Assembly: GCF_030409795.1 (NCBI RefSeq)
Contig: NZ_JAUFQN010000019.1
Span: 558,001-622,000 of the forward strand
DNA from: Flavobacterium paronense
GTDB lineage: Bacteria > Bacteroidota > Bacteroidia > Flavobacteriales > Flavobacteriaceae
Reading direction: 5' to 3'
Length of the DNA: 64,000 bases
The position numbers and the translations under genes are program-made. The notes under the pieces were generated by a model that was given only the letters and a program-made list of their open reading frames with translations, did no database searches and had not been told where the DNA came from. This document shows, in pieces, positions 1-64,000 of this stretch; the stretch's first letter is position 1, and each line of letters opens with the position of its first letter.

Positions 1-1
1 C

Positions 2-679
2 GTAAAAAAAGTAGCCGAAGAAACAACCAATACCATCAGAAGGTTGCCCTATACAACACCAAGTTATACAGTTGAAGATGGAATAACTTTATTGGACACA
101 CCAGAAGGTCCAATGCCAATTGAAGTTTTTGGAGCACATAACCTGAACAACCTTGCTGGTGCTAAATGGATTTGTCAAAATATGGGCGTTGATGAAGCTG
201 ATTTCTACGAAGCCATTGCCAGTTTCAAAGGTGCGTCCAAACGTTTGGAAAAAATAGCCGAAGGCAAGGGAAAAGTAGCTTATAAAGATTTTGCACATTC
301 ACCAAGTAAAGTTTCGGCAACGACTAAAGCTGTAAAAGCACAATATCCTAACCGAAAATTAGTAGCTTGTTTGGAATTGCATACCTATAGCAGTTTGAAT
401 CCTGAATTTTTGAAAGAATATGAAGGAGCGCTTGATGCCGCTGATGTAGCCGTAGTTTTTTATTCGCCTGATGCAGTTAAAATCAAGCAACTTCAAGAAA
501 TAACCCATGACCAAATCGCACAATCATTTAAGCGTGATGATTTGATTATTTATACTGACCCTGCTGATTTTAAGGAGTTTCTTTTTACTTATGATTTGAA
601 TAACTCGGCTTTACTCTTGATGAGTTCAGGAAATTATGGTGGATTGAATTTTGATGAGGTGAAGGGATTGATTAATTAA
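2..679 (+). CDS. Mur ligase family protein, Mpl-like (5' end outside window)
   Basis: C-terminal 225 or so residues of a Mur-type ATP-dependent ligase; the frame is open to the window's left edge, so the gene is partial. FxGASKRLE followed by YKDFAHSP matches the central-to-C-terminal domain junction of the MurC/Mpl family (typically F.G..RRLE...DDFAHHP). Mpl reattaches the recycled tripeptide L-Ala-D-Glu-mDAP to UDP-MurNAc in cytoplasmic peptidoglycan recycling. The second His of the usual FAHHP is Ser here. Mpl is favoured over MurC because of the FAH motif, but the ATP-binding domain that would settle it is missing. radC follows 33 bp downstream on the same strand. Confidence 0.8.
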   Translation, partial: VKKVAEETTNTIRRLPYTTPSYTVEDGITLLDTPEGPMPIEVFGAHNLNNLAGAKWICQNMGVDEADFYEAIASFKGASKRLEKIAEGKGKVAYKDFAHSPSKVSATTKAVKAQYPNRKLVACLELHTYSSLNPEFLKEYEGALDAADVAVVFYSPDAVKIKQLQEITHDQIAQSFKRDDLIIYTDPADFKEFLFTYDLNNSALLLMSSGNYGGLNFDEVKGLIN

Positions 680-712
680 ATTAAAATTCTTACATTTATC
701 ATTATTTATGTA

Positions 713-1408
713 ATGATGAGTGAACAAAATTTTTCTATAAAAAACTGGGCAGAAGATGATAAGCCACGCGAAAAGCTAATGCTAAAAGGCAAAACAGCTC
801 TGAGCGATGCCGAGTTGGTCGCCATTCTAATTGGTTCGGGAAGCCGGAATGAAAGTGCGGTTGGATTGAGCAAACGAATATTAGCAAGTGTAGATAATAA
901 CTTAAATGCTCTAGGCAAATTATCCTTAAAACAATTAATGGAATTCAAAGGAATAGGCGAGGCAAAGGCTGTTTCTATCGCTGCTGCTTTAGAGCTGGGC
1001 AGACGACGCAGAGCTGAAGAAACTGTAACGCTTCAAAAAATAACTTCAAGCAAAGCCGTTTTTGAAATCATGCAACCTATCATTGGTGAATTACCACATG
1101 AAGAATTTTGGGTTTTATATCTTAATAATTCCAATAAGATTACCTACAAATCACAGCTGTCAAAAGGCGGAATCACAGGAACCGTGGTGGATGTACGATT
1201 AATATTCAAAACCGCTTTGGAACAGAATGCAATTTCTGTAATTTTGACGCACAATCATCCTTCGGGCAAACTTCAGGCAAGTGATGCCGATAAGGATATT
1301 ACCAAAAAATTAAAAGTAGCAGGCGAACAATTAGACATCAAAGTCCTCGACCATATTATTATCACTGAAACCGGTTATTTCAGTTTTCAGGACGAAGGCA
1401 TTTTTTAA
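713..1408 (+). CDS. radC: RadC family protein (JAB/MPN domain)
   Basis: 231-residue RadC, normal length. The N-terminal part holds a helix-hairpin-helix-like segment (FKGIGEAKA, about residues 78-86). The C-terminal JAMM metalloprotease-type fold shows the HxH-x7-S-x2-D metal site as H180, H182, S190 and D193 within THNHPSG. The family was named for a radiation phenotype later assigned elsewhere; its biochemical role is still unclear. ATG codons at 713 and 716 are both possible starts. It ends one base before the next ATG, so it is probably co-transcribed with the HAD phosphatase. Confidence 0.93.
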   Translation: MMSEQNFSIKNWAEDDKPREKLMLKGKTALSDAELVAILIGSGSRNESAVGLSKRILASVDNNLNALGKLSLKQLMEFKGIGEAKAVSIAAALELGRRRRAEETVTLQKITSSKAVFEIMQPIIGELPHEEFWVLYLNNSNKITYKSQLSKGGITGTVVDVRLIFKTALEQNAISVILTHNHPSGKLQASDADKDITKKLKVAGEQLDIKVLDHIIITETGYFSFQDEGIF

Positions 1409-1409
1409 A

Positions 1410-2093
1410 ATGAAAAATATAACAGACATTTTCTTTGATTTAGATCATACCCTTTGGGATTTTGACGCGAATTCTATATTGGCTTTTGACAAAATATTCG
1501 CAACACATCATCCAACTATTGATACCAATACTTTTATTGAGATATACGCACCTATAAATCAAGCGTGTTGGAAGTTGTATCAAGTAGATAAAATGACACA
1601 CGAAGAATTGCGCTATTCCAGATTAAGGCAATCTTTTGATGCTATGAATTACACGATTTCTGATAACGATATTGATTATATATCGGAAAAGTATATTGAG
1701 TTTATGCCCGATAATAATAAATTGTTTGATGGTGCTATTGAAGTCTTGGAATATCTAAGTGCAAAGTATAAACTGCATATTATAACCAACGGCTTTGCAG
1801 AAGTGCAAGGTAGAAAAATGAATAATTCCGGCTTGAATACGTACTTCAAAACGATTACCAATTCGGAAATGGCAGGCGTAAAAAAGCCCCATCGGAACAT
1901 TTTTGAATATGCGCTCTCTTTGGCTAAAACCAATAAAGAAAACTCAATAATGATTGGTGATTGTATCGATGCTGATGTACGTGGTGCTATAAACTTTGGA
2001 ATGAAAGCCATTCTGTTTGATGAAAAAGGAATCTATGCAGATGAAGGACTTCATACTATAAATCACTTATTAGAATTAAAAAAAATATTGTAA
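1410..2093 (+). CDS. HAD-superfamily hydrolase, YjjG-like nucleotidase
   Basis: 227-residue haloacid-dehalogenase phosphatase. Motif I is FFDLDHTLWDF (nucleophile D10, acid/base D12), motif II the Thr in TNGF, motif III the Lys in KKPHRNIF, and motif IV MIGDCIDADVRGA. Length, the DHTLWDF motif and the helical cap resemble the YjjG/YfnB group, which dephosphorylates nucleoside monophosphates including non-canonical pyrimidines. Substrate assignment is by family resemblance only. It sits directly behind radC (1-bp gap) and just before a secreted protein. Confidence 0.88.
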   Translation: MKNITDIFFDLDHTLWDFDANSILAFDKIFATHHPTIDTNTFIEIYAPINQACWKLYQVDKMTHEELRYSRLRQSFDAMNYTISDNDIDYISEKYIEFMPDNNKLFDGAIEVLEYLSAKYKLHIITNGFAEVQGRKMNNSGLNTYFKTITNSEMAGVKKPHRNIFEYALSLAKTNKENSIMIGDCIDADVRGAINFGMKAILFDEKGIYADEGLHTINHLLELKKIL

Positions 2094-2169
2094 AATGAAA
2101 TCGAAGATTATTGCATTAGTTCACCGCCAAGGCAGTTCGGGTCACGAATACCTATTAAAAACAACCCGC

Positions 2170-2913
2170 ATGAGTAAGAAAATAGTATTGTTGTTTATTT
2201 TAATCTCAAGCTATGCATTTTCGCAAAGTGTAAACAATTATCAATATGTAATTGTGCCAGTAAAGTTTGATTTTTTTAAAAAAGATGACCAATACGGACT
2301 CAATACATTAACTAAATTATTATTGCAAAAATATGGTTTTAAAGCGTATTTAGCCACAGATAAAATTCCGTCTGAAATAGAGAATCAAAGATGTGATTTT
2401 TTGTATGCTGATGTTATAGAAAACAACGGTATGATGATGACTAAATTGAAATTAACTTTGAAAGACTGCAAAGGGAAACTTCTTTTCGAAACTCAAGTTG
2501 GTGGCAGTCGGGAAAAAGAATACGCAATTTCATATAATCAAGCATTACGTGAAGCCGGAAAATCCTTTGATAAATTGAATTATAAATTTAATGGGAACAG
2601 TGGAGGCAAACACGAAGAAGTAGCGGTCAAAACTGAAGCTACAATTCCAAAAAAACCTATTGAGGCAACTGATATTTCTAATCTTTATATTGAACCGCTA
2701 TTTGCTAAACCTTTCGGAGAAAATGGATTTCAATTATTGACAAATAATACTGATGTTCCCACATTTGTAATGACAATTTATAAAACATCATCACCAGATT
2801 GTTATCTTGTAAATAATGGTGTTTTGCTTCGAAAATCGGGCAAATGGTTTTTAGAATACTATAAGGAAGACAAGTTAGTTTCTGAACTACTAACTGTAGT
2901 AAATTTAAATTAA
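2170..2913 (+). CDS. Secreted protein of unknown function
   Basis: About 247 residues. An in-frame ATG at 2095 would add 25 polar residues, but ATG 2170 begins a clear signal peptide (MSKKIVLLFILISSYAFSQ, cleavage near AFSQ), so 2170 is chosen. The mature protein has a mixed alpha/beta look with no catalytic motif I recognise; a KPIEAT linker near residue 160 separates an N-terminal half from a C-terminal half rich in aromatic residues. Probably periplasmic. Its stop overlaps the stop of the convergent rarA by four bases. Confidence 0.7.
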   Translation: MSKKIVLLFILISSYAFSQSVNNYQYVIVPVKFDFFKKDDQYGLNTLTKLLLQKYGFKAYLATDKIPSEIENQRCDFLYADVIENNGMMMTKLKLTLKDCKGKLLFETQVGGSREKEYAISYNQALREAGKSFDKLNYKFNGNSGGKHEEVAVKTEATIPKKPIEATDISNLYIEPLFAKPFGENGFQLLTNNTDVPTFVMTIYKTSSPDCYLVNNGVLLRKSGKWFLEYYKEDKLVSELLTVVNLN

Positions 2914-4187
2914 TACCCATATTTATCTTTCCAGCGATTCTTCAGGAAGTTGCGCAATTCGTTTTCACGAGCATTGTTTCCGGGTTTATAGAAAGCTGTG
3001 TTTTTGATTTCATCGGGTAAATATTCCTGCTCCGAAAAATTGTTTTCATAGCTGTGTGAATATTGGTATTCTTCGCCATAACCCAATTCCTTCATCAACT
3101 TGGTTGGCGCATTTCGAAGGTGAATTGGCACCGATAAATCACCTGTTTGTTTTACCAATTGCTGTGCATCTCCAATAGCCATATAACTCGCATTACTTTT
3201 AGCCGAAGTTGCTAGGTAAACCGCACACTGACTCAAAATAATTCTACTCTCGGGATAACCAATGGTTGAAACCGCCTGAAATGTATTGTTTGCCATGATA
3301 AACGCTGTTGGATTAGCATTGCCAATATCTTCACTGGATAGAATTAGCATACGTCGGGCTATGAACTTTACATCTTCGCCGCCTTCAATCATGCGGGCCA
3401 ACCAATATACCGCGCCATTTGGATCGCTTCCTCGAATAGATTTTATAAAAGCGGAAACAATATCATAATGCTGTTCTCCGGTTTTATCATACAGCACCGT
3501 ATTTTGTTGCACTAATTCCAATACTTTTTCATTGGTTATCATAATTGGACCTTCAGGACTTGCGTTTACCACCAGTTCAAAAATATTTAATAGCTTTCGT
3601 CCATCGCCACCAGAAAGTCGAAGTAAGGCTTCGGTTTCTTTTAGTTTTATTTTTTTGGATGCCAAAAAGGTATCTTCTTTCATCGCTCGATTTAATAAAG
3701 CCAATAAATCTTCTTTAGAAAACGGATTCAAAATATAAACCTGACAACGTGACAAAAGCGCCGGAATGACCTCAAAACTTGGGTTTTCGGTTGTGGCACC
3801 AATCAGTGTTATCCAACCTTTTTCTACAGCTGCCAAAAGTGAATCCTGTTGCGATTTACTAAAGCGGTGAATCTCATCGATAAACAGTATTGGATTTTTC
3901 ACTGTGAATAATCCGCCACTAAGCTTGGCTTTGTCAATCACATCACGAATATCCTTTACACCACTATTTATAGCACTCAGTTCGTAAAACGGACGATTAC
4001 TTTGTTTGGCAATAATCTGAGCCAATGTTGTTTTTCCGGTGCCGGGTGAACCCCAAAATATCATAGATGGAATTATACCATTAGCCAATTGTTTTGTCAA
4101 AGAACCATTTTCACCAACAAGGTGAAGCTGACTAATATAATCTTCTAATCGCTGTGGTCTGATGCGTTCGGCAAGTGGTGCTTCCAT
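2910..4187 (-). CDS. rarA: Replication-associated recombination protein A (AAA+ ATPase)
   Basis: 425-residue RarA/MgsA, the clamp-loader-like AAA+ ATPase that acts at stalled replication forks. Walker A is GSPGTGKTT (residues 46-54) and Walker B ILFIDE (100-105), followed by [13 protein letters not shown] and sensor 1 [10 protein letters not shown]. The C-terminal tetramerisation region holds [15 protein letters not shown] and [10 protein letters not shown], both typical of the family. Length is usual. It is convergent with the upstream secreted gene and divergent from the rhomboid gene, whose promoter lies just upstream of its start. Confidence 0.97.
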
Positions 4188-4238
4188 GTTGTAAATGTAA
4201 ATATTTCTGCCAAAATATCATTATTTTAAATTTGGCTG

Positions 4239-4246
4239 TATTTTTG
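4239..4246 (+). promoter_or_regulatory. Bacteroidota-type -7 element before the rhomboid gene
   Basis: TATTTTTG fits TAnnTTTG, the core of the primary-sigma promoter in Bacteroidota. It lies about 30 bp before ATG 4277 and inside any longer N-terminal extension, supporting 4277 as the start. No convincing TTTG at -33 was seen. Confidence 0.45.
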
Positions 4247-4276
4247 ACAAGAGCAAAACGTATTTTTAATTTTACT

Positions 4277-5035
4277 ATGAACGATTATCATCATTTTAAG
4301 TTTACTCCATCTGTATGGTTAGTGCCGGCACTGCTAATAATTATGATGTGGTCCGTTTTCTTTTTTGAAAATAGTTTTAATGTTGATTTGATTTCATATG
4401 GTATTTTGCCTAGAACTATTTCGGGTTTGCAGGGTTTAATTTTCAGTCCGTTTCTTCACGGAAGTTTAAATCATATTGCCAACAATTCTATTCCGTTGTT
4501 TATATTAACTACAGCCTTGATTTATTTTTATAGAAACATTTCATTAAAAATATTGATCTATGGCGTTTTGCTTTCTGGATTAATAACATGGGTTATAGGT
4601 AGAGAATCCTATCATATTGGAGCCAGTAGTCTTATATATGTTTTGGTTTCTTTTATTTTTTTTAAAGGGATGATGACACAATATTATCGCTTGATGGCTT
4701 TGTCAATGGCCGTTGTGCTATTTTATGGCGGAATGATTTGGTATGTTTTCCCGGATATCGACAAAACGATTTCTTGGGAAGGACATTTAGCAGGTTTGAT
4801 AACTGGATTTTTCTTTGCCGCTTATTATAAAACACCCGATTATAAAAAGGACATTCAATACAATTGGGAAAAACCAGATTTCAATCCGGAAGAGGATGCT
4901 TTTATGAAGCATTTTGATGAAAACGGAAACTTTGTCAATACACCTGAACCTGAAGAGAAGGCTGAACAAGATATTCCAACAACTACAATCAATTATGTAT
5001 ATGATTTTAAAGAGAATACCAATTTAAACCATTAA
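4277..5035 (+). CDS. Rhomboid family intramembrane serine protease
   Basis: 252 residues. An in-frame ATG at 4175 would add 34 residues overlapping rarA and covering the promoter, so ATG 4277 (MNDYHHFKFTPSVW) is chosen. About six transmembrane segments. The catalytic Ser lies in HIGASSLIY (GxS) and the catalytic His in WEGHLAGLITGFF; HGSLNHIANN near the second membrane segment is the usual rhomboid motif. A polar cytoplasmic tail of about 55 residues follows. Rhomboids cleave transmembrane substrates within the bilayer; the substrate is unknown. Confidence 0.92.
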   Translation: MNDYHHFKFTPSVWLVPALLIIMMWSVFFFENSFNVDLISYGILPRTISGLQGLIFSPFLHGSLNHIANNSIPLFILTTALIYFYRNISLKILIYGVLLSGLITWVIGRESYHIGASSLIYVLVSFIFFKGMMTQYYRLMALSMAVVLFYGGMIWYVFPDIDKTISWEGHLAGLITGFFFAAYYKTPDYKKDIQYNWEKPDFNPEEDAFMKHFDENGNFVNTPEPEEKAEQDIPTTTINYVYDFKENTNLNH

Positions 5036-5080
5036 GAAATTAAGTTCCATTAAGTCTTAATTTAACTTAATTTCTTAATG
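5030..5080. terminator. Bidirectional terminator-like hairpin between rhomboid gene and rlmB
   Basis: Two perfect 17-base arms (5030-5046 and 5064-5080) with a 17-base loop, AT-rich and overlapping the rhomboid stop codon. It sits between two convergent genes, as expected for a shared terminator. Confidence 0.7.
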
Positions 5081-5097
5081 TTTAAAAAAGCAAGTTA

Positions 5098-5832
5098 TTA
5101 TTGTCTTTGTCTTACTGTTTCATAAAGAAAAGCACCACAGGCAACAGAAACATTTAGTGAACCAATACTTCCAAACATTGGCAGTTTAGCTTTTTCATCA
5201 ACAATTTTTAATACGGATGGATTTATTCCACGGTCTTCGCTTCCCATAATAATGGCGACAGGTTCGTTTAGCGAAATATCGTAAATGTTTTGGTCTGTTT
5301 TTTCGGTTGCTGCAACAGTTTTTATACCGCTACCCTGAAGGTAAAAAATGGCATCTTTAATATGGTCAACTTTGCAAATGGGCACATTGAATACTGCACC
5401 AGCCGAGGTTTTTACCGTATCACCATTAACAGGCGCAGAACCAGTTTTTTGAACTATTATTCCATCAACACCAGTACATTCGGCAGTTCTGATGATAGCA
5501 CCAAAGTTACGCGCATCACTTAATTGGTCAAGAATTAGGAATAATGGAATTTTGCCACTTTCTACAACCGTATCTACCAAGGTTTCCAATTTGACAAAAG
5601 TAATAGGAGCAATGGTTGCTACAGCACCTTGATGATTATTTGGAGTTAGTCTATTCAATTTTTCAACGGGAACATACGAGAAATTGATACTATTTTTTTT
5701 CATCGCTTTCATCAATTCCTGCATCAAATCGCCTTGAGCATCAGATTGAATAAAGACTTTGTCAATTTCTTTCCCAGCTGTAATGGCTTCAATTATTGCT
5801 CTAATTCCAAAAATTTGGTTTTCTTTTTCCAT
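5098..5832 (-). CDS. rlmB: 23S rRNA guanosine-2'-O-methyltransferase RlmB (TrmH/SpoU family)
   Basis: 244 residues from ATG 5832. An ATG eight codons upstream is rejected because the promoter core at 5837-5844 lies inside that extension. The three SpoU motifs are LDQLSDARNFGAIIRTAE, IIMGSEDRGI and LPMFGSIGSLNVSVACGAF, which form the knotted SAM-binding C-terminal domain; the N-terminal L30e-like substrate domain is residues 1-75. RlmB methylates G2251 (E. coli numbering) in the peptidyl-transferase P loop. A TrmH-family enzyme with another rRNA target cannot be excluded. Confidence 0.92.
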   Translation of the reverse strand: MEKENQIFGIRAIIEAITAGKEIDKVFIQSDAQGDLMQELMKAMKKNSINFSYVPVEKLNRLTPNNHQGAVATIAPITFVKLETLVDTVVESGKIPLFLILDQLSDARNFGAIIRTAECTGVDGIIVQKTGSAPVNGDTVKTSAGAVFNVPICKVDHIKDAIFYLQGSGIKTVAATEKTDQNIYDISLNEPVAIIMGSEDRGINPSVLKIVDEKAKLPMFGSIGSLNVSVACGAFLYETVRQRQ

Positions 5833-5836
5833 GGCG

Positions 5837-5844
5837 CAAAGATA
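5837..5844 (-). promoter_or_regulatory. rlmB promoter core, leaderless arrangement
   Basis: TATCTTTG on the minus strand ends four bases before the rlmB ATG. Because initiation occurs a few bases after this element, the mRNA would begin at or almost at the start codon. Confidence 0.6.
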
Positions 5845-5901
5845 TAAAAAAACCACCCCGTTTTTAACGAGATGGTTTTAGATTATAAAAATAGTCTAAG
5901 A

Positions 5902-7341
5902 TTAATTAACGTCCCAGAATAATTTTGTTGTTAAAGTATTTCCACCGATTGCAGTAGAAGCCGCTTCAAGGTTTGAAGCATTTAATGTTTCTTCTCTTGC
6001 AGGATAAGTGTATCTTGTTGGAACTTGATTTACTTCAGCATCATCAGGAGCAGTTAAAACTGGGAAATCCAATCTTCTGTATGATGTCCAGCATTCAAAT
6101 CCACGGTTGTATAATCCAAGGTAAGCTTGTTCACCTATTTTTTGTTTCCAATTACCGGTAGCAGTTGCATAAGCCACACTTGGTTGCGCTAAATAAGATG
6201 CAATATCCTCACTAGAAACACCCCAGTAGTTCATAGAAGCAGTAATGGCAGCATCATAATGAGACGTTGAAGTACCGCCTACAGCAATACCTCTTTCAAC
6301 AGCTTCAGCTAAAAGGAATTCAACTTCAGCGTTGTCCATAATTAAACCTTCAAAAGTTGGTTCTAATAACATATCTCCAATATGAGAGAAGTTGTCAAAA
6401 TTATTACTTGATCCAGGAGTTCCTCCTTCATAGATATCTCCAATTTGAGTAAAGAACTTTGCTCTTCTTGGATCGTTTAATCCATTCATTTTCTCTATTA
6501 CAGTACTTGTTGGAACAAAGTCATTTCTTCCGCTTGCTACAACATCAACAAATACAGGGTTTGCATTTGGTTGTGCTGATAAGTATTTTAATGCGGCGTT
6601 ATCACTATTGCTAGAGATTACCCCATCAGCTACTGCTGCTAAAGCTTGAGTAGTTGCATAAGCATGATCAACATCGTCTAAATTAATAGCTAATTTTAAT
6701 CTTAATGAATTAGCAAATAATTTCCATTTTCCTGCATTACCACCATAAACTAGATCAGCAGTTCCAAAACTATCATAACCTGAATCTAAAGATGCTGAAG
6801 CAGCAGTTAATTTAGCAATTAAGTCTTTGTAAATAGTTTCACCATCATCATATTTTGGATTAGGAAAAGCTTCAATATCTAATGATTCAGTGTAAGGTAC
6901 ATCACCAAAAGTATCTACTAATACAGAATAAGAATAAGCAGTAAGAATGTCAACTATGGCAATTCTGTTGGCGTTTTCAGCTTCTTCAGCCGGAGTTGCT
7001 GGTTCGTATAGTTGTAAATAACTTTTAGATTCTTTCAAATCTCTTAATACATCTCTATACATAACCGCCCAATGATTGTCTGGAATTGTTCTTGTTCCGA
7101 TATCATAGTTACTTTCGTCAGTATAAGTTGTTTCGGTCCATTGTTGTGTGAACAACCTAAAAACATTGAAGTTTACACTAGTGCTTACCATTTGGTCAAC
7201 AACGTTCTTTTGAGCGTTGGTAAAGAGGTAAGCTGCAGGTACAACAGTGGCATCTTTTGTATTTTGGTTTAGCCCTGTTATATCGTCAGTACAGGAAAAT
7301 ATACCTGTAAGGACTACAATCGTTAATAATATCTTTTTCAT
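5902..7341 (-). CDS. SusD/RagB-like outer-membrane lipoprotein
   Basis: 479 residues with a lipoprotein signal (MKKILLTIVVLTGIFSC, lipidated Cys at residue 17). Alpha-helical TPR-like SusD fold of the SusD-like 2 type: LFTNAQKNVVDQM near the N-terminus, FRLFTQQWTET, a central DILTAYSYSVLVDTFGDVPYTESL and a C-terminal FECWTSYRRLDFPVL. SusD proteins cap the SusC channel and help capture glycans or peptides. It is 5 bp downstream of the susC-like gene, so the two are one transcription unit. No glycosidase or peptidase is adjacent, so the ligand cannot be inferred. Confidence 0.95.
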   Translation of the reverse strand: MKKILLTIVVLTGIFSCTDDITGLNQNTKDATVVPAAYLFTNAQKNVVDQMVSTSVNFNVFRLFTQQWTETTYTDESNYDIGTRTIPDNHWAVMYRDVLRDLKESKSYLQLYEPATPAEEAENANRIAIVDILTAYSYSVLVDTFGDVPYTESLDIEAFPNPKYDDGETIYKDLIAKLTAASASLDSGYDSFGTADLVYGGNAGKWKLFANSLRLKLAINLDDVDHAYATTQALAAVADGVISSNSDNAALKYLSAQPNANPVFVDVVASGRNDFVPTSTVIEKMNGLNDPRRAKFFTQIGDIYEGGTPGSSNNFDNFSHIGDMLLEPTFEGLIMDNAEVEFLLAEAVERGIAVGGTSTSHYDAAITASMNYWGVSSEDIASYLAQPSVAYATATGNWKQKIGEQAYLGLYNRGFECWTSYRRLDFPVLTAPDDAEVNQVPTRYTYPAREETLNASNLEAASTAIGGNTLTTKLFWDVN

Positions 7342-7346
7342 TTTTT

Positions 7347-10300
7347 TTAGAATTTAAATGTTAAGTTACATCCTATATTTCTTGTTGTAGGTAAAGAACC
7401 AACAGAATATCCAGATGATAAATTACCTGAACCTAAACCGCTTTCAGGGTCTGCATCCGGTAAGTTTTTCTTGATTATCCATAGGTTGGTACCAACTACA
7501 CTAAATTTTATACCATCAATTGATAGTTTGTCTGTCCATTTTTTAGGTAAATCATAACTAATAGCAACTTCTCTAAGTTTAATATAAGAAGCATCATATA
7601 CAAACGCTTTGTTAGGTTGTCTTCTGTATCCAAAGCTATTTCCAAAATATTGAGGTCCTGGAGCTCTAGTGGTGTTTGGAGTTCCGTCAGCAAGTACACC
7701 AGGAAGAATAATACCTCCTGAATCAGCACCACTTGTAACAGCATCTCTAATTGGGTTACCAAGGTCATTAAGAGCAGCAGTTTCATCATACAAACCAGTT
7801 GCTAAACCATAAGATCTGTCAAGAGAGAAGATATCTCCTCCTTTTTGCATATCAATTAAGAAACTGAATGAAAGATTTTTGTAGTTGAATTTGTTTCTAA
7901 TACCACCAATCCAATCTGGAGTAACATTACCAATATTGTTGTTAGAGCTATTGTTTAGAACATATCTACCATTAGCACCTACAACTCTTTGACCGTCTAA
8001 ATAAGTAAAATCAGTTCCTTTAATTACTCCGTATGGCTGACCTACTTCAGCATTAATCGTTACACCACCTTGAAAACTACCTAATTGTAAGTTTGTAATA
8101 CCCTCATTTAATGAAATAACCTCATTTCTGTTGCTAGACCAGTTTAATGTTACATCCCAAGAGAAATCTTTAGTTCTTACAGGTGTACCAGTTACTTGTA
8201 ACTCAAATCCTTTGTTTTGAACCGAACCAGAATTAACTACTCTAGAATTATATCCTGTAGAAGTTGAAAATGGCACATTGAATATTTGATCAACAGTTAA
8301 CGATTTGTACATAGAAAAATCTACAAATAAACGTTTGTTAAACATATTCAATTCTATACCAATTTCTTTAGTATCTGTTTTTACAGGTTGAAGGTTTGGA
8401 TTGTTTTTGATAGAGTTTACAGAGTATAAATAAGAGGTGTCAAATGGATCTACCCTATCATAAGTATCGATTAACGATTGAGTTGGGTTTTCAAGTGGGC
8501 TTTCTGCATAAGCTACTCTTATTTTTCCGAAATTTAACCAGCTTTGTTTAAGTAATTCTGAGAATATTAAACTTCCACTAATTGATTTAGTTGTTAATAC
8601 GTTATTGTCTATTGGTAACGAAGCAAAGGCATCTCTTCTTACAGTACCTTCTAAATAGGCTAATTTTTTATATCCTAAAGTAAGTTGTCCATAGTAGCTA
8701 TTTACACCACCACCGTTAATATTTCGTTCAACTGGCGAAGGTAAAGTTCCAACAGAGTTTGAAAGACTATAAATACCTGGTAACAATAAACCACCTTGAG
8801 TAGATGATAAAATACTGCTTGAACCTACTCTTTTAATAGTTCCTCCAGCTAAAGCTCTAACATCAAATTTGCCATAATCTTTGTAGGCATTGAAAATTAA
8901 ATCATAGTTGTTTTCACGATAGGTTCTGTTGTATCTTTGGTATCCTGATGCTTCATCCAAACGGTTAATTCCAAATTCAGCAGCTACTGAACCTTGAGCT
9001 CTTCTTTCTTCTTGAAGTTCAGAGTAAGAATCATTTGATATTCTGGTTAAAGCAGATAACCAACTATTAATTTTATAATCTAAATTAATATATCCCAAAA
9101 ATCTATCTCTACTATCACTTGAGTAGTTTTTATATCTTTGGAAGTAAGGGTTGTCCCAATAGGCCGGAGTTAAATCGGTTGGAGATTTGATATTCCAAGT
9201 AACGTTTTGACCACCTGAAGCATTATAAACTTGCTCTAATGATTTTAAATCAACGTTAGTTTGCCACCATTGACGGAAATTTGACATGATGTTGTCATTG
9301 TATCCTGTAGAGTTTCTTCCTACGGTGTTTTGAGAAATAAAACTAGCAAAAACAGAGGCGCTTAATTTTTCAGTAAATTTATGATTGAATTTAGCACTGA
9401 AATTATTTTTCTTTAATTCACTATTTGGCATTAAACCATTTTGTTTCAAATTAGAAAAGTTAATCAAAAAGTTTGATTTATCATTTCCGTCTTCAAGAGA
9501 TATTGAATTATTTAAAGAAACAGGAGTTTCAAAGAAAGAGATAGGACCATTTTTTGCATTTTTCCACTCTGTTTTTTTCCCAAAGTTTGGAGAGTAAGGA
9601 GTGAAAGCATCCCATTGGTATACTAAATGATTGTCAAATGGAGCACCAAAAGAAGCATCTTCGTAAAACGGAACTAAATCGTCTTGTGTTCCATCTCCGT
9701 CAATATCTGCTTGGTTAAAGTAAGCATCTTCATCTGGACCATAATACAATCCATAACCAGCACCATATTTATTTTGGTATTTTACGAAAGTACTTTTATC
9801 AACACTTCCTACAATTATTTCACTTGAAACGGTAACGCCCATTCCTTTTTTGCCTGATTTTCCTTTTTTAGTTGTAATCATTAAAACGCCATTTCCAGCT
9901 TGATACCCATAAAGAGCACTTGCAGCTGGTCCTTTTAAAACGTTCACCGATTCAATATCTGCAGGGTTAATGTCAGAAGCGGTACTTCCATAATCAAATG
10001 ATGTTCCTCTACCATTTCTTTGACTTGTTGTATTTGTATTTGAATTGTTAACAGGAACACCATCAATAACGATAAGCATTTGATTTCCACCTGTTAAGTT
10101 TCTGATACCTCTTCCAACAACGTCAGTAGAACCTCCGAAGTTATTGTTTCTTCTGATTTGAACACCGGCAACTTTACCAGATAAATCATTTAAAACATTC
10201 CCTCCCGTACCACCAGCATTAAGGTCGGTACCTTTTACTTCTTGTGTGGCATAACCAAGAGATTTTTTATCTCTTTTTACACCCAATGCAGTAACAACTA

Positions 10301-10610
10301 CACCCTCTAGTTCAACAGCATCGTCTTTCATCTTTACATTAACAGTTGAAGCTGAAGCCACAATTTCTTGTGTTTTCATTCCAACAAAATTAAAGACAAG
10401 TGTTTGTGTTGGGGTTGCTTTGATGGAGAATTTCCCGTCAAAATCAGTTTGAGTACCCAACTTAGTTCCTTTTACAAGAACATTTACTCCAGGAATAGGT
10501 AAACCACTGTTGTCAGAAACAACACCAGAAACAACCCTGTCTTGTGCAAAGGAAATTTGCACCAATAACGCTATAAAAAGCGTTAAAAATCCATGTAACT
10601 TTGTTTTCAT
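7347..10610 (-). CDS. SusC/RagA-like TonB-dependent outer-membrane transporter
   Basis: 1087 residues. Order: signal peptide (MKTKLHGFLTLFIALLVQISFA), carboxypeptidase-regulatory-like beta-sandwich (VVSGVVSDNSGLPIPGVNV to about residue 100), TonB box region around LEGVVVTALG, plug domain (residues about 110-250, NVLKGPAASALYGYQAGNG), then a 22-strand barrel ending in phenylalanine. It imports large nutrients across the outer membrane with TonB energy. First gene of a two-gene operon with the SusD-like lipoprotein. No sigma/anti-sigma pair or hybrid two-component regulator lies beside it. Confidence 0.97.
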   Translation of the reverse strand: MKTKLHGFLTLFIALLVQISFAQDRVVSGVVSDNSGLPIPGVNVLVKGTKLGTQTDFDGKFSIKATPTQTLVFNFVGMKTQEIVASASTVNVKMKDDAVELEGVVVTALGVKRDKKSLGYATQEVKGTDLNAGGTGGNVLNDLSGKVAGVQIRRNNNFGGSTDVVGRGIRNLTGGNQMLIVIDGVPVNNSNTNTTSQRNGRGTSFDYGSTASDINPADIESVNVLKGPAASALYGYQAGNGVLMITTKKGKSGKKGMGVTVSSEIIVGSVDKSTFVKYQNKYGAGYGLYYGPDEDAYFNQADIDGDGTQDDLVPFYEDASFGAPFDNHLVYQWDAFTPYSPNFGKKTEWKNAKNGPISFFETPVSLNNSISLEDGNDKSNFLINFSNLKQNGLMPNSELKKNNFSAKFNHKFTEKLSASVFASFISQNTVGRNSTGYNDNIMSNFRQWWQTNVDLKSLEQVYNASGGQNVTWNIKSPTDLTPAYWDNPYFQRYKNYSSDSRDRFLGYINLDYKINSWLSALTRISNDSYSELQEERRAQGSVAAEFGINRLDEASGYQRYNRTYRENNYDLIFNAYKDYGKFDVRALAGGTIKRVGSSSILSSTQGGLLLPGIYSLSNSVGTLPSPVERNINGGGVNSYYGQLTLGYKKLAYLEGTVRRDAFASLPIDNNVLTTKSISGSLIFSELLKQSWLNFGKIRVAYAESPLENPTQSLIDTYDRVDPFDTSYLYSVNSIKNNPNLQPVKTDTKEIGIELNMFNKRLFVDFSMYKSLTVDQIFNVPFSTSTGYNSRVVNSGSVQNKGFELQVTGTPVRTKDFSWDVTLNWSSNRNEVISLNEGITNLQLGSFQGGVTINAEVGQPYGVIKGTDFTYLDGQRVVGANGRYVLNNSSNNNIGNVTPDWIGGIRNKFNYKNLSFSFLIDMQKGGDIFSLDRSYGLATGLYDETAALNDLGNPIRDAVTSGADSGGIILPGVLADGTPNTTRAPGPQYFGNSFGYRRQPNKAFVYDASYIKLREVAISYDLPKKWTDKLSIDGIKFSVVGTNLWIIKKNLPDADPESGLGSGNLSSGYSVGSLPTTRNIGCNLTFKF

Positions 10611-10704
10611 TTTTAATTTGGTTATAATTAGTAAGCCAAAAGTCTTAAATATTTCTTAAAAAACCTAATAAAATATTAATTTTTAGTGTTAAAATTTTAA
10701 CTAA

Positions 10705-12372
10705 TTAAAAAACAGCTTTAAAGCTTATGTGTACTATGGAATTAGAAAGTTTTATAGCTTGGTTGTTTGTGCTTCCATTGGCATAGACAAGATTGAATAG
10801 CCCGTTCTTAGAAAGTATCCCAAAACCAAAACCAAAGCCGAATAGGTTTTCGTTGCTTTCTGAAGTTTTGTCTTGAAGATATCCATAATCAATGATGGAA
10901 TGAACATAAAGATTTGGAGTAAGGACATATCGATATTCAGACAGAATTGAACTAAACAAATTTCCCTGCAAACTATTTTCATTAAAACCCCGCATAGAAT
11001 TTATGCCTCCAAAACGTTGCAACTCGTTTACGATGTAATTGCTGCTTTGAAGATAAAAATTTTGAGATTTAATGTTTACAATGTTTTTCTGATTCAGATA
11101 GAAATTGTGTTTAACGAACAGACTTCCGAAAAATTGATTGTCAGAAAGTAGTTTAGCATTTCTTTTGCCTGAGCCAATTTTTAAATCAAAAGAAGTTTTT
11201 TCAGGAAAAAGAAAGTCATCATTCTTAAAATCTAAATATTCTAACGAGGTTGTTAAATAGGTATTGTTAAAATCACTTAAAGTCGAAGAATTCACATTTT
11301 GAATGTCACTCGATTCTGTTGATTGGTATCCAAGATAAAGCCGGGTATTATAATTAAAATAATAACCCAAGTCTATGGCTGTTTTTGTGTTTTGAAAAGT
11401 GCTGTCCTGTTTGAATATATTTAATTGCGCTTTTAGTCCTAATGGACTTTTAAAAATATAGGGTAGTTCAACACCAAGATTAAATGTTTTTTGGTCCTGC
11501 CCGTCGCTTTTCCAATACAAGGATAATTTTTCTCCTGAATTTAAAATATTATTTAAAACCAAATCGACATAACCGCTAAAAACAACTTTTTTGTTTTCGT
11601 CGTTAGAGAAGCCTACGTAACCGTCAAAAGTATTGGGTTTTGTTTTTTCTAAATAGACGTAAATTTTAGTCGAGTCTTTTGTAAAAAGAATTTCAGGATA
11701 TTTAGTTTGTTTGATAAATCGGAATTTTTCAAAATCATTATACAGCTTATCTAAATTCTTTTGATTGAAAACTTTATTGCGATATAGTCGTATGATGTTC
11801 TTTTTATGTCCTTCGGGAAATTTATCATAACCGTTAATGACAATATCGTTTACCTGCCTTTTGATTTCTGTTGTAATTGACAAGTCGGCAGTCAGAAAAT
11901 CTTTTGATTTTTGAATATTGACAAGCTTTACTTTTGCCATGGAAAAACCATTGGTTTCCAATTTCTTTAAAGTTGCATTTAAAAAGCTTTCGGTTTCCTC
12001 ATAAGGAAGCGTTATGCTGTCGTTTTTTATATTGTAATTTCTGGCGATATTTTCTTGTGATTTTATACCTATATATATGCGTGCATAATTTATTTTTTTT
12101 CCAAGCTTATATTTGAAGTAAAAAGTAGAGTCATTAGGCTTGAAATTTTCTGTAAGCTGACATTCCAAAAATCCCTTAGTGGTAAGTTTTTCGTAAAAGG
12201 AATTATTTTCATCTATGATTGATTTGGCATTTTTGTGTATGGAAATATAACCAATACTGTCAATAACTTTAGTCTCTTTTTGATTTTGTCCAACAATTTT
12301 CAGATAGAAATTTTGTGCAGAAACGTTTCTGCTAAAAATAAGGAGCATAAAAAAAAGGAAAGACTTTTTCAA
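10705..12372 (-). CDS. Omp85/BamA-family outer-membrane protein with POTRA-like N-terminus
   Basis: 555 residues with signal peptide (cleavage near NVSAQ). The N-terminal 220 residues look like POTRA repeats (VNDIVINGYDKFPEGHKKNIIRLY resembles the BamA/TamA POTRA pattern). The rest is a 16-strand-type barrel with FDGYVGFSNDENKKVVFSGYV, then LQRFGGINSMRGFNEN, which matches the RGF motif of lid loop 6 in Omp85 proteins, and a C-terminal Phe. It is shorter than BamA, so more likely a TamA-like or accessory insertase/translocase. It lies 94 bp upstream of susC on the same strand and is probably transcribed separately. Confidence 0.82.
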   Translation of the reverse strand: MKKSFLFFMLLIFSRNVSAQNFYLKIVGQNQKETKVIDSIGYISIHKNAKSIIDENNSFYEKLTTKGFLECQLTENFKPNDSTFYFKYKLGKKINYARIYIGIKSQENIARNYNIKNDSITLPYEETESFLNATLKKLETNGFSMAKVKLVNIQKSKDFLTADLSITTEIKRQVNDIVINGYDKFPEGHKKNIIRLYRNKVFNQKNLDKLYNDFEKFRFIKQTKYPEILFTKDSTKIYVYLEKTKPNTFDGYVGFSNDENKKVVFSGYVDLVLNNILNSGEKLSLYWKSDGQDQKTFNLGVELPYIFKSPLGLKAQLNIFKQDSTFQNTKTAIDLGYYFNYNTRLYLGYQSTESSDIQNVNSSTLSDFNNTYLTTSLEYLDFKNDDFLFPEKTSFDLKIGSGKRNAKLLSDNQFFGSLFVKHNFYLNQKNIVNIKSQNFYLQSSNYIVNELQRFGGINSMRGFNENSLQGNLFSSILSEYRYVLTPNLYVHSIIDYGYLQDKTSESNENLFGFGFGFGILSKNGLFNLVYANGSTNNQAIKLSNSIVHISFKAVF

Positions 12373-12508
12373 TAGTTGGGATTATAGGCTTCAAAAATAA
12401 CGCAAAAAATCCGTTTTTATTATAGCTAACACTGTTTAAAGCAATTTTAAAATAGAAGGTGTACTTGTTCGTGAAAAGATCTAGTGGGAAGTAGTTTTGT
12501 TTTTAGCA

Positions 12509-12580
12509 AGTCCATAGCTAGTCCATAGCTAGTCCATAGCAAGTCCATAAAAACATTGTTTTTTATGGACTTGCTATGGA
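12509..12580. repeat. Four 11-bp tandem repeats running into a 21-bp-arm hairpin
   Basis: Four consecutive 11-bp units AGTCCATAGCT, AGTCCATAGCT, AGTCCATAGCA, AGTCCATAAAA occupy 12509-12552. The last two also form the left arm (12533-12553) of a perfect hairpin with 12560-12580, six-base loop. The right arm gives one inverted copy of the unit. It lies 137 bp upstream of the minus-strand Omp85 gene and about 430 bp before the rpsL promoter. Confidence 0.85.
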
Positions 12581-12990
12581 GTGAGTATTGAGTTGCTATT
12601 GATTCACTAGGAACAATACTTAAGTAGTATTCCAGTAGTAGTTAATTTGGGTTTTTCGTTTAGCGGTATAGAAGTGTTTTTAAAGTCCAAAAAAAAAGTT
12701 GATGGTTGCTTTTTTTTTGATTGTAGCGCATCATAAAAAATCGTTTTTAGAATAATTTTCAAGGTCAAGAATCAACAAAAGAGAATGAAAATGTTTTTTC
12801 AGTAGGCTTTTCTATAGCGTAAAAAGTACTAAAAACCTGTTTTTTGTGTAGTTTATCGAATCTGAAAACAATTTGTTTGAAATAGCCATTTGCGGGGCTT
12901 CGGTTTTTAAAGGCATAGGTAATTTAATGGCTATTCTTTATCTCATTAAAAGACAAATATTTAATTGATGAAAAAATTAATTAATTACGA

Positions 12991-13021
12991 TTTGTTTCAT
13001 TGAAAATAATTACTACATTTG
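12991..13021 (+). promoter_or_regulatory. rpsL (str operon) promoter
   Basis: TTTG at 12991-12994, 19 bp, then TACATTTG at 13014-13021: an exact match to the Bacteroidota primary-sigma consensus TTTG-N17-23-TAnnTTTG. Transcription would start near 13027, giving a leader of about 50 nt. This is the best promoter in the window and heads the longest operon. Confidence 0.85.
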
Positions 13022-13075
13022 CAACCCCTAAAAAAGCGGGAATTTAATAAATAAAAGAAAAATTAGTATTTAATT

Positions 13076-13459
13076 ATGCCAACAATTCAACAATTAGTAA
13101 GAACAGGAAGAACTCAGATCACTAAGAAGAGTAAATCGGTTGCTTTAGATTCTTGTCCTCAAAGAAGAGGTGTTTGTACGCGTGTTTACACTACTACTCC
13201 AAAAAAACCAAACTCAGCCATGCGTAAAGTTGCGCGTGTACGTTTGACTAATGGAAATGAAGTGAATGCTTACATCCCAGGAGAAGGACACAATCTACAA
13301 GAGCACTCGATAGTATTAGTGCGAGGCGGAAGGGTAAAAGATTTACCAGGAGTTAGATACCACATTGTGCGTGGTGCGCTTGATACATCAGGTGTAGCAG
13401 GAAGAACACAAAGAAGATCTAAGTATGGTGCTAAACGCCCAAAAGAAGCAAAAAAGTAA
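13076..13459 (+). CDS. rpsL: 30S ribosomal protein S12
   Basis: 127 residues. uS12 forms part of the decoding site. [20 protein letters not shown] (residues 41-60) and [10 protein letters not shown] (87-96) are the hallmark loops; lysines 43/44 and 88, the positions changed in streptomycin-resistant mutants of other species, are wild type. First gene of the str cluster, about 50 nt after the inferred transcription start and 24 bp before rpsG. The short leader shows no obvious repressor hairpin. Confidence 0.99.
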
Positions 13460-13483
13460 TTTAAAAACTTTTAAAGTAAAGAC

Positions 13484-13960
13484 ATGAGAAAAAGAGCGGC
13501 AAAGAAAAGACCACTTTTACCAGATCCAAAATTTAACGATCAGTTAGTAACACGTTTTGTGAACAACCTAATGTGGGATGGTAAGAAATCGACAGCTTTC
13601 AAAGTATTTTATGATGCTATGGAAATTGTAGAAACAAAAAAGAACAATGATGAAAAATCGTCATTAGAAGTATGGAAAGATGCTTTAACAAACGTTATGC
13701 CTCACGTAGAAGTACGTAGCCGTAGAGTTGGTGGAGCTACATTCCAAATCCCTATGCAAATTCGTCCGGACAGAAAAATCTCTATGGCCATGAAGTGGAT
13801 GATACTTTATGCTCGTAGAAGAAACGAGAAATCGATGTCAGGTAAATTAGCTTCTGAAATTTTAGCTGCGGCTAAAGAAGAAGGCGCTGCTGTTAAAAAG
13901 AGAATGGATACTCACAAAATGGCAGAAGCAAACAAAGCATTCTCTCACTTCAGATTTTAA
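13484..13960 (+). CDS. rpsG: 30S ribosomal protein S7
   Basis: 158 residues, standard length. uS7 nucleates assembly of the 30S head and contacts E-site tRNA. Recognised by [48 protein letters not shown] and [16 protein letters not shown]. It lies 10 bp before fusA. In E. coli S7 represses this operon from the rpsL-rpsG gap; here that gap is only 24 bp, so the same mechanism is not evident. Confidence 0.99.
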
Positions 13961-13970
13961 TATTTAAGAA

Positions 13971-16127
13971 ATGGCTAGAGATTTAAAATTAACAAGAAAT
14001 ATTGGAATTGCTGCTCACATTGATGCTGGTAAAACAACAACAACGGAGCGTATATTATTCTACACTGGAAAATCACACAAAATTGGTGAAGTACACGATG
14101 GTGCTGCAACAATGGACTGGATGGCACAAGAGCAGGAAAGAGGTATTACTATTACTTCTGCTGCAACAACTTGTGAATGGAGTTTTCCAACAGAACAAGG
14201 TAAGCCATTACCAACTTCTCAGGATTATCACTTTAATATTATTGATACACCAGGACACGTTGACTTTACCGTAGAGGTAAACCGTTCGTTACGTGTATTG
14301 GACGGATTGGTTTTCTTATTTTCTGCAGTTGATGGTGTTGAGCCGCAATCAGAAACTAACTGGAGACTTGCTGATCAATATAGAGTTCCACGTATGGGAT
14401 TCGTAAACAAAATGGACCGTCAAGGTTCTAACTTCTTAATGGTATGTCAACAAGTTAGAGATATGTTAAAATCTAACGCTGTTGCTATTACTTTACCAAT
14501 TGGTGAAGAAAATGACTTTAAAGGAGTTGTAGATTTAGTGAAAAATCAAGCTATTGTATGGCATGATGAAACACTAGGAGCTACTTTTGATATAGTGCCT
14601 ATTCCTGCTGATATGTTGGCTGAAGTAAAAGAATATAGAGATATCCTTATTGAAGCAGTGGCTGATTATGATGAGAACTTGCTTGATAAATACATGGAAG
14701 ATCCGGATTCTATTACTGAAGACGAAATCAATACAGCATTAAGAGCTGCTACTATGGATATGGCTATCATTCCTATGATTGCTGGTTCATCATTCAAAAA
14801 CAAAGGTGTTCAATTTATGTTGGATGCTGTATGTAAATATTTACCATCTCCTTTAGATAAAGAAGGTATTGAAGGAATTCATCCTGATGATGCTGATTTA
14901 TTAGAAGAAGATCAAACTAAAATCTTACGTCGTCCTGATGTAAAAGAGCCGTTCGCAGCTTTGGCATTTAAAATTGCTACTGACCCTTATGTTGGTCGTT
15001 TGGCTTTCTTCCGTGCGTATTCAGGTCGTTTAGATGCAGGTTCATACATCTTGAACACTCGTTCAGGAAACAAAGAAAGAATTTCTCGTATCTACCAAAT
15101 GCACGCTAACAAACAAAACCCAATCGATTACATCGAAGCAGGTGATATTGGAGCAGCAGTTGGATTTAAAGATATCAAGACTGGAGATACCATGTGTGAT
15201 GAAAAACACCCAATTATTCTTGAGTCAATGAAATTCCCAGCACCGGTAATTGGTATCGCTATCGAGCCAAAAACTAAAGCTGACGTTGATAAAATGGGTA
15301 TGGCTTTAGCAAAATTAGCTGAAGAAGATCCAACCTTTACAGTAAGAACAGATGAGGCTTCAGGTCAAACGATTATCTCGGGAATGGGTGAGTTACACTT
15401 AGACATCCTTGTAGATCGTATGAAACGTGAATTCAAAGTTGAAGTAAACCAAGGTGAGCCTCAAGTTGAATACAAAGAAGCTTTTACAAAATCTGCTCAA
15501 CACAGAGAAACGTACAAGAAACAATCAGGTGGTCGTGGTAAATTCGGTGATATCGTATTTATCCTTGAACCAGCGGATCAAGTGGATGGTAAAACTCCAG
15601 TTGGATTGCAGTTTATAAATGCAGTAAAAGGTGGTAACGTTCCTAAGGAATATATTCCTTCTGTTGAAAAAGGTTTCAGAGAAGCTATGAAAACAGGTCC
15701 ATTAGCTGGATACCAAGTGGATAGTTTAAAAGTAACTTTATTAGACGGATCTTTCCACCCTGTGGATTCTGACGCTCTTTCTTTTGAATTAGCAGCAAGA
15801 ATGGGATATAGAGAAGTTGCGAAAGCTGCCGGAGCTGTTATCCTTGAGCCTATCATGAAAATGGAAGTTATTACACCGGAAGAAAACATGGGAGATATCG
15901 TTGGTGATATAAACCGTCGTAGAGGTCAGGTGAATGACATGGGTGACAGAAATGGTGCGAAAACTATTAAGGCTGATGTGCCTTTATCTGAAATGTTTGG
16001 TTATGTAACTACATTGAGAACATTGTCATCAGGTAGAGCAACCTCTACAATGGAATTTTCACACTACGAACAAACGCCTTCTAATATTTCAGAAGAAGTA
16101 ATCAAAAAAGCAAAAGGTAACGCTTAA
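13971..16127 (+). CDS. fusA: Elongation factor G
   Basis: 718-residue translational GTPase that drives tRNA-mRNA translocation. G1 is [14 protein letters not shown] (residues 15-28), G2 [12 protein letters not shown]3 DTPGHVDF and G4 NKMD; domains II-V follow, including [10 protein letters not shown] and the domain IV loop region. The order rpsL-rpsG-fusA is the str arrangement, but tuf is absent and rpsJ follows 11 bp later. Only one EF-G is seen here, so whether a second copy exists elsewhere is unknown. Confidence 0.99.
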
Positions 16128-16138
16128 TTCTTATCAAG

Positions 16139-16444
16139 ATGAGTCAAAAAATTAGAATAAAATTAAAGTCTTACGATCATATGTTGGTTGATAAATCAGC
16201 AGAAAAAATCGTAAAAACTGTGAAAAGCACAGGTGCTGTTGTGACAGGTCCAATTCCGTTACCTACGCACAAAAAAATATTTACTGTTCTACGTTCTCCA
16301 CACGTTAACAAAAAAGCGAGAGAGCAGTTCCAGGTTAGTTCATACAAAAGATTGTTAGACATCTATAGTTCTTCTTCGAAAACTATTGATGCTTTAATGA
16401 AACTTGAATTGCCAAGCGGAGTTGAAGTAGAAATCAAAGTATAA
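16139..16444 (+). CDS. rpsJ: 30S ribosomal protein S10
   Basis: 101 residues. uS10 belongs to the 30S head and, in E. coli, also bridges ribosome and RNA polymerase as NusE. Family motifs: [26 protein letters not shown] and [12 protein letters not shown]. It is tightly joined to fusA but separated from rplC by 100 bp that hold a strong hairpin, so it may end the str transcript as well as begin the S10 cluster. Confidence 0.99.
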
Positions 16445-16464
16445 GTATACTTTAAATAAAAGCC

Positions 16465-16503
16465 AAGAATTAAGTGTTGGATTTTGTCTAACACTTAATT
16501 CTT
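16465..16503 (+). terminator. Hairpin between rpsJ and rplC (terminator or attenuator)
   Basis: Arms 16465-16480 and 16488-16503 pair over 16 positions with one G-U and a 7-base loop; the downstream strand is CTTTTAAG then AT-rich. It sits in the only large gap of the str-S10 part of the operon. It could be a partial terminator, an attenuator or a processing site. The T-run is short, so full termination is uncertain. Confidence 0.6.
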
Positions 16504-16544
16504 TTAAGTGAAAAATAAATTTATTAATTAATAATTAGTTTAAT

Positions 16545-17162
16545 ATGTCTGGGTTAATAGGAAGAAAAATCGGCATGACTAGCTTATTCGATGAAAACGG
16601 GAAGAACATTCCTTGTACAGTAATCGAAGCTGGACCTTGTGTCGTTACCCAAGTCAGAACCATTGAGGTTGACGGGTATGAAGCGCTTCAACTTGGTTTC
16701 GATGACAAAACAGAAAAACACGCCACTAAAGCTGACTTAGGTCACTTTAAAAAAGCGGGAACTTCTGCAAAAAGAAAAGTCGTTGAATTCCAAGGTTTCG
16801 AAAGTGATTTTAAATTAGGTGACAATGTTACCGTGGGAGTATTCAGCGAAGGAGAATTTGTTGATGTACAAGGTGTATCAAAAGGAAAAGGTTTCCAGGG
16901 TGTTGTTAAACGTCACGGTTTTGGTGGTGTTGGACAAGCAACTCACGGACAACACAACCGTTTGAGAGCGCCAGGTTCTGTAGGAGCATCTTCTTATCCA
17001 TCACGTGTATTCAAAGGAATGCGTATGGCAGGAAGAATGGGAGGAGACAATGTGAAAGTACAAAATCTTAGAGTTTTAAAAGTAGTGGCTGAAAAGAACC
17101 TACTTGTTGTTAAAGGAGCTATTCCTGGATGCAAAAACTCTTATGTAATCATTCAGAAGTAA
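16545..17162 (+). CDS. rplC: 50S ribosomal protein L3
   Basis: 205 residues. uL3 is an early assembly protein whose extension reaches toward the peptidyl-transferase centre. Recognised by [19 protein letters not shown] at the N-terminus, [18 protein letters not shown] and the [15 protein letters not shown] loop (the Gln that is methylated in other species is present). Its stop codon overlaps the rplD start (TAATG), implying translational coupling. Confidence 0.99.
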
Positions 17163-17791
17163 TGGAAGTAAAAGTTTTAGATATCAACGGAAAAGAAACT
17201 GGAAGAAAAGTTCAACTTTCTGATTCAGTTTTCGCAATTGAGCCAAATAATCACGCGGTTTATCTTGATGTTAAACAATATTTAGCAAATCAAAGACAAG
17301 GAACGCACAAAGCTAAAGAAAGAGCTGAAGTTGCTGGTTCTACGCGTAAGATTAAAAAGCAAAAAGGTACTGGTACAGCTCGTGCTGGTAGTGCAAAAAA
17401 CCCTTTATTCAAAGGTGGAGGAACTGTTTTTGGACCACGTCCAAGAAGTTATTCATTCAAATTGAATAAAACGGTAAAGAGGTTAGCAAGAAAATCAGCT
17501 TTCTCTATTAAAGCAAAAGAATCCAATATAGTAGTTGTTGAAGACTTCAAATTTGAAACACCAAACACTAAAAATTTCATCAATGTTTTGAAAGCATTGG
17601 GGTTAGAAAACAAAAAATCTTTGTTTGTGTTGGGTGAATCAAATAAAAATGTATATTTGTCGTCACGTAATTTAAAAGCCTCTAGCGTCGTAACCAACTC
17701 AGAATTAAGCACTTATGCGATATTAAACGCAAATAACTTAGTTCTTTCAGAAGGTTCGTTAGAAGGAATTGAAGAAAATTTAAGCAAATAA
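17162..17791 (+). CDS. rplD: 50S ribosomal protein L4
   Basis: 209 residues. The frame is open upstream of ATG 17162, but that ATG overlaps the rplC stop and begins the canonical [16 protein letters not shown]. uL4 lines the exit tunnel; the tunnel loop is visible as [23 protein letters not shown] followed by [11 protein letters not shown]. In E. coli L4 represses its own S10 operon through the leader. Here the nearest leader-like hairpin is the one before rplC. Confidence 0.99.
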
Positions 17792-17798
17792 CAGAGTC

Positions 17799-18089
17799 AT
17801 GAGTATCATAATTAAACCTATCATAACAGAAAAAATCACCAAAGAAGGTGAAGTTTTCAATCGTTTTGGTTTTGTTGTTGACAAAAAAGCAAACAAAGTT
17901 CAAATTAAGAAAGCTATCGAGGCTGCTTATGGAATTACTGTTGTTGATGTAAACACGATGAACTATAGAGCTGACAGAACTACTAAATATACAAAAAGTG
18001 GTTTGATTAGCGGAAAAACAAATGCTTACAAAAAAGCAATTGTTCAAGTAAAAGAAGGAGAAACAATAGATTTTTATAATAATATCTAA
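17799..18089 (+). CDS. rplW: 50S ribosomal protein L23
   Basis: 96 residues. uL23 sits at the tunnel exit and is the docking site for trigger factor and SRP. Family motifs: IIKPIITEKITKEGE, NRFGFVVDKKANKVQIKKAIE and the conserved VVDVNTMNYR strand. Placed 7 bp after rplD and 6 bp before rplB. Confidence 0.99.
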   Translation: MSIIIKPIITEKITKEGEVFNRFGFVVDKKANKVQIKKAIEAAYGITVVDVNTMNYRADRTTKYTKSGLISGKTNAYKKAIVQVKEGETIDFYNNI

Positions 18090-18095
18090 TAGAAA

Positions 18096-18920
18096 ATGTC
18101 AGTTAGAAAATTAAAACCTATTACCCCGGGTCAGCGTTTTAGAGTTGTGAATGGTTTTGACGCCATCACGACTGATAAGCCGGAGCGTTCATTGATCGCA
18201 CCGATAAAAAACTCAGGCGGTAGAAATAGTCAAGGAAAAATGACCATGCGTTATACAGGCGGTGGTCACAAGCAAAGGTATCGTATGATTGATTTCAAAA
18301 GAACTAAAGATGGTATTCCAGCTTCAGTGAAATCAATAGAATATGATCCAAACAGAACGGCGTTTATCGCATTATTGTGGTACGCAGATGGAGAGAAAAC
18401 GTATATTGTTGCTCAAAACGGATTGCAAGTTGGTCAGACAGTTGTGTCTGGTGTTGAAGCTTCTCCGGAAATTGGGAACACGTTGCCATTAAGTAAAATT
18501 CCTTTGGGAACAGTTATTTCTTGTATTGAGTTACGTCCGGGTCAAGGAGCAGTAATTGCTCGTTCAGCTGGAACATTCGCTCAATTAATGGCGAGAGATG
18601 GAAAATACGCTACAATTAAAATGCCATCAGGTGAAACAAGATTAATCTTGTTGACTTGTTCAGCAACTATTGGAGCTGTATCAAATTCTGATCATCAACT
18701 TATTGTATCTGGTAAAGCAGGTAGAACAAGATGGTTAGGAAGAAGACCAAGAACAAGACCTGTTGCAATGAACCCTGTCGATCACCCAATGGGTGGTGGT
18801 GAAGGACGTTCTTCTGGAGGTCACCCACGTTCTAGAAAAGGACTACCAGCTAAAGGTTACAGAACTCGTTCTAAAGTTAACCCTAGTAATAAGTATATTG
18901 TAGAACGTAGAAAGAAATAA
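18096..18920 (+). CDS. rplB: 50S ribosomal protein L2
   Basis: 274 residues, full length. uL2 is needed for subunit joining and peptidyl transfer. The signature [18 protein letters not shown] with its essential histidine is intact, followed by [11 protein letters not shown]. The N-terminal [16 protein letters not shown] and [20 protein letters not shown] are also conserved. Ends 6 bp before rpsS. Confidence 0.99.
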
Positions 18921-18926
18921 TAAGAT

Positions 18927-19205
18927 ATGGCACGTTCATTAAAAAAAGGACCTTTTGTTCATTACAAATTAGATAAAAAAGTTCAGGAAAACATCGCAGG
19001 TGGAAACAAAGGAGTAGTAAAGACTTGGTCTAGAGCTTCTATGATTACTCCGGATTTTGTTGGACAAACAATCGCAGTACACAATGGTCGTCAGTTTGTA
19101 CCAGTTTACGTAACAGAAAACATGGTAGGTCACAAATTAGGAGAGTTTTCACCAACTAGATCTTTTAGAGGTCACGCTGGAGCAAAAAATAAAGGTAAAA
19201 AATAA
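18927..19205 (+). CDS. rpsS: 30S ribosomal protein S19
   Basis: 92 residues. uS19 binds the 30S head with S13. [27 protein letters not shown] and [19 protein letters not shown] are the usual motifs. Six bases separate it from rplV. Confidence 0.99.
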
Positions 19206-19211
19206 GAAGCA

Positions 19212-19622
19212 ATGGGAGTTCGTAAAAGAGAAACAGCAGATGCGAGAAAAGAGGCTAATAAGTCTATAGCTTTCGCGAAATTGAATAACTGCCCTACTTC
19301 ACCTAGAAAAATGCGCTTAGTTGCGGACTTGGTAAGAGGTCAGAAAGTGGAAAGAGCTTTAAATATTTTAAGATTTAGCTCAAAAGAAGCTTCAAGAAAA
19401 TTAGAGAAATTAGTATTATCTGCCATCAACAATTGGGAGCAGAAAAATGCTGAAGGAAACGTTTCAGAAGCAGGCTTATTTATAAAAACTATCACTGTAG
19501 ATGGTGGAATGATGTTGAAAAGACTTCGTCCAGCTCCACAGGGAAGAGCACACAGAATTAGAAAACGTTCTAATCACGTTACAATCGTATTAGGACAATT
19601 AGATAACACACAAGCAAATTAA
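19212..19622 (+). CDS. rplV: 50S ribosomal protein L22
   Basis: 136 residues, slightly longer at the N-terminus than the about 110-residue E. coli protein. uL22 lines the exit tunnel; the beta-hairpin tip region is [18 protein letters not shown], without the deletions that give macrolide resistance in other species. [20 protein letters not shown] is the family start motif. Six bases precede rpsC. Confidence 0.99.
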
Positions 19623-19627
19623 GTAAG

Positions 19628-20392
19628 ATGGGACAAAAGACAAATCCAATAGGAAACAGACTTGGGATCATCAGAGGATGGGATTCAAACTGGTATGGTG
19701 GAAATGATTACGGTGATAAAATCGCTGAAGATTATAAAATCAGAAAGTATATCCACGCTCGTTTATCAAAAGCTAGTGTATCAAAAGTAATCATCGAGAG
19801 AACTTTGAAACTTGTAACCGTTACTATCACAACTGCAAGACCTGGTATCATTATCGGGAAAGGTGGTCAAGAGGTAGACAAGTTGAAAGAAGAACTTAAG
19901 AAAGTTACTGACAAAGAGGTTCAAATCAACATCTTTGAAATTAAAAGACCTGAGTTAGATGCATATTTAGTTGGAACTAGTATTGCACGTCAAATTGAAA
20001 GCCGTATTTCATACAGAAGAGCTATTAAAATGGCTATCGCAGCAGCAATGCGTATGAATGCAGAAGGTATTAAAGTTTTGATTTCTGGTCGTTTGAACGG
20101 AGCTGAAATGGCACGTTCTGAACAATTCAAAGAAGGTAGAATTCCTCTATCAACTTTCAGAGCCGATATTGATTATGCTTTGGCTGAAGCACATACTACT
20201 TATGGTAGAATGGGTATCAAAGTATGGATCATGAAAGGTGAGGTTTATGGAAAAAGAGATCTTTCTCCACTTGTAGGCATGGACAAAAAACAAGCTGGTC
20301 AAGGTGGTGGTAAAGGTGGCGATTCTCCAAGAGGTGACAGAAAACCTTTTAACAAGGACAGAAAACCTGCGGGAGACCGTAAAAGAAAGTAA
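19628..20392 (+). CDS. rpsC: 30S ribosomal protein S3
   Basis: 254 residues. uS3 lines the mRNA entry channel. [19 protein letters not shown] opens the protein; the KH domain has [19 protein letters not shown]; the C-terminal domain has [12 protein letters not shown] and [16 protein letters not shown] Gly/Lys/Arg-rich tail after about residue 215 makes it longer than the E. coli protein. Confidence 0.99.
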
Positions 20393-20412
20393 TTTTTTAA
20401 ATACAAAGAAAA

Positions 20413-20838
20413 ATGTTACAGCCTAAAAGAACAAAATACCGTAAGGTACAAAAAGGTAAAATGAAAGGAAATGCTCAAAGAGGGCACGAACTTTCTAGTG
20501 GGATGTTTGGAATCAAATCTGTACATGAAGATGGTATGTTTTTGACTTCACGTCAAATCGAAGCTGCGCGTATTGCTGCAACTAGATATATGAAAAGAGA
20601 AGGTCAATTATGGATTAATATTTTCCCAGACAAACCAATCACCAAAAAACCTCTTGAGGTACGTATGGGTAAAGGTAAAGGTGCGGTCGAATATTGGGCT
20701 GCAGTTGTAAAACCGGGAAGAATAATGTTTGAAGTTGGTGGAGTTCCACTTTCTGTTGCAAAAGAGGCTTTACGTCTTGCTGCTCAAAAACTTCCTGTAA
20801 AAACTAAGTTTGTCGTTGCTAGAGATTTCGAAGCATAA
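20413..20838 (+). CDS. rplP: 50S ribosomal protein L16
   Basis: 141 residues. uL16 helps position A-site t[36 protein letters not shown] and [13 protein letters not shown] are diagnostic. The arginine hydroxylated in E. coli lies in the loop [11 protein letters not shown]. Fourteen bases separate it from rpmC. Confidence 0.99.
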
Positions 20839-20851
20839 TCTAAAATTAATT

Positions 20852-21043
20852 ATGAAACAATCAGAAATTATAAATCTATCCGCAGCTGAGTTACAAGAAA
20901 AACTTAGTCAATTGAAAAAAGCGTATGCTGACCTAAAGAATGCTCACGCTATTTCACCAATTGCCAATCCACTTCAAATTAGAAGTGCTAGAAGAGCGGT
21001 TGCCAGAGTGGCAACAGAGCTAACTAAAAGAGAGTTACAATAA
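20852..21043 (+). CDS. rpmC: 50S ribosomal protein L29
   Basis: 63 residues from ATG 20852. The frame is open further upstream, but that extension overlaps rplP, and [18 protein letters not shown] is the normal L29 beginning. A two-helix hairpin protein at the tunnel exit; [19 protein letters not shown] near the C-terminus matches the family's basic second helix. Confidence 0.97.
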
Positions 21044-21057
21044 TTGTATTCTGCAAA

Positions 21058-21318
21058 ATGGAAGATAAAAGAAATTTAAGAAAAGAAAGAATTGGTGTGG
21101 TTACATCAAACAAAATGGACAAGTCTATTGTTGTTGCTCAAGTAACTAAAGTAAAACACCCATTATACGGTAAGTTCGTGTTAAAAACTAAAAAGTTTCA
21201 TGCACACGACGAAACAAATGATTGTAACATTGGTGATACAGTAAAGATCATGGAAACAAGACCTTTATCAAAAACCAAATGTTGGAGATTAGTTGAAATC
21301 ATTGAAAGAGCTAAATAA
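21058..21318 (+). CDS. rpsQ: 30S ribosomal protein S17
   Basis: 86-residue OB-fold protein uS17, an early 30S assembly factor. [36 protein letters not shown] and [18 protein letters not shown] match the family. Only two bases separate it from rplN. Confidence 0.99.
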
Positions 21319-21320
21319 TT

Positions 21321-21689
21321 ATGGTACAACAAGAATCAAGACTAAAAGTCGCAGATAACACAGGAGCAAAAGAAGTTTTGACTATCCGTGTATTAGGAGG
21401 AACGAAACGTCGTTATGCCTCTGTTGGAGATAAAATTGTAGTTTCAATCAAAGATGCAACACCTAACGGTAACGTTAAAAAAGGTGCTGTTTCAACTGCA
21501 GTTGTTGTACGTACCAAAAAAGAAGTGAGAAGAGCTGATGGTTCTTATATCCGTTTCGATGACAATGCATGTGTTCTTTTGAATGCTGCAGGAGAAATGA
21601 GAGGAACTCGTGTTTTTGGTCCAGTTGCAAGAGAACTTCGTGAAAAACAATTCATGAAAATTGTATCATTAGCGCCTGAGGTGCTTTAA
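21321..21689 (+). CDS. rplN: 50S ribosomal protein L14
   Basis: 122 residues. uL14 forms an inter-subunit bridge. [38 protein letters not shown] and [15 protein letters not shown] are textbook motifs. First gene of the spc part of the cluster, directly joined to rpsQ. Confidence 0.99.
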
Positions 21690-21700
21690 TTCACAGTAAG

Positions 21701-22015
21701 ATGATAAAGCTAAAAATAAAATCAGGTGACGTAGTAAAAGTTATCGCCGGAGACCATAAAGGTTCAGAAGGTAAAGTTTTACGCGTTGACCGTGAAAAGA
21801 ACAAAGCGATTGTTGAAGGTGTAAACATGGTTTCGAAACATACAAAACCAAGTGCAAAAAACCCTCAAGGAGGAATCGTTAAGAAAGAAGCTCCTCTTCA
21901 CATTTCAAACCTTGCATTAATTGATCCAAAATCAAAAACTGCAACTAAAGTTGGAATCAAAGTAGAAGGAGATAAGAAAGTAAGATTTTCAAAAAAATCT
22001 AATCAAGTATTATAG
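21701..22015 (+). CDS. rplX: 50S ribosomal protein L24
   Basis: 104 residues with the KOW motif near the N-terminus ([20 protein letters not shown]). uL24 initiates 50S assembly. [20 protein letters not shown] and the terminal [11 protein letters not shown] are typical. It ends two bases before rplE. Confidence 0.99.
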
Positions 22016-22017
22016 TT

Positions 22018-22569
22018 ATGGCATATACACCTAGACTTAAGCAAGAGTATAAGGACAGAGTAATTGCTGCCCTTAAAGAAGAATTCGGTTATAAAAACGT
22101 GATGCAAGTTCCTAAGTTGGAAAAAATCGTTTTAAGCCGTGGCGTTGGAGCAGCAGTATCTGACAAAAAACTTGTTGACTATGCAGTTGATGAGTTGACA
22201 AAAGTTACTGGACAAAAAGCAGTATCTACAATCTCTAAAAAAGACGTTGCGTCTTTTAAATTGAGAAAAGGGATGCCAATTGGGGCAAAAGTAACTCTTA
22301 GAGGAGAAAGAATGTATGAGTTTTTAGATAGACTTATCACATCATCTTTACCACGTGTTAGAGATTTTAGCGGAATCAAAGCTACTGGTTTTGACGGAAG
22401 AGGTAATTACAACCTTGGTGTTACTGAGCAAATCATTTTCCCTGAAATTGATATTGATAAAGTAAACAAAATATCAGGTTTGGATATTACATTCGTAACG
22501 TCAGCAAACACAGATAAAGAAGCAAAATCATTATTAGCAGAATTAGGTTTACCTTTTAAAAAGAATTAA
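22018..22569 (+). CDS. rplE: 50S ribosomal protein L5
   Basis: 183 residues. uL5 binds 5S rRNA. KYxxYKDRV-like opening ([19 protein letters not shown]), [24 protein letters not shown] and [12 protein letters not shown] are conserved. In E. coli the spc repressor S8 binds at the start of this gene; no long hairpin is visible at that position here. A large hairpin lies instead in front of rpsH. Confidence 0.99.
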
Positions 22570-22572
22570 GAC

Positions 22573-22842
22573 ATGGCTAAAGAATCAATGAAAGCCCGTG
22601 AGGTTAAGAGAGAAAAAACGGTAGCAAAGTATGCTGAGAAAAGAAAAGCTTTATTAGAAGCCGGAGATTACGAAGGTTTACAAAAATTACCAAAAAATGC
22701 TTCACCAGTTCGTTTACACAATCGTTGTAAATTAACAGGTAGACCAAGAGGTTATATGCGTCAATTTGGTCTTTCACGTGTAACATTCCGTGAAATGGCT
22801 AATCAAGGATTAATTCCAGGAGTTAGAAAAGCTAGCTGGTAA
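22573..22842 (+). CDS. rpsN: 30S ribosomal protein S14 (long, zinc-free form)
   Basis: 89 residues, the long C-minus type: only one cysteine (in [21 protein letters not shown]) instead of the paired CxxC motifs of the short zinc form. [21 protein letters not shown] is the usual start. uS14 is a late 30S head protein. A gap of 140 bp, unusually large for this operon, separates it from rpsH. Confidence 0.98.
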
Positions 22843-22857
22843 TTAGTTTATTTCAGT

Positions 22858-22905
22858 AGATAATTGTACATTTGCCAGCTTTTTGCGGGTAACGTACAAT
22901 TATCT
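22858..22905 (+). promoter_or_regulatory. Hairpin with embedded promoter-like core between rpsN and rpsH
   Basis: Perfect 12-base arms (22858-22869 and 22894-22905) enclose 24 bases. The left arm and loop contain TACATTTG (22867-22874), a match to the TAnnTTTG core, followed by a leader of about 105 nt to rpsH. No good TTTG lies 17-23 bp upstream. It could be an internal promoter, an RNA element for S8-type autoregulation, or a processing site. Confidence 0.5.
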
Positions 22906-22982
22906 GTTGTTAAAAAAGAGTTTAATGGCTTCAGGTTCAATAGAATAGTTTTATTGAAAACCGTTGCCGCAATTTAATAAAT

Positions 22983-23381
22983 ATGTATACAGATCCTATT
23001 GCAGATTATCTTACGAGAGTTAGAAATGCAGTGATGGCAAACCACAAAGTGGTTGAGATTCCAGCATCTAACCTTAAAAAAGAAATCACAAAAATTTTAT
23101 TCGATCAAGGGTATATTTTAAGTTACAAATTTGATGACAGTTCTGTTCAAGGAACCATCAAAATCGCTCTTAAGTATGATAAAGATACTAAAGACTCTGT
23201 AATTAAAGATATCCAAAGAATTAGTAAACCAGGTTTACGTAAGTACGCAGGTGCTTCAAAATTACCTAGAATCCTTAACGGTTTAGGAATTGCTATTGTT
23301 TCAACTTCAAAAGGTTTAATGACTGGGAAACAAGCTAAGCAATTAAATGTTGGTGGAGAAGTAATTTGTTACGTATACTAA
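22983..23381 (+). CDS. rpsH: 30S ribosomal protein S8
   Basis: 132 residues. uS8 binds the central domain of 16S rRNA and in E. coli represses the spc operon. MYTDPIADYLTRVRNAVMANH, KPGLRKYAG and the C-terminal GIAIVSTSKGLMTGKQAKQL with EVICYVY are diagnostic. It is the only gene of the cluster preceded by a 140-bp leader with a strong hairpin, which makes self-regulation worth testing. Confidence 0.99.
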   Translation: MYTDPIADYLTRVRNAVMANHKVVEIPASNLKKEITKILFDQGYILSYKFDDSSVQGTIKIALKYDKDTKDSVIKDIQRISKPGLRKYAGASKLPRILNGLGIAIVSTSKGLMTGKQAKQLNVGGEVICYVY

Positions 23382-23396
23382 TTAAAAACAGAAAAC

Positions 23397-23939
23397 ATGT
23401 CAAGAATAGGTAAAAATCCAATTTCGATTCCTGCTGGTGTTACTGTTGAAGTTAGTGAAACAGTAATTACAGTTAAAGGAAAATTAGGTCAACTTACACA
23501 GGATTACGCAGACGTAACTGTTAATGTTGAAGAAGGTCAACTAGTAGTAGAGAGACCATCTGATAGTAAAGATCACAGAGCAAAACACGGATTATACAGA
23601 TCATTAATCAATAATATGGTTATTGGTGTATCTGAAGGGTTTACTAAAGAATTAGAATTGGTTGGAGTTGGTTACAGAGCTTCGAATCAAGGTCAAAAAT
23701 TAGATTTAGCTTTAGGTTATTCTCACAATATTGTTTTAGAAGTTGCTCCAGAAGTAAAACTAGAAACAATATCTGAGAAAGGTAAAAACCCAATCGTGAA
23801 GTTAACATCTTTCGACAAACAATTAGTTGGTCAAGTCGCTGCGAAAATCAGAGGTTTCCGTAAACCAGAGCCTTACAAAGGTAAAGGTGTTAAGTTTGTT
23901 GGTGAAGTATTAAGAAGAAAAGCAGGTAAATCAGCTTAA
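23397..23939 (+). CDS. rplF: 50S ribosomal protein L6
   Basis: 180 residues, two similar domains. uL6 lies near the factor-binding site. [19 protein letters not shown] and the C-terminal [20 protein letters not shown] motif are clear. Twelve bases precede rplR. Confidence 0.99.
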
Positions 23940-23950
23940 AAATTAGCATT

Positions 23951-24304
23951 ATGTCATTAACAAAATCTGAAAGAAGACAAAGGATACAATACAGAATCAG
24001 AAAGATTGTAAGCGGAACTGCTGCAAGACCAAGATTATCTGTATTCAGAAGTAATAAAGAAATCTACACACAACTAATTGATGATGTGAATGGAGTTACT
24101 TTATTGGCTGCTTCATCAAAAGATAAAGGAGTAGATACTAAAGGTACTAGCATGGAAGTAGCAACAACAGTTGGAAAACTAGTTGCTGAAAAAGCGTTAA
24201 AAGCCGGGATTACAGAAGTAACTTTCGATAGAGGAGGTTATTTATACCACGGTCGTATTAAATCATTAGCAGAAGGCGCAAGAGCGGCTGGGCTTAAATT
24301 CTAA
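23951..24304 (+). CDS. rplR: 50S ribosomal protein L18
   Basis: 117 residues. uL18 carries 5S rRNA into the 50S subunit with L5. [34 protein letters not shown] and the terminal [20 protein letters not shown] match the family. Six bases precede rpsE. Confidence 0.99.
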
Positions 24305-24310
24305 TATATT

Positions 24311-24832
24311 ATGTCTAAATACAAAAATGTAGAATTAGTAAAACCTAGTGGTCTTGAATTAAAAGATCGTCTGGTAAGTGTAAATCGTGTTACCAAAGTA
24401 ACAAAAGGAGGAAGAGCGTTTGGTTTTTCTGCGATTGTTGTTGTAGGTGATGAAAATGGAGTTGTTGGTCACGGATTAGGAAAATCTAAAGATGTTTCTG
24501 AAGCTATTGCAAAAGCAGTAGAAGATGCAAAGAAAAACTTAGTTAGAATTCCTTTGAGCGGACAATCAGTTCCTCACGAACAAAAAGGAAAATTTGGTGG
24601 AGCTGCAGTATTTTTGATGCCAGCATCTCATGGTACCGGAGTAATTGCAGGTGGAGCTGTTCGTTCAGTTCTTGAGTCAGTTGGTATTCATGATGTATTA
24701 TCAAAATCACAAGGTTCATCAAACCCTCACAACGTGGTAAAAGCAACTTTTGATGCTTTACTACAAATGAGAAGTGCTGTTACTGTTGCAAAACAAAGAG
24801 GTATTTCTTTAGAAAAAGTTTTTAAAGGTTAA
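24311..24832 (+). CDS. rpsE: 30S ribosomal protein S5
   Basis: 173 residues. uS5 lines the mRNA entry channel and influences fidelity. [20 protein letters not shown], the [16 protein letters not shown] region and the C-terminal domain with [19 protein letters not shown] are conserved. No deletion is seen in the loop where spectinomycin resistance changes occur in other species. Confidence 0.99.
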
Positions 24833-24844
24833 TTCAAGGAAATT

Positions 24845-25027
24845 ATGGCTAAATTAGTAGTAAAACAAGTTAGAAGCAAAATCAATTGTCCGCTTACACA
24901 AAAAAGAGGATTAGAGGCTTTGGGTCTTCGTAAAATGGGACAAACTGTGGAGCATGATTCAAATCCTGCAATCCTTGGAATGATAAATAAAGTTAAACAC
25001 TTAGTTTCCGTAGAGGAAGTTAAATAA
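24845..25027 (+). CDS. rpmD: 50S ribosomal protein L30
   Basis: 60 residues. uL30 has a ferredoxin-like fold; [20 protein letters not shown] and [20 protein letters not shown] are the usual motifs. Twelve bases after rpsE and eleven before rplO. Confidence 0.98.
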
Positions 25028-25038
25028 CAAATACAGTT

Positions 25039-25491
25039 ATGAATTTAAGTAACTTACAACCTGCTGAAGGTTCTACACACAATCAAAATAAAAGATTAGG
25101 TAGAGGAGAAGGTTCTGGAAAAGGTGGTACTTCTGCAAGAGGTCACAAAGGAGCTAAGTCTCGTTCTGGTTATTCTAAAAAGATTGGTTTTGAAGGTGGT
25201 CAAATGCCACTTCAAAGACGTGTGCCTAAGTTTGGTTTCACAAACATCAATCGTAAAGAATACCAAGGAGTAAATCTTGACAATCTTCAATTATTAGTTG
25301 ATAACGGAATTGTTACCGATACTGTAGATTTTACAGTATTTGTTGAAAACCGTTTGGCTACTAAAACTGAAATGGTTAAAATTCTTGGTAGAGGAGAATT
25401 AAAAGCAAAATTAAAAGTAACCGCACATAAATTTACTGCTACTGCAAAAGCTGCTATCGAAGCTGCTGGTGGAGAAGCTGTAACCTTATAA
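25039..25491 (+). CDS. rplO: 50S ribosomal protein L15
   Basis: 150 residues. uL15 is a late 50S assembly protein. The Gly/Lys-rich N-terminal tail (GRGEGSGKGGTSARGHKGAK) and GFEGGQMPLQRRVPKFGF are typical. Ends 10 bp before secY, as in most bacteria. Confidence 0.99.
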   Translation: MNLSNLQPAEGSTHNQNKRLGRGEGSGKGGTSARGHKGAKSRSGYSKKIGFEGGQMPLQRRVPKFGFTNINRKEYQGVNLDNLQLLVDNGIVTDTVDFTVFVENRLATKTEMVKILGRGELKAKLKVTAHKFTATAKAAIEAAGGEAVTL

Positions 25492-25501
25492 TTATAGAAC
25501 A

Positions 25502-26845
25502 ATGAAGAAATTTTTTGAATCATTTATAAATGTTTGGAAAATAGAAGAACTAAAAAACAGAATTGTTTTAACTCTTTTGTTGCTTTTAGTTTACAGATTT
25601 GGTGCGCATGTTACGCTTCCGGGTATTGATGCTACACAATTGCATAGTTTGGCTGGGCAAACAGATAAAGGTATTGGATCAATACTTGATATGTTTACCG
25701 GTGGAGCTTTTTCAAAAGCATCAGTATTTGCGTTAGGTATTATGCCATACATTTCTGCTTCAATTGTTGTTCAGTTAATGGGTATTGCCATTCCATATTT
25801 GCAAAAACTGCAAAAAGATGGTGAAAGTGGTAGAAAGAAATTAAATCAAATTACAAGATGGTTAACCATCGCGATTACTCTAGTTCAAGGTCCTGGTTAT
25901 ATCTATAACTTATACAGAACTTTACCTAGTAGCGCATTCCTTTTAGGATTTGATTCGTTCTCTTTCTTATTTTCATCGGTTTTAATTTTAACTACAGGTA
26001 CTATTTTCGCTATGTGGTTAGGAGAAAAAATTACAGATAAAGGAATTGGAAATGGTATTTCATTATTAATTATGGTAGGTATTCTTGCTAGATTACCACA
26101 AGCATTATTTCAAGAATTTACTTCAAAAGTTACCAATAATAATGGTGGACCAATGTTGTTAGTAATTGAAGTTATCGTGTGGCTATTAGTAATTATTGCT
26201 TGCGTACTATTAGTTATGGCAGTTAGAAAAATCCCGGTACAATACGCTCGTCGTACAACAACAGGAGATTTCGAACAAGACATGATGGGTGGAAACAGAC
26301 AATGGATTCCGTTAAAACTGAATTCTGCTGGAGTAATGCCAATAATTTTCGCACAGGCAATTATGTTTATCCCGGCTGCAGTTGCAGGTCTTTCAAAATC
26401 GGAGACATCGCAATCAATAGCTGGAACATTCAGTAATATGTTTGGTTTTTGGTATTGTTTAGTATTTGGTTCGTTGATTGTAATTTTTACATTCTTTTAT
26501 ACGGCAATTACTGTCCCAACAAATAAAATGGCTGATGATTTAAAAAGAAGCGGCGGATTTATTCCTGGTGTTAAGCCCGGAATTGAAACAGCAGATTTCT
26601 TAGACAGAATCATGTCTCTAATAACATTCCCTGGCTCATTATTTCTTGCTTTGATAGCTGTGTTCCCAGCAATTATAGTAGGTCTTGGTGTGCAACAATC
26701 TTGGGCAATGTTCTATGGTGGAACTTCACTTATCATTATGGTTGGAGTTGCAATTGACACTATCCAACAAGTAAATTCTTATTTGTTGAATAAACACTAT
26801 GACGGATTGATGAAAAGTGGTAAAAATAGAAAAGCAGTAGCTTAA
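25502..26845 (+). CDS. secY: Protein translocase subunit SecY
   Basis: 447 residues with ten transmembrane segments; the central channel of the Sec translocon in the inner membrane. The plug region, GILPRT-type pore residues in [18 protein letters not shown], and the cytoplasmic loop [13 protein letters not shown] are visible, as is [12 protein letters not shown]-like periplasmic sequence. Embedded between rplO and infA, the standard position. The yidC insertase at 53.9 kb is its functional partner for membrane protein insertion. Confidence 0.99.
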
Positions 26846-26850
26846 TTTTT

Positions 26851-27066
26851 ATGGCAAAACAATCAGCAATAGAACAAGACGGATCAATAATTGAAGCATT
26901 GTCAAATGCAATGTTCCGTGTGGAGTTAGAAAACGGACATGTTGTAATTGCTCATATTTCTGGAAAAATGCGTATGCATTACATTAAATTGTTACCTGGT
27001 GACAAAGTAAAACTAGAAATGAGTCCTTACGATTTGTCAAAAGCAAGAATTACTTATAGATACTAA
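26851..27066 (+). CDS. infA: Translation initiation factor IF-1
   Basis: 71-residue S1-type OB-fold. [40 protein letters not shown] and the terminal [10 protein letters not shown] are diagnostic. IF-1 occupies the A site during initiation. Five bases separate it from secY and eleven from rpmJ. Confidence 0.99.
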
Positions 27067-27077
27067 AGATATTCAAA

Positions 27078-27194
27078 ATGAAAGTAAGAACATCAGTTAA
27101 AAAAAGAAGTGCCGAGTGCAAGATTGTACGAAGAAAAGGCAGATTATACGTAATCAACAAAAAGAATCCTAGATTTAAACAAAGACAAGGATAG
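27078..27194 (+). CDS. rpmJ: 50S ribosomal protein L36 (zinc-ligand-poor form)
   Basis: 38 residues, [20 protein letters not shown] then [18 protein letters not shown], ending in TAG. Length and position (infA-rpmJ-rpsM) are canonical. The zinc-ribbon form has Cys at about 11, 14 and 27 and His at 32; here only Cys14 remains, so zinc is not expected to be bound. This form is usual in Bacteroidota. Confidence 0.97.
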
Positions 27195-27196
27195 TT

Positions 27197-27571
27197 ATGG
27201 CAAGAATAGCAGGGGTAGATATACCTAAAAACAAAAGAGGAGTTATCGCTTTAACCTACATCTTCGGAGTTGGTAAAAGTAGAGCAATTGAGATTTTAGA
27301 AAAAGCTCAAGTAAGCCAAGATACAAAAGTTCAAGATTGGAATGATGACGAAATCGGAGCAATCCGTGACGCGGTATCATATTACAAAATTGAAGGGGAA
27401 CTTCGTTCAGAAGTTTCACTACACATCAAACGTCTAATGGATATTGGATGCTACAGAGGAATCCGTCACAGATCTGGTCTTCCATTAAGAGGGCAAAGAA
27501 CTAAGAACAACTCTAGAACAAGAAAAGGGAAAAGAAAAACTGTTGCGAACAAGAAAAAAGCAACTAAATAA
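27197..27571 (+). CDS. rpsM: 30S ribosomal protein S13
   Basis: 124 residues. uS13 contacts the 50S subunit and P-site t[34 protein letters not shown] and [20 protein letters not shown] are conserved. The basic tail reaches the decoding region. Two bases after rpmJ. Confidence 0.99.
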
Positions 27572-27579
27572 TAAATAAT

Positions 27580-27963
27580 ATGGCTAAAGCAACAACAAAA
27601 AAACGTAAAGTTATCGTTGAATCAACAGGTGAAGCTCATATTAGTGCAACCTTTAACAACATCATCATTTCGTTAACAAACAAAAAAGGTGAAGTTATTT
27701 CTTGGTCTTCAGCTGGTAAAATGGGTTTCAGAGGTTCTAAAAAGAATACTCCGTATGCAGCTCAAATGGCAGCAGAAGATTGCGGTAAAGTAGCATTGGA
27801 AGCTGGACTTAAAAAAGTAAAAGTATATGTAAAAGGACCAGGTAACGGACGTGAGTCTGCTATCAGATCTATACACAATTCAGGAATTGAAGTAACAGAA
27901 ATCATTGACGTTACTCCAATGCCACACAACGGATGTCGTCCTCCTAAAAGACGTAGAGTATAA
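27580..27963 (+). CDS. rpsK: 30S ribosomal protein S11
   Basis: 127 residues. uS11 forms the platform with S6/S18. [39 protein letters not shown] and the terminal [18 protein letters not shown] are classic. An 80-bp gap with a structured leader follows before rpsD. Confidence 0.99.
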
Positions 27964-27976
27964 TTATAGTATAATC

Positions 27977-28030
27977 AAGATAGAATAAAGATTATCGGAG
28001 GATTCGACCTGAATTCATAATCTCTATCTT
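27977..28030 (+). promoter_or_regulatory. Structured leader before rpsD
   Basis: Two stacked 7-bp helices: 27977-27983 with 28024-28030, and 27989-27995 with 28017-28023, separated by a 5-base bulge on the left strand. Inside, AGG at 27999-28001 can pair with CCT at 28008-28010, so a GGAGG (27997-28001) is partly occluded. The element ends 13 bases before the rpsD ATG. S4 is an RNA-binding autoregulator in several bacteria, which makes this a candidate S4 site; that is inference. Confidence 0.45.
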
Positions 28031-28043
28031 AAAACAATTTAAA

Positions 28044-28649
28044 ATGGCAAGATATACTGGTCCAAGTACAAGAATCGCCCGTAAATTCGGAGAAGCGATA
28101 TTCGGAGAAGACAAAGCCTTCGAAAAAAGAAATTATCCTCCTGGACAACACGGGATGGCTAAAAAAAGAGGAAAAAAATCTGAGTACGCTGTCCAATTGA
28201 TGGAAAAGCAAAAAGCTAAATATTCTTATGGAATTTTAGAAAAACAGTTCAGAAATTTATTCGAAAAAGCAGCAGCTTCTAAAGGTGTAACTGGTGAAAT
28301 CCTTTTACAATTATGCGAAGCTAGATTAGATAACGTAGTTTTCAGAATGGGAATTGCTCCATCAAGAAGAGCAGCTCGTCAAATCGTTTCTCACCGTCAC
28401 ATTACTGTGAATGGAGAATTGGTTAACATCCCTTCTTACCACCTAAAAGCAGGTGATAAAGTAGCTGTTCGTGAAAAATCTAAATCTGTTGAAGCAATTG
28501 GTGCTTCATTAGCCAATTCATCTCATGTATATGAGTGGATTACATGGAATAATGACACTATGGAAGGAACTTTCGTTTCTGTTCCAGCTAGATTGCAAAT
28601 TCCAGAAAATATTAAAGAGCAGTTAATCGTCGAATTGTACAACAAATAA
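28044..28649 (+). CDS. rpsD: 30S ribosomal protein S4
   Basis: 201 residues. uS4 starts 30S assembly. [20 protein letters not shown] at the start, [19 protein letters not shown], and the S4-type RNA-binding domain [20 protein letters not shown] with [19 protein letters not shown] sequence. The N-terminal zinc-knuckle cysteines found in some species are absent. Followed 21 bp later by rpoA. Confidence 0.99.
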
Positions 28650-28670
28650 TAATTGACTTAGTCGAAATTT

Positions 28671-29663
28671 ATGGCAATATTTAATTTTCAGAAGCCCGAT
28701 AAAGTTATCATGATCGATTCAACCGATTTTGAAGGTAAGTTTGAATTCAGACCTTTAGAACCAGGATACGGATTGACTGTTGGTAATGCACTTAGAAGAG
28801 TTTTACTTTCTGCGTTAGAAGGTTATGCAATTACATCTATCAGAATTGATGGTGTTGAGCATGAATTTTCAACTATTTCAGGAGTTGTAGAAGATGTAAC
28901 TGAAATTATCCTAAATCTAAAACAAGTACGTTTCAAACGTCAGATTGAAGATGTAGATAATGAAACAGTTTCAATTTCTATCTCAGGAAAAGATCAAATT
29001 ACAGCTGGCGATTTCCAAAAATTCATCTCTGGTTTCCAGGTGTTGAATCCGGAATTGGTTATCTGTAACTTAGATAGCAAAGTAAATCTTAATATGGAAT
29101 TAACTATCGAGAAAGGTCGTGGTTATGTTCCTGCAGAAGAGAACAAAAAACAAAACGCAGCAATCGGAACAATATTTACTGACTCCATTTTTACTCCGGT
29201 AAAAAATGTGAAGTATGCTATTGAAAACTTCCGTGTGGAGCAAAAAACAGATTATGAAAAATTAGTTTTCGAAATCAAAACTGATGGATCAATTAATCCT
29301 AAAGATGCCCTAACTGAAGCTGCCAAAGTTTTAATTCACCACTTTATGTTATTCTCTGATGAGAGAATTACGCTTGAAGCTGATGAAATTGCTCAAACTG
29401 AGTCTTATGATGAGGAATCATTACACATGAGACAATTGCTTAAAACAAAATTGGTTGATATGGATTTATCCGTAAGAGCATTGAATTGTTTGAAAGCTGC
29501 AGAAGTTGATACACTTGGAGATCTTGTATCTTTCAACAAAAATGACCTTATGAAGTTCCGTAACTTCGGTAAAAAATCACTAACGGAGTTAGATGAATTA
29601 GTAGCCAACAAGAATTTAACATTCGGAATGGACTTAGGTAAATACAAATTAGATAAAGAATAA
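28671..29663 (+). CDS. rpoA: DNA-directed RNA polymerase subunit alpha
   Basis: 330 residues. The N-terminal assembly domain has [20 protein letters not shown], where alpha dimerises and binds beta/beta'. The C-terminal domain (about 250-330) has the helix-hairpin-helix-like [16 protein letters not shown] region that contacts UP elements and activators. The usual position in the alpha operon, between rpsD and rplQ. Confidence 0.99.
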
Positions 29664-29725
29664 ATTACTTCATATTTTGCTCTCCAAGGTGGATTGATGC
29701 AAGATGAAGGTTAAAAAAACAAGTC

Positions 29726-30379
29726 ATGAGACACGGAAAAAAAGTAAATCACTTAAGCAGACAGACAGGACATAGAAAAGCTATGTTGGCTAATATGGCT
29801 TGTTCTCTTATAGAGCACAAACGTATTAACACTACTGTTGCTAAAGCAAAAGCGTTAAAACAATTCGTTGAGCCGCTTATAACAAAATCAAAAGAAGATA
29901 CTACACACAATCGTCGTATTTGTTTCGCTTACTTACGTAGCAAATATGCAGTAACTGACTTGTTCAGAGATGTAGCTGCTAAAGTTGGTGATCGTCCGGG
30001 TGGATACACTCGTATCATCAAAATGGGTAACCGTCTTGGAGATAACGCTGATATGGCCATGATTGAATTAGTTGATTTTAATGAACTATACAACGGTGGT
30101 AAAAAAGAAGAGAAAAAAGGTAGAACGCGTCGTCCTAAGAAAACGGCTGCACCAGTTGCAACTCCTGCCGCTCCTGCTCCAGTTGTAGAAGAAGTAGCTC
30201 CAATCGTTGAAGAAGCTGCACCAATCGTAGAAGAAGTTGTAGAAACTCCAGCTGCTGAAGTGGAAACTCCAGAAGTAGTTGAAGAAGCTCCTGCAGTAGC
30301 AGAAGTGGAAGAGACTCCAGCTGACGAAACTCCAGAAGCACCAGCTGCTGATGAAGAATCAAAAGAAGAAGAGGCATAA
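29726..30379 (+). CDS. rplQ: 50S ribosomal protein L17 with acidic C-terminal extension
   Basis: 217 residues. The first 125 or so are ordinary bL17 ([55 protein letters not shown]). After a basic linker ([16 protein letters not shown]) comes a tail of about 75 residues of Glu, Ala, Pro and Val, with imperfect VVEE/PIVEEA/ETP repeats; it is probably disordered and lies at the tunnel exit side. Extended acidic L17 tails occur in Bacteroidota; their function is not established. Last gene of the operon, followed by a terminator. Confidence 0.97.
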
Positions 30380-30400
30380 TGATTGCCAACTCATAAATAT

Positions 30401-30433
30401 AAAAAAGGATAAGCATTTTGTTTATCCTTTTTT
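30401..30433 (+). terminator. Rho-independent terminator of the ribosomal operon
   Basis: Arms 30401-30415 and 30419-30433 pair almost fully (one G-U) around a 3-base loop, ending in an 11-base T run, 22 bp after the rplQ stop. Confidence 0.9.
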
Positions 30434-30540
30434 TTTTGTTTAAAATTCCCCTCTTGAGGGGTGCCCGAAGGGCGGGGTGGTAATTATGAGCGAATCGCTT
30501 GGGTTTTATCAGTAATCCATATTCCTGCTTTCCGTTCTAT

Positions 30541-30583
30541 CTTTTAGACCTGACAGGTTTTTAAAACCTGTCAGGTCTAAAAG
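30541..30583. repeat. 43-bp perfect palindrome, member of a dispersed family
   Basis: Perfectly symmetric about 30562, with core ACCTGACAGGTTTT and its complement. Related copies lie after eno (35924-35954) and before the M1 fusion gene (41436-41468). The A/T-rich flanks (CTTTTAG/CTAAAAG) would serve as terminator tails in either direction. Confidence 0.85.
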
Positions 30584-30671
30584 GATGCCACTCCAATCAG
30601 GGCTAGACAGGAAACTATAGGAATGTTTATAAACTTTAATAAGTCAATTAGAAATTTTAGAACTAAATAAA

Positions 30672-30679
30672 TAAATTTG
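30672..30679 (+). promoter_or_regulatory. carA promoter core
   Basis: TAAATTTG fits TAnnTTTG, 18 bp before the carA ATG, so the leader is short. No clear -33 TTTG. Confidence 0.55.
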
Positions 30680-30696
30680 CCAAACACAACTACACT

Positions 30697-31818
30697 ATGC
30701 AACACACTACAAAAACACCCGCAATTTTATTACTAGCCGACGGAACCATCTTTCATGGGAAATCAATCGGAATTTCAGGAAAAACTTTTGGAGAAGTTTG
30801 CTTCAACACCGGAATGACCGGTTACCAGGAAATCTTCACCGATCCTTCTTACTTCGGGCAAATCATGGTAGCCACCAATCCACACATCGGAAACTACGGC
30901 GTAAATGCCAACGAAGTGGAATCTGATAAAATCATGATCTCAGGTTTGGTTTGTAAAAATTTCAGCTTCAATCATTCGCGCCCCGATTCTGAAAGCAACT
31001 TGTATGACTATTTTGAAAAACAAAACCTAATCTGCATTTCTGATGTCGATACAAGAGCTTTGGTAAGTTACATCCGTGACAACGGTGCACAAAACGCCGT
31101 AATTTGTACCGATGGAACTTCTGTAACAGAATTGAAGAAATTACTCACCAACGTTCCTGATATGAAAGGTCTTGAACTCGCTTCTAAAGTTTCCACAACA
31201 GAACCTTACTTTTTCGGAGATGAAAACGCGACCTATAAAATAGCCGCACTAGATTTAGGTATCAAAACAAACATCTTGAGAAACCTTGCCAAAAGAGATT
31301 GCTATATCAAAGTGTTTCCATACAACACCTCTTTCGAGGAATTAAAATCGTTTAATGCTAACGGTTACTTTTTATCAAATGGCCCGGGCGATCCGGAACC
31401 TTTAGAACAAGTAATCAAAACAGCTCAAAAAATGATTGCTTCTGACAAACCAGTATTCGGAATTTGTTTAGGACATCAAATCATCGGTTTGGCAAACGGA
31501 GTTTCTACCTATAAAATGTTTAACGGTCACAGAGGGATCAATCATCCGGTAATGAATGCACTTACAGGAAAAGGAGAAATCACCTCTCAAAACCACGGAT
31601 TTGCTGTCAACAGAGAAGAACTAGAGAAACATCCCGACTTAGAAATCACTCATTATCATATCAATGATAGTACAGTAGCCGGAATGCGAATGAAATCAAA
31701 AAGCTGTTTCTCGGTGCAATACCATCCCGAAGCAAGTCCGGGACCACACGATTCGGAGTATCTTTTTGATGATTTTATCACAAACATAAAAAAGGCGAAT
31801 AGTTTACTTGAAGTATAA
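30697..31818 (+). CDS. carA: Carbamoyl-phosphate synthase small subunit
   Basis: 373 residues. Class I glutamine amidotransferase that supplies ammonia to CarB for carbamoyl phosphate (pyrimidines and arginine). The N-terminal small-subunit domain has GKTFGEVCFNTGMTGYQEI; the amidotransferase domain has FGICLGHQIIGLA (nucleophile C257) and QYHPEASPGPHD (H343, E345). Full length. carB is not in the window. A decayed second copy of this gene's last 130-150 bp lies at 33063-33220, beyond the first of two paralogous minus-strand genes. Confidence 0.98.
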   Translation: MQHTTKTPAILLLADGTIFHGKSIGISGKTFGEVCFNTGMTGYQEIFTDPSYFGQIMVATNPHIGNYGVNANEVESDKIMISGLVCKNFSFNHSRPDSESNLYDYFEKQNLICISDVDTRALVSYIRDNGAQNAVICTDGTSVTELKKLLTNVPDMKGLELASKVSTTEPYFFGDENATYKIAALDLGIKTNILRNLAKRDCYIKVFPYNTSFEELKSFNANGYFLSNGPGDPEPLEQVIKTAQKMIASDKPVFGICLGHQIIGLANGVSTYKMFNGHRGINHPVMNALTGKGEITSQNHGFAVNREELEKHPDLEITHYHINDSTVAGMRMKSKSCFSVQYHPEASPGPHDSEYLFDDFITNIKKANSLLEV

Positions 31819-31854
31819 CTTTCCACCTTTTAGTGTTAATGCTATTTACAGGTA

Positions 31855-32919
31855 TTAGTCGTTAAAAGCATATCTTTCATAGATGCTATTAAATTTACCA
31901 TTGTTTTTCAAGAAAGTACCATTGGTCGTCAACCAGCTGTCATACATTTTGTCTTTAGTAGTTTGAAGATTATTAAAAACAGCGTAAAATAAATTCTTTT
32001 TGGTATTGTAGCTTCTAACAGTATTGTTGTATGCAGCAATAGTTTCGCTTGTTTCAGCTTTTGTTGTGTTTTTTAATGCTTGCATTGCATTGAACTTATT
32101 CACATAAGCGTTAAATAAATCGCTCAATTTTTCTCTTTGTCCCGCTATATAATTAGCATATTCAATATTGGCATCATTGAGGGAAGTGTCTTTATATTCA
32201 CTTCTATACACGCTTGTTTTTGCCTTAACTTCCTCATTTAAAAAGGCAATTGTGTTCAAGCAATCCGAAAACCCTTTTTTATCTTTTGCATTTATTACAT
32301 AAGTAAGTTTTTCATCCATAACATTCATTTTATAAAACAATATGTTTTGATACGCATTGTATTCTAAAATGTTTTTGGCTTTGTTATTTTTGAAATGCAT
32401 TTTATAGCAGAAAGCAAAATTCTTTTTCTCCTGCTCGTATTTTTTAAGTTCCTGATAATAAGCAATAAGGTTGCTCTCTTTAATATTGAGGTTTTCTCCT
32501 ATTTCTGGTAATGATAAAGTACTTTGATACGTATAATCATTTAAAATCAGACTACCGTTTTTTAGACAGTCAATTGTTTTTTGATTCAATTTTATAAAAC
32601 TGTCTCTTAATAAAGTATTGCCTTCAAATCCTTTATTGTTCGTTTTTAGTATACTATTGATATTTTCTAATTTATCGATAATCCGGATAGCCGTAACTTT
32701 AGTTCTTGAATACAATTGTGATTCAACTATAGAAACAGAATAATCCATAAGAGATTTTTTAACGAATAGTTCGTTTTTAGCAAAATCATCCATATAAGCA
32801 TCTATGGTTCTGTAATTTTGAGATTGCAAAAAGGTAGGAAGAAGTGAAACAAAAAGTACCAAAAAAATCATTGACAATTGTTTGTTTGTGGTGCTGTTTT
32901 TAGTAGTAGAAGTTTTCAT
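31855..32919 (-). CDS. Secreted protein of unknown function, paralogue 1
   Basis: 354 residues with a hydrophobic signal segment after an 17-residue polar start (MIFLVLFVSLLPTFLQSQ). Mature part is mostly helical and lysine-rich, with no catalytic motif I recognise. It is clearly paralogous to the 33222-34271 protein: shared QNYR..AY..DF.KNE.FV, LRD.F, LILNDYT.QS, EYN.YQN..FYK.NV.DEKL, YKDTSLN.AN and DSW..TN..FLKNN. Convergent with carA (36 bp between stops). Upstream, a 302-bp stretch holds the carA remnant. Confidence 0.75.
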   Translation of the reverse strand: MKTSTTKNSTTNKQLSMIFLVLFVSLLPTFLQSQNYRTIDAYMDDFAKNELFVKKSLMDYSVSIVESQLYSRTKVTAIRIIDKLENINSILKTNNKGFEGNTLLRDSFIKLNQKTIDCLKNGSLILNDYTYQSTLSLPEIGENLNIKESNLIAYYQELKKYEQEKKNFAFCYKMHFKNNKAKNILEYNAYQNILFYKMNVMDEKLTYVINAKDKKGFSDCLNTIAFLNEEVKAKTSVYRSEYKDTSLNDANIEYANYIAGQREKLSDLFNAYVNKFNAMQALKNTTKAETSETIAAYNNTVRSYNTKKNLFYAVFNNLQTTKDKMYDSWLTTNGTFLKNNGKFNSIYERYAFND

Positions 32920-33221
32920 GATGGCAATAGTTTAATTATTGATACAAATCTACAGCAACATCAAGGGGGCATGTTGTCATATATTGTTTTAATCTTACAT
33001 AATTAAACGGAAGCGCTATTTTTATACTTATACTGTTTACTAAAAGAATTGCGTTTATAAGTTGTCTAAAGTTGCGAATGAAATCAAAAACTGTTTCGTG
33101 GCGCAATACCATCCGGAAGCAAGCCCAGGTCTTTATGATTCAGCATATTTAATTGATGACTTTGTTTCAATGATAGAGAAAATGAAAACAAAGCAAATAG
33201 TTAAAAAGGTTACTTTTTAAA
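32920..33221. other. 302-bp spacer holding the carA remnant
   Basis: Upstream region of paralogue 1 (32920-33060, AT-rich, no clear promoter core) followed by the decayed carA 3' end (33063-33220). No intact gene. Confidence 0.6.
33063..33220 (+). pseudogene. Remnant of the 3' end of carA
   Basis: Reads VANEIKNCFVAQYHPEASPG then LYDSAYLIDDF and a diverged tail ending in TAA, against MKSKSCFSVQYHPEASPG/PHDSEYLFDDF in carA. GCGAATGAAATCAAAAA and GCAATACCATCC are shared exactly; overall identity by eye is about two thirds, and one base is missing in AAAAAGCTG. No start codon or upstream domain exists. The stop lies one base from the stop of paralogue 2, mirroring the carA/paralogue 1 arrangement, so carA tail plus gene seem to have been duplicated together. 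Confidence 0.82.
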
Positions 33222-34271
33222 TTAATCTATAGCAGTGTATTGTTCCTGATCATCTTTATATTCGATATTGTTCTTTAGAAATTTGCTGTTAGTTAAATAC
33301 CAAGAGTCTAGTATTTGTTTTTTGCTTATTTGAATATTGGTCAACATATCAAAAAAGATGTTTTTTAGTTTGTTGTAATTTCTAACTTCAGCATTGTATG
33401 TTTCTAATGGAATACTTTTGCTGTCTTTTTCAAATTTAGTTTTCATCAATTGCATAGCTGCTGCTTCTTTTACATAATTAACATACGGAGTATATAGCAA
33501 CTCTTTTTGTTTTAGCATAAAAGCAATGAAGTCTCTATTGGCAGTATTTAAAGAAGTATCTTTATAATCATCTGCATAGCTATCTAATTTTTTATTACTT
33601 TCTTCTCCAATACTTGTCATGTATTTAAAACACTCGCCTACTTTGTCAATGTTTTTATCTTTTAATAATGCCATTAGTTTTTCATCTAAAACATTGATTT
33701 TGTAGAATATCAAATTCTGATAGGAATTGTATTCAAAAACATTTTTAGTATTTGAAGTATTTTTGAGATTGACACTATATTTTATAGCAAATTCTTTTTT
33801 AATGTTTTTGTAAGTAATTAGACTTTTGTAATATTTAGACAATTCAATTTCTTTTTGAGAAAAATTGTTAAGTATTGTAGGATAATCTAAAGCACTTTGA
33901 ATGGTGTAATCATTTAAGATTAGGTATTTGTTTTTTAGTAAATTTATAGTTTTGAAGTTAAACAACACAAAATTATCTCTTAGTTTGGTGTCACCCATAA
34001 TACCAACGTCATTTTTTATCAAAATAGCATTTACATCTTCTAATTTTGAATAAATACGCTCCAAAGTAGCTCCCAGTCGATTATTGGATTGATTATTTAT
34101 AATTGCTGCTGAATATTCGGCCAAAGCCTCGTTAACAAAATATTCATTTTTACCAAAGTCATTAATATACGCTTTAGCATTCCTGTAATTTTGACTATTC
34201 CCATCTGTTACACATAGCAGTAGGCATTGTAACAGTAGAAAAAGAATAGATTTTGAAGTTGCTGTTTTCAA
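33222..34271 (-). CDS. Secreted protein of unknown function, paralogue 2
   Basis: 349 residues, signal peptide (MKTATSKSILFLLLQCLLL to about residue 26, SQNYRNAKAY after it). Same architecture as paralogue 1 along its whole length, but diverged to roughly a third to 40% identity by eye, so the duplication is not recent. Helical, lysine-rich, without recognised domains. Faces eno divergently across a 335-bp spacer. Confidence 0.75.
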   Translation of the reverse strand: MKTATSKSILFLLLQCLLLCVTDGNSQNYRNAKAYINDFGKNEYFVNEALAEYSAAIINNQSNNRLGATLERIYSKLEDVNAILIKNDVGIMGDTKLRDNFVLFNFKTINLLKNKYLILNDYTIQSALDYPTILNNFSQKEIELSKYYKSLITYKNIKKEFAIKYSVNLKNTSNTKNVFEYNSYQNLIFYKINVLDEKLMALLKDKNIDKVGECFKYMTSIGEESNKKLDSYADDYKDTSLNTANRDFIAFMLKQKELLYTPYVNYVKEAAAMQLMKTKFEKDSKSIPLETYNAEVRNYNKLKNIFFDMLTNIQISKKQILDSWYLTNSKFLKNNIEYKDDQEQYTAID

Positions 34272-34606
34272 AATAGTAAGTTTAGTAAGTTTATTAATTT
34301 GGGATTAACGGTCTAAATTTAATAATTTTATTAATTATACGGTTAACATAAAGTCTATAAAATGCATAAAAAACCGATGAAATGCATAAAAATACTATAA
34401 TTGTAGTCTTTAAACTACAGTTATGTTTATTTAAAATTCAGTAGTAAATGTTTCATGACTTTAAATAATAAAATGCTGAAAAAATTAAATTCGCATTACA
34501 ACGTTTGAGTTCATAAGTTTTTATCGATTTGGGTGTTTAATTTTAATGATTCTGTAAATTTGTAATTAGAATTTTAAACCATTAAAAAACCATAAACACT
34601 AACTAA
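34272..34606. other. 335-bp divergent spacer before eno
   Basis: AT-rich. Contains two copies of AAATGCATAAAAA near 34361-34392, an imperfect hairpin (ATAATTGTAGT/ACTACAGTTAT) around 34396-34424 and the eno promoter. No gene seen. Confidence 0.55.
34528..34562 (+). promoter_or_regulatory. eno promoter
   Basis: TTTG (34528-34531), 23-bp spacer, TAAATTTG (34555-34562): within the Bacteroidota consensus. Leader of about 40 nt. Confidence 0.7.
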
Positions 34607-35899
<1,293 letters not shown>

Positions 35900-35923
35900 T
35901 TCTTTATAAGGATAGGTTTACTA

Positions 35924-35954
35924 CACCTGACAGGTTTTTAAAACCTGTCAGGTG
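35924..35954. terminator. Palindromic terminator after eno
   Basis: Perfect 15-base arms (35924-35938 and 35940-35954) around one base, followed by TTTTGTTTT. Same core as the palindromes at 30541 and 41436, here in the right place to end eno transcription. Confidence 0.8.
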
Positions 35955-35994
35955 TTTTGTTTTAATTAATACCCGGCCACCTTGTTTATCCTTA

Positions 35995-36058
35995 CGTCAC
36001 TTCGAGTGATTCCATCACGTTATTTTCAACGAAACGGAATCGTATCGAGAAGCCTAAA
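35995..36058. repeat. Dispersed repeat with CGTCACTTCGAGTGATTCC, copy 1
   Basis: CGTCACTTCGAGTGATTCC ... GGAATCGTATCGAGAAGCCTAAA; the second copy at 36543-36593 is shorter in the middle. The GATTCC/GGAATC pairs make it a hairpin. The two copies bracket the small gene at 36116-36493. Confidence 0.75.
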
Positions 36059-36115
36059 TCAGCTACCTGCAAGCCTTTAGGTTGGCTGCGATAAACCACT
36101 GTTGGCGATAATTGA

Positions 36116-36493
36116 CTAATCCGAACCTAAACAAGTCTCGTAACCACTTATAATATTAATTTTCGCAAAAAAGTGTTTGCCATATACTAGAACTACAGAA
36201 TTATCTTTGATCCAAATTTTGCGTACTTTTGATTTACCAACTAAAGGTTTTCCGCACATTCTAATAATATTCTTAACCCATAAAATTTTACCTTTTTGTT
36301 CCGCAGCAATTGTCTGTTTATCTTTTCCTAAATAGAATTTAATCTCGTGTGCATATTTTAATTTGCGCAATTCCGTCATTTGTTTGATATCGATTCCAAA
36401 ACGCTCGTTTTTTTCGACAATTTTTTGAGCAAAACCGAATTGCGTAAAAAGTAATTTGAGGACTAAAATTGTAAATAAGTTTTTCATAGTCAA
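36116..36493 (-). CDS. Small secreted protein of unknown function
   Basis: 125 residues with a signal peptide (MKNLFTILVLKLLFTQFGFAQ; the ATG at 36487 is an equally good start). The mature part is basic and beta-rich (KILWVKNIIRMCGKPLVGKS), with two cysteines (Cys89 and one near the C-terminus) that could form a disulphide. No family recognised. Bracketed by the 35995 and 36543 repeats. Confidence 0.6.
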   Translation of the reverse strand: MTMKNLFTILVLKLLFTQFGFAQKIVEKNERFGIDIKQMTELRKLKYAHEIKFYLGKDKQTIAAEQKGKILWVKNIIRMCGKPLVGKSKVRKIWIKDNSVVLVYGKHFFAKINIISGYETCLGSD

Positions 36494-36542
36494 TTGTTAA
36501 TTCAATTACAGCTAACAGCCTACAATTCTTTGTTTATCCGAC

Positions 36543-36593
36543 CGTCACTTCGAGTGATTCCAATGGAATCGGAATCGTATCGAGAAGCCTAAA
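36543..36593. repeat. Dispersed repeat with CGTCACTTCGAGTGATTCC, copy 2
   Basis: Same ends as the 35995 copy; the middle is reduced to AATGGAATC, which forms a tight stem with the preceding GATTCC. Confidence 0.75.
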
Positions 36594-36645
36594 CCACCTA
36601 CATGCCATCCGGTTGTGCAAAACCGAAGTTAACAGCAAACATTTT

Positions 36646-37608
36646 TTAATCTGCTATATTTTCATTAATCTTCTCTTGCCCAATTCTAATAAACATCCAA
36701 ATGGGTAGGACTACCATAGGTAAACTCGGCAATCCTCTTAATAGCCCATCATATTTTAATAAATCTTGAAATACTTGTGGCGAATACTGTTTATTTAAAA
36801 CCAATTGAATGTCTGGTATAAAGTAATAAGCAGTAATGAAAACAATCCAAACATAAGCAACAGCATAAAGGGTAATAAATGTTAGAGGAATAGCTTTTGG
36901 TCGCTTCCAAAACATAGCAATCAATGCAAATAGTGGTAAATAGGCCGGAATTAAAAATGTCACCCAAAATGAAAGAGCGCTGCCTGTATTTCTAAAAGGT
37001 AACCAATCAGTTTCTCCAACACTAAACCATAAATTATAATTAACTAACCCTTCAATTGCTCCTGTTCCTGCTGTAAAAAAAGCGAATGAAAATAAAATGA
37101 TGAAAGTCCATCTCGAAAATAATTTGGTATCCTTTAAATAGTTGTTCAATAACCAAAAAGCGAATACTACTTGTATACATGCGGGTATAATTTGGACATA
37201 CAGATTTAAGTTCATTAAATTTTGAAAAGCACTTTCATTGTAATTTTTATTTAAATAATCGGTGAAAATTGGACTAACCAAATTTGGGTAAACAAGCACC
37301 AAAACAAAATTAATAACAACAGAAAGTAACACAACCCAACGAGGAACTATTTTAGGTCTAAACCACAGCAAAGCAACAGTAGATAAAAGTAAAAGAATAG
37401 GAGAATAGGCCTGAAGCGTTCGGGTTAAACCACTATAAATTTGAATATAATTTTGATAATTTTCATGTACTTTTTCAAAGCTTGGATAGATAACCATTCG
37501 GGTCATAATAGCAATTCCAAAATAATAAAAAGTAAGCAGTAAATAAAGCTCCGTTACATAAAGAGACTTTTGTTCATAAAGAGCTTGCTTTGTGCTTAAT
37601 TTCTCCAT
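36646..37608 (-). CDS. Polytopic membrane protein of unknown function
   Basis: 320 residues with about eight transmembrane helices. Distinctive segments: FYYFGIAIMTRMVIYPSFEKV in helix 1-loop, TGAIEGLVNYNLWFSVGETD and a loop with LLRGLPSLPMVV near the C-terminus. No transport or enzyme motif recognised. Preceding small membrane-protein gene (37760-38149) is on the same strand but 151 bp away, so co-transcription is uncertain. Confidence 0.7.
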   Translation of the reverse strand: MEKLSTKQALYEQKSLYVTELYLLLTFYYFGIAIMTRMVIYPSFEKVHENYQNYIQIYSGLTRTLQAYSPILLLLSTVALLWFRPKIVPRWVVLLSVVINFVLVLVYPNLVSPIFTDYLNKNYNESAFQNLMNLNLYVQIIPACIQVVFAFWLLNNYLKDTKLFSRWTFIILFSFAFFTAGTGAIEGLVNYNLWFSVGETDWLPFRNTGSALSFWVTFLIPAYLPLFALIAMFWKRPKAIPLTFITLYAVAYVWIVFITAYYFIPDIQLVLNKQYSPQVFQDLLKYDGLLRGLPSLPMVVLPIWMFIRIGQEKINENIAD

Positions 37609-37759
37609 AATTAATTTTAGTTTGATTATTAAATTTGCCGGTATAGCAGTCTACTTGCTGGTAACTTTCCTCACATTCACTCATTAACAACAACTTACCC
37701 CTAATCGTAAAGATATATAATTTTCCTTTTGAGTAATTACTTGCTTAGAAAACAACCCA

Positions 37760-38149
37760 CTATTTCCTTATCCTACTCAAAAATTGTTTTCGTAAATAAA
37801 ACGGAATGTACAATAGCATCACATGAAATAAAACAATAACTGGAGATAGCCAAGTAAAACTAAGTATAAAAGGGAGGACTAATAAAACGCCCAATAAAAT
37901 AAATACACCACCTGCATCATCATTCTTTGCCGACAATAAGATTAGATTTTGAACCAAAACTATAACGAAAAACAGCACTACTAAAATAGGGGCTATCGTG
38001 CCAATAATCAAACCTGCGTTGGGAACAGTATAATAGGTATAAGCAAACCATAAAACTAGCGCATACAAAACGGTTTGTATACTACTACTTAACAAAGAAA
38101 GTGGAATTAAATAGTTGTATTTAATCATGTTGATTTTGGGTAATATCAT
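37760..38149 (-). CDS. Small membrane protein of unknown function
   Basis: 129 residues, four predicted transmembrane segments (LIPLSLLSSSIQTVLYALVL first). ATG 38149 gives MILPKINMIKYNYLI; the second ATG at 38128 is an equally plausible start. The first 111 bp of its coding sequence are duplicated 305 bp upstream (38344-38454). The 180-bp repeat element A begins seven bases upstream of its start codon, so any promoter must lie inside the element. Confidence 0.65.
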   Translation of the reverse strand: MILPKINMIKYNYLIPLSLLSSSIQTVLYALVLWFAYTYYTVPNAGLIIGTIAPILVVLFFVIVLVQNLILLSAKNDDAGGVFILLGVLLVLPFILSFTWLSPVIVLFHVMLLYIPFYLRKQFLSRIRK

Positions 38150-38155
38150 TGTTGC

Positions 38156-38335
38156 ACAAAGTGTTCTCTTTTAGCACTAAGCTGCGCAAATGTCTCCTGA
38201 CTTTGCGCTTTGTTATTCATCATAACTCGTTTCGCTCTAGTTGAACTATAGCGCCGATTATACCTTATCAAATTTATAAAAAAAGGTGCGCAAAGTCAGG
38301 AGACATTTACGCAGCTTTTCTTAGGAACACTTTGC
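38156..38335. mobile_element. Non-autonomous derivative of the RAYT element, copy A (180 bp)
   Basis: Begins CACAAAGTGTTCTC and ends GGAACACTTTGC; the outer 50 or so bases on each side are an imperfect inverted repeat containing TGCGCAAATGTCTCCTGAC and its complement. The left half still carries GTTATTCATCATAACT, which in the full element encodes the last residues and stop of the transposase. The transposase gene is replaced by about 34 bp around CTAGTTGAACTATAGCGCC. Same length as copy D. Confidence 0.85.
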
Positions 38336-38343
38336 TGAGCTGG

Positions 38344-38454
38344 ATAAGCAAACCATAAAACTAGCGCATACAAAACGGTTTGTATACTACTACTTAACAA
38401 AGAAAGTGGAATTAAATAGTTGTATTTAATCATGTTGATTTTGGGTAATATCAT
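38344..38454 (-). pseudogene. Duplicated 5' fragment of the 37760-38149 membrane-protein gene
   Basis: Nearly identical to 38039-38149 at a constant 305-bp offset, including the start codon. It encodes the first 37 residues, then runs into the end of element A. Homology continues upstream into element B (through 38532, matching 38227), so gene start plus element were duplicated as one unit. Confidence 0.88.
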
Positions 38455-38460
38455 CGTTGC

Positions 38461-39203
38461 GCAAAGTGTTCTCCTTTAGCACTATGCTGCGCAAATGTCT
38501 CCTGACTTTGCGCCTTGTTATTCATCATAACTAATATATTTTGAAATTGAATTAGGGTTCATAACATTGACGACCGGAATTTGAACCATTTCAACTTCAA
38601 GAATTCCTTTGCCATCAATATAGTTTGAAGCACTCGAATAAACATAATCTTGTGGCTTTAAAACAATACCTGCACGAACAGGATTAAAATGAATATAATC
38701 GATTTTTGACCACATAAATTTTTCAGAATAAATTTCTTCTGCATGATTACCCAATTGCCAAAACTGATAATTTTTATTTCTTGAATGTGTTTCTGTAGCC
38801 AATTTGAATCGTTCCAACATCCATTCTCGTCTGCTTTCAGGTTCTGATTGAATTTTATCTAAAATAGTTTTAGAAGTAAATTTTTTAAAATCACGAATTA
38901 AATCCGACAGTTTTCCATCATTTGATTGAACTATCATGTGAATATGATTGCTCATTATTACATAACTGTACAAAATCATTCCTTTGTTTTTAATGCAAAA
39001 ATCAAAGCACTCAATTATAGTATCTCTATAACTTTTTCTTGAAAAAACGTCAACCCAATCGACAATTGTTGCCGTTAAAAAATGTGGCAATGATTGATCT
39101 CTTATAACATAGCCTTCTTTCATAAGATTTTACTTTATCAAATATAAAAAAAGTTGCGCAAAGTCATGAGACATTTGCGCAGCTTTTCATAGGAACACTT
39201 TGC
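38461..39203 (-). mobile_element. RAYT-type transposable element B, full length (743 bp)
   Basis: One transposase gene flanked by long imperfect inverted repeats: left 38461-38512, right 39156-39203, both with the TGCGCAAATGTCTCCTGAC core. 57 bp lie between the left end and the transposase stop, 80 bp between the transposase start and the right end. Copies A, C and D share both ends. Confidence 0.85.
38518..39123 (-). CDS. REP-associated tyrosine transposase (Y1, HuH)
   Basis: 201 residues. HuH motif H60-I-H62 in MSNHIHMIV, and YIHFNPVRAG with the probable catalytic Tyr143; both are signatures of RAYT/TnpA-REP proteins of the IS200/IS605 superfamily, which cut single-stranded hairpin DNA. 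FWQLGNHAEEIYSEKFM is also typical. The frame is intact, so it could be active. Its last five codons and stop lie within sequence shared with the gene-less copies, so the C-terminus is encoded by the element end. The C-terminal tail after about residue 170 is not conserved in my memory of the family. Confidence 0.93.
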   Translation of the reverse strand: MKEGYVIRDQSLPHFLTATIVDWVDVFSRKSYRDTIIECFDFCIKNKGMILYSYVIMSNHIHMIVQSNDGKLSDLIRDFKKFTSKTILDKIQSEPESRREWMLERFKLATETHSRNKNYQFWQLGNHAEEIYSEKFMWSKIDYIHFNPVRAGIVLKPQDYVYSSASNYIDGKGILEVEMVQIPVVNVMNPNSISKYISYDE

Positions 39204-39212
39204 TGAGCTGGT

Positions 39213-39246
39213 TTAGTTACCACGCGAAAGGATTCGCGCGGGAGCG
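39213..39246. repeat. 34-bp direct repeat with CGCGAAAGGATTCGCG palindrome, copy 1
   Basis: Identical over 34 bp to 40242-40275. The core CGCGAA/TTCGCG forms a hairpin with loop AGGA. Located ten bases beyond the right end of element B. Confidence 0.9.
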
Positions 39247-39254
39247 GGAAAAAA

Positions 39255-39284
39255 AAAGAGTTAGTTTTTTTAAACTAACTCTTT
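39255..39284 (-). terminator. Rho-independent terminator for the 39311-40117 gene
   Basis: Perfect 13-base arms (39255-39267 and 39272-39284) with a 4-base loop. On the minus strand the stem is followed by a run of T (A run 39249-39257 on the plus strand). Confidence 0.88.
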
Positions 39285-39310
39285 ACATAAACAAAACTAT
39301 TACCAATTAA

Positions 39311-40117
39311 TTATTCACACCACAATACTAGAGTTACTTCTATTATTCCATTTTGGTTCAATAACGAATCTGAAAGAACTATTGGACCAATTGAGGTAAC
39401 TCCACAAAAGTAATCTTGAAAACCACCAAAATTATAGGTGCCTTTTGGTAAATTTAAAAAACAATCTCCTCCGTTTTGATTTCCTTGATCGTTATTAGGA
39501 TATAAGTATTCACCAGTTAATGTATTTACAGCATAAAATCCGGGTTGATAACTAGTTGTGTTTCCTTGGCTATCAACAACTTTAATGCAAACATTGTAAG
39601 TTTTATTTAATACTTGCAATTCTTGTACATTTGTAATTATGTTTCTCGCGAAATTAAATTGTTTAGTAAGAGCCGATCTTAAGGGAGTAACTAAATTTAA
39701 AGCCAATGAATTATTACCAGAATTAACAGCAGTTACAATTTGATTAGTTAATAAATAAACAACATCATTTTGTTGTAAAATTTTTGCAGTCAAATCGTTA
39801 ATTAGTGCGGTAGAAAAAGCAATAGAAGAACTAGATTGAGCTGTAGCAACATAATAATCAACATTGTTAGCATTAGTTTCTTTCTCATCATTACTGTTTG
39901 TCATGATAGTAGCAAACAAAACTATATTTGGATTTCGAATAATAGTTAATTGTTTTACCAATTGATTTACTGCTTTTCTAGATACAGTAACTTCTTGTTT
40001 AATATTTTCAGCTGATTGAATTGCTGAACTTAAATTTTGCTCTGCTACAGTTTGAGCAAATGCACTTCCGAAAACAAATACGCTTAGTGTTAAAGCATAA
40101 AAAATAATTTTTTTCAC
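39311..40117 (-). CDS. Secreted protein of unknown function
   Basis: 268 residues, signal peptide (MKKIIFYALTLSVFVFGSAFAQ). Residues 25-170 are helical, rich in Ser/Asn/Gln and lacking cysteine; residues 170-268 are beta-rich with four cysteines (NVCIKVVD, GDCFLNL, DYFCGV, terminal WCE), possibly a disulphide-stabilised domain. No family recognised. Has its own promoter core and terminator, and lies between two identical 34-bp repeats. Confidence 0.7.
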   Translation of the reverse strand: MKKIIFYALTLSVFVFGSAFAQTVAEQNLSSAIQSAENIKQEVTVSRKAVNQLVKQLTIIRNPNIVLFATIMTNSNDEKETNANNVDYYVATAQSSSSIAFSTALINDLTAKILQQNDVVYLLTNQIVTAVNSGNNSLALNLVTPLRSALTKQFNFARNIITNVQELQVLNKTYNVCIKVVDSQGNTTSYQPGFYAVNTLTGEYLYPNNDQGNQNGGDCFLNLPKGTYNFGGFQDYFCGVTSIGPIVLSDSLLNQNGIIEVTLVLWCE

Positions 40118-40147
40118 AATAAAAAAATGTTTAGATTAGTAATGAAA

Positions 40148-40155
40148 CAAAGTTA
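40148..40155 (-). promoter_or_regulatory. Promoter core for the 39311-40117 gene
   Basis: TAACTTTG on the minus strand, 30 bp upstream of the start codon; fits TAnnTTTG. No TTTG at -33. Confidence 0.5.
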
Positions 40156-40241
40156 TTTTAAATAGCTTTAATAGATTTATTTTGTTAATTATCAAATCTT
40201 TACAAATATGTAATGTTAAAGTAAATTTAGTATAATTATGG

Positions 40242-40275
40242 TTAGTTACCACGCGAAAGGATTCGCGCGGGAGCG
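40242..40275. repeat. 34-bp direct repeat with CGCGAAAGGATTCGCG palindrome, copy 2
   Basis: Identical to 39213-39246. It abuts the truncated left end of element C (from 40278), so the element's first 13 bases were lost or replaced at this junction. Confidence 0.9.
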
Positions 40276-40277
40276 AG

Positions 40278-40444
40278 CTTTTAGCACTAAGCTGCGCAAA
40301 TGTCTCCTGACTTTGCGCTTTGTTATTCATCATAACTCGTTTCGCTCTAGTTGAACTATAGCGCCTATTATACCTTATCAAATTTATAAAAAAAGTTGCG
40401 CAAAGTCAGGAGACATTTGCGCAGCTTTTCGTAGGAACACTTTG
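40278..40444. mobile_element. Non-autonomous RAYT-element derivative, copy C (167 bp, left end truncated)
   Basis: Matches copies A and D from CTTTTAGCACTAAG to GGAACACTTTG, including the 34-bp centre (one base differs, GCCTATT for GCCGATT). The outermost 13 bases of the left end are missing and replaced by the 34-bp repeat. Confidence 0.85.
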
Positions 40445-40455
40445 TCGAGCGGGGT

Positions 40456-40944
40456 CTATTCAAGACTTGTTGTAACCGATTTAGAACAACCACTACCTTT
40501 TCTACAAGCATCGCAATACCAATCAATTACATTGCCAGGACCTACTTCATGTCTAGGATTACAACCTCTAGTACATCCACCACTACAGGTACAAGTGCCA
40601 CTTAATAAAACATTATCTTTAAAAGAGGCTACAAACACATTATCATTCAATGCTAAATCAAAAGCAATTTTGGTGCTCCCCATATTGTCTTGAGCGACCA
40701 AAATATAATAGACTCTGGATGGGTCATTCACAAAAGAATCTTTTACTATTTCAAATTCTGTTAAAACGGCATTGTTTTTTATTGCCCTCAGTTTTTCCTC
40801 TAAAACTTTTTTCAAAAAAGACTTATCAATTGTTATTTTGTAAATATCTTTTTCTACTACACCAATTTCTTTCTTGGTTATTTGTGCATGGCCGACACAA
40901 CTTGTTAAAAATAAAGCAAGTAAGCAAACTAATAATTTTTTCAT
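40456..40944 (-). CDS. Cysteine-rich lipoprotein of unknown function
   Basis: 162 residues. Lipoprotein signal (MKKLLVCLLALFLTSC, Cys16). Residues 25-115 are an unremarkable soluble domain. The last 45 residues hold seven cysteines: CTCSGGCTRGC, then WYCDACRKGSGC. The CxC/CxxC spacing suggests a metal-binding or multiply disulphide-bonded knob; no family recognised. The stop codon is 12 bases from element C. Confidence 0.68.
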   Translation of the reverse strand: MKKLLVCLLALFLTSCVGHAQITKKEIGVVEKDIYKITIDKSFLKKVLEEKLRAIKNNAVLTEFEIVKDSFVNDPSRVYYILVAQDNMGSTKIAFDLALNDNVFVASFKDNVLLSGTCTCSGGCTRGCNPRHEVGPGNVIDWYCDACRKGSGCSKSVTTSLE

Positions 40945-41230
40945 ACTTTTATAAATTAAAATTATTTTGCAGTCCTACTTTTGTCTTCTAAAACAATTAA
41001 TAAGGTAGGGCTGCTTTTTTTGGTTGGTTTGGTCGTAATTTCATTTAATAACAAACCTCTAAAATAAATGAAATTTTAATTTGATGTAATTGTGAGAGGG
41101 TAAGTCTCTTAGTTTTCCATTTATAGATTTAAATGTCTTGTAAATCTATATTTTAATTAGGGTAAACAAGTACACTAAAAGTGTACATTTTCATCAAACG
41201 TATTATTAATTTTAGAAAGTTCCTCGTTTT

Positions 41231-41410
41231 GCAAAGTGTTCTCTTTTAGCACTAAACTGCGCAAATGTCTCCTGACTTTGCGCTTTGTTATTCATCATAA
41301 CTCGTTTCGCTCTAGTTGAACTATAGCGCCGATTATACCTTATCAAATTTATAAAAAAAGTTGCGCAAAGTCAGGAGACATTTGCGCAGCTTTTCGTAGG
41401 AACACTTTGC
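41231..41410. mobile_element. Non-autonomous RAYT-element derivative, copy D (180 bp)
   Basis: Complete copy: GCAAAGTGTTCTC to GGAACACTTTGC, same length as A and nearly identical to it. The inner arms GCGCAAATGTCTCCTGACTT and their complement pair perfectly; the whole element can fold into one long hairpin with a smaller central stem. Confidence 0.88.
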
Positions 41411-41435
41411 TGAGCTTGTGGTTGAGTTCTTGTCT

Positions 41436-41468
41436 ACACCTGACAGGTTTTTAAAACCTGACAGGTGT
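41436..41468. repeat. Palindrome of the ACCTGACAGG family, copy 3
   Basis: Same core as 30541 and 35924 with one asymmetric base (ACCTGACAGG on both arms). It lies 31 bp beyond the stop of the M1 fusion gene, where it could act as its terminator. Confidence 0.75.
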
Positions 41469-41498
41469 TCTTTTTAGTACACCACAGGCTTTAAATTA

Positions 41499-44400
41499 TT
41501 ACTCCACCGCCTTCACATTATCATCCGGAACACGGTCAATCAAATAATTATAAGGGTCAATACCAGCTTTATAAGGTTCGGTCTTCGTTTTAAACACAAA
41601 GGTGTTGTCCTTTTTAGTAATCTTCAAACGTTTATACACCAAAGGCTTCCCTAAAACATCCGCTTTGTCCGATGCGCCAAATACCCCAATGTCAATATAA
41701 TCGGCAAGAGGAGTAGGGGTTTCTTTCCCCAAAGCATTAGAACGCGACTTCTCAGAAGTAGTATTTATAGTAACTTCATACTCATTCCCAACCTTTTTAG
41801 ACGTTACTTTCAAAGCCCGGTTAGAAAACAACGTAATGTTCTCAAACAAATCGGGTATCAAATAATTAAGACTATCCGGAGTCACTTTTCGAAACTCATT
41901 CACAGCATCAAGTGAAGTAGCATAAGGAGGGTCTTTGTAACCAAATTGGGTAATCAGGTTCTTCATCGCTTTATTCACGTTTTGCTCGCCCACCATTTCT
42001 TTGAAGTAATACAGCACCACGCTCGCTTTATTATAATGAATGTACTGCTGGTTCTCAGTTTTCATAATCGGATTCTCTCCCTCAAACTCGGTACTTCTGC
42101 CTCGCAGGTATTCATTCATTTCATACTCTAAGAACTTCTTCATCTTGTCCTTGCCATATTCTTTTTCCATCACCATTAAGGAGGAATATTGCGCAAAGCC
42201 TTCACTCATCATTTCACTACCTTGCATATTCGCCCCACACAATTGATGCGCCCAATATTGATGTCCCATTTCATGCGCTACCACATAAAATACCATATCA
42301 ATATCATCTTTAGATACATCCCGCAAATCGGTTATAAAACCAATTCCTTCACTGTAAGGCATCGTCCCCGGAAACGCTTGTGCAAAACTGGCATACCTTG
42401 GGAACTCCAATATTCTACACTGCTTGTGATAGTAAGGACCAAAGTTAGTAGTGTAATACTCCAACGCTTTTTGCATGCTCTTCATCATATTAGGTACGTT
42501 AGTCGCATGTTGTTTGTCGTAGTATACTTCTAAGTCAATGCCCTTCCATTTTTTTCTTGCCACTTGATAGTTAGCAGAAATAAACGAATAGAAGTTAAGC
42601 GACTTTTGGTCTAAATGGTATTTGAAATACTTCTTGCCATTAGCATCCCAACTTTTCAATAAGGAACCCGGAGCCACCGCAATTTGATCTTTAGCCGTAC
42701 TAATAGTAGTCGTCACTTCCACCCAATCTGAATCACTGCTGATATACGTATTACCACGAGCGACTAAATTGCTTTCATCTAGTTTAGGCATTCTGTCGCG
42801 TTTAGGCAATTTGCGTTTGATACGCAGGTTTTTATCCATGATCTCAAAATTCTTATTGTATCCAAAATTCGGCATGATGTCTTCGTTGTTAAAGAAGCTG
42901 CCGTTTTGGGTCAATTGCGTAAAGCTGACCTCATTCTCAAACCCTTTGGTAATACTGGCTACATTAATCGTGATTTTAATAGAATCATTCGGTGCCAAAG
43001 GCTTGTTTAAAGTATAAATGCTGTAAAACAAATCCTTGTCATTTACTTTCAATTTTGAGTTCGGGATGGTCAGTTTGATACTATCGGATAACAAAGGCAA
43101 AGTAAAATGCAATTCGTTAATAGTAGTATTCGTTTTGTTTTTAGCCCAAGCTTCAATAGTAGCAGTCATGTTGCGCTGCTCAGGCTGGATGTCAATAGTA
43201 TAATCAAACTTATAAAAGCGAGGCTGTGCCAAATGCTCATATTTTTTATACTTAGTCTCATAGCTCACTTGCATGTTTTCTTCCTGTTTAGGCGAATCAT
43301 AGCGGTTGACAATTTTAGTATTATAAAACACCCAACCACCACAAAGGATAAAAGCCAACAGTGCCACAGCAAGTCCCATCTTACTTTGACGGAATTGTAC
43401 TCGAGCCTGTTGCCAACGGTGTTTGAAATCGGTTTCTTTGCCACGAACGTAAAACGCAAGAATAGCAAAGCAAAGTACAATACAAAACAAACCCCAATAC
43501 ACGTTAAACCAAAACAAACCAGGCACAAACGGACCAAAACCATTCATATCCGAATAAGTTACATCTGGTTTCGAATTAAAAGCAACCATATTGGTACTAA
43601 TTTCCAATAATCCCCACACAAAACCGTTGACTACTATAAACATCACAAAAGCAAAGTAAGCCACATAACGATTGTTAATCAAATAATGAAAGAGTAACGA
43701 AAGCACCACCAAATAAGTATAACTCAACAGCTTTAAAACCAGCAACGATTTGATATACACATCCAAATCATAACGGGTATACCCATGCAAGGTTTGAGCA
43801 ATAATCCCAATAAGGATAGTGCCAACTAATACTATAGCAATAGCAAAAACAATCGCTACCACTTTAGACCCAAATAAACTAATAGTTTGAATCGGAGTAG
43901 CATCTTGTATTTCATTGATTTTGGCATCGCGTTCTTTCCAAACTAAAACACCCGTATAAAAGGCAATAAATCCCAGTATAAACAACATTAACGAACCATC
44001 AATGATGTCTATTATATCATACGTCACAGGATATTGCACCGCACCATAACGCCCCGAAAAACTGGTTAAGTTAGTAATCAATAAAATCATCCCAATAGAA
44101 ACAATGATAATAAACGTTGGGTTTTTAATAACCGCTTTAATCTCAAATTTAATTAAACTAAAGAACGTCGACCAAGAGAAGACGCCCGCTTTCGTTGGTT
44201 GAAATGTGGTATTAGTAATAATAGCCGGTGCAGTGGCTGCAACTACTTTCTCTTTTTTAGCCTTTACATTTTTGGTGTTAAAAGAAAAGCGGTAGTACAC
44301 CATAACTAGTATAGCAATCATAATCGTCAACCAAACGACACGGTTTATCAATAATTCCCCATGAAGCGAAACGGCGTGATTGTTCTTTTCATCTACCGTT

Positions 44401-45077
44401 AAATACTTGGTCATGATTTCGAAAGGTTTGGAGCCAAAAGGATCCAGCAAATTAGCCAACCATTCTTTTTGAATATCACTAGTAAAGATGTCCGATACAG
44501 CATAAAACACCAATATCAGCATAGAACCGATAAAGGAAATGATATTACTTCTGAAGATAATAGCCAACGAAAACAACATCACTCCCGAGATAATCACATT
44601 CGGAATCCCAAAGTTTAAAATCCCAAAGAAATGTCCGCTTAATTCCGTTGGACCAAATCGTTCCGCCGGACACATATCAAGCGGCGGAGCTAATAAAGTA
44701 CCTAAAAGCGCACCAATAGAAATCCCCAACAAAGGAATAACCGATACTATCGCAGCACCTATAAATTTCCCAAAGAAATAATCTCTTTTCTTGATAGGAG
44801 ACGTAAAGATAAATTGGTACATGCCATATTGAAAGTCCCTATTAGCCGTTGCATTCATAAAAGCAGTAGTCATCAACAGACAAATAGTCGAGAAGATGCC
44901 ATAATATTGTTCGATAATAAAAGGGGCATTTTTATGCGTATTGCCGACACCGCCTCCAATAGTAACATGTTCAGAAGCTACAGCAAAAAAGACCAATAAG
45001 GCATTGATGAATAAAAAGATCCACACCATGGGAGTCTTTAACCAATATTTGAGTTCGAATTGTATAAATTTCCACAT
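41499..45077 (-). CDS. ABC-2 type permease fused to M1-family metallopeptidase
   Basis: 1192 residues. The first 600 or so contain two ABC-2-type permease units (about 12 transmembrane helices; MWKFIQFELKYWLKTPMVW opens the first, FFSLIKFEIKAVIKNPTFI the second). Residues about 640-1192 form an M1 aminopeptidase-like region with zinc site HEMGH (935-939) and SEGFAQY about 19 residues later; GTMPYSEGIGF stands where M1 enzymes have the GxMEN substrate loop. The ATPase gene lies 21 bp upstream, so the two proteins probably form one exporter. Fused permease/M1 proteins are known in Bacteroidota; the cargo is unknown. Confidence 0.92.
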   Translation of the reverse strand: MWKFIQFELKYWLKTPMVWIFLFINALLVFFAVASEHVTIGGGVGNTHKNAPFIIEQYYGIFSTICLLMTTAFMNATANRDFQYGMYQFIFTSPIKKRDYFFGKFIGAAIVSVIPLLGISIGALLGTLLAPPLDMCPAERFGPTELSGHFFGILNFGIPNVIISGVMLFSLAIIFRSNIISFIGSMLILVFYAVSDIFTSDIQKEWLANLLDPFGSKPFEIMTKYLTVDEKNNHAVSLHGELLINRVVWLTIMIAILVMVYYRFSFNTKNVKAKKEKVVAATAPAIITNTTFQPTKAGVFSWSTFFSLIKFEIKAVIKNPTFIIIVSIGMILLITNLTSFSGRYGAVQYPVTYDIIDIIDGSLMLFILGFIAFYTGVLVWKERDAKINEIQDATPIQTISLFGSKVVAIVFAIAIVLVGTILIGIIAQTLHGYTRYDLDVYIKSLLVLKLLSYTYLVVLSLLFHYLINNRYVAYFAFVMFIVVNGFVWGLLEISTNMVAFNSKPDVTYSDMNGFGPFVPGLFWFNVYWGLFCIVLCFAILAFYVRGKETDFKHRWQQARVQFRQSKMGLAVALLAFILCGGWVFYNTKIVNRYDSPKQEENMQVSYETKYKKYEHLAQPRFYKFDYTIDIQPEQRNMTATIEAWAKNKTNTTINELHFTLPLLSDSIKLTIPNSKLKVNDKDLFYSIYTLNKPLAPNDSIKITINVASITKGFENEVSFTQLTQNGSFFNNEDIMPNFGYNKNFEIMDKNLRIKRKLPKRDRMPKLDESNLVARGNTYISSDSDWVEVTTTISTAKDQIAVAPGSLLKSWDANGKKYFKYHLDQKSLNFYSFISANYQVARKKWKGIDLEVYYDKQHATNVPNMMKSMQKALEYYTTNFGPYYHKQCRILEFPRYASFAQAFPGTMPYSEGIGFITDLRDVSKDDIDMVFYVVAHEMGHQYWAHQLCGANMQGSEMMSEGFAQYSSLMVMEKEYGKDKMKKFLEYEMNEYLRGRSTEFEGENPIMKTENQQYIHYNKASVVLYYFKEMVGEQNVNKAMKNLITQFGYKDPPYATSLDAVNEFRKVTPDSLNYLIPDLFENITLFSNRALKVTSKKVGNEYEVTINTTSEKSRSNALGKETPTPLADYIDIGVFGASDKADVLGKPLVYKRLKITKKDNTFVFKTKTEPYKAGIDPYNYLIDRVPDDNVKAVE

Positions 45078-45098
45078 ACGATTTTACGTTTTTATAAG

Positions 45099-45968
45099 TT
45101 ATACTAATTCGTTTAATTTGGCAAAGAACACATCTTCCAGGTTTTCTTCCGCTTTGGTAAATCCGTCCAAACGCTCTTCCGAAAACACGTGAATTAAAGG
45201 TTGTCCACCAACCAATTTATTAGAGATTACTTTAAATTCGTCTTGGTATTTGGCTAGTTCTTGTTTAGTTACTTTCTTCTCCCACACTTTGCCTTTTACT
45301 TGCAGCAGAGCATCATCAGTATTTCCGGAAAAAAGTACACTTCCTTTATCAACAACCGCCATTTGAGTACACAATTCGCGAACGTCTTGCACAATATGAG
45401 TAGAAAGAATCACAATAGTATTCTCTCCAATCTCACTCAATATATTATAAAACCTGTTTCGTTCTCCCGGGTCTAATCCTGCAGTTGGTTCATCCACAAT
45501 TACCAGTTGAGGTGTACCAATAAGACATTGCGCAATCCCAAATCGCTGACGCATTCCACCACTATAACTGCTTACTGCTTTGTTGCGTTGTTCCCATAAG
45601 TTTACTTTAACCAAAAGTTGTTCAATCATTTGCTTTCTTTCCGATTTGTTTTCAAAACCTTTCAGTAAAGCCAGGTTGTCTAACAAATCCACCGCAGAAG
45701 TTCTGGGATATACGCCAAATTCCTGAGGCAAATACCCCAATACTTTTCGAACCGCTTCTTTATCCTTTAGTACATCAATATCGCCAAGCGTAACCGAACC
45801 ACTATCCGCATCTTGAAGCGTAGCCAAAGTTCGCATTAAAGAAGATTTACCGGCACCGTTAGGCCCTAATAAACCAAACATTCCGGTGGGAATGGTTAAA
45901 GAAACATTGTTTAAGGCATGAACGCCATTGCTGTATCGTTTGTCTAAATTTTTAATTTGTAATTCCAT
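45099..45968 (-). CDS. ABC transporter ATP-binding protein
   Basis: 289 residues. Walker A GPNGAGKS (35-42), Q-loop in GYLPQEFGVYP, signature YSGGMRQRFGIAQ, Walker B LVIVDEPTAGLDP and H-loop STHIVQD. The C-terminal 80 residues are a beta-rich extension often found in ABC-2 export ATPases. First gene of a two-gene operon with the permease/M1 fusion. A 58-bp repeat lies 55 bp upstream. Confidence 0.95.
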   Translation of the reverse strand: MELQIKNLDKRYSNGVHALNNVSLTIPTGMFGLLGPNGAGKSSLMRTLATLQDADSGSVTLGDIDVLKDKEAVRKVLGYLPQEFGVYPRTSAVDLLDNLALLKGFENKSERKQMIEQLLVKVNLWEQRNKAVSSYSGGMRQRFGIAQCLIGTPQLVIVDEPTAGLDPGERNRFYNILSEIGENTIVILSTHIVQDVRELCTQMAVVDKGSVLFSGNTDDALLQVKGKVWEKKVTKQELAKYQDEFKVISNKLVGGQPLIHVFSEERLDGFTKAEENLEDVFFAKLNELV

Positions 45969-46022
45969 AATGATGGTTGGTTAGGAGTTAATGTAAAGTC
46001 GGTTTGACGTTCAATGGTTTTG

Positions 46023-46080
46023 TTTTGTTACAGTTACCTTTTAACAATACTACAAAAAAACTTTTTAACTAAATTATTTA
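46023..46080. repeat. 58-bp direct repeat, copy 1 (upstream of ABC ATPase)
   Basis: 54 of 58 bases match 46869-46926. It lies upstream of the ATPase gene and just beyond the stop of the metallo-beta-lactamase gene. Confidence 0.9.
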
Positions 46081-46099
46081 GCGTATCGACAGCAAGCTT

Positions 46100-46858
46100 T
46101 TATTTTGTTTGGAATAGGGTAATGGTATAATCCAATAATTTTTGGTTGCCATAGGCTCCATGTCCCGGAACAACAAGGGCCACATCAGCATATTCCTTTT
46201 TGACTTTTGCCACCGTGTTAGACCATTCGTCAAGATTAGCATCCCCCAGATACCCTTTATTTGCGTTTACTTCTTTGACTAAACAACCGCCAAACAATAT
46301 CTTTTCGCTCGGAAAATAACCCACCACATTATCTTTAGTATGTCCTTCTCCAAAAAATTTCACCATAACTTTTTCATGGCCCACTTTCAAAGTAAGCGAA
46401 TCCTTAAAGCTGTTTTTAGGAAATGCAAAATGGTTTTCTTTGGCCAAGAGAATGGTTTTGTAATAGCCATAAGAAGGAATAGCATTATCATCAAAGGCTT
46501 TTAGTCCACCCAAACAATCGTCATGAAAATGAGTGGGGATAATAGCGTTTATTTTGCAATGCAGTGTTTCTTTTATCCAATGGATTAATTCATAGGAAGG
46601 TTTGTCGGTGGTAGGGGTATCAAAAATAATAGCTTCATTACTATTGCTTACTATAAGTCCGTTACAAGTGACATTCCCAAAATCATGAGTTTGTTTATAA
46701 GAAGTGTGTACAAATGAATTTTCGGCAATTTGGGTGATGATTAAATCTTTAGTTTGGTAGACTTTTTTTGCTTTAAAGGCGTCATGTTTTTTAGAATTAC
46801 AATGCACCAATAGGAGAGCTGTTGAAATGATTATTACTATTTTTATACTGACTTTCAT
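46100..46858 (-). CDS. Subclass B1-type metallo-beta-lactamase
   Basis: 252 residues. All six B1 zinc ligands are present: H110, H112 and D114 in THFHDDCLGG, H173 in GEGHTKDN, C192 in GGCLVK (with the substrate-binding Lys195) and H233 in PGHG. NGLIV and GDANLDEW are also typical. The position that is usually Asn233 in B1 numbering appears to be Tyr. N-terminus: hydrophobic MKVSIKIVIIISTALLLVHC, which could be a lipobox with an unusual His before Cys20. By family it should hydrolyse beta-lactams; activity cannot be read from sequence. Intrinsic B1 enzymes are common in Flavobacteriaceae. Flanked by 58-bp direct repeats. Confidence 0.9.
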   Translation of the reverse strand: MKVSIKIVIIISTALLLVHCNSKKHDAFKAKKVYQTKDLIITQIAENSFVHTSYKQTHDFGNVTCNGLIVSNSNEAIIFDTPTTDKPSYELIHWIKETLHCKINAIIPTHFHDDCLGGLKAFDDNAIPSYGYYKTILLAKENHFAFPKNSFKDSLTLKVGHEKVMVKFFGEGHTKDNVVGYFPSEKILFGGCLVKEVNANKGYLGDANLDEWSNTVAKVKKEYADVALVVPGHGAYGNQKLLDYTITLFQTK

Positions 46859-46868
46859 TCCGTTTATT

Positions 46869-46926
46869 TTTTGTTACAATTACCTTTTAACAATACTACG
46901 AAAAAACTTTTTAACTTGATTATTTA
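46869..46926. repeat. 58-bp direct repeat, copy 2 (upstream of metallo-beta-lactamase)
   Basis: Second copy, 11 bp beyond the lactamase start codon. With 46023-46080 it brackets the whole gene. Confidence 0.9.
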
Positions 46927-47008
46927 ATCGGGTAGGCGTACTTCTATTATTTAAAAACTACTTAAATAACTTCTGATGCTTTTTGTTTGATTTTATTCCA
47001 AATTTGAG

Positions 47009-47206
47009 TTTTTATTTTCAATCCAGAATGCTACTTTTGCACATGCAACACAACGTACTAATTTTAGATTTCGGTTCGCAATACACACAACTTATTGCGA
47101 GAAGGGCCCGCGAATTAAATATATTCTGCGAAATCTTCCCTTACAACCATTTTCCAACTGATTTATCTCCTTACAAAGCAGTCATCCTTGGCGGAAGCCC
47201 TTATTC
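47009..47206 (+). repeat. 198-bp direct repeat of the guaA promoter and 5' end, copy 1
   Basis: Differs from 47698-47895 by two substitutions (47107 C for T and one in the AAATCTTCCC segment). It contains the promoter core (47032-47039), start codon and 55 codons. Confidence 0.93.
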
Positions 47207-47225
47207 CGATGGCGCGGATTTATAA
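47043..47225 (+). pseudogene. Truncated guaA 5' copy
   Basis: Starts [16 protein letters not shown] as in guaA, matches its first 55 residues with one change (V22 to A), then passes into five foreign codons (DGADL) and a stop. It has no catalytic cysteine, so it cannot be functional as an amidotransferase. It keeps its own promoter core, so a short transcript and peptide may still be made. Confidence 0.9.
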
Positions 47226-47337
47226 TCCGTGCCCATAAGTAACACTTATTCAAATCTACTAAAAAAAGGAATATCGTTTAAATGTGATTTATGGTTTAGC
47301 CACTATGTATGCACTGATTATAAATCCGCGCCATCGG
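47206..47337. mobile_element. 132-bp inverted-repeat element at the guaA break point
   Basis: Perfect 22-base terminal arms (47206-47227 and 47316-47337, beginning CCGATGGCGCGG), extended by four more pairs after one mismatch. The interior (47233-47310) has no gene. It begins exactly where the truncated guaA copy stops matching guaA. It looks like a small MITE-like element; no transposase is in reach and no target-site duplication was identified. Confidence 0.7.
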
Positions 47338-47731
47338 GATACATTTCTAGGCTTTATTTCTTATCCTTTTCTATATCGGTTCGATACTGGTTCGATAAAG
47401 GGTCCATTTTGCCAAAGCGCTACCGAACGAATATCGAACATGTATAGAACAAACTACGAATAATTATCGAACAAAGGGACAGTAAAGGACAAAACCGGAC
47501 ATTATCGGACATGCCAATGTTACAAAGAGGAACTTGTATTTCCTTTACAAGCATGTTGAAATTAAAATAGCATATAATATAGAACATAGAACTGACAACC
47601 GATAACAGACAACTTTTTTCGTTAGCAATTCAATTTTCTTGTTTTTTACTTAATGGCAAGTAGAAATAAAATACATTTCTACAATTTGTAATTTCAATTT
47701 TTATTTTCAATCCAGAATGCTACTTTTGCAC
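47226..47731. other. 506-bp spacer between the guaA fragment and guaA
   Basis: Right part of the 132-bp inverted-repeat element, then 47338-47697 with clustered short motifs: GTTCGATA twice (near 47380-47396), TATCGAAC twice and TATCGGAC once, and five GGAC within 47477-47512. The last 34 bp belong to the second 198-bp repeat. No gene or tRNA is supported. Confidence 0.55.
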
Positions 47732-47895
47732 ATGCAACACAACGTACTAATTTTAGATTTCGGTTCGCAATACACACAACTTATTGCGAGAAGGGTCCGC
47801 GAATTAAATATATTCTGCGAAATCTTTCCTTACAACCATTTTCCAACTGATTTATCTCCTTACAAAGCAGTCATCCTTGGCGGAAGCCCTTATTC
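47698..47895 (+). repeat. 198-bp direct repeat of the guaA promoter and 5' end, copy 2
   Basis: Counterpart of 47009-47206 at an offset of 689 bp; this copy continues into the intact gene. Confidence 0.93.
47721..47728 (+). promoter_or_regulatory. guaA promoter core, leaderless arrangement
   Basis: TACTTTTG ends three bases before ATG 47732. Initiation a few bases downstream puts the mRNA 5' end at the start codon. An ATG at 47717 lies upstream of this element and cannot be the start if this promoter is used. Confidence 0.65.
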
Positions 47896-49261
47896 TGTTC
47901 GCTCAGATGATGCTTTGCAAATCGATTTATCCAATATTCGAGGCAAACTGCCAATACTGGCCGTATGTTATGGTGCTCAGTATTTAGCGCACTTTTCAGG
48001 CGGAGAAGTAGCAGCTTCTAATATCAGAGAATACGGAAGAGCCAATTTGTCCTATATCAATGAGGGCGAGCCTTTTTTCGATAATGTAAATGTCAATTCA
48101 CAAGTTTGGATGAGCCACAGCGATACCATCAAACATTTACCAACCAATGGTGTCAAACTAGCCAGTACCAAAGATGTAGAAAACGCTGCTTACAAAATAG
48201 AAGGCGAACAAACGTATGCCATTCAGTTTCATCCTGAGGTTTATCATTCAACAGACGGAAAACAAATCCTTGAGAACTTTTTGGTAAAGATTGCGCATGT
48301 TCCCCAAAACTTTACACCCAACGCTTTCGTAGAAGACTGCATCAAGGAATTGCAGGAAAAAGTAAAAGACGATAAAGTCGTTCTCGGACTATCAGGTGGA
48401 GTAGATTCAACGGTAGCTGCGGTTTTATTGCACAAAGCTATCGGCAAAAACCTCTATTGTATTTTCGTAAATAATGGTTTGCTTCGAAAAAATGAATTTG
48501 AAAATGTGCTGCACCAATACAAAGACATGGGTCTAAACGTAAAAGGTGTGGACGCTACAGCAAGATTCATGAATGCATTAGAAGGTGTCGAAGATCCTGA
48601 AACCAAGCGAAAAGCTATTGGTAATGCTTTTATCGAAGTCTTTGATGAAGAAGCACACCGCATAGAAGATGTAAAATGGTTGGCTCAAGGAACGATTTAT
48701 CCGGATGTTATCGAATCAGTCTCTGTTAAAGGTCCATCAGCAACCATAAAATCACATCACAATGTGGGCGGTTTACCCGATTATATGAAGCTACAAATAG
48801 TGGAGCCTTTACGAATGTTATTCAAAGACGAAGTACGTAGAGTAGGCAGAACATTGGGCATCGACCCGGAGCTTTTAGGCAGACATCCATTCCCGGGACC
48901 AGGATTATCCATCCGAATTTTGGGAGCTATCACCCCCGAAAAAGTTAGAATCCTGCAAGATGTTGATGCCGTTTTCATAAACGGATTAAAAGAACACGGA
49001 TTGTATGATAAAGTGTGGCAAGCCGGAGCCATCTTACTGCCTGTAAATAGTGTTGGTGTCATGGGTGACGAACGTACCTATGAAAAGGTAGTAGCTCTCC
49101 GTGCCGTAGAATCAACCGACGGAATGACAGCAGATTGGGTACATTTACCCTATGATTTTTTGATGAAAATTTCTAACGAAATTATCAATAAAGTTAAGGG
49201 TGTCAATAGAGTGGTATATGATATTAGCTCCAAACCACCAGCAACAATCGAATGGGAATAG
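47732..49261 (+). CDS. guaA: GMP synthase (glutamine-hydrolysing)
   Basis: 509 residues. Amidotransferase domain with nucleophile C79 ([11 protein letters not shown]) and H167/E169 (FHPEV); ATP-pyrophosphatase domain with the PP-loop SGGVDS (221-226); C-terminal dimerisation domain ending in [15 protein letters not shown]. Converts XMP to GMP. Start chosen at ATG 47732 from homology ([16 protein letters not shown]) and the promoter position. Its promoter and first 55 codons are duplicated at 47009-47206. Confidence 0.98.
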
Positions 49262-49357
49262 TTTTTGTTAACACAAAAAAGTTAATGAAAAAAATAACAA
49301 TTTATATTGAATTTAAAAAGTTTTGTTAACTTTAGACGTTAAATAAACAGTAAGTAA

Positions 49358-51418
49358 ATGAAAAACCGTATTCTTTTTTCAATAGTTCTAACCGTATTTT
49401 CTTTTGTATTTACAGTTGCTGCAAAGCAAGAAAAATATACAAAACACACTGTTAGTAAAGGGGAAACTATCAATATAATAGCTCAAAAATATAAGGTTAC
49501 TCCTTATGATATTTATAGTTTAAATCCGGATTCTCAAAACGGAATTCAATTGAATAGTGTCTTATTAATTCCGGCTACAAATTCGGTAGTGGTGTTGAAT
49601 TCTTCTCAAAATGATTCACAAAGCAAAAATCCGAACACACATTTGGTACAGCCAAAAGAAACATTATACAGCATTTCAAAACAATATGGAGTTACTATTG
49701 ATGCTATAAAAGCAGCCAATGGAGATTTACTTAATAACGGTTTGAAGATAGGGCAGAACATTAAAATCCCTTCTGGTAACGGACAAGCTGTTGCTGCTCC
49801 TAAACCGGCAGAACCTGCAAAAGTAGCTGCTCCTGTAGTTACAAAACCAGTTGTTAAACCAACTGCAAAGATTGAAACGCCAAAGGTTGAAACGCCTAAA
49901 GGGGAAACTACCTATCATATTATCGAACCAAAAGAAACGAAATACGGGATTTCTAAAAAATACGGAATGACCATTCCCGAATTAGAACGCTTAAATCCTC
50001 AAATTGTTTCTGAATTTCCAATTGGTTTTAAATTAGTTGTTTCCGGAAATGCGGTTAATCAAACGGCTGTTGAAACAACAAAGCCAGCAGCAGACGTTGT
50101 AAAACCTACTGTTGAAACAGCAGCACCAACAGCATCAAGTACCAAAAAATATTTAGAAGAATATGTGGTTAAACCAAAAGAAACCATCGCAAGCATTGCC
50201 AATGATTATGGAATGTCTGAACAAGAATTGATTTCTCTTAACCCTGAATTGAAAAGAGGAATTAAATTAGGAATGATACTCCGGGTGCCCAAAGGACAGC
50301 GCAAAGAACCCGTCAAAAAGGAACAGGGAAATTTACTTAAAACAATAAACACTAATGCGAGGAAACAACTCGCATTACTTTTGCCGTTTAATATCTCAAA
50401 AATAGAAAGTGATACGGTAAATTCTACGCAAGCCAGATTGAAAAAAGATAAATTTTTGAATCTGACTTTAGATTTTTATTCAGGTGCTTTAATGGCGATT
50501 GACTCGGCCAAAGTTTTAGGGATGAATGTCGATATTAAAATATTAGATTCTCAGGAAACTAAAAATTCTTCTAATGTAGCGGCTTTGGTACAACAAAATA
50601 ACCTTCAGACTATGGATGCTATCGTTGGTCCATTTTACCAATCGAATGTCGAAAAATTGGCAGAACTGATTGAACCTACAAAGACTCCGGTTATTTCACC
50701 ATTGTCGAAAGAAGTTGGGAAAAAATATGCTAATTTATACCAATCTATGCCTTCAGCAGAGTTTTTACGCAGCGCTATTTTTGATTTTATAAAAGCTAAA
50801 AACGGCAATATTATAGCTGTAGTTGATACTAAAAAAGGAAGTGTAAAGCAATACATTCAGGAAATGCAACCCAATGTTAGAATAGCCGGTTTGAGTGAAA
50901 AAGGAGCCTTCGTTGCCGATAGTTTAAAAGTCTTATTTCAAAAAGACAAACTCAATTATGTGGTTTTAGCTTCTGAAAGTACCGGAATGATTTTGGCCAC
51001 TACGAATGCTATGTTAGCGGCACAAAAGGAGTATCAGGTGCAATTGGTTATATTAGAACAAAACGACACTTTTGATTTTGAGGAAATATCATTGACCAGA
51101 TTAACCAAATTGAAGCTTTTATATCCATCGCTTTCAAGACCAAACGAAACCAATGAAGCGAACCAATTTGATGCTAAATACAAGAAACTAAATAAGATTT
51201 TACCCAATCAATATGCCATTCGTGGCTTTGATGTAACGTTTGATACTTTACTTCGCTTATCGCAGGACAAAACTTTTGAAGAAACAGTTCAATCATCGCC
51301 ATCAGAACAAATTGAAAACAAATTTGATTATGCTCAAAATACAACTTATGGGTATTCCAATAATGGAATTTACATATTGTATTACGACACCGATTTAACC
51401 ATAAAAGAAGCATTATAA
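49358..51418 (+). CDS. LysM-repeat protein with periplasmic-binding-like domain
   Basis: 686 residues. Signal peptide (to about VAAKQ). Four LysM repeats: near residues 25-70 (HTVSKGETINIIAQKYKVT), 90-135 (HLVQPKETLYSISKQYGVT), 185-230 (YHIIEPKETKYGISKKYGMT) and 265-310 (YVVKPKETIASIANDYGMS), separated by Pro/Thr/Ala/Lys linkers. From about 340 a type 1 periplasmic-binding fold follows (LLLPFNISKIES, LDFYSGALMAIDSAKVLGM, AIVGPFYQSNVEKLAELI). LysM binds peptidoglycan; the second half resembles amino-acid/LppC-type binding proteins, so a cell-wall sensor or synthase regulator is plausible. The stop overlaps the next ATG. Confidence 0.88.
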   Translation: MKNRILFSIVLTVFSFVFTVAAKQEKYTKHTVSKGETINIIAQKYKVTPYDIYSLNPDSQNGIQLNSVLLIPATNSVVVLNSSQNDSQSKNPNTHLVQPKETLYSISKQYGVTIDAIKAANGDLLNNGLKIGQNIKIPSGNGQAVAAPKPAEPAKVAAPVVTKPVVKPTAKIETPKVETPKGETTYHIIEPKETKYGISKKYGMTIPELERLNPQIVSEFPIGFKLVVSGNAVNQTAVETTKPAADVVKPTVETAAPTASSTKKYLEEYVVKPKETIASIANDYGMSEQELISLNPELKRGIKLGMILRVPKGQRKEPVKKEQGNLLKTINTNARKQLALLLPFNISKIESDTVNSTQARLKKDKFLNLTLDFYSGALMAIDSAKVLGMNVDIKILDSQETKNSSNVAALVQQNNLQTMDAIVGPFYQSNVEKLAELIEPTKTPVISPLSKEVGKKYANLYQSMPSAEFLRSAIFDFIKAKNGNIIAVVDTKKGSVKQYIQEMQPNVRIAGLSEKGAFVADSLKVLFQKDKLNYVVLASESTGMILATTNAMLAAQKEYQVQLVILEQNDTFDFEEISLTRLTKLKLLYPSLSRPNETNEANQFDAKYKKLNKILPNQYAIRGFDVTFDTLLRLSQDKTFEETVQSSPSEQIENKFDYAQNTTYGYSNNGIYILYYDTDLTIKEAL

Positions 51419-51822
51419 TGGCCACATCAATCATTAGATATTTAGGGGAATTAAGAACATCATGCATGCACATGCAATCCGGTACAGAAATTCTAACCGA
51501 TGCACCAACAGATAATCACGGAAAAGGAGAAGCTTTTTCTCCAACAGATTTAGTGGCAACATCATTAGGAAGTTGCATGATATCAATCATGGCCATAAAA
51601 TCAAAAGATTTGGACATAGAATTAAAAGGTTCTACAGCAGAAGTTATCAAAATTATGCAAGCCGAACCTCGTAAAATAGCCCGAATAGAAGTGATATTAA
51701 ATATGGCAGTAGCCACTTCTGATAAAAACAAAATAATACTTGAAAGAAGCGCCATGACATGCCCTGTTTTTTTAAGTTTGCACCCGGATATCGAAAAGGT
51801 CATTACTTTTAATTGGAAGTAA
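51418..51822 (+). CDS. OsmC/Ohr-family protein
   Basis: 134 residues. The OsmC family contains thiol peroxidases that reduce organic hydroperoxides. The two redox cysteines are visible in LGSCMISIMAI and MTCPVFLSLHP; GKGEAFSPTDLVATSLGSC is the family motif. Its start overlaps the LysM gene stop (TAATG), implying translational coupling. Confidence 0.92.
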   Translation: MATSIIRYLGELRTSCMHMQSGTEILTDAPTDNHGKGEAFSPTDLVATSLGSCMISIMAIKSKDLDIELKGSTAEVIKIMQAEPRKIARIEVILNMAVATSDKNKIILERSAMTCPVFLSLHPDIEKVITFNWK

Positions 51823-51851
51823 ACCTTAGCGTTCTTTGCGTTTAAATATAA

Positions 51852-52088
51852 ATGAATCCACAACAGCAACTTCTCATCAAACTGGCTCATACCAAAATGC
51901 CTTTCGGTAAATATGAAGGGTATTATCTAATCGATTTGCCTGAGTATTATGTGGTTTGGTATAGTAATAAAGGTTTCCCAAAAGGACAACTCGGCGAGCA
52001 ACTGCAACTCGTTTACGAACTTAAATTAAACGGTTTGGAAGAATTGGTTCGGAATATAAAAAAACAATATCCAAAAGGAGATTATTAG
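51852..52088 (+). CDS. DUF3820-type small protein
   Basis: 78 residues: LAHTKMPFGKYEGYYLIDLP then EYYVVWYSNKGFPKGQLGEQ match the family of small 'putative quorum-sensing-regulated' proteins with an MPFGKYKG core. Function unknown. Thirty bases after osmC, so probably in the same operon. Confidence 0.85.
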   Translation: MNPQQQLLIKLAHTKMPFGKYEGYYLIDLPEYYVVWYSNKGFPKGQLGEQLQLVYELKLNGLEELVRNIKKQYPKGDY

Positions 52089-52103
52089 GTTGTTAGACTT
52101 TTA

Positions 52104-53843
<1,740 letters not shown>

Positions 53844-53870
53844 AGGAACTGAAAGAGGTTCATCAGTACT

Positions 53871-55772
53871 ATGGAAGAAAAGAAATTTGATTTTAATACA
53901 ATTATTGGTTTTGGATTGATATTCGTCATCATTATATGGATGATGTATAACGGACAAGATACGGCTAAAAAGGAACAACTTGAAAAGGCAAAAGCCACAA
54001 AAGACAGCATTCAAAAAGCAAAACAAGTAGCGCCAATTAAAGTGGCGCAAGCTGTTGCATTAGATTCAACGGTTACGGATTCAGCCAAAATTAAACAACT
54101 GCAAGGAACATTAGGAAGCTTTGCTTATTCTTCAACGTTGCCTTCTGCTAAAGAAAATTTCACTACTCTTGAAAATGAATTTGTAAGCCTAAAAATCGCT
54201 AACAAAGGGGGATATGTAGTAGAAGCTATTTTGAAAAAGTTTGAAAAATTCAAAAAGAATTCAGGACAACTTGTAGCGTTGATAAAAGAGAATAATGCGA
54301 GTTTCAATCTTCAACTGCAGACTAAAGACAACCGGGTTTTAAATACAAAAGAGTTGTTTTTTGAACCAACTCTAACGAAAGTAGGAGACAGCCAAATCCT
54401 TTCGATGAAGTTAAAAGCAGGAGCAAATGAGTATTTGGAATACAAATATGTTTTGGCTTCAAATAAGTATTTAGTTGATTTTGATATTCGTTCACAAGGA
54501 TTAAGCACTGTGTTAAATACATCAAAACCAATTGATTTAGAATGGGATTTAAAAACTTTCCGCAACGAGAAAAGCATTGTCTATGAAAATCGTTTTGCCG
54601 ATATTCGATATGAATATGAAGACGGAAAAAACAATAATGTTGGTCTGGGAAAAGATGCTGAAGAAACACCGGAAAAGGTTTCTTATATTGCTTATAAACA
54701 ACACTTTTTCTCAACTATTCTTTTAACTAAAACACCATTTGCAACTTCTAAATTGCATTCGAATAATTTAGTTAAAGACGAAAAAGTCGATACCATTTTT
54801 ACGAAACAATTCAAAACTAATGTTCCGTTAGCCTTCAATAATAATGAGCTTGATTATAAAATGAATTGGTATTTTGGACCAACAGATTATAATACATTAA
54901 AAAGTTACGACAAAAATCTTGAGAAAATTGTTCCATTAGGGTGGGGGATTTTTGGATGGATAAACAAATTTATTTTCATCCCATTATTTGGATTTTTAAG
55001 TTCATTTATGGGGTTAGGAATTGCGATTATTATCTTTACTGTTTTGATTAAAATTGCCATGTCGCCTATCACTTTTAAATCATTCTTATCTCAAGCCAAG
55101 ATGAAAGTATTGCGCCCTGAGATTATGGAAATTGGAGAAAAATTTAAAAAGGATCCAATGAAAAAGCAACAGGAAACTATGAAACTTTACAACAAGGCTG
55201 GAGTAAATCCAATGGCGGGTTGTATTCCGGCGTTGATACAAATTCCGTTTATGTATGCCTCGTTTCAGTTTTTCCCATCAGCATTCGAATTGAGACAAAA
55301 AGGATTCCTGTGGGCGGACGATTTATCATCATTTGACCAAATATTTAAATTGCCATTTAATATTCCGTTGTACGGAGATCACGTGAGTTTGTTCCCGATT
55401 TTGGCTGCAATTGCGATTTTCTTTTACATGAAAATGACTTCAGGCGATCAGGCAATGGCACAACCACAACAAGATGGAATGCCCGATATGGCTAAAATTA
55501 TGAAAATCATGATTTATGTATCTCCGGTAATGATGTTGATTTTCTTCAATAGTTATGGTTCCGGATTGAGTTTGTATAACTTTATTTCCAATTTAATTAC
55601 TATCGGAATTATGTTGGTTATCAAAAGATACTTTATCAATAGCGAGAAGATTCACGCTCAAATTCAGGAGAATAAAACTAAGCCAAAAACGGAAAGTAAG
55701 TTCCAAAAGAAAATGAGAGAAATGATGGAACAAGCTGAAGCCCAAAAGCAATTGCAAAACAAAAAGAAATAA
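53871..55772 (+). CDS. yidC: Membrane protein insertase YidC
   Basis: 633 residues. N-terminal transmembrane anchor (FNTIIGFGLIFVIIIWMMY), large periplasmic beta-sandwich domain (about 60-360) typical of Gram-negative YidC, then the conserved five-helix core with FIPLFGFLSSFMGLGIAIII, the cytoplasmic KPxxF-like coiled region (LRPEIMEIGEKFKKDPMKKQ) and PFMYASFQFFPSAFELRQ. A basic C-terminal tail (KPKTESKFQKKMREMMEQ) is suited to ribosome contact. Partner of SecYEG in inner-membrane insertion. Confidence 0.97.
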   Translation: MEEKKFDFNTIIGFGLIFVIIIWMMYNGQDTAKKEQLEKAKATKDSIQKAKQVAPIKVAQAVALDSTVTDSAKIKQLQGTLGSFAYSSTLPSAKENFTTLENEFVSLKIANKGGYVVEAILKKFEKFKKNSGQLVALIKENNASFNLQLQTKDNRVLNTKELFFEPTLTKVGDSQILSMKLKAGANEYLEYKYVLASNKYLVDFDIRSQGLSTVLNTSKPIDLEWDLKTFRNEKSIVYENRFADIRYEYEDGKNNNVGLGKDAEETPEKVSYIAYKQHFFSTILLTKTPFATSKLHSNNLVKDEKVDTIFTKQFKTNVPLAFNNNELDYKMNWYFGPTDYNTLKSYDKNLEKIVPLGWGIFGWINKFIFIPLFGFLSSFMGLGIAIIIFTVLIKIAMSPITFKSFLSQAKMKVLRPEIMEIGEKFKKDPMKKQQETMKLYNKAGVNPMAGCIPALIQIPFMYASFQFFPSAFELRQKGFLWADDLSSFDQIFKLPFNIPLYGDHVSLFPILAAIAIFFYMKMTSGDQAMAQPQQDGMPDMAKIMKIMIYVSPVMMLIFFNSYGSGLSLYNFISNLITIGIMLVIKRYFINSEKIHAQIQENKTKPKTESKFQKKMREMMEQAEAQKQLQNKKK

Positions 55773-55792
55773 TATTTCAGTAATACATTTTC

Positions 55793-55830
55793 AAAACTCT
55801 GTTTAAAAACATATCTTTAAACAGAGTTTT
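55793..55830 (+). terminator. Rho-independent terminator after yidC
   Basis: Perfect 15-base arms (55793-55807 and 55816-55830) with an 8-base loop and T-rich end. It ends 15 bases before the proC start, so it could also act as an attenuator for proC. Confidence 0.88.
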
Positions 55831-55845
55831 TAATTTTATACAACT

Positions 55846-56646
55846 ATGAAAGTACTTATCATTGGTCACGGAAATATGGGTAAAACCTATGCCAATAGTT
55901 TTATCAGTTCCCGATTTATAAAACCGGAAGATATTTTTGTTTTGGTCAGAAATGCTGATTTTTCCAACATTGAAAGTGCCATTCCGAAAACTAATTTTTC
56001 AACAGTTGTTTCCGATAAAATTGGCGATTTTGACATTGTTATTTTAGCAGTAAAACCCCAAGATTTTGGAATTTTGGCACAATCCATAAAGCCTTATTTA
56101 AAAGATAGTCAGATTATATTTTCTGTTATGGCAGGAATAACTTTAGCCAAACTTTCTTCACAACTTTCATGCTCAAAAATTGTTCGATCAATGCCAAACA
56201 TTCCAACACAAATCGGAATGGGAATGACGGTTTTTACTGCATCAGCAAGTGTTGATAGAAAAGAGCTGTTTATTATTCAAAACTTAATCAACACTACAGG
56301 GAAATCAGTTTATGTTGAAAATGAAAAACTGATTGATGCTGCAACTGCAATTTCAGGAAGCGGTCCTGCTTACGTTTTTTATTTTATGCAATCGATGATA
56401 AAAGCAGCAGTCGATTTAGGGTTTAATGAATCAGAAGCTGAGTTGTTAGTCAACCAAACCTTTATGGGTTCAGTTGCTATTCAAAACAGTTATTCGTTAT
56501 CTAATGAAGAATGGATTGCCAAAGTTGCCTCCAAAGGAGGAACAACAGAAAGTGCCTTGAAAGTTTTTGAAAAGGGGAATTTAGAGCAAACTATTGTTGA
56601 TGCAGTAAAAGCAGCCAATGATAGAGCTTTAGAATTAGGGTCATAA
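55846..56646 (+). CDS. proC: Pyrroline-5-carboxylate reductase
   Basis: 266 residues. Last step of proline synthesis. NAD(P)-binding start VLIIGHGNMGKTYANSF, VILAVKPQDF, SIMAGITLAKL-like VMAGITL, RSMPNIPTQIGMG and the C-terminal dimer domain with ISGSGPAYVFYFMQSMI and VASKGGTTESAL. Complete. A decayed copy of its last 15 codons lies at 57962-58005, next to a second fasciclin gene. Confidence 0.97.
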   Translation: MKVLIIGHGNMGKTYANSFISSRFIKPEDIFVLVRNADFSNIESAIPKTNFSTVVSDKIGDFDIVILAVKPQDFGILAQSIKPYLKDSQIIFSVMAGITLAKLSSQLSCSKIVRSMPNIPTQIGMGMTVFTASASVDRKELFIIQNLINTTGKSVYVENEKLIDAATAISGSGPAYVFYFMQSMIKAAVDLGFNESEAELLVNQTFMGSVAIQNSYSLSNEEWIAKVASKGGTTESALKVFEKGNLEQTIVDAVKAANDRALELGS

Positions 56647-56648
56647 AA

Positions 56649-56676
56649 AAAGTGCAACTATTTCTAGTTGCACTTT
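56649..56676. terminator. Bidirectional terminator between proC and the first fasciclin gene
   Basis: Perfect 12-base arms (56649-56660 and 56665-56676) with loop TTTC, A-rich on the left and T-rich on the right, between convergent genes. Confidence 0.9.
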
Positions 56677-56699
56677 CTCTTCTTCATAGCATTTTCGAA

Positions 56700-57644
56700 T
56701 TAGTTTAGATTTGGCAATAAAACTTTATCAATTGCGTGTACAATTCCGTTAGAACATTGTACATCAGTAAGGATTATATTTTTATTCACAGTAGAGCCTG
56801 CATCATCAATGGAAGTACCAGTTATACTAAATGTTTGTCCTTGTAAAGTTGTTATATTTCCAGCAGGAATAGCATTGGAACGAACATTCACACCACCAAC
56901 TACATGATACAATAAAACAGCGGTTTTGTTAGTAGAATCTAAACTACCATATAGAGCTAAAGTAGCAGTATCGAAAGCAGTATTAATAGGAGCAAATACC
57001 GTAAATGGCGAACCTTCTGTGCCATCAAGAGTTGGAACTAAACCTTGAGCAACTAATAAACTTGTTAATGTGCTAAAATTAGGATTCGCAATTGCGTGGT
57101 TTTTAATAGTTGGAATAGCTATAACATTACCTACAACATGAATTACACCATTACTAGCATCTAGATCTGCGGTTGTTACTGTTGTCCCGCCATTTGATGA
57201 ACCTCCATTTATTGTAACTGTATTTCCAGATTTTTGTACAAACATACTTATTGTTGGGGCATTCGTAGCAGTACTAAAAGGAGATAAAGTTGAAACATAA
57301 GTTGATTCAGGTATAGCACTACTTTTAATTTCAGAGCCAATAACATGATTCAATAAAACTTTCTTCAGTACATCAACATCTACATTCTCAACTGTAACTG
57401 AAGGACCAAGAGTTGCGAAAAAATTTTGAAAAGCAGTATTGGTTGGTGCAAATACTGTAAATTGACCACTGCCGTCTAATGTAGCCGTTAGACCTGTTCT
57501 GTTTAAGGCAGTTACCAAAGTTGAAAAGTCTGAGTTTCCTGATGCAATGTCAACAATGGTTGGCTGACTGTCGCTATCGCTACTGCACGAGAATATTGTT
57601 AGCGATAAAAAAGCAATTCCGATAATTTTTGTTAATTTTTTCAT
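56700..57644 (-). CDS. Lipoprotein with two fasciclin (FAS1) domains
   Basis: 314 residues. Lipoprotein signal (MKKLTKIIGIAFLSLTIFSC, Cys20). Two FAS1 domains, about 32-175 and 178-314; each has an H1-like motif (FTVFAPTNTAFQNF and FTVFAPINTAFDTA) and an H2-like motif ending in NGVIHVV or NGIVHAIDKVLLP. FAS1 domains mediate adhesion. Promoter core at 57669. Convergent with proC; a shorter FAS1 paralogue lies 0.4 kb upstream. Confidence 0.93.
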   Translation of the reverse strand: MKKLTKIIGIAFLSLTIFSCSSDSDSQPTIVDIASGNSDFSTLVTALNRTGLTATLDGSGQFTVFAPTNTAFQNFFATLGPSVTVENVDVDVLKKVLLNHVIGSEIKSSAIPESTYVSTLSPFSTATNAPTISMFVQKSGNTVTINGGSSNGGTTVTTADLDASNGVIHVVGNVIAIPTIKNHAIANPNFSTLTSLLVAQGLVPTLDGTEGSPFTVFAPINTAFDTATLALYGSLDSTNKTAVLLYHVVGGVNVRSNAIPAGNITTLQGQTFSITGTSIDDAGSTVNKNIILTDVQCSNGIVHAIDKVLLPNLN

Positions 57645-57668
57645 AGTGTTTTTGTTTAATGTTTAATA

Positions 57669-57676
57669 CAAAGCTA
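57669..57676 (-). promoter_or_regulatory. Promoter core of the two-domain fasciclin gene
   Basis: TAGCTTTG on the minus strand, fits TAnnTTTG, 24 bp upstream of the start codon. Confidence 0.5.
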
Positions 57677-57961
57677 TATTATAATTGTTTAACAAAAAAC
57701 ATTATTTATTAAACAAAATAAGATTTATGAAAAATTTAACGCTATTGTTTAAGTTATAAATCAGCTAATTATAATAAATTCATTGATTTATCTGTAGTTT
57801 TTTGTTTGGTAATATTTCGATGAGTTAAACAAAATATCTTAAACAAAATAAGAATAATGTAGGTGAAGATGAAGAGATATAGAGTTAGTTTACAGGAAAT
57901 AATATCTAAGTATAATATTTAGCAAAGAGTATGTTTTTGAAATCAAGAAAAAAGTAGTGAA

Positions 57962-58005
57962 GATGTTAAAGCAACCAACGATAGAGCTTTAGAATTAGGG
58001 TCATA
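57962..58005 (+). pseudogene. Remnant of the 3' end of proC
   Basis: Encodes DVKATNDRALELGS and a stop, against DAVKAANDRALELGS in proC. 33 bases (57980-58012) are identical to 56620-56652, running through the stop codon into the A-run of the terminator. Upstream similarity fades (GTTTTTGAAA still shared at 57933) and an in-frame stop is present. Followed by a terminator and a FAS1 gene, as at the true proC. Confidence 0.88.
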
Positions 58006-58011
58006 AAAAAA

Positions 58012-58029
58012 GCTTCTCAAATGAGAAGC
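58012..58029. terminator. Bidirectional terminator between the proC remnant and the second fasciclin gene
   Basis: Perfect 8-base arms (58012-58019 and 58022-58029), A-run before, T-run after. Position matches the terminator after the true proC, but the stem sequence is different. Confidence 0.8.
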
Positions 58030-58056
58030 CTTTTTTATATAAAAAATGTTTGACGA

Positions 58057-58611
58057 TTAACCAGCAATTGCTGGAAGTAATACAGCATCAATTACATGAA
58101 TAATACCATTTGAGCATTTCGCATCTCTAGCAAAAACTCTTGAACCATTAATAAAAATACTTTTTTCTTCATAAGTACCTAAATCAGGATCTAATTCAGG
58201 ATAATAAATATTTGGAACAAGACTAATTGTAATATTCTGACCTTGTAATGTAGCCGCTTCTTGACCATTTGTTAAATCTGTAGATAATACTCTAGCACCT
58301 AAAACATGATATTTTAAAACAGCTTCTAAAACTCCGGGATTAGCAGTGTCGAATTCTTCTACTGTTAAACCTCCAAGTACTGCATCAAAAGCATCATTTG
58401 TTGGAACAAAAACAGTGTAATCACCAGCTTCTTCAAATGTAGAAGTCAATCCAGTTATATCTAATGCTTCTTTCAATGAGCTAAATTCAGGAGTTACTGC
58501 AATAATTTTTGCAATTGACGTAGATGGTAAATTTTTATTTTCCTCATCAGCACATGAAAACGCTAGAAAAGAGATTGCTACTAAAGTAAAATTTCTCAAT
58601 AAATTCTTCAT
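58057..58611 (-). CDS. Lipoprotein with one fasciclin (FAS1) domain
   Basis: 184 residues. Lipoprotein signal (MKNLLRNFTLVAISFLAFSC, Cys20) and a single FAS1 domain (about 35-184) with YTVFVPTNDAFDAVLGGL and CSNGIIHVIDAVLLP. Probably surface-exposed and adhesive. Paralogous to the two-domain protein downstream; the proC remnant between them shows that the locus arose by duplication. Confidence 0.93.
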   Translation of the reverse strand: MKNLLRNFTLVAISFLAFSCADEENKNLPSTSIAKIIAVTPEFSSLKEALDITGLTSTFEEAGDYTVFVPTNDAFDAVLGGLTVEEFDTANPGVLEAVLKYHVLGARVLSTDLTNGQEAATLQGQNITISLVPNIYYPELDPDLGTYEEKSIFINGSRVFARDAKCSNGIIHVIDAVLLPAIAG

Positions 58612-58633
58612 TTTAATTTTTTTAAAGTTTATC

Positions 58634-58641
58634 CAAAAATA
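58634..58641 (-). promoter_or_regulatory. Promoter core of the single-domain fasciclin gene
   Basis: TATTTTTG on the minus strand, fits TAnnTTTG, 22 bp upstream of the start codon. Confidence 0.5.
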
Positions 58642-58747
58642 TAAAATTTATTTATTATTGCTAATAAAATCTTAAAATTTATTTTTCAAGAACTAATAAT
58701 ATATCATTTATACTAAAGATTAGATTTTTTCGTTTACTATATAAATT

Positions 58748-58755
58748 TAACTTTG
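58748..58755 (+). promoter_or_regulatory. Promoter core of the MORN-type gene
   Basis: TAACTTTG, fits TAnnTTTG, 41 bp before ATG 58797. Confidence 0.5.
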
Positions 58756-58796
58756 TAATTAAGTTTTCATATTTTCACAAATAATTAAACATTCAC

Positions 58797-59576
58797 ATGA
58801 AACATATATTGATAATTTTGTTAATTTCATTTTCGGCTTTTGCCCAAGACATCAATAAATTTGATCAAAACGGCAAAAAAAATGGAGTTTGGAAAGGCAT
58901 ATATGAAGAGTCAAAACGGCCTCGTTATGAAGGTGTTTTTGAACATGGGATTGAAGTAGGAATGTTCAAATTTTTTGATGATACCAAAGCAGGAACAATA
59001 ATCGCTACAAGAGAATTTGATCCTAAAGACAATTCGTGCTACACTATTTTTTATAATCAAAATAAGAATAAAGTAAGTGAAGGTAAAGTGGTCAACAAAC
59101 AGTTTGAAGGTGACTGGAAATATTACCATGAAGATTTGCCAACTGTTATGACAAATGAGCATTATTTAAATGGTAAGCTTGAAGGAATTAGAAAAGTTTA
59201 CTACAAAAGCTCTGAAATAGCTGAAGAAACTACTTATAAGGCCGGAATTAAAAACGGGACTTATAAAAGTTATGCCGAAAATGGAACAGTGCTCGAAGAA
59301 TCAATTTATAAAAATGGAGAATACGATGGATTGGCTGTTTTTAGAAATGTTGATAATCAAATTTGTGCACAAGGACTTTTTAAAAATGGAAAGAAAGTTG
59401 GCATGTGGAAAATGCTTGTAAAAGGGAAATTAAAGGATGTTAATATGAATTTCCAAAACAAAAATTTTAAAAAACCAAAAATGCCAAATCAATCTGACGT
59501 TAAAATTGAGGTTAAGCCAGAAGATAAACCCGGAGATAAGTCAGATGATGATTTTAAAAATAAGCTTGGGAGGTAA
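58797..59576 (+). CDS. Secreted MORN-repeat-type protein (YwqK-like)
   Basis: 259 residues, signal peptide (MKHILIILLISFSAFAQ). Repeated GxWKxYxENG-type units (NGVWKGIYEE, GDWKYYHED, GIRKVYYKSSE, NGTYKSYAENG, YDGLAVFRNV, KVGMWKMLVKG) form a MORN/YwqK-like beta-meander. The last 35 residues are a charged tail rich in Lys, Asp and Pro. Such proteins are sometimes labelled toxin-antitoxin YwqK antitoxins, but nothing here supports that role. Function unknown. Confidence 0.85.
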   Translation: MKHILIILLISFSAFAQDINKFDQNGKKNGVWKGIYEESKRPRYEGVFEHGIEVGMFKFFDDTKAGTIIATREFDPKDNSCYTIFYNQNKNKVSEGKVVNKQFEGDWKYYHEDLPTVMTNEHYLNGKLEGIRKVYYKSSEIAEETTYKAGIKNGTYKSYAENGTVLEESIYKNGEYDGLAVFRNVDNQICAQGLFKNGKKVGMWKMLVKGKLKDVNMNFQNKNFKKPKMPNQSDVKIEVKPEDKPGDKSDDDFKNKLGR

Positions 59577-59634
59577 ATAAGTTTTGTTTAGGTTGGGATT
59601 GTTATAACTGATATAATACTATTTAATTTTACAG

Positions 59635-59660
59635 AATTTGCGGTAACTTTACCGCAAATT
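59635..59660 (+). terminator. Hairpin immediately upstream of mnmA
   Basis: Perfect 11-base arms (59635-59645 and 59650-59660, AATTTGCGGTA and complement) with loop ACTT, followed by TTTTGTTATA and then the mnmA ATG. Probably a terminator for the preceding gene, but it ends only 10 bases before the start codon, so it could instead act in the mnmA leader. Confidence 0.7.
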
Positions 59661-59670
59661 TTTTGTTATA

Positions 59671-60858
59671 ATGAAACGAGTTGTTGTTGGACTTTCCGGT
59701 GGTGTTGATTCGAGTGTTGCTGCTTATCTTTTAAAAGAGCAAGGCTATGAAGTTATAGGTCTTTTTATGAAAAACTGGCATGATGACTCGGTTACTATTT
59801 CCAATGAATGTCCATGGCTAGAAGACAGCAACGACGCACTTTTGGTAGCTGAAAAATTAGGAATCCCTTTCCAAACCGTTGATTTGAGTGAACAATACAA
59901 AGAAAAAATCGTCGACTATATGTTCAACGAATATAAATTAGGACGCACTCCAAATCCAGATGTATTGTGCAATCGCGAAATTAAGTTTGATGTTTTTATG
60001 AAAATTGCCTTAAGTCTGGGTGCTGATTATGTTGCCACAGGACATTATTGCAGAAAAGGTGAAATTGAAGTAAATGGTAAACCAACATATCAATTACTCG
60101 CCGGAAATGACGGTAACAAAGATCAATCTTATTTCTTATGTCAATTATCGCAAGAACAGTTGGCTAAATCGTTGTTTCCAATTGGAGAATTGACCAAACC
60201 TGAAGTTCGTGAAATAGCTGCAAAATTACATTTGGTCACAGCCGAAAAGAAAGACTCACAAGGTTTGTGCTTTATTGGAAAAGTTCGTTTGCCTGAGTTT
60301 TTGCAACAACAATTGCAACCCAAAGAAGGATTGATTTACGAAATTGATGCTGATAATTCTATCTATAATCAAGAGCAACCAATTTTCAATTCGTTAGAAG
60401 AACAGTTGGCTTTTGAGTCAAAAGGAATTTCATATTCGCCAGAAAACGGAAAAGTAGTTGGTAAACATCAAGGCGCACACTATTTTACTATTGGGCAACG
60501 AAAAGGATTAAATGTAGGCGGAACAAAAGAAGCACTTTTTATAATTGCTACCGATGTTAAATCAAATGCAATTTATACGGGTCAGGGCCAAAATCATCCT
60601 GGCTTATTTAAAAAAACATTGAGAGTACAGCCTTCAGAAATTCATTGGATTCGAGAAGATTTAGCTTTAAAAGATGGAGATTCTTTAATGGTAATGGCAC
60701 GTATTCGTTACCGTCAAGCATTACAAAAAGCTACTTTATATCAATTTGAAAGCGGTTTATATGTGTCTTTTGACGAACCACAATCGGCAATTACTGAAGG
60801 ACAATTTGTAGCTTGGAATATTGATGATGAATTAGTTGGTTCAGGAGTAATTTCATAA
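59671..60858 (+). CDS. mnmA: tRNA-specific 2-thiouridylase MnmA
   Basis: 395 residues. PP-loop SGGVDS (9-14), catalytic cysteines C100 ([13 protein letters not shown]) and C200 ([11 protein letters not shown]), and [10 protein letters not shown] in the central domain. It thiolates U34 of tRNA Lys, Glu and Gln. An insert around residues 222-255 ([20 protein letters not shown]) makes it longer than the E. coli enzyme (about 368). Confidence 0.97.
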
Positions 60859-60884
60859 ATTAGCATTCTCAATGAGCAAATGCT

Positions 60885-62513
60885 ATGAATAAACTTTTCT
60901 TTATTGCCTTTTTTCTTTTAAGTTTCTGTGGTTATTCTCAAGAAGATGCCTGGGTTTATTTTAAAGATAAACCAAATGCACAATTTTATTTTGATAATCC
61001 TTTACAAATGCTTTCTCAGCGTTCTTTAGACAGAAGAACCAATCAAAATATTGCACTTGATAGTAAGGATGTTCCAATTCATCAACCCTATGTTGACCAA
61101 ATTATTGCAGCCTCTGGAATTGAAGTGAAAGCCAAATCGAAATGGTTTAATGCGGTTCATGTTCGAGGTGCTATTAATGATATTCAAAACTTAGCATCAC
61201 TATCTTTTGTAGACCATATTTATTTTGCTGATAGAAGTTTAAATACTTCTGGTAAAATGAAAAAGAGCTCAAAAATAAGTGGTATAAATGCAGTGAATAA
61301 GGTTTTAGAAACCACTACCATCTTTGATTATGGGAATTCAACTAATCAAATACAGATGTTGAATGCCAACTTGTTGCATCAACAAAATTTTACTGGTTCC
61401 GGAAAAATAATAGCGGTTATGGATGCAGGTTTTCCAAGTGTTGATGTTGCACCACCATTTCAAAGATTAAGAGATAACAATCAAATTCTTGGAGGTTATA
61501 ATTTTGTTGATAGAAATTCTGATTTTTACACACGAAACTCGCACGGAACTCTAGTTTTATCAACGATGGGCGGATTTCAAGCAAGTCAATTAGTAGGAAC
61601 AGCTCCCGATGCAAACTATTATTTATTTATCACTGAAGATGCCGATACAGAAAATCCAATTGAAGAAAGTAATTGGGTAGAAGCAGCTGAAATGGCGGAT
61701 AGTTTAGGAGTTGACATTATTACCACTTCTTTAGGTTATTTTGACTATGACAATCCTAATTATAGTTATACCTATAGCGACATGAATGGAACAACATCTT
61801 TTATTTCTAAAGGGGCAGATATTGCTTTCAGTCGTGGAATGATTTGTGTCGCAAGTGCTGGAAATTCAGGTAGTAGTCCGTTAAACCCACATATAGCAGT
61901 TCCTGCCGATGCTATTAATGTATTGGCAATTGGTGCTGTAAAGTCTGATGAAGTTTATGCTTCTTTTAGTTCTATAGGGCCGTCATTTGACGGAAGAATT
62001 AAACCTGATGTTATGGCTCAAGGCCAAAGTGCGGTCGTTGCTACGGTGGCTGGAACTGTTGGAACCGCAAGTGGCACATCATTTTCCGGACCAATAATGG
62101 CAGGTGCAATTGCTAGTTTTTGGCAAGCGGTTCCAAATTTAACCAACCAGCAAGTTGTAGATTTTGTAAAACAATCTGCGGATAGATATGCTAATCCAAC
62201 AAATCAATACGGTTACGGGATTCCTGATTTTCAATCGGCTTTAAATTCGGTACAACTTTCAATCAATGATTCAACTAAAGGAAGGTTTTTAGTATATCCC
62301 AATCCAGTTTCTGATAAACTTTTTATTTCATTCCCAACCGCTTTTATTGAAGCAAACATTAGTTTTTACAATGTTATGGGTCAAATAGTCTTTCAAAAAA
62401 CGATTCAAAATACTGATACAACACTTTCAATGACAAATTTGAATTCTGGGATTTACTTTTATAAAATTTATAGTAATTCATTTGTGCAAACGGGAAAAAT
62501 TATTAGAAATTAA
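60885..62513 (+). CDS. Secreted subtilisin-like serine protease with T9SS sorting domain
   Basis: 542 residues. Signal peptide (to about GYSQ), prodomain-like region, then S8 catalytic domain with D180 (IAVMDAGF), H220 (NSHGTLVLST), oxyanion Asn in SAGNSG and Ser398 (GTSFSGP). Residues about 470-542 are a type A C-terminal sorting domain (VYPNPVSDKLFISF through IYFYKIYSNSFVQTGKIIRN), which directs export by the type IX system. Extracellular protease; the T9SS components are not in the window. Confidence 0.94.
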   Translation: MNKLFFIAFFLLSFCGYSQEDAWVYFKDKPNAQFYFDNPLQMLSQRSLDRRTNQNIALDSKDVPIHQPYVDQIIAASGIEVKAKSKWFNAVHVRGAINDIQNLASLSFVDHIYFADRSLNTSGKMKKSSKISGINAVNKVLETTTIFDYGNSTNQIQMLNANLLHQQNFTGSGKIIAVMDAGFPSVDVAPPFQRLRDNNQILGGYNFVDRNSDFYTRNSHGTLVLSTMGGFQASQLVGTAPDANYYLFITEDADTENPIEESNWVEAAEMADSLGVDIITTSLGYFDYDNPNYSYTYSDMNGTTSFISKGADIAFSRGMICVASAGNSGSSPLNPHIAVPADAINVLAIGAVKSDEVYASFSSIGPSFDGRIKPDVMAQGQSAVVATVAGTVGTASGTSFSGPIMAGAIASFWQAVPNLTNQQVVDFVKQSADRYANPTNQYGYGIPDFQSALNSVQLSINDSTKGRFLVYPNPVSDKLFISFPTAFIEANISFYNVMGQIVFQKTIQNTDTTLSMTNLNSGIYFYKIYSNSFVQTGKIIRN

Positions 62514-62533
62514 ATTTGAAACATTCAGTTTAA

Positions 62534-63478
62534 ATGAATAAAATCACAAAACTTTTCAATATTAAATACCCAATTATCCAAGGAGGAATGATTTGGAATA
62601 GCGGATACAAATTAGCGAGTGCCGTTAGTAATGCTGGTGGTTTAGGGTTGATAGGTGCCGGTTCTATGTATCCTGATGTTTTGCGTGAGCATATTCAAAA
62701 ATGCAAAAAAGCTACCGATAAACCTTTTGGGGTTAATGTGCCAATGTTATATCCCAATATTGAAGAAATCATCCAAATTATTATTGAAGAAAAGGTGAAA
62801 ATAGTTTTTACTTCAGCAGGAAATCCAAAAACTTGGACAAGTTATTTAAAAGAAAATGAAATAACCGTTGTTCATGTTGTGAGCAGTTCCAAATTTGCTT
62901 TAAAAGCCCAAGAAGCTGGAGTTAATGCAATTGTTGCTGAAGGATTTGAAGCTGGTGGACACAATGGGAGAGAAGAAACAACCACGTTAACTTTAATTCC
63001 GATGGTAAAAGAACAAATAAATATACCGCTAATTGCAGCAGGAGGAATTGCCACGGGAAGAGGAATGTTGGCGGCAATGGTATTGGGTGCAGATGGTGTT
63101 CAAATGGGTTCAAGATTTGCGGCATCTTACGAAAGTTCTTCTCATGAAAATTATAAGAAAACAATTCTTAATGTAAAAGAAGGAGACACCCAATTAACTT
63201 TGAAAGAATTAGCTCCGGTACGATTGATAAAAAATAAATTTTACAATGATATCCAAGAGTTATATGCCAAATGCCCAACGCCCGAAGAATTAAAAGCATT
63301 ATTAGGAAGAGCAAGAGCAAAAAAAGGAATGTTCGAAGGAGATTTAGTTGAAGGGGAATTAGAAATAGGTCAGGTTGCTGGATTAATTCATGAAATTAAA
63401 TCGGTAGATTCCATAATTAATGAGGTAATTCAAGAATTTGAAATGGTTTCAAAAGATATGCAGCTTAGACCATTTTAA
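62534..63478 (+). CDS. Nitronate monooxygenase / FabK-like flavoprotein
   Basis: 314-residue TIM-barrel FMN enzyme. NIKYPIIQGGMIWNSGYKLA and NAGGLGLIGAGSM at the start, phosphate-binding AAGGIATGRGMLAAMVLGAD and MGSRFAAS, and H143 in EAGGHNGREETTT. FabK reduces enoyl-ACP in fatty-acid synthesis; nitronate monooxygenases share the fold and the histidine. Sequence alone does not separate them, although EAGGHxG is shared by both groups. Twenty bases after the protease gene, possibly co-transcribed. Confidence 0.88.
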   Translation: MNKITKLFNIKYPIIQGGMIWNSGYKLASAVSNAGGLGLIGAGSMYPDVLREHIQKCKKATDKPFGVNVPMLYPNIEEIIQIIIEEKVKIVFTSAGNPKTWTSYLKENEITVVHVVSSSKFALKAQEAGVNAIVAEGFEAGGHNGREETTTLTLIPMVKEQINIPLIAAGGIATGRGMLAAMVLGADGVQMGSRFAASYESSSHENYKKTILNVKEGDTQLTLKELAPVRLIKNKFYNDIQELYAKCPTPEELKALLGRARAKKGMFEGDLVEGELEIGQVAGLIHEIKSVDSIINEVIQEFEMVSKDMQLRPF

Positions 63479-63857
63479 ATATATTTTAATTTTACAAATT
63501 GTTGTTAGTGGGTCTGCAATCATATGTAAACTTATTAACAATTTTTTATTTTAGAAATAGAAAATAATTTATTAATAACTTTAAAGTTGAGATTTAGTTA
63601 TGTTTAATGTTATATATTTCAAAGAGTTAATCATATTTTAATATAATAAGTTATGAATGTTAATGTTGATTAATTTGTTTATAACATTTTAATAAGTCAA
63701 TTATCGATACTGTTATTATGAGTAATATAGTGGAAGCATTTTTTGCTTTGGTGTATACTGTTAAAATCAATTTAAATCATTTTATTTTTAGTGAAATGTA
63801 GGTTTAATAATAAGTATACTTTCAATTAGTGAAGAATTGTTTAAAATTGAATTGCTT
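63479..63857. other. 379-bp AT-rich region with no gene seen
   Basis: Very AT-rich upstream region of the last gene. No TAnnTTTG core in the last 60 bp, no hairpin of note and no open frame of coding character. Confidence 0.5.
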
Positions 63858-64000
63858 ATGAGAATTACTACTCTTGTTAAAAATTATTTTGCTTACATTG
63901 TTTTATTAGTATCTCTTTTTGGGTATAATAATTCTTTATATTCTCAATGTCCCACTGTTACAAATGCAAACCAGTCATTTTGCGATAGTCAATCACCTAC
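63858..64000 (+). CDS. Start of a secreted surface-type protein (3' end outside window)
   Basis: ATG 63858 opens a frame to the window edge: MRITTLVKNYFAYIVLLVSL, a hydrophobic signal segment ending near YSQ, then CPTVTNANQSFCDSQSPT. That Cys-containing QSFCDSQSPT motif is common after the signal peptide in large repeat-rich adhesin or gliding-associated proteins of Flavobacteriaceae. Only 47 codons are visible, so the assignment is tentative. Confidence 0.6.
   Translation, partial: MRITTLVKNYFAYIVLLVSLFGYNNSLYSQCPTVTNANQSFCDSQSP

Follow-up and report, generated by a model that had tools for sequence, protein, structure and literature searches.

A putative RAYT transposon in Flavobacterium paronense and the probable origin of its gene-less, REPIN-like neighbours in one internal deletion

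Element B of Flavobacterium paronense is probably a complete RAYT transposon, from which three gene-less derivatives (A, C and D) would have arisen through one internal deletion and spread nearby, most likely because the RAYT acted on their unchanged ends. The window, i.e. the whole stretch of DNA analysed, comprises 64,000 nucleotides (GCF_030409795.1, contig NZ_JAUFQN010000019.1, positions 558,001-622,000 of the forward strand). Every copy in this genome lies inside 3.3 kb and in the same orientation: A at 38156..38340, B at 38461..39208, C at 40278..40450 and D at 41231..41415 (all on the minus strand). The initial annotation had recognized these four elements at the same places, with right ends that we extend by ~5 bp, and had both ends kept in all three derivatives; this holds for A and D, but in C, which matches D from position 13 on, the left end is short of its first 12 bp. 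Sequence comparison establishes the anatomy of the elements, the single deletion, repeated deletions in relatives, a clustered local distribution, full elements present as units at unrelated sites and recurrent joints at a fixed place of the hairpin, and our best reading is of a RAYT that is still transposon-like and repeatedly yields gene-less derivatives, which it would mobilise in trans.

The RAYT gene of B (38518..39123, minus strand) encodes 201 amino acids with no internal stops, including an HuH motif (NHIH, residues 59-62), a WQ motif (122-123) and the catalytic tyrosine Y143. As had been claimed, it is an intact HuH/Y1 transposase gene between inverted ends, its product scoring 100.7 bits against the curated RAYT model NF047646 (REP_Tyr_transpos; cut-off 80) and 32.4 bits against Pfam Y1_Tnp (cut-off 23). 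Residues H60, H62 and Y143 are invariant among 11 proteins; among 15, H62 and Y143 are invariant and H60 nearly so. The dN/dS of 0.06-0.11 against four relatives indicates purifying selection. A structure model of low confidence (mean pLDDT 54), taken as support only, had 17 matches to solved structures at E ≤ 0.001, all of them Y1 transposases and including the RAYT 4er8; a sequence search of solved structures returned nothing at E up to 0.1 and a PHROGs search no families. The protein resembles TnpAY1 subclass 2.6, equivalent to RAYT group 5 of Bacteroidetes in the available part of PMC6006769, in its phylum, in carrying two motifs of that subclass (NH[LIV]H, here NHIH, and WQ) and in atypical hairpins without GTAG: the hairpin foot is GCTGC or GCTCC and no GT[AG]G guide is present. 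The spacing between HuH and Y motifs is 81 here against a median of 82 in that subclass, and the Y motif is YIHFNP in B, with YIHLNP in most relatives (YVHLNP in one), whereas the motif printed for subclass 2.6 is YIH[QN]NP. A 21-residue insertion between helix C and strand 4 is a further character of that subclass.

A, C and D are REPIN-like because each end is itself a REP hairpin. This 25-bp hairpin, GCGCAAATGTCTCCTGACTTTGCGC, has eight matches in the window at ≤ 3 mismatches (none in shuffles), and the whole 3.64-Mb genome returned the identical eight places at that threshold, i.e. two ends for each of four elements and no REP outside A-D. The left-end hairpins lie on the plus strand at 38184..38208 (A), 38489..38513 (B), 40294..40318 (C) and 41259..41283 (D), and the right-end hairpins on the minus strand at 38288..38312 (A) and 39156..39180 (B), each with 1 mismatch, 40398..40422 (C) and 41363..41387 (D). 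RAYT B is flanked by inverted REP hairpins, as is characteristic of RAYTs, and each derivative has two inverted REPs in one long hairpin fold (z ~ -10) and no gene, as in REPINs; the many dispersed copies of REPINs are not seen here, with three copies, all within 3.3 kb. The derivatives had been described as larger than REPs or REPINs and MITE-like, which is apt in that A, C and D combine both parental ends with a deleted core, but their ends, REP hairpins in inverted orientation with an outer arm, make them REPIN-like.

The three derivatives share a private centre of 28 bp (plus strand; 38228..38255 in A, 40338..40365 in C and 41303..41330 in D). The 34-bp centre reported earlier is indeed common to A, C and D, but only 28 bp of it are without counterpart in B, the remainder aligning with the upstream sequence of B (family D4, 85%). 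The leader kept in the derivatives stops ~2 bp before the start codon, and at the other side four codons (SYDE), rather than five, are retained with the stop (AGTTATGATGAATAA). In the proposed mechanism the parent would be an element like B, with its gene for an ssDNA (HuH/Y1) transposase between inverted REP hairpins with outer arms; an internal deletion from ~2 bp before the start codon to four codons before the stop, together with a 28-bp filler, would have produced a deleted element that spread nearby as the REPIN-like, gene-less A, C and D. The centre has three matches in the window (none in shuffles) and three in the whole genome, with none elsewhere in it at ≤ 3 mismatches and none in 377 other genomes of the genus at ≤ 2 mismatches. 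Because it was thus found in one of 378 genomes, that of F. paronense itself, the earlier suggestion of a single deletion event behind A, C and D stands. The 180-bp sequence itself is likewise confined to this genome, one survey behind this statement covering 398 genomes (167 with a match, two candidates scored per genome, copy counts being lower bounds). Viral contigs contained no exact match to a 22-letter pattern of the centre. The hairpin of the centre is weak (z -1.9), and the REP of a second RAYT was rejected as its source, the hairpin being different.

Derivatives of the same kind occur in relatives, in agreement with the earlier description of A, C and D as internal-deletion derivatives of the RAYT element. 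A script for inverted ends, run on the supplied loci, returned 29 gene-less pairs, two of which are places seen twice (L056, L065); this leaves 27 distinct pairs, which come from 14 genomes counting the window. Of these, 26 follow a RAYT-bearing element in order at both ends, and L075 8033-8160 has a RAYT-element match at one end only. One of the 26 collinear pairs, 575 bp in length, contains a long unrelated interior. In the derivatives of G069 the 5' leader is joined directly to the last codons. Internal-deletion copies lie within 3 kb of 16 of the 80 named RAYT loci, and 15 of 17 such copies (checked by eye in part) have the parental orientation. At 72 of the 77 named RAYT loci with enough flank, an inverted repeat outscored each of 30 shuffles that preserve base content only, and a GTCTC-GAC core lies within 260 bp on both sides at 68/78 of these loci, compared with one in 2/118 distant stretches. 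Several related species, whose hairpins differ, carry the parent next to its deletion products; the proposal is therefore directly testable, and this RAYT family may show the birth of a common class of bacterial DNA repeats.

Full RAYT elements occur as units at unrelated sites, with alignments stopping at the element ends. The 803-bp element of G317 (positions 1001-1803 of a 2803-bp query, matched over 1001-1817 and 1001-1802) matches elements of G182 and G363 at 87-88%, without homology beyond the edges of the element, and is matched at 87% by another element within G317. The one-contig genome G109 carries two full copies that are 92.6% identical end to end, their 350-bp flanks otherwise having just one end-like piece in common. 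These data bear on the view that B is a standard domesticated REPtron, whose RAYT serves the host without copying itself, and that A, C and D are ordinary REPINs. The two inverted REPs and long hairpin fold of each derivative, the purifying selection on the RAYT and a REP presence that tracks the RAYT (among the matches listed) would all suit this view, but we consider it very unlikely: full elements are multiple and lie at unrelated sites, the derivatives have kept sequence from the RAYT leader or gene end, and REP-pattern sites number at most 13 per genome in 199 genomes. RAYTs are described as single-copy and not self-copying in the available parts of PMC8049555 and PMC3116915, in contrast to the full elements found here in more than one copy, which question the statement (PMC8049555) that RAYTs do not copy themselves; REPtrons, likewise, do not appear to transpose as a unit according to the portion available of PMC6006769.

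Genomes that have a matching RAYT carry the end hairpin more often than others (199 genomes, among the matches listed): the REP pattern was detected in 18 of the 35 genomes with a RAYT of the subfamily versus 32 of the 164 without a visible one (for this test and that of clustering below, relatedness was ignored, genome sizes were rounded and the pattern is that of one REP variant). The 35 genomes are those with ~55% identity or more among the matches listed, partial and broken copies included; 17 of them are without the REP pattern, some since their own REP differs. G054, for instance, has nine REP sites but yielded no match to the RAYT at E ≤ 0.001. The 32/164 genomes speak against a strict RAYT-REP partnership; the initial annotation had asked whether the 180-bp sequence is widespread in genomes lacking a RAYT with matching ends, and it is the end hairpin, but not the 180-bp sequence, that they contain.

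REPs and element termini are joined at a fixed place. In 16 strict junctions a REP is broken just after GTC, at the loop, and joined to an element terminus. Among 394 outer-terminus contexts, 32 abut a REP broken after GTC and one abuts another tested REP position, the joints after GTC occurring in REPs with different stems (GCAAAT, GCGAG and GCGAA). Since only one of 225 right-terminus contexts continues into a sequence resembling the other REP half, and this one reads as host DNA, the loop joints are tandem end pieces, and simple nested insertion into REP loops finds no support. Microhomology is a possible cause at the loop TCCCG, less so at TCTGA or TCCTGA. We suggest that the RAYT makes these joints by cleaving after GTC, where a C-T step lies on the loop edge; TnpAREP proteins are reported to cut at C-T steps in vitro (PMC8266576, in the part available). 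The enzyme would move the derivatives in trans via their unchanged ends, and existing REPs may be favoured joining sites, so that copies would stay local. Among the matches listed, 105 of 140 sites are ≤ 5 kb from another (random mean 2.1), the 140 being those whose genome has at least two listed sites, out of 150 typed in 36 genomes (~200 by per-genome counts).

REPINs have been proposed to originate from REPs flanking an ancestral element (PMC3116915, PMC8049555, as far as available). Like the REPIN/RAYT systems of Pseudomonas and E. coli treated there, the present one combines a RAYT with neighbouring gene-less units of two REP hairpins in inverted orientation; it differs in low copy number, local clusters and a RAYT-derived interior that is still readable. 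TIRtrons (TIRYT; PMC3733652, available text) also have a RAYT-like gene between long inverted repeats, and some of these repeats occur as dimers or clusters, but they are mostly unrelated to REPs, whereas the ends here are REP hairpins; that text contains no internal-deletion series, and the word Flavobacter is absent from its main text. The PATEs of Haloquadratum (PMC3119063, available text) are similarly gene-less core-deletion derivatives of IS605-type elements with palindromic ends but, unlike A, C and D, they are archaeal, without inverted terminal repeats and not derived from RAYTs. The accessible part of PMC6006769 makes no mention of deletion derivatives or loop joints, and no printed description of the features reported here was found in the literature as far as our search had access to it.

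On either side of A lies a copy of a 117-bp direct repeat of host sequence, consisting of segment X (38039..38155, the 5' part of ORF 37760-38149) and a copy between A and B (38344..38460) that are identical at 116/117 positions. This repeat is absent from the initial annotation. Because the two host copies resemble each other much more closely than do the ends of A and B, the arrival of A was probably not a plain IS200/IS605 insertion, and IS200/IS605 elements make no larger target duplication in the available account (PMC2817692). The near-identical copies of X would fit ordinary local duplication, by slippage, template switching or unequal recombination on hairpin-rich DNA, with the RAYT element as a seed only and its enzyme uninvolved. 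So would the confinement of all copies to 3.3 kb in one orientation, the host genes duplicated along with elements in G312, the clusters of partial end copies and the direct flank repeats, found around 30 of 71 named RAYT loci, where some of them consist of element pieces, versus 7 of 213 mismatched pairs. We nevertheless regard this explanation as unlikely, given that the flanks of C and D are unlike apart from a 34-bp repeat at C, that joints after GTC recur across different stems (32 versus one at other tested positions), that full elements stand at unrelated places and share no homology beyond their edges and that G109 has two end-to-end copies. The 34-bp repeat bears a palindrome and has two identical copies, directly right of B (39213..39246) and directly left of C (40242..40275), the only two in the genome at ≤ 3 mismatches; it, too, is absent from the initial annotation.

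G327 and G341, the closest relatives with synteny that were found, are both without the whole stretch 35967-41495 (~5.5 kb), with ~1.45 kb of other DNA in its place in G341, and neither therefore offers a clean single-element empty site for A-D. The host gene beside A (36646-37608) is accessory, occurring in the genome itself and in 2 of 397 others at E ≤ 1e-10. A strict scan for flanking host duplication returned none for 112 of 122 elements and 10 that pass (control 2/455), six of which turned out to contain element-end DNA on reading the sequences (L083, L203, L242, L247 twice and L252); long duplications as a general rule are not supported. The cases left are A, L219 and L222 (taken as one event) and L237, while the host repeat of L249 was seen in a flank-repeat comparison and not by the strict scan; these elements are bracketed by host repeats of 42-259 bp. 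We know of no IS200/IS605-type element with long, variable host duplications (~40 to 260 bp) as a target signature. More tentatively, the family might be a living example of the postulated REPIN ancestor, i.e. a mobile RAYT transposon with recurrent derivatives, cutting and rejoining at a fixed C-T step in the loop and sometimes duplicating ~40-260 bp of host DNA on insertion, a reading we hold to be possible but doubtful. At L252, L196, L176 and L177 flank repeats were seen in compound arrangements. Clusters of partial end copies were observed in the stretches of relatives, and F. lacus (G182) and G317 differ by extra partial copies directly beside the element common to both.

The four elements represent a new variation on the RAYT/REPIN theme (RAYT, REP-associated tyrosine transposase; REPIN, two inverted REPs as a gene-less unit). 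Element B (approximately 38461–39208) carries a RAYT gene of 201 amino acids on the minus strand, which is under purifying selection (dN/dS 0.06–0.11). At each end of B lies the REP, a 25-bp hairpin (GCGCAAA-T-GTC-TCCT-GAC-TTTGCGC) for which DNA folding gives a stem of 10 bp, interrupted by one unpaired T, and a loop of four bases, and each element end has a second arm outward of this hairpin. In the strain's own genome (3.64 Mb, 26 contigs) the REP hairpin occurs at eight sites (≤3 mismatches), every one within the four elements, and a weaker, unbulged hairpin is found at C19:1818946.

The derivatives A (38156–38340), C (40278–40450) and D (41231–41415) retain B-type ends around a common 28-bp centre. 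They are REPIN-like because both ends of a derivative pair into one long hairpin (for D, −41 kcal/mol on one strand and −43 on the other, z about −10). The alignment of all three with B takes in the gene's final 15 bp (SYDE and the stop) and resumes approximately 2 bp upstream of the start codon. The initial annotation, which described a RAYT element and three derivatives with both of its ends, was right overall and needs small corrections only: C lacks part of its left end, SYDE plus the stop is what is retained and the centre measures 28 bp. It was also right in deriving A, C and D from one internal deletion of a RAYT element, given the alignment to B and a centre private to the three copies (three places in the own genome; 1 of 378 genomes searched). 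The simplest history is a single deletion that brought in filler DNA, and subsequent copying of the product; movement of the derivatives is a candidate reading and unproven. A, C and D differ from one another by a few per cent, leaving aside the missing left end of C; A and D diverge by approximately 5 to 11 per cent from the ends of B, so the deletion probably arose in an older or sister copy of B.

A script seeking inverted ends in regions drawn from relatives returned 29 gene-less inverted pairs, two of them places seen twice, leaving 27 in 14 genomes (the window counted in), and 26 of the 27 were collinear with the two ends of a RAYT-bearing element. Deletion points vary among these copies: a derivative in G318 retains the gene start, those of G069 have the leader joined directly to the gene end and one in G395 is a decayed form of the G069-type joint. 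The elements of one cluster (G091) measure 857, 596, 319, 298, 295 and 293 bp. Internal-deletion copies lie within 3 kb of the RAYT at 16 of 80 named loci; 15 of 17 such copies share the parent's orientation and several directly adjoin it. The ends themselves are conserved, with an inverted repeat scoring above all 30 shuffles at 72 of the 77 named RAYT loci with enough flank, and a GTCTC-GAC core on each side, at most 260 bp away, at 68 of 78 named loci (2 of 118 distant stretches contained such a core). Unlike this core, the lower REP stem is variable among named loci. One RAYT element (L030, genome G079) has a short palindromic insert, TGAACTGCCCCCAAAAAGTTAGACACTATTTGGGGGCAGTTCA, inside its right-end REP, and the left REP of locus L201 and the right REP of L249 have a longer palindrome in the loop, CCCGAAAGCTTTCGGG or near it.

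A close REP pattern was detected in 50 of 199 genomes of the genus, with a maximum of 13 sites per genome. REPs cluster locally: in multi-site genomes, 105 of the 140 listed sites have a neighbour no more than 5 kb away (random placement, mean 2.1 and maximum 8), as do 64 of the 109 listed elements obtained by merging inverted pairs (random mean 1.0, maximum 7). The expectation that copies would track an intact RAYT held in part. Of the 35 genomes with a subfamily RAYT visible among the matches listed, 18 had the pattern, versus 32 of the 164 other genomes (Fisher p 0.0002 at an odds ratio of 4.4, genomes being counted as independent despite kinship; mean 2.83 and 0.62 sites per genome, respectively), but G054, which gave no RAYT match at E ≤ 0.001, has nine REP sites, including three gene-less pairs that align in order with RAYT elements. 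The REP–RAYT link is thus real but loose.

Many clusters contain an end piece that starts at the outer terminus, stops at ...AAATGTC and there abuts the terminus of the next element. Strict joint contexts numbered sixteen in 14 records, from Flavobacterium to Aquimarina and across several REP stem types; a REP broken after GTC adjoined 32 of the 394 outer-terminus contexts, and another tested REP position adjoined one. Since the base after GTC in an intact REP is usually T, the joint falls at the C-T step at the loop edge. The TnpAREP proteins (RAYTs of other bacteria) of Escherichia coli, Stenotrophomonas and Marinomonas cut at C-T in vitro, that of Marinomonas also at C-A (PMC8266576). We infer that the RAYT makes the after-GTC joints. 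Plain nested insertion would leave a far-side REP half, which was not found at the joints; these therefore consist of end pieces in tandem. None of the four elements in the window has an after-GTC joint.

The full element also occurs as a unit and may move as one. That of Flavobacterium sp. UBA2787 (G317; query 1001–1803) matched elements of F. lacus (G182) and G363 within 1001–1817, and shorter portions of this interval matched in G095, G167 and G089; no flank match of comparable strength was found in the 14 genomes searched. UBA2787 has a second element elsewhere, 87% identical. On its single contig, G109 carries a pair of full elements, separated by 1.8 kb, with 92.6% identity over their whole length and nothing but one end-like piece shared between their 350-bp flanks, and two F. 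aquidurense RAYT loci on different contigs share 90.5% over 954 bp. In a region syntenic between F. lacus and UBA2787 (host stretches 88–92% identical), the RAYT element common to both shows 96.7% identity; directly left of it, F. lacus has partial copies of 134 and 349 bp plus end pieces that UBA2787 lacks. This is not a clean empty site, because the DNA left of the extra copies differs between both genomes. An end piece present in G312 does not occur in the homologous stretch of G202. Neither of the two nearest relatives found has, at the corresponding position, the 5.5-kb stretch 35967–41495, which contains all four elements as well as several small ORFs.

A 117-bp stretch of host DNA (X) lies left of A (38039–38155) and again between A and B (38344–38460), its copies 116/117 identical and the ends of A and B far less alike. 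Host repeats likewise bracket RAYT elements in F. circumlabens (259 bp, 97% identity; a 48-bp remnant of these, 81%, occurs in Flavobacterium sp. LC2016-23) and Chryseobacterium piscicola (104 bp, 88%), and one F. aquidurense element (42 bp, 86%). A strict scan detected bracketing repeats at 10 of 122 elements versus 2 of 455 mismatched controls, and inspection identified host DNA in four of the ten. Such repeats could be a target duplication, or a tandem duplication from which one element was later lost; long host duplications around elements are a lead rather than a rule. At locus L085 (G312), the host sequences at 7202–7679 and 9003–9507 are similar, and after each comes an end piece with a RAYT element or derivative, an arrangement resembling X-A-X-B.

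Other palindromes neighbour the elements. A 34-bp palindrome-bearing repeat, with two copies in the own genome (≤3 mismatches), abuts B on the right (39213–39246) and C on the left (40242–40275); similar palindromes occur several times in locus L021 and beside a RAYT end in L041. Just right of D, at 41437–41468, is a near-perfect inverted repeat, ACACCTGACAGGT...ACCTGACAGGTGT, and a similar one lies near the RAYT of L031. The own genome encodes a second RAYT (G000:C19:343087–343590, L014), which is 47% identical and whose flanking hairpins belong to a different REP, around AGCACGGATTGCAAATCCGCGCT.
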